From: Nautiliaceae bacterium
GTDB taxonomy: Bacteria; Campylobacterota; Campylobacteria; Campylobacterales; Nautiliaceae
Direction of reading: 5' to 3'
Length of the DNA stretch: 49,460 nt
Assembly (NCBI GenBank): GCA_027036005.1
Contig: JALVTJ010000011.1
Span: 1 to 49,460, forward strand
Below are positions 1 to 49,460 of the stretch, in pieces. A program made the position numbers and the translations under genes. The notes under the pieces were generated by a model. It saw only the letters and a list, made by a program, of their open reading frames with translations, was not told the DNA's origin and made no database searches. The stretch's first letter is position 1. The number at the start of each line of letters is the position of its first letter.

Positions 1-102
1 CCAATACACCAATACACCAATACACCAATACACCAATACACCAATACACCAATACACCAATACACCAATACACCAATACACCAATACACCAATACACCAA
101 TA
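1..102. repeat. 8-bp tandem repeat (CCAATACA, about 12.5 copies)
   Basis: Unbroken head-to-tail copies of the unit CCAATACA run from the first base of the window to about base 102 and probably extend outside it. No spacers are present, so this is a VNTR-type array, not CRISPR. It lies downstream of rplT (stop at 145). The same unit recurs inside pabB (41067-41095) and, as an inverted pair, upstream of cmoB (38957-39030). Copy number should be variable by strand slippage. Confidence 0.95.
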
Positions 103-144
103 TATAGTGTCAGAGATTTTTAAAAAACAAAAAAAGAAAAAAAT

Positions 145-495
145 TTATAGAGCGGCTTTTGCCTGCTCTACAATTTTGGCGAAAGTTTGAGGTTCGTTCA
201 TTGCGAGATCCGCTAAAATTTTTCTATCAAGCTCAATTCCCGCTTTTTTTAATCCGTTTATAAATCTTGAATAACTTATATCGTTTAATCTACAAGCCGC
301 ATTAATTCTAACTATCCATAATTTCCTGAATTCTCTTTTTTTCTGTTTTCTGTCTCTAAAAGCATATACCAAACTTCTTTCGACTTGTTCTTTTGCTTTT
401 CTAAAATGCTTTCTTCTTCCTGAATAGAAGCCTTTTGCCATTTTTAATATTTTTTTGTGTCTTTTTCTTCTTATTGTTCCTGTTTTTACTCTCAT
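145..495 (-). CDS. rplT: 50S ribosomal protein L20
   Basis: Encodes the 116-residue large-subunit protein L20, which binds 23S rRNA early in assembly. The very basic N-terminus ([21 protein letters not shown]) and the central [23 protein letters not shown] segment are diagnostic, and the length is normal. It follows rpmI on the same strand after an 89-base spacer that can fold into three small hairpins. An AAGGAG ribosome site sits just upstream of the ATG. In many bacteria L20 represses its own operon. No strong terminator follows, only an A/T-rich run leading into the 8-bp repeat. Confidence 0.97.
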
Positions 496-584
496 TATAT
501 CTCCTTCTTTTTGGCGTGCAACTTTTGCAACTTAGCCTTTTAGGCGAAGGTTTCAACCTTACTTTGCCTCTTCTTCACATTAAA
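496..584 (-). promoter_or_regulatory. rpmI-rplT spacer with three short hairpins
   Basis: The spacer is unusually long for neighbouring ribosomal protein genes. It holds three small inverted repeats: TGCAA-CTT-TTGCA (517-529), GCCT-TTT-AGGC (535-545) and AAGGTT-TC-AACCTT (547-560). GCAACTT is also directly repeated (518-524 and 527-533). This could be the site where L20 autoregulates translation, as L20 does elsewhere, but no known leader consensus is recognised, so the role is inferred. Confidence 0.35.
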
Positions 585-779
585 TTAAATACCGAGTAAT
601 AATTTTACTTCTTTGATATTCGTGCTATCTACATATTTAGGGGATCTTAGGTTTCTTTTTCTTTTTTGCGATTTTTTTGTAAGGATATGGCTTCTATAAG
701 CGCTTCCTCTTTTGATTATACCGCTTTTTTTAACTTTAAACCTTTTTGCCGCCCCTTTGTTTGTTTTCATTTTAGGCAT
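585..779 (-). CDS. rpmI: 50S ribosomal protein L35
   Basis: A 64-residue basic protein beginning [16 protein letters not shown], the classic L35 N-terminus, with the family motif [13 protein letters not shown]-like region and the usual length. I place the start at the ATG at 779 and not at the upstream in-frame GTG, because that GTG lies inside the AAGGAG ribosome site. It is transcribed with rplT. infC, which usually precedes rpmI, is absent here: the upstream neighbour is a divergent signalling gene. Confidence 0.96.
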
Positions 780-807
780 AAGCACTCCTTTTTATATTTG
801 AATTGGA

Positions 808-813
808 ATTATA
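808..813 (-). promoter_or_regulatory. -10 box of the rpmI-rplT promoter
   Basis: On the minus strand the sequence reads TATGATATAATTCC, a TATAAT hexamer about 29 bases ahead of the rpmI ATG. It is the same TGATATAAT form seen before many genes in this window. It overlaps the left end of the palindrome at 812-831. Confidence 0.6.
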
Positions 814-831
814 TCATAAATTTTTATGATA
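812..831. promoter_or_regulatory. 20-bp palindrome between divergent promoters
   Basis: TATCATAAA-TT-TTTATGATA is a perfect inverted repeat with 9-base arms. It lies between rpmI (minus) and the CBS/GGDEF gene (plus). Its two ends overlap the predicted -10 boxes of both genes (808-813 minus, 830-835 plus), so a protein bound here could block both promoters. A chance AT-rich symmetry cannot be excluded. Confidence 0.45.
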
Positions 832-835
832 CAAT
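830..835 (+). promoter_or_regulatory. -10 box of the CBS/GGDEF gene
   Basis: TACAAT lies 19 bases before the ATG at 855, in the same position and AT-rich context as other predicted promoters here. It overlaps the right end of the palindrome. Confidence 0.45.
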
Positions 836-854
836 AACTAAAAAAAGGTTTTTT

Positions 855-1661
855 ATGAAAGTGGAAAAATATGTTGATAGGATAAATTGGATAGATTTAT
901 TGGAATTGCAAAATAAAACGCTTGAAGATTTGATTTTAATTTTTCATGCCAAACATTTACAAAGATTATATATTGTAAAAAACAAAAAACCGATAGGTGT
1001 AATTTCACCTCAAAATATTATTGATATTTTTTTAGATAAAAAACAAATGTTAAATGCTTTTGAATTTTTTAGAAATAATAATTATATGAAATGTTTTAAT
1101 GTAAACGATAATATTGTTGATGCATATTATAAAATGAGAAAAGAAAATATTGATTTTATACCAGTCTGTAATAATAATGAAATTATTGGAGAACTTAATT
1201 TTGAAACTTTAAGTTTAAAAATTTCTTATATAGTAATAAAAGATGAATTAACTCATGTATATAATAGAAAATATTTCGAAGTAATTATTCAAGAATATAA
1301 TGATTTTAATAAACCTATGGGGATTATTTTTATAAAAATCGATAATTTACCTGTTTATGAAGGATTATATGGTGTTGAAATGGCTGAAAAAATAATAAAA
1401 GAATTTTCAAAAACCATTCTTTGTAGTGTTAGAAAAATAGATTTTGTATTTAGATGGGATAATGAATTTAGAATAATTACCTTTAATGATTTGGAAAAAA
1501 GCACTATTATTTATGAAAGATTAAAAGAAAAGTTATCCAAAATAGAAATAAACACATTGCATATACCTTTTAAATGTTGTATATCACATGTGCCAGAACT
1601 TCTAAACAATATTTTATCAGCCGTTGATGATTGTGAAGAAAAATTAATAGAAAGGGAGTAA
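855..1661 (+). CDS. CBS-pair protein with degenerate GGDEF domain
   Basis: A 268-residue cytoplasmic protein with no membrane segment. Residues 10-125 resemble a pair of CBS domains, which bind adenine nucleotides. Residues 126-268 resemble a GGDEF domain: DELTHVYNR at 130-138 matches the D-x-L-T-x-x-x-N-R entry motif, but the active loop reads RWDNEF (200-205), one residue short of RWGGDEF. Diguanylate cyclase activity is therefore unlikely, and a sensor or scaffold role is more plausible. The start is the ATG at 855, behind AAAAAAGG; the upstream open frame lacks a ribosome site. The 3' end overlaps convergent fabH by 18 bases. Confidence 0.8.
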   Translation: MKVEKYVDRINWIDLLELQNKTLEDLILIFHAKHLQRLYIVKNKKPIGVISPQNIIDIFLDKKQMLNAFEFFRNNNYMKCFNVNDNIVDAYYKMRKENIDFIPVCNNNEIIGELNFETLSLKISYIVIKDELTHVYNRKYFEVIIQEYNDFNKPMGIIFIKIDNLPVYEGLYGVEMAEKIIKEFSKTILCSVRKIDFVFRWDNEFRIITFNDLEKSTIIYERLKEKLSKIEINTLHIPFKCCISHVPELLNNILSAVDDCEEKLIERE

Positions 1662-2612
1662 TGCGCTGCCCCAAGTAAATCCGCCTCCGAAAGCATCAAG
1701 TAGCATTAAATCGCCTTTTTTTATTTTTCCTTTTTGGACCATTTCATTTATTGCCATAGGAATTGAAGCTGATGAGGTATTACCGTATTTTTGAACAGTT
1801 AGGACGCATTTTTCTTTTGGGATTTGAACTGTTTTTGCCACTGCATCAATGATTCTATAATTTGCCTGATGAGGCACAAACCAATCTATATTTTCACCTG
1901 TTAAATTGTTTCTTTTTAAAATATCCGTTACGGATTTAGAGAGAGTTTTTACGGCGACTTTAAATGTTTCGTTGCCTTTCATTTCAAGCCAGGTTCTATT
2001 TGTTTCGCATCCGTATTTTACACCTCTGCCGGGTGTAATTAAAAAATCGCTATATTTGCCATCAGCGTTTATGTCAATATCGATTATCGCTTCGTCTTTA
2101 TTTGATGTAGCGCTTATAATAGCGGCTCCCGCCCCGTCTCCAAAGAGAACACATGTTGTTCTGTCTTTCCAGTTTATAATTTTACTGAGTGTTTCTGCAC
2201 CTATTATAAGTATATTTTTATACATATTACTTTCTATAAAAGCTTTTGCCTGAGCCAAGGTATAAATAAATCCTGTGCATGCGGCACTTATATCAACGGC
2301 AGGGCGAACAATTCCTAATTTTTGAGCAACTATACAAGCAGTTGAAGGCATTGCAAAATAATCCGGTGTTATTGTAGCTACAATAATCATATCTATCTCT
2401 TCTGCGCTCATTTCGGCATTTTCAAGAGCATTTAAAGCTGCCATATACGCAAGATCGCTTGTTACTTCATTGTCTTCTACAATATGTCTGGTTTTTATTC
2501 CTGTTCTTTTTGTTATCCATTCATCGTTTGTATCTACTATTTTTTCCAAATCTTTATTGGTTAGAATTTTATCAGGGACATAAGCTCCGATACTTTTTAA
2601 TTTTGCATACAT
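1644..2612 (-). CDS. fabH: beta-ketoacyl-ACP synthase III
   Basis: Condenses acetyl-CoA with malonyl-ACP to start type II fatty acid synthesis. The 322-residue length is standard. The catalytic triad is visible: Cys112 in DISAACTGF, His248 in WFVPHQAN and Asn278 in [11 protein letters not shown]. The C-terminal [11 protein letters not shown] motif is also typical. It is the last gene of the yceD-rpmF-plsX-fabH operon and overlaps the end of plsX by 16 bases, which implies translational coupling. The same order occurs in Campylobacter jejuni and E. coli. Confidence 0.97.
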
Positions 2613-3598
2613 TTATGAACCTTTAAAGAATCTTGTATTTTTTTGTTTACATCGTTTTCCACAAATTTTATCGCTTGAAAAATTGCATTTTTAATGGCTT
2701 TGGAGTTACTTTTCCCGTGAGCTATAATAACACATCCGTTTATTCCAAGCAGCGGAGCTCCTCCGTATTCCGCATAATCGGTAGCTTTTTTTAATGCTTT
2801 AAAAACAGGTTTTAAAAGTAATGCTCCGATTTTTTGTAAAATACCGGAAGAATTTATCTCTTCTTTTATTAATTTTCCTATAATTTCGGCCGCACCTTCA
2901 CTTGTCTTTAAAACAATATTTCCTATAAAACCGTCGGTGATTATTATATCTACTTCACCTTTGAAAATATCTCCGCCTTCAATATTACCGACAAAATTGA
3001 CAAATTTTTCTTTTATCATTTTAAATGCTTCTTTTGTAACAGAATTGCCTTTACTCTCTTCTTCTCCATTGCTAAGCAGTCCAAGTGTGACGTTTTCTTT
3101 ATTTAAAACGACTTTTGCATACACTTCTCCCATTACTGCAAATTGTGTTAAATTTTCGGCATTGCAATCTACATTTGCTCCAACATCCAAAAGAAGAGAG
3201 TATCTTTTTTTGATTGTAGGCATAAAAGTAACAATAGCCGGTCTTTTTATACCTTTTATTCTTCCGAGTTTCAATGTAGCAAGACTCATGGAAGCTCCGC
3301 TGTGTCCGGCGGAAACAACAGCATCTACAATACCTTCTTTTAAAAGTTCGATAGATTTATAAATAGTGGATTCTTTTCTTTTTAAAGCTTCTGTTGCCCC
3401 TTCATCCATTCTTATTATATCTAAACTATTTATAAATCTAACTTTTCCTGATACATTATCAGGAATTAATTTTTTTATTTTTTCTTCATTACCCACAAGA
3501 TATGCTATGAAGTCTTTTTTGTTTAATGCTTTAATAACACCTTCGATAATTGGTTCGGGACCGAAGTCCCCTCCCATTGCATCAATTGCTATTTTCAT
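2597..3598 (-). CDS. plsX: phosphate acyltransferase PlsX
   Basis: Converts acyl-ACP to acyl-phosphate, the first step of the PlsX/PlsY route to phosphatidic acid. The 333-residue protein opens with [12 protein letters not shown], the family signature, and carries [19 protein letters not shown] and [11 protein letters not shown] further on. Its ATG shares one base with the rpmF stop (TAATG), and its end overlaps fabH, so the three genes are tightly coupled. Confidence 0.97.
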
Positions 3599-3747
3599 TA
3601 ATACTCACCACAGCTTGGACATATTCTATGAGGTCTTTTATAAGCACCGCAATGGGCACATTTTACTACGGCACTTAATTTTGTTTTATAATGTGTTCTT
3701 CTTTTTGCACCTCTTGTTTTTGAGTTTCTTCTTTTTGGAACTGCCAT
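3598..3747 (-). CDS. rpmF: 50S ribosomal protein L32
   Basis: A 49-residue basic protein starting [20 protein letters not shown], as L32 does. It has two CxxC pairs (Cys30/Cys33 in CAHC and Cys43/Cys46 in CPSC), so this is the zinc-binding form. An AAGGAG site precedes the ATG. L32 links ribosome and lipid synthesis genes in a conserved operon between yceD and plsX. The stop codon overlaps the plsX start by one base. Confidence 0.95.
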
Positions 3748-3756
3748 TTTATCTCC

Positions 3757-4086
3757 TTAAAATTCTTTGTTAAATTCTTTATCTTTACATTCGTTACAAA
3801 TATTTGAAAAGTCGTTTTTTATTAATTCTATTTCGCTTTTCAAAATCTCATAAATATTTAGTTTTTCTTGTTCTATAATATCATATTTTTCATCAAAACC
3901 GCTAAAAGGTGGTTTTACAATTTTGTATTGCACTTTTTCTTTAATATGTTTGATAAACGGTTTAAGGCATTTTACACATTCGACTTCAATGTCGCCTTCA
4001 AGTGTTCCCGTAATAATATAACAGTCTTTTTTTTTCTCGCTGTTTCCTTTAAGGGTTAAACCGTTTAGCGTTTTATTGATTTGCAA
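3757..4086 (-). CDS. YceD/DUF177 family protein
   Basis: A 109-residue DUF177 protein, the usual upstream partner of rpmF. The family is linked to 23S rRNA accumulation in plants and E. coli. It has a CVKC pair near residue 37 and a CNEC pair near residue 96, probably a metal site. The start is inferred to be TTG at 4086, directly after the ndk stop codon in the same frame, with AGAGAG nine bases upstream inside ndk. No ATG is available. Ten bases separate its stop from the rpmF start. Confidence 0.85.
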   Translation of the reverse strand: MQINKTLNGLTLKGNSEKKKDCYIITGTLEGDIEVECVKCLKPFIKHIKEKVQYKIVKPPFSGFDEKYDIIEQEKLNIYEILKSEIELIKNDFSNICNECKDKEFNKEF

Positions 4087-4500
4087 TTATAAAATCTCTC
4101 TTTTGGCAAAGAAAAACCCGATTTCTTTTTTAGCATTTTCAAGTGAATCACTGCCGTGAACGGCATTTGCTTCAATACTTTGGGCAAAATCAGCTCTAAT
4201 TGTGCCGGGGGCTGCTTCTTTTGGATTTGTAGCACCCATAAGCTCTCTGTTTTTGGCAACTGCATTTTCACCTTCAAGCACCATTACAACAACAGGTCCG
4301 CTACTCATATATTCACACAAATCATTAAAAAAAGGTCTTTCTTTATGAATTTCATAAAACTTAGCTGCATCTTCTTTTGTCAATTTGATTTTTTTCATTG
4401 CTGCAATTCTAAGACCGTTACTTTCGAATCTGTCTATTATTTTTCCTATAACATTTTTAGCTACTGCATCCGGTTTAATTATTGAAAGAGTTCTTTCCAT
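4087..4500 (-). CDS. ndk: nucleoside diphosphate kinase
   Basis: Transfers gamma-phosphate between nucleoside tri- and diphosphates through a phosphohistidine. The 137-residue protein starts [12 protein letters not shown] and has the active-site segment [12 protein letters not shown] with catalytic His115. The length is standard. It leads the ndk-yceD-rpmF-plsX-fabH transcript. A GGAGAGA ribosome site and a TATAAT box about 30 bases upstream support the start. Confidence 0.98.
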
Positions 4501-4529
4501 GGTTTCTCTCCTTGAATTTTTAGAGAGAA

Positions 4530-4535
4530 ATTATA
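4530..4535 (-). promoter_or_regulatory. -10 box of the ndk operon
   Basis: The minus strand reads TTTTTTGTATAATTTC ahead of ndk. TATAAT lies about 30 bases before the ATG and is preceded by the T-rich stretch typical of Campylobacterota housekeeping promoters. Confidence 0.6.
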
Positions 4536-4561
4536 CAAAAAATTGGAGAAAAAGAGAAGAG

Positions 4562-4577
4562 GAGCTTAGCAAAGCTC
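4562..4577 (-). terminator. short hairpin at the ferredoxin stop codon
   Basis: GAGCTT-TGCT-AAGCTC (minus strand) forms a six-base-pair stem that includes the TAA stop of the ferredoxin gene. It is followed by a pyrimidine-rich run that is not pure T. It may end or attenuate the ferredoxin transcript before ndk. Confidence 0.4.
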
Positions 4578-4844
4578 TACTGCCGGAGTTCCTGCTTCAC
4601 ATCTATTAGGATGACAAGTTTGTCCTTCTTGACATTCATCCCAAACTATACAACCCTCAGTAGGACATGCTTCTGCACAAGCAGGTTGATCATAATAACC
4701 TACACATTCAACGCATTTATCAGGATAAACGTAATAAATTTCTTCACCTGTTGGATTTTCGCTATCGTCAACAATAGCTTCCACCGGACATTCGTCTATA
4801 CATGCCCCACAATTAATACAAATATCAGTAATTTTTACCGCCAT
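4566..4844 (-). CDS. fdxA: 2[4Fe-4S] ferredoxin with Cys-rich tail
   Basis: A 92-residue low-potential electron carrier of the Alvin/YfhL type. Cluster ligands are Cys9, Cys12, Cys15 and Cys19 (CINCGACIDECP) and Cys44, Cys47, Cys56 and Cys60, with the eight-residue insertion CVGYYDQPAC characteristic of the group. Five more cysteines (65, 71, 77, 82, 92) occur in the C-terminal tail. AAGGAG precedes the ATG. The position next to ndk matches C. jejuni fdxA, which is the basis for the symbol. Confidence 0.88.
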   Translation of the reverse strand: MAVKITDICINCGACIDECPVEAIVDDSENPTGEEIYYVYPDKCVECVGYYDQPACAEACPTEGCIVWDECQEGQTCHPNRCEAGTPAVELC

Positions 4845-4943
4845 ATTATCTCCTTTTGTTAGTTATTTGTAATTAAAAATATATCATTAATTACTTAAAT
4901 TTTCCTTAAAATTTGTTATTTATCAATTTTTTATTATGTTTTG

Positions 4944-6092
4944 TTACTTTAAATTCAAAAATTCTTTTATTTCTTCAACTTTGTCTAATTTTTCCCATGA
5001 AAATTCTTCTCTTCCGAAATGTCCATAAGCAGCTGTTTTTCTATAAATAGGTTTTAATAAATCAAGCGTTTCGATAATTCCTTTTGGAGTTAAATTAAAT
5101 ATTTTTCTAACCGCTTTTTCTATTTTATTTTCACTAATTTTTCCGGTGCCGTGAGTATCTATGTATATGCTTACTGGTTCAATCACTCCTATTGCATATG
5201 CAATTTGAACGGTTAATTTTTCGGCAACGCCTGCTGCTACCAAATTTTTTGCAACATATCTGGCCGCATAAGCACCGCTTCTATCAACTTTCGTAGGATC
5301 TTTTCCACTAAAAGCTCCTCCACCGTGAGGCGCGGCGCCTCCGTAGGTATCAACGATTATTTTTCTTCCTGTAAGCCCTGCGTCTCCCTGAGGACCTCCA
5401 ATTACAAATTTTCCTGTGGGATTAATAAAGTATTCTACATTTTGGCTTAACATATTTGCAGGTATTACTTTTTTGATAATTTCTTCAATTACGGCTTCTT
5501 TTATTTCCGAATGATTAATATCCGGTTCATGTTGGGTAGATACTACAACTTTTTCAACGCTTACAGGTCTTCCATCGATATATTTGACACTAACCTGAGC
5601 TTTCCCATCGGGTCTTAGCCATGGAATAATTGCTTCTTTTCTTGCAATAGCCAATCTTTTTGTAAGCTTGTGAGCTAACATTATAGTAAGAGGCATAAGT
5701 TCAGGTGTTTCTGTGCAGGCATATCCGAACATCATTCCTTGATCACCGGCACCTATTTCTTCACCTTGTTCAACTCCTTGCCTTATATCGGGACTTTGCT
5801 CTCCAACACCATTTAAAACTCCTGCCGTTCGATAATCAAAACCGAATCTGGCATCCGTATAACCTATTTCTCTTATAACTTCTCTTGCAATTTCTTGCAT
5901 TGGAGCGTAAGTTGTCGTTTTAAGTTCACCCGCTATAACGCAAAAACCGTTGCTAAGCAGGGTTTCACACGCAACTTTTGCGTTTTTGTCTCTTTCAATT
6001 ATATAATCCAAAATGGCATCGCTAATCTGATCCGCCATTTTGTCAGGGTGTCCCTCCGTTACGCTTTCACTACTGAAAAGATATTCTCTCAT
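4944..6092 (-). CDS. metK: S-adenosylmethionine synthase
   Basis: Makes S-adenosylmethionine from methionine and ATP. The 382-residue enzyme starts [19 protein letters not shown], with the family motif EGHPDK near residue 14; [12 protein letters not shown] and [16 protein letters not shown] are the two other MetK signatures. I use the ATG at 6092, behind AAAGGAAAGCG; an upstream ATG at 6119 would add nine residues without a good ribosome site. A predicted hairpin sits at the 5' end of the leader (6147-6206). metE lies just upstream on the same strand but has its own promoter. Confidence 0.97.
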
Positions 6093-6146
6093 CGCTTTCC
6101 TTTTTGTTAAATTTTCCATTTTTCATTCTCAATTTTACATTTTTTT

Positions 6147-6206
6147 CGCATACTCCTATTTTGAAAATCCTAAAAATTTAACATTTTCAAAAGACAAGAA
6201 TATGCG
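6147..6206 (-). promoter_or_regulatory. leader hairpin upstream of metK
   Basis: An outer six-base stem (CGCATA at 6147-6152 with TATGCG at 6201-6206) and an inner ten-base stem (TTTTGAAAAT at 6159-6168 with ATTTTCAAAA at 6183-6192) enclose a 14-base loop. The internal loop contains TAGGAG on the transcript. The -10 box at 6212-6217 predicts transcription starting about at the first base of this hairpin. No known SAM riboswitch class is recognised. Confidence 0.45.
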
Positions 6207-6211
6207 CTTGA

Positions 6212-6217
6212 ATTATA
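6212..6217 (-). promoter_or_regulatory. -10 box of the metK promoter
   Basis: The minus strand reads TTTTGCTATAATTCAAG. The same TTTTGCTATAAT string precedes the pseudouridine synthase gene at 24141-24152. The expected start site, near 6205, is the base of the leader hairpin. Confidence 0.65.
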
Positions 6218-6277
6218 GCAAAATATTGATGAATAATTAGAATAGTGTTTTAAATATAAAGAGAAAGAAGATTTGAT

Positions 6278-8518
6278 TTATAGTTTGGCTCTAACTTCTT
6301 TGGCGGCGTCTACCATATTTTTAAGACTTGGTTTTACCTCTTCCCATTTTCTAGTTTTCAAACCGCAATCCGGATTTATCCAGACCTTTTCTTTCGGAAG
6401 AACTTCCAAAATCGCATTGATTTGATCAATAATCTCTTCTTTACTCGGAATTCTCGGGCTGTGAATATCATAAACTCCCGGTCCTATTTCACCTTTATAA
6501 CCTCTTTCTTTGAATATTTTAAGTAAAGAATTATCGCTTCTTGCATTTTCGATAGAAATTACATCTGCGTCCATATCTTCAATTGCATCCATAATATCGC
6601 TAAATTCCGAATAACACATATGAGTATGTATTTGAGTTTCTGGTTTTACACTTGAAGTAGTGATTCTAAATGCCGTAATTGCCCAATCTTCATACTCTTT
6701 TCTTTTTTCATTTCTCAAAGGGTAACCTTCTCTAAGAGCCGCTTCGTCAACCTGAATAACTTTGATTCCGGCAGCTTCGAGAGCTTCTACTTCATCTCTT
6801 ATTGCAAGCGCCATTTGAAAAGCCGTATCTTTTTTTGGTTGATCGTCTCTGACAAAAGACCAGTTAAGCATTGTAACGGGTCCCGTTAGCATTCCTTTCA
6901 TTAGTTTTTCTGTTAAACTTTGAGCGTATGTAATCCATTCAACCGTCATATCTTTTGGTCTGCTTATATCTCCGAAAATAAGAGGCGGTTTAACGCATCT
7001 GCTTCCATAACTTTGAACCCATCCGTTTTGTGAGAAAGCTACTCCTTGAAGTTGCTCTCCGAAATATTCAACCATATCGTTTCTTTCAAATTCACCGTGA
7101 ACCAAAACGTCAAGTTCTATTTCTTCTTGAAATTTAACCAGATCTTTTATCATCTTTTTGATTTGATTTTTGTAATCCTCTTCGCTGATTAAGCCGTTTT
7201 TGTAATCCCTTCTAAGTTTTCTAAGTTCCGGTGTTTGTGGGAAACTTCCAATTGTAGTTGTTGGAAGAATAGGATATTTTAGATTTTCGTGTTGAAGTTT
7301 AATTCTCTCTTCAAAAGGCATGTTTCTGTGTTTATCTTTATCTGTCAAGTTAGAAACTCTATCCTGAACGATTGTATCGTGAATTTTTTTAGACGTTTTT
7401 CTAGTAGCTATTGCTTCTTTGTTTTCTTCCAAAATTTCTTTGTCGATTTCGTTTAATTGTTCATTTTTAACAAGTTTGTTAATAACCCTGATTTCATCAA
7501 GTTTTTCAAGCGCATAACTTATCCAAGATTTAATATCTTCATCCATTTTTGTTTCGTATTTAAGGGTATAAGGAACATGGAGTAACGAACAGCTGCTTCC
7601 TATATGAATTTTTTCATTATCGATTGTTTCCGTTAAACCTTTGATAAACTCGGTTGATTTTTCTATATCGTTAACCCATACGTTTCTGCCGTTTACGATT
7701 CCTATTCCTATTTCTTTTCCGGCTTCAATCAATGTTTTGATTTTATTTTCGCTTCCTGCAACAAAATCCAAAAACATTCCTTTTATAGAAGTTTTTGCAA
7801 GCACTTTATTTGCTTCGTTTGAATGTTCGAAATAAGTCGCTACATAAATTTTTGCCAACGTGCCAAGTTCGTTATAAACTTTTTCAAGTAATTTCAAATC
7901 ATCTTTTGTAGGGTTTGTAACGAAATAAGGTTCGTCCATTTGAATGATATAATCTTTAAATTCATTAATTATTTCCTTATAAATGGGAAGTAATTTTTCG
8001 ATAATTTTATTTGCATTGCCTTCAACTTTACTTAATCTAACATAAGTTATAGGTCCTATTAAATTGATTTTCGGTTTAATTCCTAATTCTTTGGCTTCTT
8101 TCAATTCTTCTTTGATTTTGGAAGTGTTTGGTTTAAAATCCATATTTTCGTTAAGTTCAGGAACAATATAATGGTAATTTGTATTAAACCATTTTGTCAT
8201 TTCCATCGCTTTGTGTGTATCATCGCCTCTTGCCATTGCAAAATATCTATCCATACAATTTTCAATGTCTTTGTATTTTTCGGGAATGGCATTTAAAATA
8301 ACCGTCATATCAAGCATATTATCGTAAAAACTGAAATCGTTTACGCTAATCATATCAATTCCGGCGTTTTTTTGATAAGTTAAGTGTCTTTTTATAAGTT
8401 CGCTTGCAGTGGATTTTAATTCATCTTGACTTATTTTACCGCTCCAATAAGCTTCAAGCGCTTTTTTTAATTCTCTTTGCTCACCTATTCTAGGGAATCC
8501 GATTACGTATGTAGCCAT
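6278..8518 (-). CDS. metE: cobalamin-independent methionine synthase
   Basis: Transfers the methyl group of 5-methyltetrahydropteroyl-tri-L-glutamate to homocysteine. At 746 residues it has the full two-barrel architecture. Zinc ligands are visible as His and Cys in HTHMCYSEF and the distal Cys in NPDCGLKTRKW. The N-terminal half starts TYVIGFPRIGEQRELK as expected. The product is the substrate of MetK, encoded next downstream. An AAAAAAGGA site and a close TATAAT box indicate its own promoter with a very short leader. Confidence 0.97.
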   Translation of the reverse strand: MATYVIGFPRIGEQRELKKALEAYWSGKISQDELKSTASELIKRHLTYQKNAGIDMISVNDFSFYDNMLDMTVILNAIPEKYKDIENCMDRYFAMARGDDTHKAMEMTKWFNTNYHYIVPELNENMDFKPNTSKIKEELKEAKELGIKPKINLIGPITYVRLSKVEGNANKIIEKLLPIYKEIINEFKDYIIQMDEPYFVTNPTKDDLKLLEKVYNELGTLAKIYVATYFEHSNEANKVLAKTSIKGMFLDFVAGSENKIKTLIEAGKEIGIGIVNGRNVWVNDIEKSTEFIKGLTETIDNEKIHIGSSCSLLHVPYTLKYETKMDEDIKSWISYALEKLDEIRVINKLVKNEQLNEIDKEILEENKEAIATRKTSKKIHDTIVQDRVSNLTDKDKHRNMPFEERIKLQHENLKYPILPTTTIGSFPQTPELRKLRRDYKNGLISEEDYKNQIKKMIKDLVKFQEEIELDVLVHGEFERNDMVEYFGEQLQGVAFSQNGWVQSYGSRCVKPPLIFGDISRPKDMTVEWITYAQSLTEKLMKGMLTGPVTMLNWSFVRDDQPKKDTAFQMALAIRDEVEALEAAGIKVIQVDEAALREGYPLRNEKRKEYEDWAITAFRITTSSVKPETQIHTHMCYSEFSDIMDAIEDMDADVISIENARSDNSLLKIFKERGYKGEIGPGVYDIHSPRIPSKEEIIDQINAILEVLPKEKVWINPDCGLKTRKWEEVKPSLKNMVDAAKEVRAKL

Positions 8519-8538
8519 TTATATCCTTTTTTGTCGCA

Positions 8539-8544
8539 ATTATA
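8539..8544 (-). promoter_or_regulatory. -10 box of the metE promoter
   Basis: The minus strand reads TTTTGTTATAATTGCGAC, with the hexamer about 20 bases before the metE ATG. The form TTTTG(C/T)TATAAT recurs before metK, rpoZ and the pseudouridine synthase gene. Confidence 0.6.
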
Positions 8545-8576
8545 ACAAAAGGAATTTAAAAATGGAAAAAATAAAA

Positions 8577-9803
8577 TTAATAAATCGCTCTAAAAGAATT
8601 ATTAACAATTTGATAAAGTTTCGTTTTGTAATTAATTTGGTTATTAAAAATATAAAGTCTAAAATCGTTTAAATAGAATTCGTTAGTGTTAGTTGATTGA
8701 TTATATATTTTGTTTGCCAAAAGGGTTGAAGAATAATTTAGCCAGTTAAATTCTATATCACTATTTAAGAGTTGGTTATAATCTTCTAAAATGTCAGGAA
8801 CATTTAATATTGAATTTGCAATGATTAATTTTTCAACGTCTTGCGGTTGTGTGATTTCTATTAATAAAGGGTCATAATTTATTTGAGCTGAAAATTCCAA
8901 ATTAGGCTGAATGTTTTTATAATTTATATTTGATAATATTTGAGCAGTTTTACTTGCAGCAGTATTAAAAAATATATATGAATTATTTAAATCCGGATAA
9001 TTTATATTGGTATAGTGCATTACGGTTGCATTGAATTCTTTTTTTTCAAGATGGAATAATTTATCAGAAATATATGTATTTGAATTAATTATTACGACAC
9101 GGGAGGGAATTTGTAAAAAAGAAGATAATTTTTTTATTTGATTTTTGTAATCTATTCCTCCGAAATAGATATTCAAAGAATTTGTTTTAACATCATCTTT
9201 ATTAATTATTGGTAGATAAAAATTATTTTTAAAATTATTTAATGCGTATACCATATTAGGATTGATGGCATAAAACATTATATATGGGTAATTTAAAGCA
9301 TTTGTTAAATTGTTTTCGTCAAAAACCTGTATTGTATAGTTTACATTTTTGTATAAAAAATATGCATTAACGGAATTTATTATAGAAGGAAGATATTTTT
9401 TGAAAAATTTTTTATCTATTACAATAGCAAGTTTTATATTCGGTTTTAAAGATTTGAAAGTATCTTTAAATTTTTCCGTTTGAATTATGCTTTTGTTGGA
9501 TTCTTCGGTGGCATTTGTTTCTTTTGAAACATTAATTTCCATTAATTTTATTTTTTGTGAAACATTTGTATCTGTAATATTTTTATCGGGAGTATTTATG
9601 TATGTGATTTTAGAAATATTGGTTTCTTGTTTGTTTTGTGTTATGTTTATATTCGTATTATTTACATCGTTTTTTATTGTTTTATTTACATTTTTCATAA
9701 GGAGATTGTTTTGTGATGAAATATTGCTTTCGAAAGGATTTATGAAATTTATATTGTTTGCAAAAACCAAATTCATAAGCATTAAAATTATAATTTTTTT
9801 CAT
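8577..9803 (-). CDS. exported Asn-rich protein, probable N-glycoprotein
   Basis: A 408-residue protein of unknown function. MKKIIILMLMNLVFA is a signal peptide. Residues 16-110 form a low-complexity Asn-rich linker, and residues 120-408 look like a globular alpha/beta domain, possibly a periplasmic-binding fold such as LpoA, though I cannot prove this. Eleven D/E-x-N-x-S/T sequons occur (for example ESNIS, DKNIT, DTNVS, EINVS, ETNAT), eight of them in the linker. This is the acceptor motif of Campylobacter PglB. The start is the ATG at 9803 behind GGAGAGG; the ATG at 9815 lies upstream of that site. It follows the uracil-DNA glycosylase gene after 22 bases. Confidence 0.75.
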   Translation of the reverse strand: MKKIIILMLMNLVFANNINFINPFESNISSQNNLLMKNVNKTIKNDVNNTNINITQNKQETNISKITYINTPDKNITDTNVSQKIKLMEINVSKETNATEESNKSIIQTEKFKDTFKSLKPNIKLAIVIDKKFFKKYLPSIINSVNAYFLYKNVNYTIQVFDENNLTNALNYPYIMFYAINPNMVYALNNFKNNFYLPIINKDDVKTNSLNIYFGGIDYKNQIKKLSSFLQIPSRVVIINSNTYISDKLFHLEKKEFNATVMHYTNINYPDLNNSYIFFNTAASKTAQILSNINYKNIQPNLEFSAQINYDPLLIEITQPQDVEKLIIANSILNVPDILEDYNQLLNSDIEFNWLNYSSTLLANKIYNQSTNTNEFYLNDFRLYIFNNQINYKTKLYQIVNNSFRAIY

Positions 9804-9825
9804 TTTCCTCTCCATTTTTAATTTT

Positions 9826-10470
9826 TTATAACATACTTTTTATTAATAAAAAATCTTTGTAACTTTCTTTTTTAGCACTCGGATTTCTGAGTAAATAACT
9901 CGGATGAAATGTTGGCACAACCTTTTTTCCTTTGTATTCGAATATCTGCCCCCTGACCTTGCTAATAGGCAAATCGCTCTCCATAAGATACATAAAAGCG
10001 GTTTTGCCAAGACACACCAAAATTTTCGGATTGATTATATCTATCTGTTTTAAGAGATAAGGTTTGCATGTTTGTGCTTCTTCTATTGTGGGAACCCTAT
10101 TGTGAGGAGGTCTGCATTTTACAATGTTTGCAATATAAACATCATCTCTGTTTAAATTTAATACGTTTTGCAAAATTTTATTAAGAAGCTGCCCGGCTCT
10201 TCCGACAAACGGATGTCCGGTTTTATCTTCCGTCTCTCCCGGACCTTCACCTATAAGCATAAGTCTGGCTTTTGGATTTCCTTCTCCGAAAACCACATTC
10301 TTCCTTGTTTTGCTCAGATCGCAAAGAGTGCAGTTTTTGCATATTTTTTCAAGTTCAATAAGCTCATTTGGCATATTGATTTTCATTTCTTTGCTCTCAA
10401 ATCCTTCAAAATATTCTACTCCCGATTCTTTTAATTTATATAAGTGTTTCAGTTTTAATAAATTATCCAT
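9826..10470 (-). CDS. family 4 uracil-DNA glycosylase
   Basis: Removes uracil from DNA, a repair need that grows with temperature. The 214-residue protein has the family 4 signatures GEGPGETEDKTGHPFVGRAG and HPSYLLRNP. Cysteines in CKNCTLC, VKCRPP and TCKPYL are placed to hold the [4Fe-4S] cluster of the thermophile-type enzyme. About 45 residues precede the cluster domain, a typical extension for proteins of this group. It overlaps aroB by eight bases. Confidence 0.92.
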   Translation of the reverse strand: MDNLLKLKHLYKLKESGVEYFEGFESKEMKINMPNELIELEKICKNCTLCDLSKTRKNVVFGEGNPKARLMLIGEGPGETEDKTGHPFVGRAGQLLNKILQNVLNLNRDDVYIANIVKCRPPHNRVPTIEEAQTCKPYLLKQIDIINPKILVCLGKTAFMYLMESDLPISKVRGQIFEYKGKKVVPTFHPSYLLRNPSAKKESYKDFLLIKSML

Positions 10471-11483
10471 TTTTCTGAAACTTTTTTAATGTCTTTAAAA
10501 CGGTGTTTTTATCGATATTTTTAACTATTTCAAAATTTCCTATTCCTTTTGGCAAAATAAATTTGATATTATTATTCATTGTTTTTTTATCCAGAAAGAA
10601 ATGATTATAAAATTCTTCAATATTTTTTATTTCAAAATATGTAGGAAGAGAATGTTTTTCAAGCAAATTTTTAATCTTTTTTGCCTCTTGTTTTTGTAAA
10701 AGTCCAAGTTCAACGGCAAGTTCGTTTGCCATAACCATTCCAATCGCCACCGCTTCTCCGTGAAGATATGTATTGTAATTTGTTATATTTTCAATTACGT
10801 GTGCAAATGTATGTCCGTAATTTAAAACGCTTCTTATGCCTTTTTCTTTTTCATCCTTATTTACAATATCGGCTTTTAATTCAACGCTTCTTTTTATTAT
10901 TTCTTCAATTTTTAATGTTTCGTTTTGAAGATTTTCGAAAAATTTTTTATCAAACATTACTGCCATTTTAATAACTTCCGCCATGCCGGCTGCAAATTCT
11001 CTTTTTTCGAGGGTTGAAAGAAAATGAGTATCGATATAAACGGCTTCGGGTTGATAAAAACTACCTATTAAATTTTTGCCGTATTTATTGTTTATCCCTG
11101 TTTTACCGCCTACCGAGCTATCAACCATTGCAAGCAGGGTTGTGGGTATTTGTATAAATTTGACGCCTCTTAAAAAAATAGAGGCTGTAAATCCGCTCAT
11201 ATCGCCTATGACACCTCCTCCAAAAGCTATTAAAATTGAGTTTCTATCAAACTTAGCATCAAAAAGTCTATCAAGCGCATAATTGATACTATCAAAATTT
11301 TTATATTCTTCTCCATCTGGAAGGGTTATTATATGAATTTCTTTTGCATTCAGATGATTTATTAAATAATTAATATGAAGTCCGGAAATTTTCGGGTTTG
11401 TAATTATGGCAACTTTTGAATTGATGTTTATTTCTGGTAATTTTCCAATTAAAATATCATAATTTTTGTTTGGGGTTGAGATA

Positions 11484-11494
<11 letters not shown>
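10463..11494 (-). CDS. aroB: 3-dehydroquinate synthase
   Basis: Second enzyme of the shikimate pathway; makes 3-dehydroquinate from DAHP, using NAD and a metal. The 343-residue protein has LPDGEEYKN, the NAD-binding GGGVIGDMSGFTASIFLRG and IPTTLLAMVDSSVGGKTGIN motifs, and metal-binding His in NYGHTFAHVIE and LHGEAVAIGM. It overlaps the TrkA-like gene by 11 bases and the glycosylase gene by eight, so all three are probably co-transcribed. Confidence 0.97.
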
Positions 11495-15130
<3,636 letters not shown>

Positions 15131-15138
15131 TTAAACTC

Positions 15139-15726
15139 TTATTCATAAAAACTTACGGAACTTTTTCCGAATTTTCTTGTTTTTGTTTTTTTGTATTTTC
15201 CCAAATTTTCGGGAAAATCATAATTGCTTTGATGTTCTATTAATATTTTTTCGACATTTATTTTCGGAAGTTGTTTTATCAGATTCGAAACTTTTTCATA
15301 AATACCTTCGTAACCTTCCCTAATTGCAAAAGGCGGATCGAAATAAAAAAACGCTTTGTTTTTATTTTGTTTAAGATCCTCAATCACATCCCAAACTCTC
15401 TCAAACGCATCTCCCAGAACTATTTCGCATTTTTGAGAATCTTCTTCTTTAAGAGAATCTATATTTTTTTTCAAGACTTTTGCGGCTTCCGGGTTTTTTT
15501 CTATGAAATACGCTTTTTTCGCGCCTCTGCTTATTGCTTCAAGTCCTATGCTGCCAACTCCGCTAAACATTTCAACCCATGTAGAATCGCTCACTTCCCA
15601 TTGAAGCGAATTAAATACCGATTCTTTTAAAATCTGTTTGGTGCTTCTTGTGGTTTGTTTATCGTTCATATATAACTTTTTGCCTTTATATTTGCCGCCA
15701 ATTATTTTTATATTACCTTTTTCCAT
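15139..15726 (-). CDS. rsmD: 16S rRNA (guanine-966 N2)-methyltransferase
   Basis: Methylates G966 of 16S rRNA with S-adenosylmethionine. The 195-residue protein has GGKYKGKKL near the N-terminus, the SAM-binding region WVEMFSGVGSIGLEAISRGA and the catalytic FYFDPPF motif. The length is normal. It overlaps the upstream 97-residue gene by 14 bases. Confidence 0.94.
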   Translation of the reverse strand: MEKGNIKIIGGKYKGKKLYMNDKQTTRSTKQILKESVFNSLQWEVSDSTWVEMFSGVGSIGLEAISRGAKKAYFIEKNPEAAKVLKKNIDSLKEEDSQKCEIVLGDAFERVWDVIEDLKQNKNKAFFYFDPPFAIREGYEGIYEKVSNLIKQLPKINVEKILIEHQSNYDFPENLGKYKKTKTRKFGKSSVSFYE

Positions 15727-16006
15727 AATAATCCTTTATAAGTTTTTTTAGATTTTTTGTAAATTCTTCTATAAGTTCGTCTAACAAATCGTCAAATGTT
15801 TTTTCATCAGATATTTTTAAAATTTTTTCAAGCTGGATTAAAAGAGATGTTTTTGTAAAAGGCTTTTTGATATCTTTTCCGATAATTATTTCCCCTTTTT
15901 GGGGATTGTCGCTTATAACAGTCCCTTTTTTGTCAATATAAGCTCTTAAAAATATTTCCAAAGTCTCTTGTAAAAGAGGAGAATCGCAATTAATTTTTAT
16001 TTTCAT
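15713..16006 (-). CDS. small protein, possibly receiver-like
   Basis: A 97-residue protein with no certain assignment; relatives next to rsmD in other Campylobacterota seem likely. The segment IIGKDIKKPFTKTSLLIQLEKIL resembles the beta5-alpha5 region of response-regulator receiver domains, including the conserved Lys-Pro (48-49). An acidic pocket and phospho-acceptor Asp are not evident, so any receiver fold would be truncated. It has its own TGATATAAT promoter and overlaps rsmD by 14 bases. Confidence 0.7.
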   Translation of the reverse strand: MKIKINCDSPLLQETLEIFLRAYIDKKGTVISDNPQKGEIIIGKDIKKPFTKTSLLIQLEKILKISDEKTFDDLLDELIEEFTKNLKKLIKDYYGKR

Positions 16007-16023
16007 AAAAACCTTTTTTAAAA

Positions 16024-16029
16024 ATTATA
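16024..16029 (-). promoter_or_regulatory. -10 box of the rsmD operon
   Basis: The minus strand reads ATTTTGATATAATTTTT, 18 bases before the ATG of the 97-residue gene. It sits back to back with the sigma-28 promoter of flaG. Confidence 0.55.
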
Positions 16030-16037
16030 TCAAAATC

Positions 16038-16064
16038 TAAATAATTTTTTAAATATGCCGATAT
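16038..16064 (+). promoter_or_regulatory. sigma-28 promoter of flaG-fliD-fliS
   Basis: TAAA (16038-16041), exactly 15 bases, then GCCGATAT (16057-16064) fits the FliA/sigma-28 consensus TAAA-N15-GCCGATAA in all but the last base. It lies 28 bases before the flaG ATG, as expected for a late flagellar operon. Confidence 0.85.
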
Positions 16065-16092
16065 AATATACAGTTAAAAAAAGGAGTTTGAA

Positions 16093-16482
16093 ATGGATAT
16101 TTTTAGCGGTGTTAAAAATTTGCATTCTCAAAATTTTAATGAAGTGTCAAATTCGAATAAAATAAATATTCGGCACACTCAAAATACTCATAAAAGTTTG
16201 GCTGAACAAAATATTGATCTTCAACAAAAGCAAATGGATAAAAAATCGATAAATGAAATAAAAAAAGAGCTTCAAAGAATTACAGAAGAATTAAATAATG
16301 CTATGAATCCTTTAAATACTGAAATTAAATTTCATTTTAATGATAAAATAGATGAACTTACCGTAAAGGTTATAGATAAAAAAAATAATGAAGTAATAAG
16401 AGAATTTCCACCAAAAGAAGCTTTGAGACTTATGGAAAAAATGAGAGAACTTGTGGGAATGCTCTTTGATAAGAAAGGTTAA
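16093..16482 (+). CDS. flaG: FlaG family flagellar protein
   Basis: A 129-residue protein whose C-terminal 75 residues are a FlaG domain: NTEIKFHFNDKIDELTVKVI followed by REFPPKEALRLMEKMRELVG. FlaG affects filament length and is usually encoded just before fliD, as here. AAAAGGAG precedes the ATG, and the sigma-28 promoter lies immediately upstream. Three bases separate it from fliD. Confidence 0.92.
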   Translation: MDIFSGVKNLHSQNFNEVSNSNKINIRHTQNTHKSLAEQNIDLQQKQMDKKSINEIKKELQRITEELNNAMNPLNTEIKFHFNDKIDELTVKVIDKKNNEVIREFPPKEALRLMEKMRELVGMLFDKKG

Positions 16483-16484
16483 AA

Positions 16485-18185
16485 ATGGGAAGTGATTTTG
16501 GAATTTTAAGCTCACTCGGCATTGCAAGTGGGGTTTTGAACTATAATGTAATAGATAAATTAAAAAAAGCCGATGAACAATTAATGGTTGATCCTTTGAA
16601 AAATAAATTGGATTTAATTCAAAAAAGGGACAAGGCTCTAAGTCAGTTTATAACAATAGCTTCAACAGTAAAAGGTGATATTATAGACCTTGCGGAAGGA
16701 AATACATTTGCAAAAGTTAGCACCGATGTTAACGGTAGCAGTGTCAATGTTCAGGCTAATGATGGAGTTAAACCGCAAACATTTGATATTAATGTAATAA
16801 ATTTGGCAAAAAACGATATTTATGAAAGTAAAGGTTTTGCAAGTCTTGATACTCAAATAACCTCCCAAAACACAACCGTTAAGTTGGGAGTTGGAGGAGA
16901 AAGTGCAAATATAAATTTACAAGCAGGTGCGACATTAAGCGATTTAGCAGATGCAATAAACAATGCCAATACCGGTGTTAGCGCTCAAATTATAAATACG
17001 GGAATAGGAGATAATCCTTATAAACTTATATTAAAAGCAAACGATACGGGAAAAGATAATATAATTGAATTTGATTACGGAAATATAGACGATTTGGGCT
17101 TAAATCAGATTGTTTATAAATCCGCTACTTATTCATCAGATACCGATTCGGTTAATAACAGCGGCAGTGATCAAACATTTAGTGTTAATGTAAACGGGGT
17201 GAATTATTCAATGACTGTAACAAACGGAGAGAGTGTAAGCGATTTTATTAATGCGATAAACAACGGTGAATTAAAAGATACAAACGGAAATTCTCTAAAA
17301 GGGATAAATGCTAATTTTACTAATGATCAAATACAAATTTCTCTTCAACATATTGGTAATATTTCATTTGATGATACAAATTTGACAACGGATATTAATG
17401 ATAATACCAATTTTACAAATCCAGCCAGAATACAAACAGCCGAAGACGCAATGTTTGATTATAATAATGTGGAAATTGAAAGAAGTAAAAACAAAATAAC
17501 CGATTTAATACCGGGAGTTACAATTAATCTTGTTTCAACCGGTGATTCACAAATCAATATCAAAAGCAATATTGATGAAATTACAAAAAGTATTCAGCAA
17601 TTTGTTACCGATTATAATGCAATGATAAGTAATCTTCAAAATCTAACGGCTTTTGATAAAGATAGTGGTAATGTAGGACTTTTTCAAGGAAACAGCGATT
17701 TTACAATGATGTCTTCAACGTTCAGTTCCGATTTGTTTGATACGCTTTTGGATTATACGACGACACAATCCGATTTAAATGGAAATTCTTATCAAACAAA
17801 GGCTATTTTTTCAGCGGCCGATATGGGATTTAGTATGAACAGAACCGGAATGTTAAGTTTTGATGTTACCAAATTTCAAGAGAGTTATTCAAAGCATCCA
17901 GATTTGGTAGAACAGTTTGCAACAAGCGCTTTTACCAAAATTAAAACTGATTTTGACAGGATTGCGACAGGTAATAATTCGGAACTTGAATTATTATCTC
18001 AGGAATTAAAAAACGAGGAAAAAGATTATCAAAACAGAATTGATTCTATGAATCAATATTTACAAACCAAATATGATATTATGGCTGAACAATTTGCATC
18101 TTATGATGAAACAATTAATCAATTAAATACAATGTCAAATTCATTAAATATGGCAATTCAACAAGAAATAAATTCTAAAAAATAA
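16485..18185 (+). CDS. fliD: flagellar filament cap protein FliD (HAP2)
   Basis: Caps the growing flagellum and helps flagellin fold. The 566-residue protein begins with the FliD_N region (LGIASGVLNYNVIDKLKKADEQ), has a variable middle and ends in a coiled coil (NEEKDYQNRIDSMNQYLQTKY) followed by the helical tail. The length is within the epsilonproteobacterial range. It is part of the flaG-fliD-fliS operon under sigma-28. Confidence 0.96.
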   Translation: MGSDFGILSSLGIASGVLNYNVIDKLKKADEQLMVDPLKNKLDLIQKRDKALSQFITIASTVKGDIIDLAEGNTFAKVSTDVNGSSVNVQANDGVKPQTFDINVINLAKNDIYESKGFASLDTQITSQNTTVKLGVGGESANINLQAGATLSDLADAINNANTGVSAQIINTGIGDNPYKLILKANDTGKDNIIEFDYGNIDDLGLNQIVYKSATYSSDTDSVNNSGSDQTFSVNVNGVNYSMTVTNGESVSDFINAINNGELKDTNGNSLKGINANFTNDQIQISLQHIGNISFDDTNLTTDINDNTNFTNPARIQTAEDAMFDYNNVEIERSKNKITDLIPGVTINLVSTGDSQINIKSNIDEITKSIQQFVTDYNAMISNLQNLTAFDKDSGNVGLFQGNSDFTMMSSTFSSDLFDTLLDYTTTQSDLNGNSYQTKAIFSAADMGFSMNRTGMLSFDVTKFQESYSKHPDLVEQFATSAFTKIKTDFDRIATGNNSELELLSQELKNEEKDYQNRIDSMNQYLQTKYDIMAEQFASYDETINQLNTMSNSLNMAIQQEINSKK

Positions 18186-18194
18186 GGATAGTAA

Positions 18195-18572
18195 ATGACT
18201 TATAATTCAAAAATAGTAAATCAATATAATAATCTAAATTTAAATATAAACGATCCGTATAAATTGATACTTATTCTTTATGAAGGAGCTTTAAGATTCG
18301 CTAATTTTGCTAAAAAAGCCATTAATGACGAAAATATTGAAAAAAAAGTAAAATATATAAACAAAACAATAGCTATTTTCGAAGAACTTATCAATTCTCT
18401 TGATTTTGAAAAGGGAGGAGAAATAGCTTATTATTTAAACGGACTTTATGCGTATCAAATGGAACTTCTTACAAAAGCAAATGCACAAAATAATACTGAA
18501 TATATAGACCAAGTAATTCATGTAATAAAAGAATTAATGCAAGCTTGGAAAGAAGAAACGGGAGTTAGTTAA
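18195..18572 (+). CDS. fliS: flagellar export chaperone FliS
   Basis: Binds flagellin in the cytoplasm and prevents early polymerisation. The 125-residue all-helical protein has the family features YNNLNLNINDPYKLILILYEGALRF near the start and GEIAYYLNGLYAYQMELLTKAN later. It follows fliD after nine bases with an AAGGATAG ribosome site. Confidence 0.95.
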   Translation: MTYNSKIVNQYNNLNLNINDPYKLILILYEGALRFANFAKKAINDENIEKKVKYINKTIAIFEELINSLDFEKGGEIAYYLNGLYAYQMELLTKANAQNNTEYIDQVIHVIKELMQAWKEETGVS

Positions 18573-18581
18573 AAGTGAAAA

Positions 18582-18800
18582 ATGGAAAGTTATTTAAATA
18601 ATTTAAAAACGGCCGTTATTAATCAGGATTTGAAAAAAATAGAACAAATTATAAAAAAAGAACCTGTTTTTGAGAGTGAAGATGAAGCAAAAGAAATACA
18701 AGCATATATAAAAGAAGCTATAAAACTTTTCGAAGCAGAAAAAAGTAGACTTTTAAAAGATATGCAGAAGATAAAACAAATTAAAAATTATACTTTATGA
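18582..18800 (+). CDS. small helical protein after fliS (FliT position)
   Basis: A 72-residue, predicted all-helical, charged protein. It occupies the position held by the chaperone gene fliT in many flagellar operons, but sequence similarity is too weak to name it. Its ATG lies inside an AAAAGTGAAAAATGG simple-repeat-like tract and lacks a clear ribosome site, so coupling to fliS is likely. The 3' end overlaps the convergent regulator gene by 13 bases. Confidence 0.65.
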   Translation: MESYLNNLKTAVINQDLKKIEQIIKKEPVFESEDEAKEIQAYIKEAIKLFEAEKSRLLKDMQKIKQIKNYTL

Positions 18801-19423
18801 ATATATTCTTTTAACTTTTCTAAATTCAAAATAATAAATTTGTTATGTTCTTTGTGTAATAGATTTTTCTTTTTAAGCTCAGTAAAAAAAGAAGAGAGTG
18901 TTTGTCTTTGTGTTCCTAGAAAGTTTGCCAACTCTTCTAAATTGCATTTTGTAGTAAATTCAATACCTTTATCTGTTTTAATACCGATATTCTCAGCAGT
19001 TTGAATTAAAAAACTTATAGTTCTTTGTTTGAAATTTTTAAATGCAAGATTTTTAATAATATCTCTTTCCAAAATAAGGTTTTGACTAAACGCATTAAGA
19101 ATATAATTGCAAAAAAAAGGATTGTTAAAAATTTCATGAAAATTATCAGGCGAAATAATATAAAATGCACTATCTTCTATTGCTTCTAATACATTATCAT
19201 CCAGACATAAGCAAATATTATAATTAGTTAAGAAATAAAGAATAAACTCTTTTTCATCTTCATAAAGGGAAATTTTAACTCTTCCTCGTTTAATAATAAT
19301 TAGTGTTTTTTTTTCAAAATAATATATTTCACCTTTTTTTAATGCTTTTTTAGGTAAATTGAATTTTTCAAAATCGATATCTTCCGGAATAATATTTTCT
19401 ATCAAAAACCTACAACAGTGCAT
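18788..19423 (-). CDS. Crp/Fnr family transcription regulator
   Basis: A 211-residue regulator with an N-terminal cupin-like domain (about 25-125), a long dimerisation helix, and a C-terminal winged helix with CNLEELANFLGTQRQTLSSFFTELKKKN near residues 165-190. Compared with E. coli Crp (SRETVGR) the recognition helix reads QRQTLSS: the first Arg is kept but Glu and the last Arg are changed. N-terminal cysteines (CC at 3-4) are present, but no Fnr-type four-Cys cluster site is obvious. It is divergent from the rhodanese gene, whose promoter holds a matching palindrome. Confidence 0.88.
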   Translation of the reverse strand: MHCCRFLIENIIPEDIDFEKFNLPKKALKKGEIYYFEKKTLIIIKRGRVKISLYEDEKEFILYFLTNYNICLCLDDNVLEAIEDSAFYIISPDNFHEIFNNPFFCNYILNAFSQNLILERDIIKNLAFKNFKQRTISFLIQTAENIGIKTDKGIEFTTKCNLEELANFLGTQRQTLSSFFTELKKKNLLHKEHNKFIILNLEKLKEYIHKV

Positions 19424-19457
19424 TTTTATTCCTTTTTTTGTTATTTTATCATAAATA

Positions 19458-19475
19458 ATGTCAAATTTTTGACAT
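19458..19475 (+). promoter_or_regulatory. Crp/Fnr-type operator of the rhodanese gene
   Basis: ATGTCAAA-TT-TTTGACAT is a perfect palindrome. It has the TGTCA-N6-TGACA layout of Crp-family sites (Crp itself uses TGTGA-N6-TCACA). Its centre, 19466.5, lies 41.5 bases before the start site predicted from the TATAAT at 19496-19501. That is the class II activator position. It lies between the regulator gene and its probable target. Confidence 0.65.
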
Positions 19476-19489
19476 AAAATATAATTATA

Positions 19490-19505
19490 ATGAATTATAA
19501 TTCAT
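19490..19505 (+). promoter_or_regulatory. -10 region of the rhodanese gene, within a palindrome
   Basis: ATGAATTATAATTCAT is a perfect 16-base palindrome containing TATAAT at 19496-19501. A start site near 19508 would leave a 24-base leader with AGGAGG. Confidence 0.5.
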
Positions 19506-19531
19506 ATATGAATAAAAAAAAGGAGGTTCAA

Positions 19532-20101
19532 ATGAAAAAAGGTTTATTATTGAGTGTGATGGGAAGTTTGGTATTGTGTTTTTCATTAGCTAGTGCAGCT
19601 GCACCTAAATATGTATTGAAAGATACCATAAAAGGTATGGGACCGTTGGTTGAAGATTTAAATAGAGAATGTCATTATTATGAAAAATACATTACTTATA
19701 TTACGCCATATCAATTAAAAAAATGGATGGATGAAAATAAAGATTTTACGATTGTTGATGTTAGAAGTGTGGATGAAATGAAAGCGGGTGAAATTGATTG
19801 GCCGGATTATGATGAATATCCAAGAGGTATGGTTGATGTTTATGCTGCAATGGGAGCTTTCAAGCCTAATAGAAAATATGTTTTTGTATGCGCAACAGGA
19901 CATAGAGCCGTGCTTGCAGGAGCCGAGCTTGTCAGATGGTTCGGATTTAAGAAAAAAAATATTTATGTTTTAAGGGGTGGAATTAACGGATGGCTAAATA
20001 GTGGATATTATGTTGTTAATAAAATTACGGATTTCGGAGGATTCAAAGGATTGAAAAAAGTTGGACCGGTAAAACATCCTATTATTTTGGATCAATTTTA
20101 A
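19532..20101 (+). CDS. exported rhodanese-domain protein
   Basis: A 189-residue protein with a clear signal peptide (MKKGLLLSVMGSLVLCFSLA, likely cut after ASA at 22). The rhodanese domain occupies residues 52-165. The active loop CATGHR (Cys120 to Arg125) is complete, so persulfide or sulfur transfer in the periplasm is likely. The start is the ATG at 19532 because AGGAGG sits five bases upstream; earlier ATGs lie in the promoter palindrome. It is probably controlled by the divergent Crp/Fnr regulator, perhaps in response to sulfur compounds. Confidence 0.9.
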   Translation: MKKGLLLSVMGSLVLCFSLASAAAPKYVLKDTIKGMGPLVEDLNRECHYYEKYITYITPYQLKKWMDENKDFTIVDVRSVDEMKAGEIDWPDYDEYPRGMVDVYAAMGAFKPNRKYVFVCATGHRAVLAGAELVRWFGFKKKNIYVLRGGINGWLNSGYYVVNKITDFGGFKGLKKVGPVKHPIILDQF

Positions 20102-20104
20102 TAA

Positions 20105-20125
20105 AAACAGGATTTTGTCCTGTTT
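20105..20125 (-). terminator. terminator after ispE
   Basis: AAACAGGA and TCCTGTTT form an eight-base-pair stem with a five-base loop. Read on the minus strand the stem is followed by TTTTTAT, giving a Rho-independent terminator for the pcrA-truB-csrA-ispE operon. On the plus strand (rhodanese) the tail is weaker. Confidence 0.7.
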
Positions 20126-20865
20126 CATGTAGATAATTTGAAAAAACTGCTTCCGCTTCCGCTGAAAAATCCGTAGTCTTTATAATAATTAAGCTCTGGA
20201 TATAACATTAAAGCAGGTAAAAAAAGATCATTAAGCTCAAAAGGAGAATAATTATTAAGTATTTCAAGCGTTTCTTTTTGATCTAAATCGGTGTTTTTAG
20301 GATTAAAAAATTTTTCTTTATATGTTTTATAAACAAGAGGAGTTGAGCATTCAATCGAAGGTGTGAAAATTTCCAAATCCAAAGCCTCTTCATCCCTTGT
20401 TTCAACTATTTCTCCCCTTCCGTAAACATCTGCAACATCGGCATTAGTAATAAAAAAAGCAACGTCGCTTCCTATTTTTTTGCCTATTTCGATCAGTTTT
20501 TTTGTATCTAAATTCAAACCGATTTTTTCATTTACAAGCCTTAAAAAAGCCGCAGCATCGCTGCTTCCTCCTCCAAGCCCCGCCATTTCGGGAATTTTTT
20601 TGTGAATTATAATTTCCTTTCCGATAAACCATTTTTTGATTTGCGGATAAGCTTTTGTTAATTCAACATAAGCTTTAAATACGCTATTATCTCTTAAAAC
20701 ACAGTTTATATCTCCTTTAATATCAAATTTTTCTGATTCTTTTATTTCTATTGTATCATACAAATTTTTAACTTTCATAAATCTTGATTTTATTAAATGA
20801 TAATATCCGTCGTGTCCTACGATTTTTAAAAAAATATTTACCTTAGCGTAAGCTTTTATTTTCAT
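20125..20865 (-). CDS. ispE: 4-diphosphocytidyl-2-C-methyl-D-erythritol kinase
   Basis: Phosphorylates CDP-ME in the MEP isoprenoid pathway. The 246-residue GHMP kinase starts [15 protein letters not shown] and has the ATP loop [21 protein letters not shown]. At 246 residues it is slightly short, as in other Campylobacterota. It overlaps csrA by 23 bases and ends at a hairpin terminator. Confidence 0.95.
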
Positions 20866-21088
20866 TAATTGCCTTTTTGATTTCTTTAAGAGTTTCCAGA
20901 TCGATGTTTTTCGCAGCTTTGATATTTTCTTCTTTTACGTTTTCAAGCAGTTCGCTTCTTAAAATGGAAATTTTTTTAGGTGCTTCTATTCCTATTTTGA
21001 CCTGATTTTTATCAATTGAAATAATTGTTATTTCTATATCATCTCCGATTTTAATTTTTTCATTTATTTTGCGACTTATAATCAGCAT
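20843..21088 (-). CDS. csrA: carbon storage regulator CsrA
   Basis: An RNA-binding dimer that blocks ribosome sites containing GGA; in Campylobacterota it controls flagellin translation. The 81-residue protein begins [20 protein letters not shown] and has the [19 protein letters not shown]-binding surface. It lies between truB and ispE as in C. jejuni, overlapping both. Confidence 0.96.
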
Positions 21089-21918
21089 AATGTTATCCTG
21101 TTGAGTAGGTATGTTATTTTGTCATTTATTTCGATAATGCTTAAAAAATTATCCTTTTTTATTTTATAAATTCCTTTTTTCTTAATCTTAAAATTATTTA
21201 TATCAAGTTTTCTACCCAAAAGCAAATCCTCTTTTTTAAAATATTCGTTTTCTTTTGGCCAGATATATTCGTAAGGATCAAGTTTTTTTTCACATTCGTA
21301 AAAAAACTTGCCCTCATTTATTCTTTCAAGATAACTCAAAGCCCCGTAAGTTCCTAATTTTTTTGCAATGTCAAAACCGAGCGAACGGATATATGTCCCT
21401 TCGCTTACACTCGCTTTAAAAGTTATAAAAGGGTGTGAATAATCGATAAGTTCAATATCGAAAATTTCAATTTCAATTTCTTTATCCAAAAACTCCTCTT
21501 TTCCTCTTCTTTCCCCTGTCTCTTCCTCATCTCTTCCAACTTTATAAGCTCTAATTCCATTTATTTTTTTGGCTGAATATTTTGGCGGAAGTTGGGTTTG
21601 TTTGCCTAAAAACGAATTTAATATTTCTTTGATTTTTTGAGGTTTCGTTTTTTCAATATTTTCGATCTTTTCTATTTTTTCGATATCAAGAGTAGGGGAA
21701 TATGCACCAAGCATAAGAGTTGCAATATATGTTTTGGGTGTTTTTTGCAAAAATCTGAAAAGCTTCGTATATTGCCCGCTTGCTATTATCAAGCACCCGC
21801 ATGCAAACGGATCAAGAGTTCCGGAAAAGCCCATTTTCTTAATGCCATATTTTCTTTTTAATTGATTTAAAAATTTGTTTGAGCTTATAAACCTCGGTTT
21901 ATTTGCAACAAAAAGCAT
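21082..21918 (-). CDS. truB: tRNA pseudouridine-55 synthase
   Basis: Makes pseudouridine 55 in the T-arm of tRNA. The chosen 278-residue form starts [17 protein letters not shown], where homologues start; the catalytic Asp is in [12 protein letters not shown] and EGTYIRSLG follows. An ATG at 21972 would add 18 residues encoded by a simple-repeat-like tract; neither start has a good ribosome site. The middle of the protein holds a Glu/Arg-rich insertion ([12 protein letters not shown], 21483-21540) that looks like the same kind of tract inserted in frame. Confidence 0.92.
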
Positions 21919-21976
21919 ATTTTCACAATTTTCTTTTTCTCTATTTTCAATTTTCAATTTTTCATTTTTCATTTAT

Positions 21977-23965
21977 TTACGCTTTTTCCACAAAATCGCT
22001 TAGAATTTCTCTGATATTATGTCCGAAATCGATTTTCAGTTTTGTTTTGTTGCCTGCTTTGTTTATTCCTATAACCCTGCCTGTGCCGAAAACTTTATGT
22101 TTGACAAGTGAACCTACTTTAATAGCATAGCTTTCGTTTAAATTTACCCTTCCTTTAATGAGCCCGGCTTCGGTTAAAAAGCGGCTTTTATTCATTCTGC
22201 TTCTTTGACCTCTTATATATCTACTCTCGACATATGAAAGAGTAAGTTCTTTTTTTGCTCTTGTGATTGCAACATAAGCAAGCCTTCTTTCTTCTTCAAT
22301 ATCGGCATCTCCAAGAGGGAAAAAACCTTCTTCAAGTCCTATTACATAAAGATATTCGAATTCCAACCCTTTGCTTGCATGTATTGTCATTACATTGATT
22401 GTTTCGTTTGTAATTTTGTCCTGATCGCTTTGAAGGGAAAGCTCGTTTAAAAATTCTCTTAAATTTAAATCGTTTTTTTCCCTTAACATTCCGTAAAATT
22501 CTTCTATATTTCTTGCCTTGTCTTCATCTTTATATGAAGATGAAAGCTTAATTGTGTTTTCTAAAAGTTCAGGAAGTTCGTCAAGTGGTGATTTTGCAAG
22601 AAATTCAATTGTTTTAACGAATTCGTTTAAGGTTTTGGCTGTTTTTTTGCTTATAAAATCTAAATTTTGCGTTTTTATAAATTCAATAAACGATTTTTCG
22701 CCTTTTATTTCTTCGATTTTGTTTATAGTAGTTTTTCCTATACCTCTTCTGGGTTTATTGACTATTCTTTTAAACGAATAATCATCATGCGGATTTACCA
22801 TCAGTCTCAAATAGCTTATTAAATCTTTTATTTCTTCTCTTTCGTAGAATTTCATTCCTCCTACAAGTTTATAGGCTATTCCTTCATTTCTTAATCCGTC
22901 TTCTATCGAGCGAGAGAGGGCGTTAATTCTATAAAGTATTGCAATATCCTTAGGATTGACACCGTTTTGAATCAAATTTTTTATATCTTTTGCAATTGCT
23001 TCGGCTTCTGCTATTTCATTATAATTGTTTAAAATTTTAACCTCTTTTCCATCTCCTATGGCTGATATTAGTTTTTTGTCGTATCTGTTTTTATTAAAGC
23101 TAATAAGTGAATTTGCCGCTTTTAAAATCTGGTTTGTGGAGCGATAGTTAAGTTCGAGTTTTATAACTTTGGCATTAAAATCTTTTTCAAATTCAAGAAT
23201 ATTTTTGTGATTAGCCCCTCTGAATCCGTAAATACTCTGATCGTCATCTCCTACTACGCAAATATTGTTATGGGTTGAGCATAATTTTTTGAGTAAAAGA
23301 AGCTGAATTTCATTTGTATCTTGATATTCGTCTACCATTATATATTGATATTTTTGGGAGATTTCTTCGGTTAAATCGTCATTTTCCTTCAAAATTTGAT
23401 ATGTTAATAAAAGCAAATCGTCAAAATCCACAAGATTGTTATCCAAAAGATAATTTTGGTATTTTTCATAAATATATGCCATTTTTTTGTAATTTGTATC
23501 ATTTGCAAGTTCATAAACTTCATTTGGAGTTAAAAACGAATTTTTGTATCTACTGATTTCCTTGCTCATATAATTCGGAGGAAATTCTTTTGATATTTGT
23601 TTTAGGATTTTTCTTTGATCGTCTACATCAATAATTACGAAATTATTTTCCCTGTTTAAGAAATGAATATTAAGTTTTAAAAAAATAAGTCCGAATTTGT
23701 GGAATGTAAGAAGCAGGGGAGGGTGAGGAGTTTCATTGTTTATCATATTTAAAGCCCTCTCTCTCATTTCGCTTGCCGCTTTGTTGGTAAATGTTAGTGT
23801 CAGCGTGTTTGCCGGATCAATTCCAAGAGAGAGCAAATAAGCAAGCCTTGTGGTAATTGTTTTGGTTTTTCCGCTGCCCGCTCCTGCAAGTATTAGTAAA
23901 GCTCCATCAATATGTGTTGCCGCTTTTTTCTGGGAGGGGTTTAATTCATCTAAAAAATTATTCAT
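21977..23965 (-). CDS. UvrD/Rep/PcrA-type DNA helicase
   Basis: A 662-residue superfamily 1A 3'-5' helicase for repair or replication restart. All motifs are present: Walker A AGAGSGKT at 29-36, Q-motif LNPSQKKAA, TFTNKAASEMRERA, VDEYQDTN, GDDDQSIYGFRGA, LNYRSTNQIL, MTIHASKGLEFEYL and VAITRAKKELTLS. The C-terminus (GSLVKHKVFGTGRVIGI) is the small PcrA-type RNA polymerase-binding Tudor domain. First gene of the truB-csrA-ispE transcript. Confidence 0.95.
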   Translation of the reverse strand: MNNFLDELNPSQKKAATHIDGALLILAGAGSGKTKTITTRLAYLLSLGIDPANTLTLTFTNKAASEMRERALNMINNETPHPPLLLTFHKFGLIFLKLNIHFLNRENNFVIIDVDDQRKILKQISKEFPPNYMSKEISRYKNSFLTPNEVYELANDTNYKKMAYIYEKYQNYLLDNNLVDFDDLLLLTYQILKENDDLTEEISQKYQYIMVDEYQDTNEIQLLLLKKLCSTHNNICVVGDDDQSIYGFRGANHKNILEFEKDFNAKVIKLELNYRSTNQILKAANSLISFNKNRYDKKLISAIGDGKEVKILNNYNEIAEAEAIAKDIKNLIQNGVNPKDIAILYRINALSRSIEDGLRNEGIAYKLVGGMKFYEREEIKDLISYLRLMVNPHDDYSFKRIVNKPRRGIGKTTINKIEEIKGEKSFIEFIKTQNLDFISKKTAKTLNEFVKTIEFLAKSPLDELPELLENTIKLSSSYKDEDKARNIEEFYGMLREKNDLNLREFLNELSLQSDQDKITNETINVMTIHASKGLEFEYLYVIGLEEGFFPLGDADIEEERRLAYVAITRAKKELTLSYVESRYIRGQRSRMNKSRFLTEAGLIKGRVNLNESYAIKVGSLVKHKVFGTGRVIGINKAGNKTKLKIDFGHNIREILSDFVEKA

Positions 23966-23986
23966 TATACTCCATTTTTTTTATTT

Positions 23987-23992
23987 ATTATA
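23987..23992 (-). promoter_or_regulatory. -10 box of the helicase operon
   Basis: The minus strand reads TTTTTTGGTATAATAAA about 20 bases ahead of the helicase ATG, which has GGAG as its ribosome site. Confidence 0.6.
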
Positions 23993-24146
23993 CCAAAAAA
24001 GAAAATAAAAGAGGAAAAATACCTAAATAACGAAAAAGTAAAAATAGAGAGACTGATTAAATCAAGATTTTATAAACACAATAACTACAAAGATAAAAAT
24101 ATAACAATTCCGTGTTTCATTTTGTTATGTAACACTCAAATTTTGC

Positions 24147-24152
24147 TATAAT
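24147..24152 (+). promoter_or_regulatory. -10 box before the pseudouridine synthase gene
   Basis: TTTTGCTATAAT (24141-24152) repeats the metK promoter string exactly. The expected start site near 24159 would leave a leader of only about eight bases. Confidence 0.6.
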
Positions 24153-24166
24153 AAATTAAAAAAACA

Positions 24167-25108
24167 ATGAAACATATTACCAAGAAATTTATTGCCGACA
24201 AAAACGAAAGACTTGATAAATTTTTAGTTCAAAAGCTTAATATTTCAAGAAACCAAATAGAGCAGTTAATTAAAAAAGGTTTGGTCAAAATAAATTCAAT
24301 AATAGCTTCAAAAGGCGGAATTAAATTAAAAACCGGTGATATAATCGAATATGAAACGCCAAAACCTCAATTAAAAAAGTATAAAAAAGCAGATTTTAAC
24401 ATTCCAATTCTTTATGAAGACGATGATTTGCTGGTAATAAACAAACCGCCCGGAATTGTTGTTCATCCAGCTGCAAGCGTAAAAGAAGCTACACTTGTCG
24501 AATGGCTCAAACAAAAAGGCTTTGCTCTTTCTACCATAGCTGGAGAAGAGAGATTTGGAATTGTTCACAGAATTGATAAAGAGACGAGCGGAGCTTTGGT
24601 TATCGCCAAAAACAATAAAACGCATCGGTTTTTATCCGAACAGTTAAAAGACAAAAGTATGGGAAGGTATTATTTGTTTCTTACAAACATTCCGTTAAAA
24701 AAGCCGATATGTGTTGATAAACCAATTGGAAGAAATCCGAAAAACAGGCTCAAAATGGCAATAATTAAAAACGGCAAAGAAGCAAAAACGCTTTTTGTTC
24801 CGATTGAAAAAAATTTAGGAGCGGCAAAACTATATACCGGTAGAACACATCAGATAAGAGTTCATTTGCATTCGCTCGGCAGGTATATTTTGGGAGACAA
24901 AACTTACGGAGCAAAAAAACAAAATATTCTAAGAGTCATGCTTCATGCAAAAGAGATTTATTTCACTCATCCAAACGGCAAAAAACTTAGTATAATAGCA
25001 CCGTTATTTGATGATTTTAAAAACTTGCTAAAAGGATATGAATATGAAAAAATCGATTATATCTCTAATTGCTTTACTGATTTTGAGCGGTTGTGCAACC
25101 CTGAATAA
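24167..25108 (+). CDS. RluA-family pseudouridine synthase with S4 domain
   Basis: A 313-residue enzyme that forms pseudouridine in 23S rRNA, probably RluD- or RluC-like. The S4 RNA-binding domain covers residues 13-70 (RLDKFLVQKLNISRNQIEQL). The catalytic HRIDKETSGALVIAKN motif and TGRTHQIRVHLHSLG follow. The ATG has no visible ribosome site, and the promoter is so close that the mRNA may be nearly leaderless. It overlaps the lipoprotein gene by 65 bases. Confidence 0.93.
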   Translation: MKHITKKFIADKNERLDKFLVQKLNISRNQIEQLIKKGLVKINSIIASKGGIKLKTGDIIEYETPKPQLKKYKKADFNIPILYEDDDLLVINKPPGIVVHPAASVKEATLVEWLKQKGFALSTIAGEERFGIVHRIDKETSGALVIAKNNKTHRFLSEQLKDKSMGRYYLFLTNIPLKKPICVDKPIGRNPKNRLKMAIIKNGKEAKTLFVPIEKNLGAAKLYTGRTHQIRVHLHSLGRYILGDKTYGAKKQNILRVMLHAKEIYFTHPNGKKLSIIAPLFDDFKNLLKGYEYEKIDYISNCFTDFERLCNPE

Positions 25109-26243
25109 ACCCGCACCTACTTCAAATCCGAATCTGCCTACGGTTAAAAAATTCAAAGCATATCCAGATAGAAACGCAATAGCGCTTTTTTGGAGCGTTG
25201 TTCCGCAAATGAAAGGATATTATATACAAAGATTTAATGCGAAAAATAACAAATGGCAACAAATAGCTACTATTAAAAATCCTTATAAATCGATTTATGT
25301 GGATACTGATCTTAAACCGGGGCACATATATAAATATAAAATAGCGACATTTGATAAAAATGGCATACCTTCTCTTGCAAAAGAAGTAACCCAAGCAACA
25401 CTTCCGAAACTTCAACCGGTTGTTCCGCTTGAAGCAAAACCGCTGACAAAAGGGGAAGTGAAAATAATTTTCAGACCTCATCCTAATGAAAGAGTATGCA
25501 AATACATTATCCAAAGATATAACAATAAAACAACTAAATGGGAAAATTTAGCGACAATAAGTCCGAGATTGAATGTCGAATATATCGATAAAGGTCTGGA
25601 AGATGGAAAAATTTACAAATACAGAATTATTGCTGTAACTTTTGATGGAATCAAATCTTTCCCTTCAACTCCATTGGTTGTTTCAACATATCCTAAACCA
25701 CCTGTTATTTTAAAAATAAACGCTTCAACCGATCTTCCTAAAAAAATAAAATTAACTTTTTCACCTGTGCCTAACGCCGTTTATTATAAAATCTATATTT
25801 CTGACATTCCCGATAACGGATCATTTACTTTTTATAAAAAAACAAATTCTACGGTTTTTATAGATCATATTAATAAAGACGGTTTTACAAGATATTACAA
25901 AGTAACAGCCGTTTCAAAACACGGCACGGAATCTCTTTTAAGCGATACCCCCGTTGTAATGGGACAAACACTTCCTAAGCCATCAACACCGATTGTTTCT
26001 ACAAACAGAATGGGAAATACGATCGAGTTTATCTTTACGTCTCCCGATAACAGGGCGGTTAAATATTTAATTGTTCGAAAAGAAAGTAAATCTCTTTTTA
26101 AATCAAACACAAAAAAATTCATTGCCGATTCAAACAGATTTACAGATACAATAAATCCGAAATATTCATATAAATATAAAATTTATGAAATAGACAAATA
26201 CGGTCTTATTTCAAATAAACCGGCGGTTATAGAGGTTAATTAA
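25044..26243 (+). CDS. flpA: FlpA-like lipoprotein with fibronectin III repeats
   Basis: A 399-residue outer-surface lipoprotein candidate. MKKSIISLIALLILSGC carries an LSGC lipobox with acylated Cys17. Four fibronectin type III-like repeats of about 90 residues follow, each with a Y-x-I-Q/Y-R strand and a K/Y-Y-K-I/V turn. The position between the pseudouridine synthase and trmB matches C. jejuni flpA, a fibronectin-binding protein; in a vent or free-living organism the ligand is more likely something else. The start is the second ATG (25044), seven bases after AAAGGA. Confidence 0.85.
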   Translation: MKKSIISLIALLILSGCATLNKPAPTSNPNLPTVKKFKAYPDRNAIALFWSVVPQMKGYYIQRFNAKNNKWQQIATIKNPYKSIYVDTDLKPGHIYKYKIATFDKNGIPSLAKEVTQATLPKLQPVVPLEAKPLTKGEVKIIFRPHPNERVCKYIIQRYNNKTTKWENLATISPRLNVEYIDKGLEDGKIYKYRIIAVTFDGIKSFPSTPLVVSTYPKPPVILKINASTDLPKKIKLTFSPVPNAVYYKIYISDIPDNGSFTFYKKTNSTVFIDHINKDGFTRYYKVTAVSKHGTESLLSDTPVVMGQTLPKPSTPIVSTNRMGNTIEFIFTSPDNRAVKYLIVRKESKSLFKSNTKKFIADSNRFTDTINPKYSYKYKIYEIDKYGLISNKPAVIEVN

Positions 26244-27346
26244 TGCCCCATATTCTCATAGACAATTTAAAAGATTTTTCTTTTCCCCTCAAAATCAGCG
26301 AAGTTGAATTTTTATTCAAAGCAGAACATTTGATTGCGGTTAAAACGAATATTAGCAAATTTTTTATTGAAATTAAAAAAAAACAAAAAGGATATTTAAT
26401 AAAATACGACAAAATCACGCGTCCTTTAATAAGCGAAATAAAAAAAGCCTATCTTGCGTTTGTAAAATTAAACGATGCGAATATCGTCTTTGAAAATATA
26501 TCCGGAATAAAAGAAAAACTTCCCGATAAAAATCTGCTTGATATTGCGGACGATCTAAATAAAACGGATATTGTCGAAATAGGTTTTGGAAGCGGAAGAC
26601 ATCTTTTGCATTTAGCAAAAAAATATCCGGATAAAAACATACTCGGTATAGAAATTCACAAACCTTCAATCGAGCAGGTATTAAAACGAATAGAACAAGA
26701 AAAAATAAAAAACATAAAAATCATAAATCATGATGCAAGAATTATCCTTAGCAAAATTCCATCAAATTCTCTTCATAGCATTTATGTCCATTTTCCTGTC
26801 CCATGGGATAAAAAACCCCATAGACGCGTTATTAATGAAAATTTTTTGGAAGAAGCCCAAAGAGTTTTACAAAAAAACGGCTTTTTACATTTAAGAACTG
26901 ATAGCGAGAACTATTTCTCTTATTCTTTAAAAGAATTTTTGAATTTCAAAAACGCTCAAATTGAAATTAAAAAAAACATTCCTTATGAAATAATAAGCAA
27001 ATACGAACAAAGATGGATAAATCAGGGAAAAAATATATACGATTTATATCTATTTTGCCTTGAAGAATCACCACAAATAAACCAAGATTTTGATTTTTCA
27101 TTTGAAAAAAAACTCAAAAACATTGATTTTGAACCCAAAATATACGATAATTTTGTTATTCATTTCGAAAAAATCTTTAAAATCGATGAAAATAACGAAT
27201 TAATTAAAGCCACCATAGGCAATTTTAATAAACCGGAACATATTTATATTGTAAATAATAAAAAACCTTATTATTTTAAACCGCCTGCCCCGGTTAAAGA
27301 TAATTTTTTGGCACATATTAAATTAAAAAGGCTGTTTGATGGGTAA
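26243..27346 (+). CDS. trmB: tRNA (guanine-46 N7)-methyltransferase
   Basis: Methylates G46 in the tRNA variable loop. The 367-residue protein is longer than E. coli TrmB because of about 120 extra N-terminal residues, a feature of the epsilonproteobacterial form. The SAM site is VEIGFGSGRHLLHLAKKYP, and the catalytic region reads YVHFPVPWDKKPHRR; HLRTDSENYF follows. Its ATG shares one base with the lipoprotein stop. Confidence 0.94.
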   Translation: MPHILIDNLKDFSFPLKISEVEFLFKAEHLIAVKTNISKFFIEIKKKQKGYLIKYDKITRPLISEIKKAYLAFVKLNDANIVFENISGIKEKLPDKNLLDIADDLNKTDIVEIGFGSGRHLLHLAKKYPDKNILGIEIHKPSIEQVLKRIEQEKIKNIKIINHDARIILSKIPSNSLHSIYVHFPVPWDKKPHRRVINENFLEEAQRVLQKNGFLHLRTDSENYFSYSLKEFLNFKNAQIEIKKNIPYEIISKYEQRWINQGKNIYDLYLFCLEESPQINQDFDFSFEKKLKNIDFEPKIYDNFVIHFEKIFKIDENNELIKATIGNFNKPEHIYIVNNKKPYYFKPPAPVKDNFLAHIKLKRLFDG

Positions 27347-28004
27347 AATTATTTTGGCTAAAAATCTTTCGATAAGCTATGATAGAGCAAAAATAATATC
27401 ATCTTCTTCTTTTTCCGTTGAAAATGGCGATTTTGTATTTTTAACCGGGGTTAGCGGAAGCGGTAAAACAACCGTTATAAAAACTCTATACGGAGAAATT
27501 AAACCTTCAAGTGGGGATTTATATATAGGAGAGTTTAATTTAAGTAAAATAAGTAAATCGAAAATTTCTCTTCTTAGAAGACATCTGGGAATTGTGTTTC
27601 AGGATTTTAAATTGATTCCAGAATGGAGTATTTTAAAAAACGTAACGCTTCCTCTTTTAATAGCCGGTATTGAAAAAAATATTGCCGAAGATCTTGCAAT
27701 ACAATATTTAAGCAAAGTAAACCTCTCTCACAAAGCAGATAAATTCCCAGAAGAGCTAAGCGGAGGAGAACAACAAAGAGCGGCAATTGCAAGAGCCACT
27801 ATTCACAATCCCGTTATGATTTTGGCGGATGAGCCAATTTCTGGGCTTGATGAATATTCGGCATCTCTTGTTATGGATTTGTTTAAAAAAGCAAATGAAA
27901 AAGGCATTACCATCATTATAGCTTCACATTCTATTCCTAAGCATTTTAATATTAATTTTAAACAATTACATATAGAAAAAGGCAAGATATATGAACTCGC
28001 TTAA
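27339..28004 (+). CDS. ftsE: cell-division ATP-binding protein FtsE
   Basis: ATPase of the FtsEX complex, which controls septal peptidoglycan hydrolysis. The 221-residue protein has Walker A GVSGSGKTT, signature LSGGEQQRAAIARA and Walker B MILADEP. The start is the ATG at 27339; a TTG one codon earlier is less likely. It overlaps trmB by eight bases and ftsX by 14. Confidence 0.95.
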   Translation: MGKIILAKNLSISYDRAKIISSSSFSVENGDFVFLTGVSGSGKTTVIKTLYGEIKPSSGDLYIGEFNLSKISKSKISLLRRHLGIVFQDFKLIPEWSILKNVTLPLLIAGIEKNIAEDLAIQYLSKVNLSHKADKFPEELSGGEQQRAAIARATIHNPVMILADEPISGLDEYSASLVMDLFKKANEKGITIIIASHSIPKHFNINFKQLHIEKGKIYELA

Positions 28005-28773
28005 AAGTCATATAACACTTATTTTGGCACTGATATCCATAATGCTGAGTATTTTTTTATTCAGAATTTTTTCGGGTATTTTATATAAATATCAACAAAA
28101 TATTACCGATAATTATTCCATTGTTATTGTTAGTTCTTCGAAAATAAAATCTCTTCCTCTTAAAGAAATTAAAAAAATAGAACCTATTGACATAAACAAT
28201 GAAATAAAAAAACTCAAACAAAAATATAAAAATATAGATTTTTCAAATATAAAAATGCCTTATTTTTATAAATTGAGATTAAATATTCTTCCTTCTCCCG
28301 ACGAATTAAGTTCAATTCAAAAAAAATTGAAAAGCTTTTCTTTTGTAAAAAAAATTATGACAAAATCAAACTCTCAAACCAAAATTTATAATTTATTGAT
28401 GCTTTTGAAAATAGTAACTAAAACATTTATGATTTTAATAGCCGTTTTGGGCTTTTTACTTATATTAAAACAGCTTGAAGTGTGGAAATTACTGCATAAC
28501 GAAAGAATGTATATTATGGAGCTTTTCGGTGCTCCTTTTTGGTTCAGGGGTGCGGCGCTTTTCAAAATAGCTTTTTTAGATTCTATTATTGCTTTAATTT
28601 TTACATTTGTAATTGTTTATTTTATAATAAATTCCGCACTTTATATAAATATTATTAATGAGCTTAATATCGATTTTAAAGTAGATTTTATAAAAGAATT
28701 TTTTATTTTGATTTTAGTTAGCTTCTTAATTTCGTTTATATCTTCAATATTAGTGATAATAGGAAAAAAATGA
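27991..28773 (+). CDS. ftsX: cell-division protein FtsX
   Basis: Membrane partner of FtsE. The 260-residue protein has four likely membrane segments, near residues 8-28, 143-162, 186-212 and 233-257. An extracytoplasmic loop of about 110 residues follows the first segment and contacts the periplasmic activator. It overlaps ftsE by 14 bases and the EnvC-like gene by four (ATGA). Confidence 0.92.
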   Translation: MNSLKSHITLILALISIMLSIFLFRIFSGILYKYQQNITDNYSIVIVSSSKIKSLPLKEIKKIEPIDINNEIKKLKQKYKNIDFSNIKMPYFYKLRLNILPSPDELSSIQKKLKSFSFVKKIMTKSNSQTKIYNLLMLLKIVTKTFMILIAVLGFLLILKQLEVWKLLHNERMYIMELFGAPFWFRGAALFKIAFLDSIIALIFTFVIVYFIINSALYINIINELNIDFKVDFIKEFFILILVSFLISFISSILVIIGKK

Positions 28774-29930
28774 TTTATAAATATTTAATTATTTTTCTTG
28801 CCGTTTTAAGCTTTGCTTCAAATATAAATACAACTAAGATAAAATTAAATCAAAATAAAACATATATTTCAAAAATGAATGAAAAACTTGATTTTCTCGC
28901 AAAAAAAATAGTTCAAAAGCAAAATATTCTTCAAAATTTAAACAATAAAATTACGATCCTTAACAAACAAATCGACACTTTAAACAAAAAATTACTTAAT
29001 TCGAATAAAATCCTTTCAAATCTAATAGATTTGAAAAAAGGATACCAATTAAAAGCAAAAAATATTCAAAATCAAATAACAAATTTTATTTCTGAAAATT
29101 ATTTTAATACGTTGCTAAAACCACAAAACATAAACAATTTGATCAATAAAGAAATAACAAATAAAATTCTCGAAAAATACTCTGAAAAAATCAACAATTT
29201 AATAAAACAAAACAGACAAATTATTTCCCAAATAAATCAAATAAACAAAAAAATTAATAAAATTTCGTCACAGCAAAAAGAATTAATCGAAAAAAAAATT
29301 CAATTAGCAAAACTTTTAAAAGAACAAAAACAAGAATTAAACGAACTTAATAAAGAAAAATTAGTCTATAAAGAAAAATTGGAAAAATTATTAAAAAAAC
29401 AAGAATTTCTTCAAAACCAGTTAGCTAAATTAAAAATCATCAAAAAGAAAAAAAGAACTTTTCAAATTTCTGAAAATTTTAAACCTTCCAATAATATAAA
29501 AGTAAGAAAGGTAGGCTCTATATATTACCGCCCCAAAATCGCTTCTTATTACGGTCCTAAAACCATTCCCCCACTCAAAGGAAAAATTATTAAATATTTC
29601 GGCTCATATATTGATCCTGTTTATCATATTAGAATTTACAATACTTCAATTACAATCAAACCATATAAACAAAACAGTGTCGTTAAAGCCATTTTCAATG
29701 GAAAAATTATTTACATAGGGAATAATGACGATAAAAAAATCATAATTATTAAACACAAACATGATTTATTTAGTATATATGCGAATTTGAGTAAAATTTC
29801 CCCGATTTTGAAAAAAGGATTTTATGTAAAAAAGGGTCAAATTATAGCGAGGGTAAAAAATACGCTTGAATTTGAAATTACTTACAAAGAGTATCCTATT
29901 AACCCATTAAAAGTAATTAGATTAAAATAA
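28770..29930 (+). CDS. EnvC-like amidase activator (degenerate LytM)
   Basis: A 386-residue periplasmic protein with a signal peptide (IFLAVLSFASNI). Residues 20-225 form a Lys/Gln-rich coiled coil, and residues 265-380 form a LytM/M23 fold. Metal ligands are lost: the usual HxGxD reads HIRIYN, YAHLS reads YANLS, and HLHFE reads TLEFE. It should therefore activate amidases without cutting peptidoglycan, as E. coli EnvC does. Its gene directly follows ftsX, and an Amidase_3 enzyme is encoded 5.6 kb downstream. Confidence 0.88.
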   Translation: MIYKYLIIFLAVLSFASNINTTKIKLNQNKTYISKMNEKLDFLAKKIVQKQNILQNLNNKITILNKQIDTLNKKLLNSNKILSNLIDLKKGYQLKAKNIQNQITNFISENYFNTLLKPQNINNLINKEITNKILEKYSEKINNLIKQNRQIISQINQINKKINKISSQQKELIEKKIQLAKLLKEQKQELNELNKEKLVYKEKLEKLLKKQEFLQNQLAKLKIIKKKKRTFQISENFKPSNNIKVRKVGSIYYRPKIASYYGPKTIPPLKGKIIKYFGSYIDPVYHIRIYNTSITIKPYKQNSVVKAIFNGKIIYIGNNDDKKIIIIKHKHDLFSIYANLSKISPILKKGFYVKKGQIIARVKNTLEFEITYKEYPINPLKVIRLK

Positions 29931-29943
29931 ATTTTTATGATAA

Positions 29944-30687
<744 letters not shown>

Positions 30688-30694
30688 GTAAGAA

Positions 30695-30748
30695 AAGTTG
30701 TAAAGGTATTAGAAGTTGTAGAAGTATTAAAAGTTGTAAAGGTTATAC
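30695..30748 (+). repeat. three imperfect 18-bp tandem repeats after pyrH
   Basis: The unit AAGTTGTAAAGGTATTAG occurs at 30695-30712, 30713-30730 and 30731-30748 with a few changes each. It is followed at 30755-30782 by the core GTATTA repeated in the opposite orientation (TAATACC, TAATACCTCTAATAC), so a hairpin can form between pyrH and rpoZ. Confidence 0.85.
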
Positions 30749-30788
30749 TTTCTTTATTAATACCCTTAATACCTCTAATACTTTTTGT

Positions 30789-30794
30789 TATAAT
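30789..30794 (+). promoter_or_regulatory. -10 box of rpoZ
   Basis: TTTTTGTTATAATTTCATC precedes the rpoZ GTG by about 20 bases. The same TTTTGTTATAAT string precedes metE. Confidence 0.6.
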
Positions 30795-30814
30795 TTCATC
30801 AAAAAAGGACAAAA

Positions 30815-31018
30815 GTGAGAATAGAAAAAATAAATGCAAAAGCGCTCGAAAGAGTAAATTATGACAGATATCTTTTGGCTCAGGCCGTTTCAAAAAGAGT
30901 AAAAGAACTCTTAAACGGAGCAAAACCTCTTATAGACTTACCTAAAAAACATATGCAATTAACCGAAATCGCCGTTTTGGAAATAGCCGAAGGTTTAATC
31001 AAGGTTAATGAAATTTGA
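30815..31018 (+). CDS. rpoZ: RNA polymerase omega subunit
   Basis: A 67-residue subunit that helps assemble RNA polymerase. RIEKINAKALERVNYDRYLLAQAVSKRVKELLNGAK-type sequence and the position before the RelA/SpoT gene identify it. The start codon is GTG, behind AAAAAAGGA. The stop overlaps the spoT start (TTGA). Confidence 0.92.
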   Translation: MRIEKINAKALERVNYDRYLLAQAVSKRVKELLNGAKPLIDLPKKHMQLTEIAVLEIAEGLIKVNEI

Positions 31019-33132
31019 CGGATTTTAATTCTTTACTTGAAAAAATAAAAAAAATACAAACGGTAAATGAAGCTTCTTCTTTGCTTCTTTCCCAAATTGA
31101 TACTCCTAAAATAACAAAAGCACTTGATTTTGCAATAAAAGCACACAAAGGACAAAAAAGAAAAAGCGGGGAAGAATATGTAATACATCCGATTTTGGTC
31201 GCTGTTATTACAAGTTTTTTTAATAAAGACGAAGACATAATTGCTGCTGCAATTTTACATGATGTTGTAGAGGATACCTCCTATACCATTTATTATATAA
31301 AAGATAAATTCGGCGAAAGCGTTGCAAATCTTGTAGAAGGACTCACAAAAATAGTGGAGATAAGAGGAAATTCCTTAATTCCTTCTTATTCTAATGAGGC
31401 ACTTACAAAATCGGCTCTTACTTTTAGAAAAATGTTAACCGCATCTATAAAAGACGTCAGGGTTTTATTGATTAAGCTATGCGATAGACTGCATAATATG
31501 CTAACCCTTTCGGCTTTGCCACCTTACAAACAAAAAAGAATAGCAGAAGAAACACTTGTGGTTTACGCACCTATTGCACATAGACTTGGAATTTCCACAA
31601 TAAAAAATCTTTTGGAAGATTTGGCTTTTAAATATTTACTTCCGGAAGAATATACACAAATTGACGAATATATACAAAAACACAAAAAAGAATTTTTTTT
31701 AAAACTCAACGAAATGACACAAAAAATTGAAAATCTTCTTTTATCAAACGGTTTTTTAAAAGATGAATTTGAAATAAAATCTCGAATTAAACACTATTAT
31801 TCCACATATTTGAAAATGCAAAGAAAAGGTATATCCATAGAAGAAGTTTTAGATCTTTTAGCCATAAGAATTATTGTTCAAAAACCGATAAATTGTTATG
31901 AAGTTCTTGGACTTGTTCATTTAAATTTCAGACCGTTAATATCGAGATTTAAAGATTATATTGCAATTCCCAAAGAAAACGGATACCAGACAATACACAC
32001 TACTGTTTATGACAAAAATTCAATTATTGAAGTTCAAATAAGAACGTTTGATATGGATAAAAATGCTAAATTTGGAATAGCAGCACACTGGAAATATAAA
32101 CTAAATACTGCAATGCCGAATATAAAATGGCTGGAAAATATGCAATTTGACGAAAATGTAAATGATTTTTACGAACTTGCAAAAAACGATTTGTTTAGCG
32201 AGGATATTGTTGTTTATACGCCTTCATTTGATACAGTTACACTTCCAAGAGGCGCAAGCGCACTCGATTTTGCTTATGCAATTCACTCCGATATCGGAAA
32301 TAAAGCGGTCGAAGCCTTAGTTAATAAGGAAAAGGTCTCTTTGCTTCATCAATTAAAAACGGGAGATATTGTCAAAATTATCACTGGTAATGAAATTATT
32401 CCTAGATGCAGCTGGATAAATGCTCTAAAAACGGCAAAAGCAAAATACGAACAAAGAAAAATTTGCAGACAAAAAGAAAAAGAGATAAACAGAAAACTCG
32501 CACTGGCTATATTAAGCACAATATTTGATCTCAATGAACTAAAAATAAGAGCGTTGATAAAAGCCAATGATTTATGCGAAAATATTCCGAAAATTGTTGA
32601 TGACGAAACATTTTTAAAAGATGTTATTAAAAAAATCACAATAACAATAAAAAAAAGGAATTTAATTTATTTGAAAAAAACAAAATTAAAAGAATATATC
32701 TTCGGAAATATCAAAATATTAAGTAACAAACCTATAAATGATATACGTTTTAATTATTGCTGTCATCCCAAATTCGGAGATAAAATACTTGGAATTTTGG
32801 ATAAAAAAGAAGTTGAAATTCATCACAGATTTTGTAATAATGCCGAAAAAAAACTAAAAAAAGCCGTTTTTGTAAAATGGATTTTTAATGAACAAAACAG
32901 ATATTTATTAGTGGTATCACTGCAAAACAAAAAAGGCGAATTGGCAAAATTCATATCGTTTTTAACAAAAATGGGTATTTTTATACATTCGATCAATTTG
33001 GGAAACGATTCGAATAATTGCAAAATAGAAATTGAATTCGATAAGAAAAAATATGATATGATAAAAGGAAAATTAAATAAAAACTATAATGTTATAGAAT
33101 TTGTTTCAAAAAAAGACGCATATAACTGGTGA
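31015..33132 (+). CDS. spoT: bifunctional (p)ppGpp synthase/hydrolase
   Basis: The RelA/SpoT homologue for stringent-response alarmone turnover. The 705-residue protein has an HD hydrolase domain (AAILHDVVEDTSYT near 80-93), a synthetase domain (SRIKHYYSTYLKMQRKG, GYQTIHTTVY, EVQIRTFDMD), a TGS domain (VVYTPSFDTVTLPRGASALDFAYAIHSDIG) and a C-terminal ACT-like region. Both catalytic sites look intact, so one enzyme likely does both jobs. The start is TTG overlapping the rpoZ stop. Confidence 0.93.
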   Translation: MTDFNSLLEKIKKIQTVNEASSLLLSQIDTPKITKALDFAIKAHKGQKRKSGEEYVIHPILVAVITSFFNKDEDIIAAAILHDVVEDTSYTIYYIKDKFGESVANLVEGLTKIVEIRGNSLIPSYSNEALTKSALTFRKMLTASIKDVRVLLIKLCDRLHNMLTLSALPPYKQKRIAEETLVVYAPIAHRLGISTIKNLLEDLAFKYLLPEEYTQIDEYIQKHKKEFFLKLNEMTQKIENLLLSNGFLKDEFEIKSRIKHYYSTYLKMQRKGISIEEVLDLLAIRIIVQKPINCYEVLGLVHLNFRPLISRFKDYIAIPKENGYQTIHTTVYDKNSIIEVQIRTFDMDKNAKFGIAAHWKYKLNTAMPNIKWLENMQFDENVNDFYELAKNDLFSEDIVVYTPSFDTVTLPRGASALDFAYAIHSDIGNKAVEALVNKEKVSLLHQLKTGDIVKIITGNEIIPRCSWINALKTAKAKYEQRKICRQKEKEINRKLALAILSTIFDLNELKIRALIKANDLCENIPKIVDDETFLKDVIKKITITIKKRNLIYLKKTKLKEYIFGNIKILSNKPINDIRFNYCCHPKFGDKILGILDKKEVEIHHRFCNNAEKKLKKAVFVKWIFNEQNRYLLVVSLQNKKGELAKFISFLTKMGIFIHSINLGNDSNNCKIEIEFDKKKYDMIKGKLNKNYNVIEFVSKKDAYNW

Positions 33133-33167
33133 ATGAGTAAACGAGTAAATGGGCGAATGCGTAAAGG
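33131..33167 (+). repeat. degenerate GAGTAAA-type repeat after spoT
   Basis: The sequence runs through variants of one short word: GAATGAGTAAAC, GAGTAAATG, GGCGAATGCGTAAAG. It begins within the spoT stop codon region. The ten-base string AACGAGTAAA (33140-33149) occurs again, inverted, before rho (47195-47204). Confidence 0.6.
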
Positions 33168-33193
33168 GATTATATATAAATTAAAGGAGAATT

Positions 33194-34399
33194 ATGAGCG
33201 AGAAAATAAAAACAGCACTCAAAGAAATTCAAAGAGGGACAAGCGAAATAATAGGACTTGAAAAAATTGAAGATATGGTTAAAAATTTTTTTAAAACAGG
33301 TAAAAGATTTACAATAAAAGCAGGTTTTGATCCGACTGCTCCCGATTTGCATTTAGGACATACCGTTTTGCTGCAAAAGTTAAAAACCTTTCAAAAATAC
33401 GGAGCGAGAGTGCAGTTTTTAATCGGTGATTTTACTGCTCAAATAGGTGATCCGAGTGGAAAAAGCAAAACCAGAAAAATGTTAACTCCCGAAGAAGTGG
33501 TTAAAAATGCCCAAACTTACAAAGAACAGGTATTTAAAATTTTAGATCCTGTACTAACGGATATCGTATTCAATTCAAAATGGCTAAATGCTCTTGGAGC
33601 AGCGGGATTGCTTGAACTTACTACTACTTATACGGTTGCGAGAATGCTTGAAAGAGATGATTTTGAAAAACGTTTTAAATCAAATACCCCTATTGCAATA
33701 AGCGAATTTATTTATCCTCTCCTTCAAGGATATGACAGTGTTGCACTTAAATGCGATATAGAAATAGGCGGAACGGATCAAAAATTTAATCTTTTAATGG
33801 GAAGACAGCTTCAAAAAGTTTATAATATAGGAAAAGAACAAAGCGTTATTATGATGCCTCTTTTGGTAGGACTTGACGGAATAAATAAAATGAGCAAATC
33901 TTTGGGAAATTATATAGGTATAACGGAAGATGCAAATACAATATTTGCAAAAGTTCTTTCAATCTCGGACGAGCTTATGTGGAATTGGTATGAACTATTA
34001 AGCGAAAAATCACTTGAAGAGATAGAAAAACTAAAAGTTGAAGCTCAAAAAGGACGTAATCCAAAAGAGATTAAAGAACTACTGGCAATTGAAATTGTTG
34101 ATAGATTTCACGGAAAAGGTGCAGGCGAAAAAGCAAAAGAACATTTTGATAAAATACACAAACAAAACAAATTACCGGATGATATGCCTGAGTTTGAATT
34201 TGAACCTATAAACATTGTGGATGCGTTGGTTAAAACCAATCTGGCAAATTCAAAAAGTGAAGCGAGAAGACATATAAAAGGCGGGGGCGTAAAAATAAAC
34301 CAAGAAAAAATATCTTCTCAGGATATGGAACTTCAAAGCGGTAAAGAATATATATTGCAAATAGGCAAAAGAAGATTTGCCAAAGTAAAAATTAAATAA
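33194..34399 (+). CDS. tyrS: tyrosyl-tRNA synthetase
   Basis: Charges tRNA-Tyr. The 401-residue class I enzyme has [11 protein letters not shown] (HIGH motif) and [12 protein letters not shown] (KMSKS), followed by a C-terminal S4 domain ([21 protein letters not shown]). AAAGGAGA precedes the ATG. The order spoT-tyrS-NMO-like-amidase is shared with C. jejuni. Confidence 0.96.
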
Positions 34400-34411
34400 A
34401 CGGAGTTACAA

Positions 34412-35524
34412 ATGGGTGAAGGTATAAAACCTCTAAAAATAGGCAAACATATAATTAAATATCCTATTTTTCAAGGCGGAATGGGACTTGGAATAAGCTG
34501 GGATAGATTAGCCGGGAATGTCAGTAAAGAAGGCGGACTTGGAATAATAAGCACGGTAGGAACAGGATATTACGAAAACAAAAAATATTCTAAAAAACTT
34601 GTTGAGGGAAGACCTCTTTTAGAAGAGAATTTTTATAATAAACAAGCTCTTTTTAAAATTTTCGAAAACGCAAGAAAAATTTGTGGTGATGCACCTCTTG
34701 GTGCAAATGTATTATATGCCATAAACGATTACGGCAGGGTTGTTAGAGATTCGTGCGAAGCCGGAGCCGATATGATTATAACAGGAGCCGGTCTTCCTAT
34801 GGATATGCCTGAATTCACCAAAAATTTTCCGGATGTTGCATTAATTCCGATAGTTTCAACCGGAAGAGCATTTAGGCTTATTGCAAAAAGATGGGAAAAA
34901 CGATACAAAAAAATTCCTGATGCTGTTATAGTAGAAGGTCCTTTAAGCGGAGGTCATCAAGGATTTAAATATGAAGACTGTTTTAAAGAAGAGAATCAGC
35001 TTGAAAACTTAATTCCGGATGTCAGGGAAGAAGTCGACAAATGGGATAAAACCATTCCTATAATAGCGGCAGGAGGAATATGGGATGCAAAGGACATTAA
35101 AAAATTCCTTTCCCTCGGAGCAAATGGCGTTCAAATAGGAACTAGATTCGCTCTGACATATGAATGCGATGCAAGTGATGAATGGAAAAATGTTCTCTTA
35201 AATGCAACAAAAGAGGATATTATTTTAATGAAATCGCCGGTAGGCTATCCTGCAAGAGGCATAAGGACTAATTTAATAGAAAAAGTGGAAAAAAGGCAAG
35301 GTCTTGCGATTAAATGTATTTCAAATTGTGTTTTCCCATGCCACAGAGGCGAAGAAGCAAAAAAAGTTGGATACTGTATTGCGGACAGATTAGCAGACGG
35401 ATATATGGGCGAAAAAAAATGGGGACTTTTTTTCAGTGGAGCGTATGCTTATAAAACAGATAAACTTATTCATGTAAAAGATCTTATAGAAGAGCTTAAA
35501 AAAGGATTTGAAAGCCTTAAATGA
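34412..35524 (+). CDS. nitronate monooxygenase/2-nitropropane dioxygenase family protein
   Basis: A 370-residue flavin-binding TIM-barrel protein. Motifs include YPIFQGGMGLGISW, EGGLGIIS, ADMIITGAGLPMDMP, PVIIAAGGIWDAKD-like PIIAAGGIWDA and GVQIGTRFALTYEC. FMN binding is expected, but the natural substrate is unknown; FabK-like or nitronate oxidase roles are both possible. Its stop overlaps the amidase start by four bases. Confidence 0.88.
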   Translation: MGEGIKPLKIGKHIIKYPIFQGGMGLGISWDRLAGNVSKEGGLGIISTVGTGYYENKKYSKKLVEGRPLLEENFYNKQALFKIFENARKICGDAPLGANVLYAINDYGRVVRDSCEAGADMIITGAGLPMDMPEFTKNFPDVALIPIVSTGRAFRLIAKRWEKRYKKIPDAVIVEGPLSGGHQGFKYEDCFKEENQLENLIPDVREEVDKWDKTIPIIAAGGIWDAKDIKKFLSLGANGVQIGTRFALTYECDASDEWKNVLLNATKEDIILMKSPVGYPARGIRTNLIEKVEKRQGLAIKCISNCVFPCHRGEEAKKVGYCIADRLADGYMGEKKWGLFFSGAYAYKTDKLIHVKDLIEELKKGFESLK

Positions 35525-36897
35525 AATACTCAATACTCAATATTCAAAATTCAATATTTAAAAACTTATATTATTTCTTTTCCCTGTCTTTGCCCTTTTT
35601 GCTTTTTCTTTTTTCTTTATCAATGTCTCTAAATGCCTGTAATACGAAAAATTTCAATACAGCATATCAGGATTATTATAATAACCAACGAATGTATATA
35701 TCGGCAATCCTCGATAATAATACAAATAAAGAAATCAAAGCTTTAAAAGAATTGATTATATGTGGTCAATATTTACATTTCAATGTAAACGATTATAAAA
35801 ACAAACTGAATAAGCTTTTAAAAAAAACCTCTAAAAATCATTTAAATCAGATACGTCATTATAAAATAAAAATTAACATAAAATCTAATGAATATATAAA
35901 AATTATATCCTTTAATCCTTTGAAAATAAAAACAAATACAAATTACAAAATTTTTAATTTAAACACAAAAAAATTATACAAAAAAGTAATAGATTTAAAA
36001 TATGCAATATTACCACAAAGATATGTATTTAAAAAAATAGGATATATAAATTTAAAAATTGCACAATTTAATAAAAAAATCGTTCGAATTGTTTATTATT
36101 CAAAAAAGCCTATAAAACTTTTCGTTAAAAGACAAAAAAATCTTCTGATTTTTTCTTTAAATAACAAAAAAACAAATTTTTTAATAAAAAATAGAAAAAA
36201 AACACCTCTCTTATTTGCAAGAAGAAAAATTATTGTAATAGACCCGGGACACGGAGGGAAAGATAGTGGAGGTATTGGTATTGGTGGAAGAGAAGAAAAA
36301 GTTGCAGTATTACAAATTGCCAAATATGTAGCATATTATCTAAAAAAAGAAGGTTATATTGTTTATCTTACACGCACAAAAGATATTTTCAGACCACTTC
36401 AATGGAGAACACATTTTGCTAATGAAAAACATGCGGATTTATTTATTTCGATTCATTGTAATATTTCTCCTCATCATATAAAATATCCTCACGGAGTAGA
36501 AACATTTTTTCTATCTCCTGCAAGAAGCCAAAGAGCAATGAGAGTTGCAAAACTTGAAAATAAAGGAATAAAAGGACTTAATTATCTTGATCAAAGAGTA
36601 ATTTTGGGATTTTTAAATAAGGATAGAATAATCTCTTCTGACAAATTAGCTATAAATGTTCAAAGCGATATTTTAAAAGAACTTAGAAAACATTATAAAG
36701 ATGTGGTTGATGGAGGTGTGCGTCCCGCTCCTTTTTGGGTATTGGTAGGAACACAAATGCCTGCTATTTTAATAGAAACCGGATTTTTAACAAATCCTAT
36801 GGAAGCAAGAAGACTTTTTGATCCTCGCTATCAGAGATTTCTTGCAAAAGGTATAGTTGAAGGAATTAATTCTTATTTTATACAAAATTCCAAATAA
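35521..36897 (+). CDS. N-acetylmuramoyl-L-alanine amidase (Amidase_3)
   Basis: A periplasmic zinc amidase that cuts the stem peptide from peptidoglycan. The C-terminal 230 residues of this 458-residue protein hold VIDPGHGGKDSGG, GREEKVAV, FISIHCN and AILIETGFLTNP, which include the zinc and catalytic residues. Residues 90-215 may be an AMIN-like targeting domain. A hydrophobic export signal spans about 17-40; it is preceded by 16 residues encoded by the tract TACTCAATACTCAATATTC. It is the likely target of the FtsEX/EnvC-like proteins encoded upstream. Confidence 0.92.
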   Translation: MKYSILNIQNSIFKNLYYFFSLSLPFLLFLFSLSMSLNACNTKNFNTAYQDYYNNQRMYISAILDNNTNKEIKALKELIICGQYLHFNVNDYKNKLNKLLKKTSKNHLNQIRHYKIKINIKSNEYIKIISFNPLKIKTNTNYKIFNLNTKKLYKKVIDLKYAILPQRYVFKKIGYINLKIAQFNKKIVRIVYYSKKPIKLFVKRQKNLLIFSLNNKKTNFLIKNRKKTPLLFARRKIIVIDPGHGGKDSGGIGIGGREEKVAVLQIAKYVAYYLKKEGYIVYLTRTKDIFRPLQWRTHFANEKHADLFISIHCNISPHHIKYPHGVETFFLSPARSQRAMRVAKLENKGIKGLNYLDQRVILGFLNKDRIISSDKLAINVQSDILKELRKHYKDVVDGGVRPAPFWVLVGTQMPAILIETGFLTNPMEARRLFDPRYQRFLAKGIVEGINSYFIQNSK

Positions 36898-37512
36898 TCA
36901 GTTTATAAGCTCAAATTCTTTCGTTTCGAAATTATAATTATAAACTTCTCCACTTTCGATTATATAATACCATCCATAAAGATTAATTTTACCTTTTTCA
37001 AACTTTTCCCTTACAAAATCATAACTTAAAAGATTTTCAAGTTGACGGACAACATTTAATTGTTCTATTTCCCATTCTCTTAAAGCTGCATCTTCAATGT
37101 CTTTTACTTTTTGTTTTAAATCTTTTATCAAATCCAGCCATTTATTTACAATAGGCAAAGTTTTAAGCTTTTCTTCCGGATAAAAAAGAGCCTTTAATCC
37201 TCCGCAATTGCTGTGTCCGCAAACAACTATGTTTTTAACTTCAAGATATTTAACCGCATATTCCAAAATAGAAGCCGTGCATTTATATGTTGAATCATTT
37301 CTATCAAAAGGCGGAATAACATTTGCAATATTTCTTACAACAAAAAGCTCGCCGGGAATAGTTTTTGTAATTAAATTTGGCACCACCCTGCTATCACTAC
37401 AACCTACATAAAACGTATGGGGTTTTTGACCTTTTTTAAGACCTTGAAAAAATTCTTTGTCTCTTTCGAAATCTTCTCTTTTGAATTTTACAATTCCTTC
37501 AATAATCGGCAT
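36898..37512 (-). CDS. beta-class carbonic anhydrase
   Basis: Interconverts CO2 and bicarbonate, which is useful to an autotrophic or CO2-requiring organism. The 204-residue protein has zinc ligands Cys38 (GCSDSR, with Asp40 and Arg42), His100 and Cys103 (CGHSNCGG). It has no signal peptide, so it is cytoplasmic. Its stop codon directly abuts the stop of the convergent amidase gene. Confidence 0.94.
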   Translation of the reverse strand: MPIIEGIVKFKREDFERDKEFFQGLKKGQKPHTFYVGCSDSRVVPNLITKTIPGELFVVRNIANVIPPFDRNDSTYKCTASILEYAVKYLEVKNIVVCGHSNCGGLKALFYPEEKLKTLPIVNKWLDLIKDLKQKVKDIEDAALREWEIEQLNVVRQLENLLSYDFVREKFEKGKINLYGWYYIIESGEVYNYNFETKEFELIN

Positions 37513-37521
37513 TTAATCTCC

Positions 37522-38703
37522 TTAAATTTGATTTATCAATCTTTCAACTGTTTCGATAACGTTTTTAATAGAATTTATATTTACCCTCTCTCTTATCGAA
37601 TGCGGATTTTCAATTAACGGTCCGAAACTCGCCATTGCAACTTTTGGAAATTTTTCTTTCAAAACGGCACATTCAAGCCCCGCATGAATTATATTTAGTT
37701 TTGCTTTAGATATTTTTTGAAGTTTTATGGCAAAAGGGCTTTTTTCTTTCTGCCATGCCGGATATTCATTTTCAAAACATATTTCACAACCGAGTGTTTT
37801 CATTTTAATATATTCTTTAAGTTCTTGCAAACCTTCTTTGGAATTTGCTCTTGCACTTAAAATTATATTATTTTCTTCTATCATAGCAAAATTTACAGAT
37901 TTTTTCGGAATTTTAAATTCAAAATCGTATTCCAATACTCCATGGGGAATTTTTCTCAAAAATTTCAAATATTCATTGTCATAAATTTCAATTTCTTCTT
38001 TGCCTTCGAAAACCTCTAAGGCATAAGCGTTAGAAGGAATTGAATTTGTTCTCTCCCCCCCCTTTATAAAAGCCAAAGAATCTATTTTATGAATAAGTTC
38101 TATTATTGCATTGGGAATGTTTTTGTCGATATCAACCCCGCTGTGTCCGCCGGGGAGGTTTTCAACACTCACTTTTCCAAGAATTCCTTTTATTTTTTCC
38201 TTTTTTAAAGGAAATTTTATTTTTATATCCACTCCTCCTGCACAGCCTATTAATATTTCTTTGTCATTTTCGCTATCAAGATTTAACAAATAAGGAGATT
38301 GGATTTTTAGTTTCAGATTTTTGGCACCTATAAGTCCTATTTCTTCGTCGTTTGTAAATAAATATTCTATGCTTTTGTATTTTTCCATAAAATAGATCAT
38401 CATAGCAACGCCTATTGAGTTATCAGCACCAAGAGATGAATTTTTTGCTTTAAGCCAGCCGTTTTCTTCAATAATTTCAATATCAGGAGCGTTTCCTACA
38501 CATACCATATCGATATGGGCTTGAAGACAAATTTTGGGATTTTTTGGACTTATTAATATATTGCCCGCTTCATCGCAAAGAGGCTCAAAACCTTTTGATT
38601 TTGCATATTCAACTAAAAATTTTCTCAATTTTTCAGTGTCTCCGCTGCAATGAGGAATTTTCGTAATTTTTTTGAAATATTCCAATACTTTTTTAACGTT
38701 CAT
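37522..38703 (-). CDS. pepD: aminoacyl-histidine dipeptidase (PepD, M20 family)
   Basis: A 393-residue cytosolic metallo-dipeptidase. Metal-site motifs are CLQAHIDMVC, SSLGADNSIGVAMM, FTNDEEIGLIGA and NLPGGHSGVDID; the C-terminus has IHAGLECAVLKEKFP and NPHSIRERVNI, typical of PepD. It is shorter than the 485-residue E. coli protein. It lies nine bases upstream of the carbonic anhydrase gene, so the two may be co-transcribed. Confidence 0.92.
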   Translation of the reverse strand: MNVKKVLEYFKKITKIPHCSGDTEKLRKFLVEYAKSKGFEPLCDEAGNILISPKNPKICLQAHIDMVCVGNAPDIEIIEENGWLKAKNSSLGADNSIGVAMMIYFMEKYKSIEYLFTNDEEIGLIGAKNLKLKIQSPYLLNLDSENDKEILIGCAGGVDIKIKFPLKKEKIKGILGKVSVENLPGGHSGVDIDKNIPNAIIELIHKIDSLAFIKGGERTNSIPSNAYALEVFEGKEEIEIYDNEYLKFLRKIPHGVLEYDFEFKIPKKSVNFAMIEENNIILSARANSKEGLQELKEYIKMKTLGCEICFENEYPAWQKEKSPFAIKLQKISKAKLNIIHAGLECAVLKEKFPKVAMASFGPLIENPHSIRERVNINSIKNVIETVERLINQI

Positions 38704-38716
38704 TTTTATCCTTTGA

Positions 38717-38722
38717 TATAAT
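38717..38722 (+). promoter_or_regulatory. -10 box of the small lipoprotein gene
   Basis: TTTGATATAATTTCC lies 18 bases before the lipoprotein ATG, in the recurrent TTTGATATAAT form. Confidence 0.55.
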
Positions 38723-38739
38723 TTCCAAAAAGGTTAGTA

Positions 38740-38946
38740 ATGAAATATATTTTCTTAATAATACCATTTTTTTTTCTTGGCTGTGTAAATAAAACGGGAA
38801 TTTCTCTAAAAGCTTACCCTGATTGTGAAGAAAATTACGATTTATATGGAGTTTATTATTACAAATGCAACGATAATTTTTATAATTTTAAAGTCAATCC
38901 GTATACATTAAAAAAACAAAAGCAAACCTGTCTTGATTGTAATTAA
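38740..38946 (+). CDS. small cysteine-containing lipoprotein
   Basis: A 68-residue protein of unknown function. MKYIFLIIPFFFLGC is a lipoprotein signal with Cys15 as the acylated residue. The mature part contains four more cysteines (PDC, YKC and TCLDC) and many Tyr and Asn residues. It has its own promoter and an AAAAAGG ribosome site. It is followed by an inverted copy of the window's CCAATACA repeat. Confidence 0.75.
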   Translation: MKYIFLIIPFFFLGCVNKTGISLKAYPDCEENYDLYGVYYYKCNDNFYNFKVNPYTLKKQKQTCLDCN

Positions 38947-38956
38947 CATTATTGTA

Positions 38957-39030
38957 ATTGGTGTATTGGTATATTTGTCATTTAATCCAATATACCAATA
39001 ACAAATATACTAATAACTAAAATATACCTT
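38957..39030. repeat. inverted copies of the CCAATACA/CCAATATA repeat
   Basis: Two TGTATTGG-type units read leftward, and CCAATATACCAAT with degenerate copies reads rightward. ATTGGTATATT (38965-38975) and AATATACCAAT (38989-38999) pair perfectly over 11 bases around a 13-base loop. The structure lies between the lipoprotein gene and cmoB and could act as a transcription stop or barrier. Confidence 0.8.
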
Positions 39031-39041
39031 AAAGGACAATA

Positions 39042-39926
39042 TTGAATATAGAAAAAATTTTGAATGAGCGGCAAAAATGGTTTGAATGGAAAAACATTAA
39101 ACCGATATATCTTAAACTAAAAAAGTTTAAAAATAAAGAATTAAAAGTAAAAAGTGTAAAATCAAATGATATTATCGAAATTGAAACTCATGAAAATCCT
39201 GAAATTTTAGAATTAGCAAAAATGCTTATTCCATGGAGAAAAGGTCCTTTTAAAATAAATGATTTATTTATTGATAGCGAATGGAAAAGTTATATAAAAT
39301 GGAACACTATAAAACATTTCTTGAATTTAAAAAACAAAGATATTCTTGATGTCGGATGCAACAACGGTTATCATATGTTTAGAATGCTGCAATTTAATCC
39401 AAAAAGCATCACCGGGTTTGATCCGAGTGCGCTTTTTAATCTTCAATTCGAATTTATAAATTCATTTATTAAAAGTAATATAGAATATAAACTTCTTGGG
39501 GTTGAGCATATACCCTTTTACGAAAAAAAATTCGATGTTATTTTTTGTATGGGTGTTTTATATCACAGGCGTGATCCGATAGATATGTTAAAAGAATTAA
39601 AAACTGGGCTTAAAAAAAACGGAGAAGTAATTTTAGATACGTTAATTATTGAAGGAAGCGGTGAATATGTTTTATCTCCTATGCGTTATGCGAAAATGAA
39701 AAACGTCTATTTTATTCCTACTTTAAAAGCTCTTTATAATTGGATTGAAAGAGCAGGGTTTAAAGAGATAGAATTCATAGGCAAAAGATATACAACAACA
39801 AACGAACAGCGCAAAACCCAATGGATCGAAGGTGAGAGTTTAGAAAGGTTTTTGAACAAATCGCAAACAAAAACAGTAGAAGGGTATGACCCGCCTCTAC
39901 GGTTGTATTTAAAACTTAAAAAATAA
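39042..39926 (+). CDS. cmoB: tRNA 5-carboxymethoxyuridine methyltransferase CmoB
   Basis: Uses carboxy-S-adenosylmethionine to complete the wobble base cmo5U34. The 294-residue protein has WRKGPFKINDLFIDSEW, the cofactor site DILDVGCNNGYHMFRML, GFDPSALF and CMGVLYHRRDPIDML, all characteristic of CmoB. The start is TTG at 39042, behind AAAGGA at five bases. Its partner cmoA is not in the window. Confidence 0.94.
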   Translation: MNIEKILNERQKWFEWKNIKPIYLKLKKFKNKELKVKSVKSNDIIEIETHENPEILELAKMLIPWRKGPFKINDLFIDSEWKSYIKWNTIKHFLNLKNKDILDVGCNNGYHMFRMLQFNPKSITGFDPSALFNLQFEFINSFIKSNIEYKLLGVEHIPFYEKKFDVIFCMGVLYHRRDPIDMLKELKTGLKKNGEVILDTLIIEGSGEYVLSPMRYAKMKNVYFIPTLKALYNWIERAGFKEIEFIGKRYTTTNEQRKTQWIEGESLERFLNKSQTKTVEGYDPPLRLYLKLKK

Positions 39927-40022
39927 TTATTCCGGTTTGGCATTTACCATAAAATAATAAACTAACGCTATAAAAATCACAGCAATACCGAAGCTTACAC
40001 CAACAATTAAACCAAAGCTCAT
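39927..40022 (-). CDS. 31-residue single-pass membrane protein
   Basis: A small open frame starting MSFGLIVGVSFGIAVIFIAL, with one membrane helix (residues 3-25) and a polar tail ending NAKPE. It is supported by a strong AAAGGAG ribosome site five bases before the ATG and by its own TATAAT box at 40054-40059. It could be a small subunit of a membrane complex, but no partner is encoded next to it. Its stop abuts the convergent cmoB stop. Confidence 0.7.
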   Translation of the reverse strand: MSFGLIVGVSFGIAVIFIALVYYFMVNAKPE

Positions 40023-40053
40023 TTTTTCTCCTTTTTTGTTTAGATATAGTAAA

Positions 40054-40059
40054 ATTATA
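40054..40059 (-). promoter_or_regulatory. -10 box of the 31-residue membrane protein gene
   Basis: The minus strand reads TTTTTTGTATAATTTTAC, matching the ndk promoter almost exactly. The predicted start leaves a leader of about 25 bases containing AAAGGAG. Confidence 0.55.
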
Positions 40060-40074
40060 CAAAAAAGGATTTAA

Positions 40075-40956
40075 ATGTCAAAACATTTAACCCATACAAA
40101 AGATTTAAAAAGAAATGAAATATTACAAATTTTCTCATATGCTAAAAATTATCTTGACGAAAAAAAAAGGGATGATTTAAAAGGCAAGCTTATTATTAAT
40201 GTATTTTTCGAAAATTCCACAAGAACAAGAAGCTCTTTTGAAATTGCGGCAAAAAGATTAGGAGGCGATGTAGTAAATCTGGATGTGGCAAGAAGTTCAA
40301 CAGCCAAAGGCGAAACGCTTTTTGATACTGCGGCAAATCTTGATGCAATGGGTCCAAGTGCAATAATCCTTAGACACAACCGAGCCGGGGTTCCGAAAAT
40401 TCTCTCGAAATATGTCAACTGCTCCATTATAAACGCAGGAGACGGTGCGCATCAACATCCCACGCAAGGACTTTTGGATCTGTTTACTTTAATGCAAAAA
40501 TGGGGAAGATTGGAAGGAAAAAAAATAGCGATAGTAGGAGATATTAAAAACAGCCGAGTTGCAAATTCAGATATTGAACTTTTTACGAGATTCGGTGCAA
40601 AAATTTTGTTAGTAGCCCCTCCACACTTTTTACCAAAAACTGAAATTCCTTCAACATACAACTTAAAAGAAGCAATTAAATGGGCTGATGCCGTTATTGC
40701 TCTTAGAACCCAAACCGAAAGACATTCGCAACCGACTTTTTCGTCTCTTAAAGATTATGCGGCTAATTTCCAAATCACAAAAGATTTGATTAAAGATAAA
40801 GACATTTTAATTATGCACCCGGGGCCAGTTCATAGAAATATAGACATAAGCGATGAAGTATTAGCGGATGAAAGATGTCTTGTTCTTACACAAGTAAAAA
40901 ACGGAGTGGCAGTGAGAATGGGAATACTTAAATACTTAATTGAAAGTGAAAAGTGA
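40075..40956 (+). CDS. pyrB: aspartate carbamoyltransferase catalytic subunit
   Basis: First committed step of pyrimidine synthesis. The 293-residue protein has the carbamoyl-phosphate loop [32 protein letters not shown] and the C-terminal [12 protein letters not shown]. No pyrI neighbour is present. AAAAAAGGA precedes the ATG. The stop overlaps the GTG start of pabB (GTGA). Confidence 0.97.
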
Positions 40957-41936
40957 AGAGTGAAAACTTAAAGTTTTTCTTAATAGATTTTGACGGGAAT
41001 ATTTTTATTGAAAATGTTAAAAACTTAAAAAATATATATTTTTCTTTCCCTAAATATACAAATATGCCAATACACCAATACACCAATACACCAATTTACC
41101 TAAAAAAATACCCCATACCATTTGAAAAATATAAAAATGCTTTTGATAAAGTTATTGAAGAAATAAAAAAGGGAAATACATATTTGCTTAATCTAACGTT
41201 TCCTACCAAAATAGAAACAAATTTAAATCTTTTTGAAATATATTTAAGAGCTAATGCTCCTTTTAAGCTCTATTTTCAAGATAAATTCGTATGTTTTTCA
41301 CCCGAGAGGTTTGTTAATATTAAAAATAATAAAATCTACACATATCCGATGAAAGGAACTATTGACGCAAATATATCCGATGCAAAAGAAAAAATACTTT
41401 CCAATAAAAAAGAAATGGCGGAACATATAATGATTGTAGATTTGCTCAGAAACGATCTTGGAATTATCGGAAAAAATATTCGGGTTAACAAATTCAGGTT
41501 TGTTGATAAAATCAAAGCCGGAGAGAAAAATTTATTGCAAGTTAGTAGCGAAATTGAAGCAACTCTTCCGAAAAACTGGGGTGAAAACTGGCTTGAAATG
41601 ATTTTAAAATTGCTTCCTGCCGGGAGTATCAGCGGAACTCCTAAGAAAAAAACGGTTGAAATAATAAAAAAAATCGAAAATTATAAAAGAAGATATTACA
41701 CTGGAATTTTCGGAATAACAGACGAAAAATCATTTCTTGATAGTGCAGTCATAATAAGATATATTGAGAGGGAAGAGAAAAGAAAAGATGAAAAAAAAGA
41801 AATTAGAAAAAATCATCATCTCACATACCTCATCTCTCATTCCTACATTTACAAAAGCGGCGGTGGTATTACCATTGATAGCAATGTAAAAGAAGAATAT
41901 GAGGAATTAATAAACAAAGTTTATATTCCTCATTAA
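40953..41936 (+). CDS. pabB: aminodeoxychorismate synthase component I
   Basis: Makes 4-amino-4-deoxychorismate for folate synthesis. The 327-residue protein is a chorismate-binding domain without the long N-terminal region of E. coli Pab[46 protein letters not shown] and RRYYTGIFG are the core motifs. The start is GTG overlapping the pyrB stop. Two segments look inserted: residues 38-49 come from the CCAATACA repeat, and about residues 270-298 come from purine/pyrimidine-rich tracts. Confidence 0.92.
41067..41095 (+). repeat. CCAATACA repeat inside pabB
   Basis: Three full copies plus CCAAT of the unit that fills the first 102 bases of the window. Three units equal 24 bases, so the pabB frame is kept and the repeat encodes PIHQYTNT. 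Gain or loss of one unit would shift the frame. Confidence 0.92.
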
Positions 41937-41939
41937 AAA

Positions 41940-43382
41940 TTAACAAGAATATGTTGTAATAAATTCATACGGATGAGGTCTTCCTTCTACCGGAATAATT
42001 TCGGTTTCATATTTATAATCAATATATGTTTTAATAAATTCGTCGCTCATTACAACTTTTAAGAAACTGTTCGGATCTTTGAGCTCTTTTTCAACAGCAT
42101 AAATCGCTTCTCTTAATGTTGCAGGAAGCGTTCTGATTCCTCTTTCTTTAATCTCATCCAAACTTAATTCAAACAAATCTTCATTTAAAGGCTCTTTCGC
42201 AGCTTCGTAAATTTCAAGATTATTTTTAATTCCGTCAAGTCCCGCAAGCATCATTACCGTAAATGCCAAATAAGGATTTGCTGTGCTATCAGGAAATCTA
42301 AATTCCGTTCTGATTGATTTTTCATTAGCGCCAAAAGGAATTCTACAACTTGCGCTTCTGTTTTTAGCTGAATAAGCTAAAATATTCGGTGCTTCAAATC
42401 CTGGTTGCAATCTTTTATATGAATTCATAGACGCATTTGTAAATGCGGCAACTGCATCAGCATGAGCAAATACACCAGCAATATATTTTTTTGCAGTATC
42501 ACTAAGTCCTGCATAACCATTTGGATCATAAAATAAATTTTTACCGTCTTTCCAAATTGATTGATGGGTATGCATTCCATTTCCATTATCACCATATAAA
42601 GGTTTTGGCATAAATGTAGCAGTTTTTCCGTTTAAATGAGCCACCATTTTTACCACATATTTAAGTTTTTGAACGTTATCGGCAGCTTCTACAAGTGTTC
42701 CGAATCTCACACCTATTTCACCCTGAGCCTGACCAACTTCATGATGAACAACAAATGTTTTAAGTCCTATTTCTTTTAAAACTTTTACCATTTCGGCTCT
42801 TAAATCAACCATTGAATCAACCGGAGCTACCGGAAAATATCCTCCTTTTGTTCTCGGTCTGTGTCCGATATTAAGCTCATCTCCGAAATCGGCATAATCG
42901 TTCCATACTCCCTCTGCCGAATCCACTTCATAACATTGAGAATTAATTTCATCTCTTATAATTACGTTTTCAAATACGAAAAATTCATTCTCAGGTCCGA
43001 AATACGCAGCATCACCAATTCCGCTCTCTTCAAGATATTTAAGAGCTTTTTTAGCTATGCTCCTAGGGCATTTTTCATATGGAGTTCCATCTGTGCTATA
43101 TACATCGCAAAATACAACCATTGTAGGATCGGCTGTAAACGGATCTACAAAATGTGTTCCAATTTCAAAATCAGGTTTTAAAATCATATCCGAATCGTTA
43201 ATAGGTTTCCATGCAGGAATAGAACTTCCATCGAAAGGGATTCCGTTTGTTAATACTTCTTCATCAAGAGATTCAATGTCATATGCTACGTGATGCCATA
43301 CACCTTTAATATCCGTGAATCTAAAATCAATAAATTCAATTTCTTTTTCTTTACATTCCGCTAAAAATTCTTTAACTGTCAT
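41940..43382 (-). CDS. glnA: glutamine synthetase, type I
   Basis: Assimilates ammonium into glutamine. The 480-residue protein has [17 protein letters not shown], the metal-site segment [26 protein letters not shown] and [16 protein letters not shown]. The residue matching the adenylylated Tyr397 of E. coli is Phe404 (EDLFELS), so GlnE-type control is not possible. It lies between pabB and a pabC-like gene, which share the chorismate/glutamine theme. AAAAGGAGAG precedes the ATG. Confidence 0.97.
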
Positions 43383-43409
43383 TTGCTCTCCTTTTTTTAT
43401 TTTGAGATA

Positions 43410-43415
43410 ATTATA
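43410..43415 (-). promoter_or_regulatory. -10 box of glnA
   Basis: The minus strand reads TTTGATATAATTATC about 28 bases before the glnA ATG. Confidence 0.6.
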
Positions 43416-43448
43416 TCAAAGAAAAAAATTTTTGTAACTTTTTTATTG

Positions 43449-43454
43449 TATATT
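43449..43454 (+). promoter_or_regulatory. -10 box of the pabC-like gene
   Basis: TTTATTGTATATTTTTT contains TATATT 20 bases before the ATG, which has TGGAGC as its ribosome site. Confidence 0.4.
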
Positions 43455-43474
43455 TTTTAATCAATGGAGCAAAA

Positions 43475-44089
43475 ATGGAATTTATTGAAACAATGTATAT
43501 GAAAAACGGAAAAATTTTAAATTTGGAATATCATTTAAAAAGAATGGAGAAAGTGGCAAAACATTTTAAATGGAAAATGGAAAAACTTGCCCGACATACA
43601 CAAAGTGTGTGTCTGGGTGGAAAATCGAAAATAAATAAATTAAAAATTGAAAATGGAGAGTGGAGAGTTAGAGTCATTTATAATCAATGGGGAATAAAAA
43701 ATATTGAATTTTTCCCTATAAAAAAAAGAGAATTTAAAACATTTAAAATAATCGATGTCAATAATTTTGATTATAAATTTAAATATAAAAACCGAAATTT
43801 TTTCATTTTACATTTTTCACTTTACACCCAATTTGATGAGTTTATCCTTATCAAAAACAATCTTGTAACCGATACGACTATATCAAACCTTGCCTTTTGG
43901 AACAAAAAAGAGTGGCTAACTCCGAAATACCCTTTATTAAAAGGAACTAAACGTCAAGAATTAATTGATAAAAATTTTCTTAAAGAAGCGAATATTCATA
44001 TAAGCGATTTAAAATATTTCAAAAAAATGGCAATGATAAACGCAATTTTAGGATTTATGGAAATAGAAAATTTTGATATAATTGTTTAA
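43475..44089 (+). CDS. aminotransferase class IV, PabC-like lyase
   Basis: A 204-residue protein likely to be aminodeoxychorismate lyase, which releases 4-aminobenzoate. NGKILNLEYHLKRMEK near the start, then DEFILIKNNLVTDTTISNLAFW and PLLKGTKRQELI, fit class IV fold enzymes of the short epsilonproteobacterial type. Residues about 34-62 appear to be an insertion: a palindrome (43590-43617) flanked by TGGAAAATGGA and ATTGAAAATGGA simple repeats. A second low-complexity piece (ILHFSLYT) follows near residue 112. If folding tolerates these, the enzyme may still be active. Confidence 0.85.
   Translation: MEFIETMYMKNGKILNLEYHLKRMEKVAKHFKWKMEKLARHTQSVCLGGKSKINKLKIENGEWRVRVIYNQWGIKNIEFFPIKKREFKTFKIIDVNNFDYKFKYKNRNFFILHFSLYTQFDEFILIKNNLVTDTTISNLAFWNKKEWLTPKYPLLKGTKRQELIDKNFLKEANIHISDLKYFKKMAMINAILGFMEIENFDIIV
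43590..43617. repeat. REP-like palindrome inside the pabC-like gene
   Basis: GACATACAC (43593-43601) pairs with GTGTGTGTC (43605-43613) with one G-T wobble around an AAA loop; CCC and GGG extend the stem past one bulged base. It is more GC-rich than its surroundings and is translated in frame. Confidence 0.75.
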
Positions 44090-44101
44090 AAAAGGAATAA
44101 A

Positions 44102-45829
44102 ATGAACTGGGATTTAAAAGCGCTTTTTAATTCTATACCAGAAGCCGAAGAATTTTTAAAACAGGCTGAATTTAAAGCGGAAGATTTTGAAAAAAAATAC
44201 AAAAACAGATTATATACTCTTTCAAGCGATGAATTTATAGAAGTTTTGAAGGAATATGAAAATATTTTGGAAAATGTAGGAAGAAGTCTTACATATATTT
44301 ATCTTGAATTTGCGACAGACGCTTCAAAAGGCTCCCTGCTTGCTCTTTTTCAAGAACTTGCAACCAAAACGGAAGAACATCTTATATGGTTTGAGCTTGA
44401 ATTTATCTACTTGCCTATCGATAAACAACAAAAATTCATAGATAATGCCGGAATTTACAAATATTACTTAATACATCTTCAAGAAGAAGCGCCTTTTAAA
44501 TTATCCGAAAAAGAAGAAAAAATTCTCATGAAAAAGGATTTGACAAGCTCAAGCGCATTTACCAGACTTTTTGATGAAACACTAAGTCAATTAAAATTCT
44601 TTTTCGAAGGTGAAAAATTAAGCGAAGAAGAGATATTAAGCAAGCTTTATTCACCACAGAGAAATAAAAGAAAAAAAGCGCAAATCAGTTTAACCAACGG
44701 TTTAAAACCTCATCAGGATTTACTCGGATTTATTTACAATCAGGTAAAAAAAGACTGGAAAATAGATTATTTGGAAATAAGAGGATATGAAACGGCGGAA
44801 AGTCCGAGACATTTTTCAAATCGTGTGAGCAAAAAAAGCGTTGATGCGTTGATAAACACCGTTAATGAAAATATGCAAATAGTGCCTGAATATTACAATA
44901 TAAAAAAAGAACTTTTAGGATATAACAAATTATACGATTATGACAGATACGCACCTATAAAACTTACAGACAAAAATCCGGAAATTCCTTTTGAAGAGGC
45001 AAAAGAGATGGTTTTAAACTCTTTTAAAAATTTTTCTAATACGTTTTATGAAATAGCAAAAAAAGCTTTCGAGGAAAAATGGATTGACATATATCCAAAA
45101 GAAGGTAAAAGAGGCGGGGCTTTTTCACATTCGGCAACCCCTGAGGCACATCCTTACGTATTACTTAATTATACAAACAAAAGAAGAGATGTATTTACGC
45201 TCGCTCATGAATTAGGACATGCAATTCATCAATATCTTTCACGCAAAGTAGGATATCTTAATCAGGACACTCCTTTAACAACAGCGGAAACCGCAAGTAT
45301 TTTTGCCGAAATGCTTTTGTTTGAAGAAATTAAAAAAAGTTTGAATAAAGAAGAGCTTATTGAAACGTATGCAGCTAAACTCGAAGACATATTCGCCACG
45401 CTTTTTAGACAAATCGTATTTACTAATTTCGAAAGAAGAGTGCATAGTGAAGATGAAATTTCAAAAGAAAGATTCAATCAAATATGGATGGAAGAAAATA
45501 GAAAAATGTTTGGGGAGAGTGTTTATTTAACAAAAAATTACGAAATCTGGTGGAGTTACATTCCGCATTTCATACATTCCCCGTTTTATTGTTATTCGTA
45601 TTCATATGCGCAGCTTCTTGTATTGACGCTTTATAAACTTTATAAAGAAAATTTCGAAAATTTCGAAAAAAAATACATAACTTTTTTAAGCCAGGGCGGA
45701 AGCATCCCTCCTAAAAAACAATTTTTAGAACTTTTCGGACTTGATATAGAAAAAGAAGATTTCTGGCAAAAGGGCATTGAAACGGTAAAAGAAATGCTTA
45801 ATGAATTCAAAGGAATTGTAAATGATTAA
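44102..45829 (+). CDS. pepF: oligoendopeptidase F (M3 family)
   Basis: A 575-residue cytosolic zinc peptidase that degrades short peptides. The zinc motif HELGHAIHQYL, preceded by RDVFTLA, and the downstream Glu in TTAETASIFAEMLLFEE are present. SYIPHFIHSPFYCYSYSYAQLL is the typical C-terminal substrate-site segment. AAAAAGG precedes the ATG. Its stop overlaps the next gene by eight bases. Confidence 0.94.
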   Translation: MNWDLKALFNSIPEAEEFLKQAEFKAEDFEKKYKNRLYTLSSDEFIEVLKEYENILENVGRSLTYIYLEFATDASKGSLLALFQELATKTEEHLIWFELEFIYLPIDKQQKFIDNAGIYKYYLIHLQEEAPFKLSEKEEKILMKKDLTSSSAFTRLFDETLSQLKFFFEGEKLSEEEILSKLYSPQRNKRKKAQISLTNGLKPHQDLLGFIYNQVKKDWKIDYLEIRGYETAESPRHFSNRVSKKSVDALINTVNENMQIVPEYYNIKKELLGYNKLYDYDRYAPIKLTDKNPEIPFEEAKEMVLNSFKNFSNTFYEIAKKAFEEKWIDIYPKEGKRGGAFSHSATPEAHPYVLLNYTNKRRDVFTLAHELGHAIHQYLSRKVGYLNQDTPLTTAETASIFAEMLLFEEIKKSLNKEELIETYAAKLEDIFATLFRQIVFTNFERRVHSEDEISKERFNQIWMEENRKMFGESVYLTKNYEIWWSYIPHFIHSPFYCYSYSYAQLLVLTLYKLYKENFENFEKKYITFLSQGGSIPPKKQFLELFGLDIEKEDFWQKGIETVKEMLNEFKGIVND

Positions 45830-46238
45830 AAATCTTGAAATGTTTAGAAATATCAAAGCAAAACACGCAAAAGAGATACTTTCTTTTTTATTGAGCGAAA
45901 AAGAAGAGTTTGACTTGTTGTGTGTAACAAAAGAAATTTCTTTTAATCCCCTTTTGCCAACACACATTTCAAGCGCATTTGGAGACATTATTCTTTTTTC
46001 TTTGGCAAACTATACGCTCCAAAGTGCAAAAATTATAAAAAACACCATAGAATTCGAAGCGGGATTTGGAGAAGAAAATTTTGGCAGTATTGTAAGTGTC
46101 CCTATTGATGCTATTTTACAAATATCAAAAAACGAAACTCCGCTATTCGTAAATGTAACGGCAACAATCCCAAAACCCGAAAAGCCGAAAAATCCGTTTG
46201 AAATGAATCCGAGAAATAAAAAATTTATGAATGAATAA
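45822..46238 (+). CDS. SspB-like protein, possible ClpX adaptor
   Basis: A 138-residue protein not assigned with certainty. Residues 18-102 follow the pattern of SspB: a helix, then LCVTKEISFNPLLPTHIS, GDIILFSLANYTLQSAKII, NTIEFEAGFGE and VSVPIDAILQIS. These match E. coli VVDVTLPGVQVP, GQIVLNIAPRAVGNLEL, DEVRFNARFGG and VSVPLAAVLAIY by eye. A Pro/Lys-rich tail of about 25 residues follows, but the ClpX-binding motif of E. coli SspB is not obvious. It is translationally coupled to pepF and overlaps the convergent LysR gene by 14 bases. Confidence 0.6.
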   Translation: MIKNLEMFRNIKAKHAKEILSFLLSEKEEFDLLCVTKEISFNPLLPTHISSAFGDIILFSLANYTLQSAKIIKNTIEFEAGFGEENFGSIVSVPIDAILQISKNETPLFVNVTATIPKPEKPKNPFEMNPRNKKFMNE

Positions 46239-47094
46239 AATTTAAAATAGCTTCAATTTCTTTCGTTTTGTTTTTATAAGCTATATATGTTTTTCTTTTT
46301 AGATCCATTCCTTTAATTTTAGCAGAAAAAAGTTTTCTTTCTTTCAATTCGTTTTTAATGACCATTTTTGAAATAATAGATACAACCTGTTCATTCGAAT
46401 TCATTACGGTATATTTTAATGCCGTAGAATTATGAACTACGCTTATTATATGTAAAATTTCACAGTTAAACTCTTTTTCTTCAAATACTTTTTTTATAAA
46501 TTCGCGCGTTGAAGAATCGGATTCTCTACATATCATTTTATAATTTTCCAAATCTTTAAGTTCTATGGTCGTAGGAAGAGGTTTATTGGAAAACACGACC
46601 AGTTCGTCTTCAATCCATTCTTCATAATGTAAAGAATTATTTTTTTTCTTTGTTACAAAAGCCATATCGATAATAGAATTTTTAACATCGTCTAAAAGAG
46701 CGTCATTGTTTTTTATAACCAAATTGATATCTTTATTAATCAACGTTTTATAATATTTAATACATTCAGGTAAATTATAATTTCCAACAGTGGGAGAAGC
46801 ACCGATTATAAAAGGCATATCGATGTTTTTGAATTTTTCTATTTTTTTATCAAAATCATCCAGGAAACTTTCAAATTCCTTTGCTATTTCCAAAAAATTA
46901 TGACCGTTTTTTGTTAAAACGACTCCATTTTTTTTCCTCTCAAACAGATTAACTCCCAAATAATTTTCCAAAATTCTTACTTGTTGTGTTACCGCAGGCT
47001 GAGATATTCCCAGAATTTTACTGGCTTTTGAAAAGCTTGATTCTTTATTAATGATTAAAAAAGTGTAAATTTTATCAAGATATTTGGTTATCAT
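46225..47094 (-). CDS. LysR family transcription regulator
   Basis: A 289-residue regulator. Residues 1-62 form the winged helix (FLIINKESSFSKASKILGISQPAVTQQVRILENYLGVNLFER), and the rest is a two-lobed effector domain beginning near PFIIGASPTVGNY. The effector is unknown. It is divergent from rho with 216 bases between them, and LysR proteins often regulate a divergent neighbour or themselves. ATG with AGAGGAG. Confidence 0.92.
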   Translation of the reverse strand: MITKYLDKIYTFLIINKESSFSKASKILGISQPAVTQQVRILENYLGVNLFERKKNGVVLTKNGHNFLEIAKEFESFLDDFDKKIEKFKNIDMPFIIGASPTVGNYNLPECIKYYKTLINKDINLVIKNNDALLDDVKNSIIDMAFVTKKKNNSLHYEEWIEDELVVFSNKPLPTTIELKDLENYKMICRESDSSTREFIKKVFEEKEFNCEILHIISVVHNSTALKYTVMNSNEQVVSIISKMVIKNELKERKLFSAKIKGMDLKRKTYIAYKNKTKEIEAILNFIHS

Positions 47095-47123
47095 TTTTCT
47101 CCTCTTTTTATTTTATAACGGCT

Positions 47124-47129
47124 ATTATA
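47124..47129 (-). promoter_or_regulatory. -10 box of the LysR gene
   Basis: The minus strand reads TTTTAGTTATAATAGCC about 30 bases before the ATG. CTTATAAG, a small palindrome, lies just upstream. Confidence 0.5.
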
Positions 47130-47185
47130 ACTAAAACTTATAAGAATTTCAAAGATATCGAATGTGATTTGTGTTCTAAACCAGG

Positions 47186-47222
47186 AATTTCTTCTTTACT
47201 CGTTCTCTTATTCATTACTTTT
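47186..47222. repeat. degenerate GAGTAA-type tract before rho
   Basis: On the minus strand the tract runs AAGTAATGAATAAGAGAACGAGTAAAGAAG. It shares AACGAGTAAA with the tract after spoT (33140-33149). It shows no coding potential and lies between the LysR and rho promoters. Confidence 0.5.
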
Positions 47223-47226
47223 AACC

Positions 47227-47255
47227 TTGACAAAAAAAATTAATTTAACTAAAAT
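47227..47255 (+). promoter_or_regulatory. sigma-70 promoter of rho
   Basis: TTGACA (47227-47232), a 17-base spacer, then TAAAAT (47250-47255). This is the only promoter in the window with a consensus -35 box. The predicted start near 47262 leaves a leader of about 49 bases. Confidence 0.75.
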
Positions 47256-47310
47256 CGCACAAAATTTACTGCTGAAAACTTCAAAATTTATCTACAAGGA
47301 ATAATTAGTT

Positions 47311-48639
47311 ATGGAAAGTCAAAACGAAAATGTTGCTCAAAATGGGCAAACAAATAACAAAAAACAAAGAACGCATATACCTGTGGAAGGTTATACTATT
47401 GAAACTCTAATGAGTATGTCTACCGATAAACTTATCGAAATTGCAAAAGATTTGGGTGTTGAGAATCCGCAGGAATTTAAAAGACAAGATTTGATGTTTG
47501 AAATACTTAAAACACAAGTGCAACAGGGTGGTTATCTGCTTTTTACCGGAATACTCGAAACAATGCCCGACGGATATGGGTTTTTAAGAAGCATAGGAGG
47601 GAATTTTGAAAATTCCGTAAATGATGTTTATGTTTCTCAAACTCAAATTAGACGATTTGCGCTAAGGACGGGAGATATAGTAACAGGTCAAATAAGACCT
47701 CCTAAGGATCAGGAAAAATATTATGCTCTTTTGAAAATAGAAGCTATAAATTATCGTCCGCCGGAAGAGACCAAAAAAAGGCCTCTTTTTGATAATCTTA
47801 CACCTCTTTATCCGAATGAAAAAATAAAACTTGAATACGATCCCAAAAAACTCACGGGAAGGGTGCTTGATTTGTTTGCTCCTATTGGAAAAGGTCAAAG
47901 AGGGCTTATTGTTGCTCCTCCAAGGAGCGGGAAAACCATATTTTTGAAAGAAATAGCTCATGGAATTACAAAAAATCATCCCGAAATTGAGCTTATGGTT
48001 TTATTGGTCGATGAAAGACCAGAAGAAGTTACGGATATGCAAAGAAGCGTTAAAGGAGAAGTTTTCAGCTCGACTTTTGATAAACCTGCGCAAAATCACG
48101 TCCGAGTAGCGGAGCTTGTTATAGAAAAAGCAAAAAGAATGGTGGAAATGGGAAAAGATGTAGTTATTTTACTTGATTCAATTACAAGACTTGCAAGAGC
48201 TTATAATACCGTAACTCCTGCAAGCGGTAAAGTATTAAGCGGTGGAGTTGATGCAAACGCACTTCATAAGCCGAAAAGATTTTTCGGAGCGGCAAGAAAT
48301 ATAGAAGAGGGAGGAAGCCTTACAATTATTGCAACGGCTCTTATTGATACAGGCTCAAAAATGGATGAGGTTATTTTTGAAGAATTTAAAGGAACTGGAA
48401 ATATGGAAGCGGTGCTAAGCCGCAGAATTGCAGATAGAAGAATTTATCCTGCGATTGATTTGCTTAAATCCGGAACAAGAAAGGAAGAACTACTTTTAAC
48501 TCCTGAGGAGCTTGCAAAAGTTTGGGCTATAAGAAATATTATTTCCGAAATGGATGAGATTGAAGCTTTGAAGCTTATGTATTCAAAAATGTTAAAAACA
48601 AAAAACAATCAGGAATTTTTGAGTGTAATTAATGAATAA
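47311..48639 (+). CDS. rho: transcription termination factor Rho
   Basis: An RNA-dependent ATPase hexamer that ends transcription. The 442-residue protein has a Rho N-terminal region ([20 protein letters not shown]), the RNA-binding domain with DGYGFLRS, Walker [20 protein letters not shown] and [15 protein letters not shown]. The start is the ATG at 47311 behind AAGGAATAAT. Its stop overlaps murI by eight bases. Rho may be important here because few strong hairpin terminators are visible. Confidence 0.97.
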
Positions 48640-49378
48640 ATGCGGAATTTTTGACAGCGGAATAGGGGGGATAAGTGTTGCAAAAGAGATATTAAAAACA
48701 AAGCTTTTTGATGAAATAATTTATTATGGAGATACTGCAAGGGTTCCTTACGGGAACAAAAACGAAAGCACGATTATCAGATATTCTCTTGAAGCACTGG
48801 AATTTCTTAAAAATTTTGATATAAATTTTTTGGTAGTGGCCTGTAATACCGCCAGTGCCGTTGCTGTTAATGAACTTAAAAAAGAAGCACCTTTTCCAGT
48901 TTTAGGCGTTATAGAAGCGGGGGTCGAAGCGCTTAAAAACGAAGATAAAAATTCAAATATCCTGCTTGTCGGGACAAAAAGAACGATAAAATCAAATAAA
49001 TATCAAAATTTGCTTAAAAATAAAGGCTTTCAAAATATAACGGCTATTGCGACACCTCTTTTTGTGCCTTTGGTGGAAGAAGGTCTTGTCGAAGGTGAAA
49101 TAACGGATAAAATTTTTGATATGTATTTTAAAAATATAGATAAAGAAAAAATCGATATTGTTATTTTAGGATGTACCCATTATCCTTTTTTAACAAAAAC
49201 TTTTGAAAAACATTTTAAAAATGCTAAACTTATTCATTCCGGTCAGGCAATAGTTAAAATGATAAAAAATAATTATAATCTGAAAGGAAAAAAAGATACA
49301 AAAATCAGACTTTTTGCATCTGACAATCCCGAAGAGCTTAGAAACAGGGCGGAAGAATGGCTTAATGTTGGTGGATAA
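48632..49378 (+). CDS. murI: glutamate racemase
   Basis: Makes D-glutamate for peptidoglycan. The 248-residue protein has the two catalytic cysteines in VACNTASAV and LGCTHYPFL, and starts [24 protein letters not shown] is a further family motif. It is translationally coupled to rho. Confidence 0.96.
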
Positions 49379-49413
49379 GTGGATAAGAGATGAGGGAGGA
49401 GTTCTAAGTTTTT

Positions 49414-49438
49414 AGTTTTGAATTTTAAATTTAAAACT
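49414..49438. terminator. AT-rich hairpin after murI
   Basis: AGTTTTGAATTT and AAATTTAAAACT pair with one wobble around a very short loop. It lies in a low-complexity tail (49379-49460) that also contains GTGGATAAGTGGATAAG and AGAGATGAGG. It may reduce read-through but is not a strong terminator. Confidence 0.35.
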
Positions 49439-49460
49439 CAACACTAAACATTGTTATACC

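Follow-up and report, generated by a model that had tools for sequence, protein, structure and literature searches.

A sequon-dense binding-fold protein of the Nautiliales as a probable multi-site acceptor for PglB

PglB systems and the protein in the window

PglB and its acceptor motif, which for the Campylobacter enzyme is D/E-x-N-x-S/T, are already known (PMC6025236). Vent bacteria with PglB include Nitratiruptor tergarcus, Sulfurovum lithotrophicum and Deferribacter (Mills et al. 2016, cited in PMC6025236), which, like the bacterium considered here, belong to vent lineages with a working or candidate PglB. In the form in which it is cited, that work is about enzymes and does not describe the acceptor family reported here. 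CmeA, CmeB and CmeC carry two sites per protein (PMC7683400), whereas the protein described here carries far more. What is new here is the sequon density, the exchange of an ordered segment for a sequon tail, and the protein family itself.

The stretch of DNA that was analysed (49,460 nucleotides, hereafter the window) corresponds to contig 11 of a Nautiliaceae genome of 1.4 Mb that is 97% complete. It encodes a sequon-rich protein (Table 1) flanked by udg and metE, for which an alternative in-frame start at 9815 would give 412 residues. Its signal peptide has a type-I-like end, VFA, as read from the N-terminal sequence only, and the AlphaFold model places a helix at residues 2-14. Reading the N-terminus directly, we found no lipobox. 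The protein is predicted to be an exported, soluble periplasmic protein. Residues 27-92 of the tail have pLDDT values below 50, whereas those of the core are mostly above 90.

Table 1. Features of the sequon-rich locus and their positions in the window
Feature	Coordinates	Strand	Basis
Gene of the sequon-rich exported protein (P0001), 408 aa	8577..9803	(-)	translation of the window
Signal peptide, residues 1-16 (MKKIIILMLMNLVFAN)	9756..9803	(-)	read from the sequence
Disordered tail, residues 16-112, 8 sequons	9468..9758	(-)	shuffles and AlphaFold
Folded core, residues 122-408, predicted type-I periplasmic-binding fold	8580..9440	(-)	AlphaFold, Foldseek
Uracil-DNA glycosylase superfamily gene, directly upstream of the P0001 gene	9826..10470	(-)	PF03167, 8e-41

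With regard to the enzyme, the genome of the window has a single STT3/PglB gene (G000:C30:5938-8061), preceded by glycosyltransferase genes and followed by PglC-like, aminotransferase (PglE-like) and PglF-like genes. Its product matches the PglB of C. lari (3rce) over the full length (8e-111) and, in this alignment, keeps D56, R331 (R319 here), WWDYG and MxxI. These comprise the catalytic residues and the arginine that reads the acidic -2 residue, roles established from the PglB structure. The system therefore resembles that of C. jejuni and C. lari (3rce, 5ogl, NF050801) in its catalytic residues, its -2-reading arginine, its acceptor motif and the PglC/PglE/PglF-like genes adjoining pglB. 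The score against NF050801 is 435 bits, with a curated cut-off of 1300, and the enzyme is therefore a distant homologue of that PglB. The PglD_N domain of the diNAcBac pathway had no match in the genome. Several features of a PglB-dependent bacterial N-glycoprotein occur together here: a PglB in the same genome with its catalytic and -2-acid-reading residues kept, export, as read from the N-terminus only, and sequons above chance. PglB, which the original prediction had proposed as the enzyme, is thus present with the appropriate residues.

Sequons in the protein and its orthologues

Sequons were counted as D/E-x-N-x-S/T, and expectations were obtained from 20,000 shuffles keeping composition. 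The whole protein has 11 sequons where 0.68 are expected, and residues 16-112 have 8 where 0.42 are expected; none of the 20,000 shuffles reached either count. The acceptors are Asn 27, 48, 62, 75, 80, 91, 97 and 103 in the tail and Asn 165, 258 and 273 in the core, with none past residue 280. The original prediction had described eleven sequons in an exported protein of 408 residues, eight in the tail and three in the globular part, far above the expectation from composition; all were found at the residues it gave, exactly so on re-translation, and the shuffles agree with the excess. Asparagine makes up 22 of the 97 tail residues. An acidic residue precedes these at -2 in eight of the 22 cases and at -1 in none, and all eight with the acid at -2 have S/T at +2; the enrichment is specific to the -2 acid offset. 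Codons differ between the sites, so that the sequons are not a DNA repeat. The orthologue of G006 contains exact 15-base tandem units encoding ETNQT (L022:1756-1830), and its sequons were multiplied by repeat expansion.

In a sample of 433 proteins, encoded by 479 kb of this genome, the protein ranks first with 11 sequons, followed by proteins with 6 and 5. Predicted exported proteins of the sample other than this one contain 13 sequons against 10.0 expected, which indicates that enrichment is a property of a few proteins; cytosolic proteins contain 45 against 65.7 expected. The FlpA-like lipoprotein at 25038-26243 has no sequon, as had been claimed. The second-ranking protein (L075:4744-5520, minus strand) has a helix-turn-helix-like part in the cytoplasm (a weak HTH_25 match), a single membrane span and six sequons in its outer part, and is possibly RodZ-like. 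The third, with five, is a lytic transglycosylase (L187:12714-14207, minus strand; PF01464).

Of the family's 21 genomes, 20 have an orthologue, as do 54 of 60 relatives; the named orthologues, from Nautiliaceae metagenome-assembled genomes, are 44 to 55% identical. In the 19 Nautiliales orthologues used for statistics, which are related and hence not independent rows, tails carry 65 sequons against 4.8 expected and cores 72 against 7.7, an enrichment of 9 to 13 fold. Control motifs in the same tails remained near chance: K/R-x-N-x-S/T occurred 3 times (2.5 expected), S/T-x-N-x-D/E 5 times (4.9), D/E-N-x-S/T 6 times (5.3) and D/E-x-Q-x-S/T 0 times (1.1), and two motifs with one spacing lengthened reached 1.8 and 2.2 fold. 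These controls bear on the possibility that an AT-rich genome drifted towards disordered tails rich in Asn, Lys, Thr and Glu, the motif being a by-product. Tail and core do have 23% GC, compared with 30% for the window, and the tail is rich in asparagine, so composition may supply raw material for sequons. Nevertheless, shuffles that retain this composition yield just 0.42 sequons, and the core, which is not of low complexity, is enriched 9 fold. Drift as the sole cause is ruled out by the control motifs, and we regard this explanation as extremely improbable.

The tails range from 23 to 113 residues, two of them without a sequon, and their median pairwise identity is 35%, compared with 48% for the cores. 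Sequons are thus retained while the tail sequence drifts, which is the outcome of the comparison that had been suggested at the outset; the two contrary outcomes named with it, a genome without pglB and asparagine richness without the D/E and S/T positions, were not observed for this genome. Core sequons occupy 20 different columns grouped in a few places. The loop 204-211 has a sequon in 16 of the 19 orthologues, at 206, 208 or 210; residues 163-169 have one in 13, and 186-193, 254-258 and 273 in nine each. The sites shift by one or two residues while the loops are constant, the pattern expected if a nearby glycan, and not the exact residue, is selected. All 72 core sequons lie within residues 122-280, and residues 281-408 have none despite 266 asparagines (Fisher p 2e-16). 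What this stretch lacks is the acid, since N-x-S/T without it is common there (28 occurrences). This gap may reflect the strong sequence conservation of the C-terminal part. On these sequence comparisons, selection for glycosylation by PglB is well supported.

The original prediction had also described the tail as a built-in glycan-decorated stalk, and this part did not hold. The tail follows the signal peptide as a disordered free end, lacking a lipobox or anchor, and the cores of the orthologues carry as many sequons as the tails (72 and 65), which argues for multi-site decoration of a soluble protein and not for a stalk between parts. A true stalk, in which an uncleaved signal anchor would hold the binding domain off the inner membrane, could draw on the predicted hydrophobic N-terminal helix, on tails of up to 113 residues and on the lipobox of a few distant relatives. 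However, the N-terminal sequence looks like a signal peptide that can be cleaved (VFA here, LFA and LNA in orthologues), Nautiliales members have no lipobox, and tails vary down to 23 residues or to no sequon at all; this arrangement is distinctly unlikely.

In other Campylobacterota, a short folded segment takes the place of the tail (in the AlphaFold model of the L128 relative, residues 31-80 have pLDDT values of about 83-94). This segment shows no excess of sequons (2 against 4.8 expected), whereas the cores contain 94 against 26.3 expected, mostly near residues 299, 273 and 206. Beyond residue 303, Campylobacterales members have 6 sequons in 716 asparagines. Outside the Nautiliales, genomes with PglB have 32 sequons against 11.6 expected (2.8 times), whereas those without it, which represent about three lineages only, have 0 against 2.9. 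Four rows of this comparison (G038, G049, G041b and G056b) are wrong short reading frames that add 0 to the observed and almost 0 to the expected count.

The link between PglB and sequons is weaker inside the Nautiliaceae. Five genomes without detected PglB, four of them drafts of 57-89% completeness and the fifth, G002, 96% complete with 5 sequons, average 4.8; together with G013 they range from 4 to 8. The nearly complete G013 has 8 sequons and a PglB gene interrupted by in-frame stops (G013:C1:803164-804940; L103, L105), owing either to an assembly error or to recent loss. G010 has PglB and one sequon only. The weaker link may be due to PglB having been lost recently or to contigs absent from the assemblies. 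Sites kept by G013 and G002, together with the ETNQT repeat of G006, could also mean that the sequons have no present function and form a block that was inherited or has recently expanded, for example where PglB no longer exists or has no access to them. This is very unlikely, given that the sites do not lie mostly at shared positions, as the 20 core columns and the 35% tail identity indicate, that losses without replacement would bring them near chance, and that PglB is intact in the genome of the window.

The core fold and the neighbouring genes

Foldseek comparisons (E down to 1.8e-8 and 1.7e-10) assign the modelled core to the type-I periplasmic-binding fold. For the protein of the window, Haemophilus LpoA ranks first (1.8e-8) with leucine-binding proteins close behind; for a Sulfurimonas relative, leucine-binding proteins come first and LpoA after. 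Searches of Pfam and NCBIfam gave no family match for the protein family, save one member in the Peripla_BP_6 test (E 0.13). Weak matches to LuxP among solved structures (0.028, alignment A1) disappeared with a larger alignment. Like LivJ/LivK and the C-domain of LpoA, the protein has a predicted type-I periplasmic-binding fold; unlike them, it has no Pfam or NCBIfam match and no adjacent ABC-transporter genes here, and it shares just 7-13% identity with them. An amino-acid-binding protein of an ABC transporter (LivJ, Peripla_BP_6) was rejected, as neither a profile match nor transporter genes nearby were found. LpoA proper (LppC, PF04348) was also rejected: its profile matched nothing in the genome even with E-values allowed up to 10, and the protein has no lipobox and is not an outer-membrane lipoprotein, lipobox-like starts being confined to a few distant relatives. 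According to the structural models, the protein is best placed in an unnamed, Campylobacterota-wide family with the type-I periplasmic-binding fold, LivJ- or LpoA-like.

A related proposal is that the core activates the single class A PBP as LpoA does, with the glycan tail helping it to pass through, or remain within, the peptidoglycan mesh. The best Foldseek match, the presence of one transglycosylase/PBP1A gene in the genome and the lytic transglycosylase among the other sequon-rich proteins are consistent with it. Leucine-binding proteins match equally or better, however, and the LppC match, the outer-membrane lipid anchor and the TPR domain of the LpoA type are all lacking here, which makes this role unlikely.

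Upstream of the family gene, at least 55 of 73 loci have a UDG-like reading frame, which overlaps that gene by 4 bp in 40 of them; the count used a loosened motif, the strict one having missed degenerate copies. This adjacency, conserved in the phylum, probably reflects co-transcription rather than shared function. In L128, L138, L159, L178 and L186 (Sulfurimonas and Helicobacter relatives) the neighbour lacks the usual active-site sequence and is still directly upstream. In other Nautiliales a mechanosensitive-channel gene lies between aroB and the UDG gene (L110:1886-3394), and one such gene encodes DTNTS and DTNNS near its start. It is absent from the window, where aroB and the UDG gene overlap at 10463-10470.

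Possible roles of the glycans

Taken from sequence, the protein is very probably a soluble periplasmic multi-site acceptor for the PglB of the same cell. This protein of a vent-type bacterium is probably among the most heavily glycosylated bacterial proteins of the Campylobacter type. After export, PglB would glycosylate many of the 11 asparagines, those of the flexible tail first. The glycans would hold the tail in an extended, soluble state and protect it from proteases. They would also cover one side of the binding-protein fold, while the conserved C-terminal surface would stay accessible to a partner or ligand. Judged by the fold alone, the core may regulate the peptidoglycan synthase in the manner of LpoA, or may be an orphan binding protein. 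Protease protection and tail extension would be the most likely roles of the glycans. Such roles are plausible because C. jejuni that has lost N-glycosylation shows disturbed stability of its proteome (PMC6478998) and disturbed function of its efflux pump (PMC7683400).

We tentatively suggest, as a possibility that falls somewhat short of an even chance, that a Campylobacterota binding-fold protein became a dedicated glycan carrier in the Nautiliales. Its folded N-terminal segment would have given way to a disordered tail whose sole conserved property is sequon density, an N-glycan counterpart of mucin-like tails. To our knowledge, the purpose of bacterial protein N-glycosylation is still poorly understood. 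Evolution appears to mark this family as a preferred glycosylation target, in which sites turn over while density, loops and the side of the fold are kept. The protein may therefore serve as a testable case for glycan function and as a natural multi-site PglB acceptor tag, and sequon density would be a signature of N-glycosylation that is easily scored from the sequences of environmental Campylobacterota.
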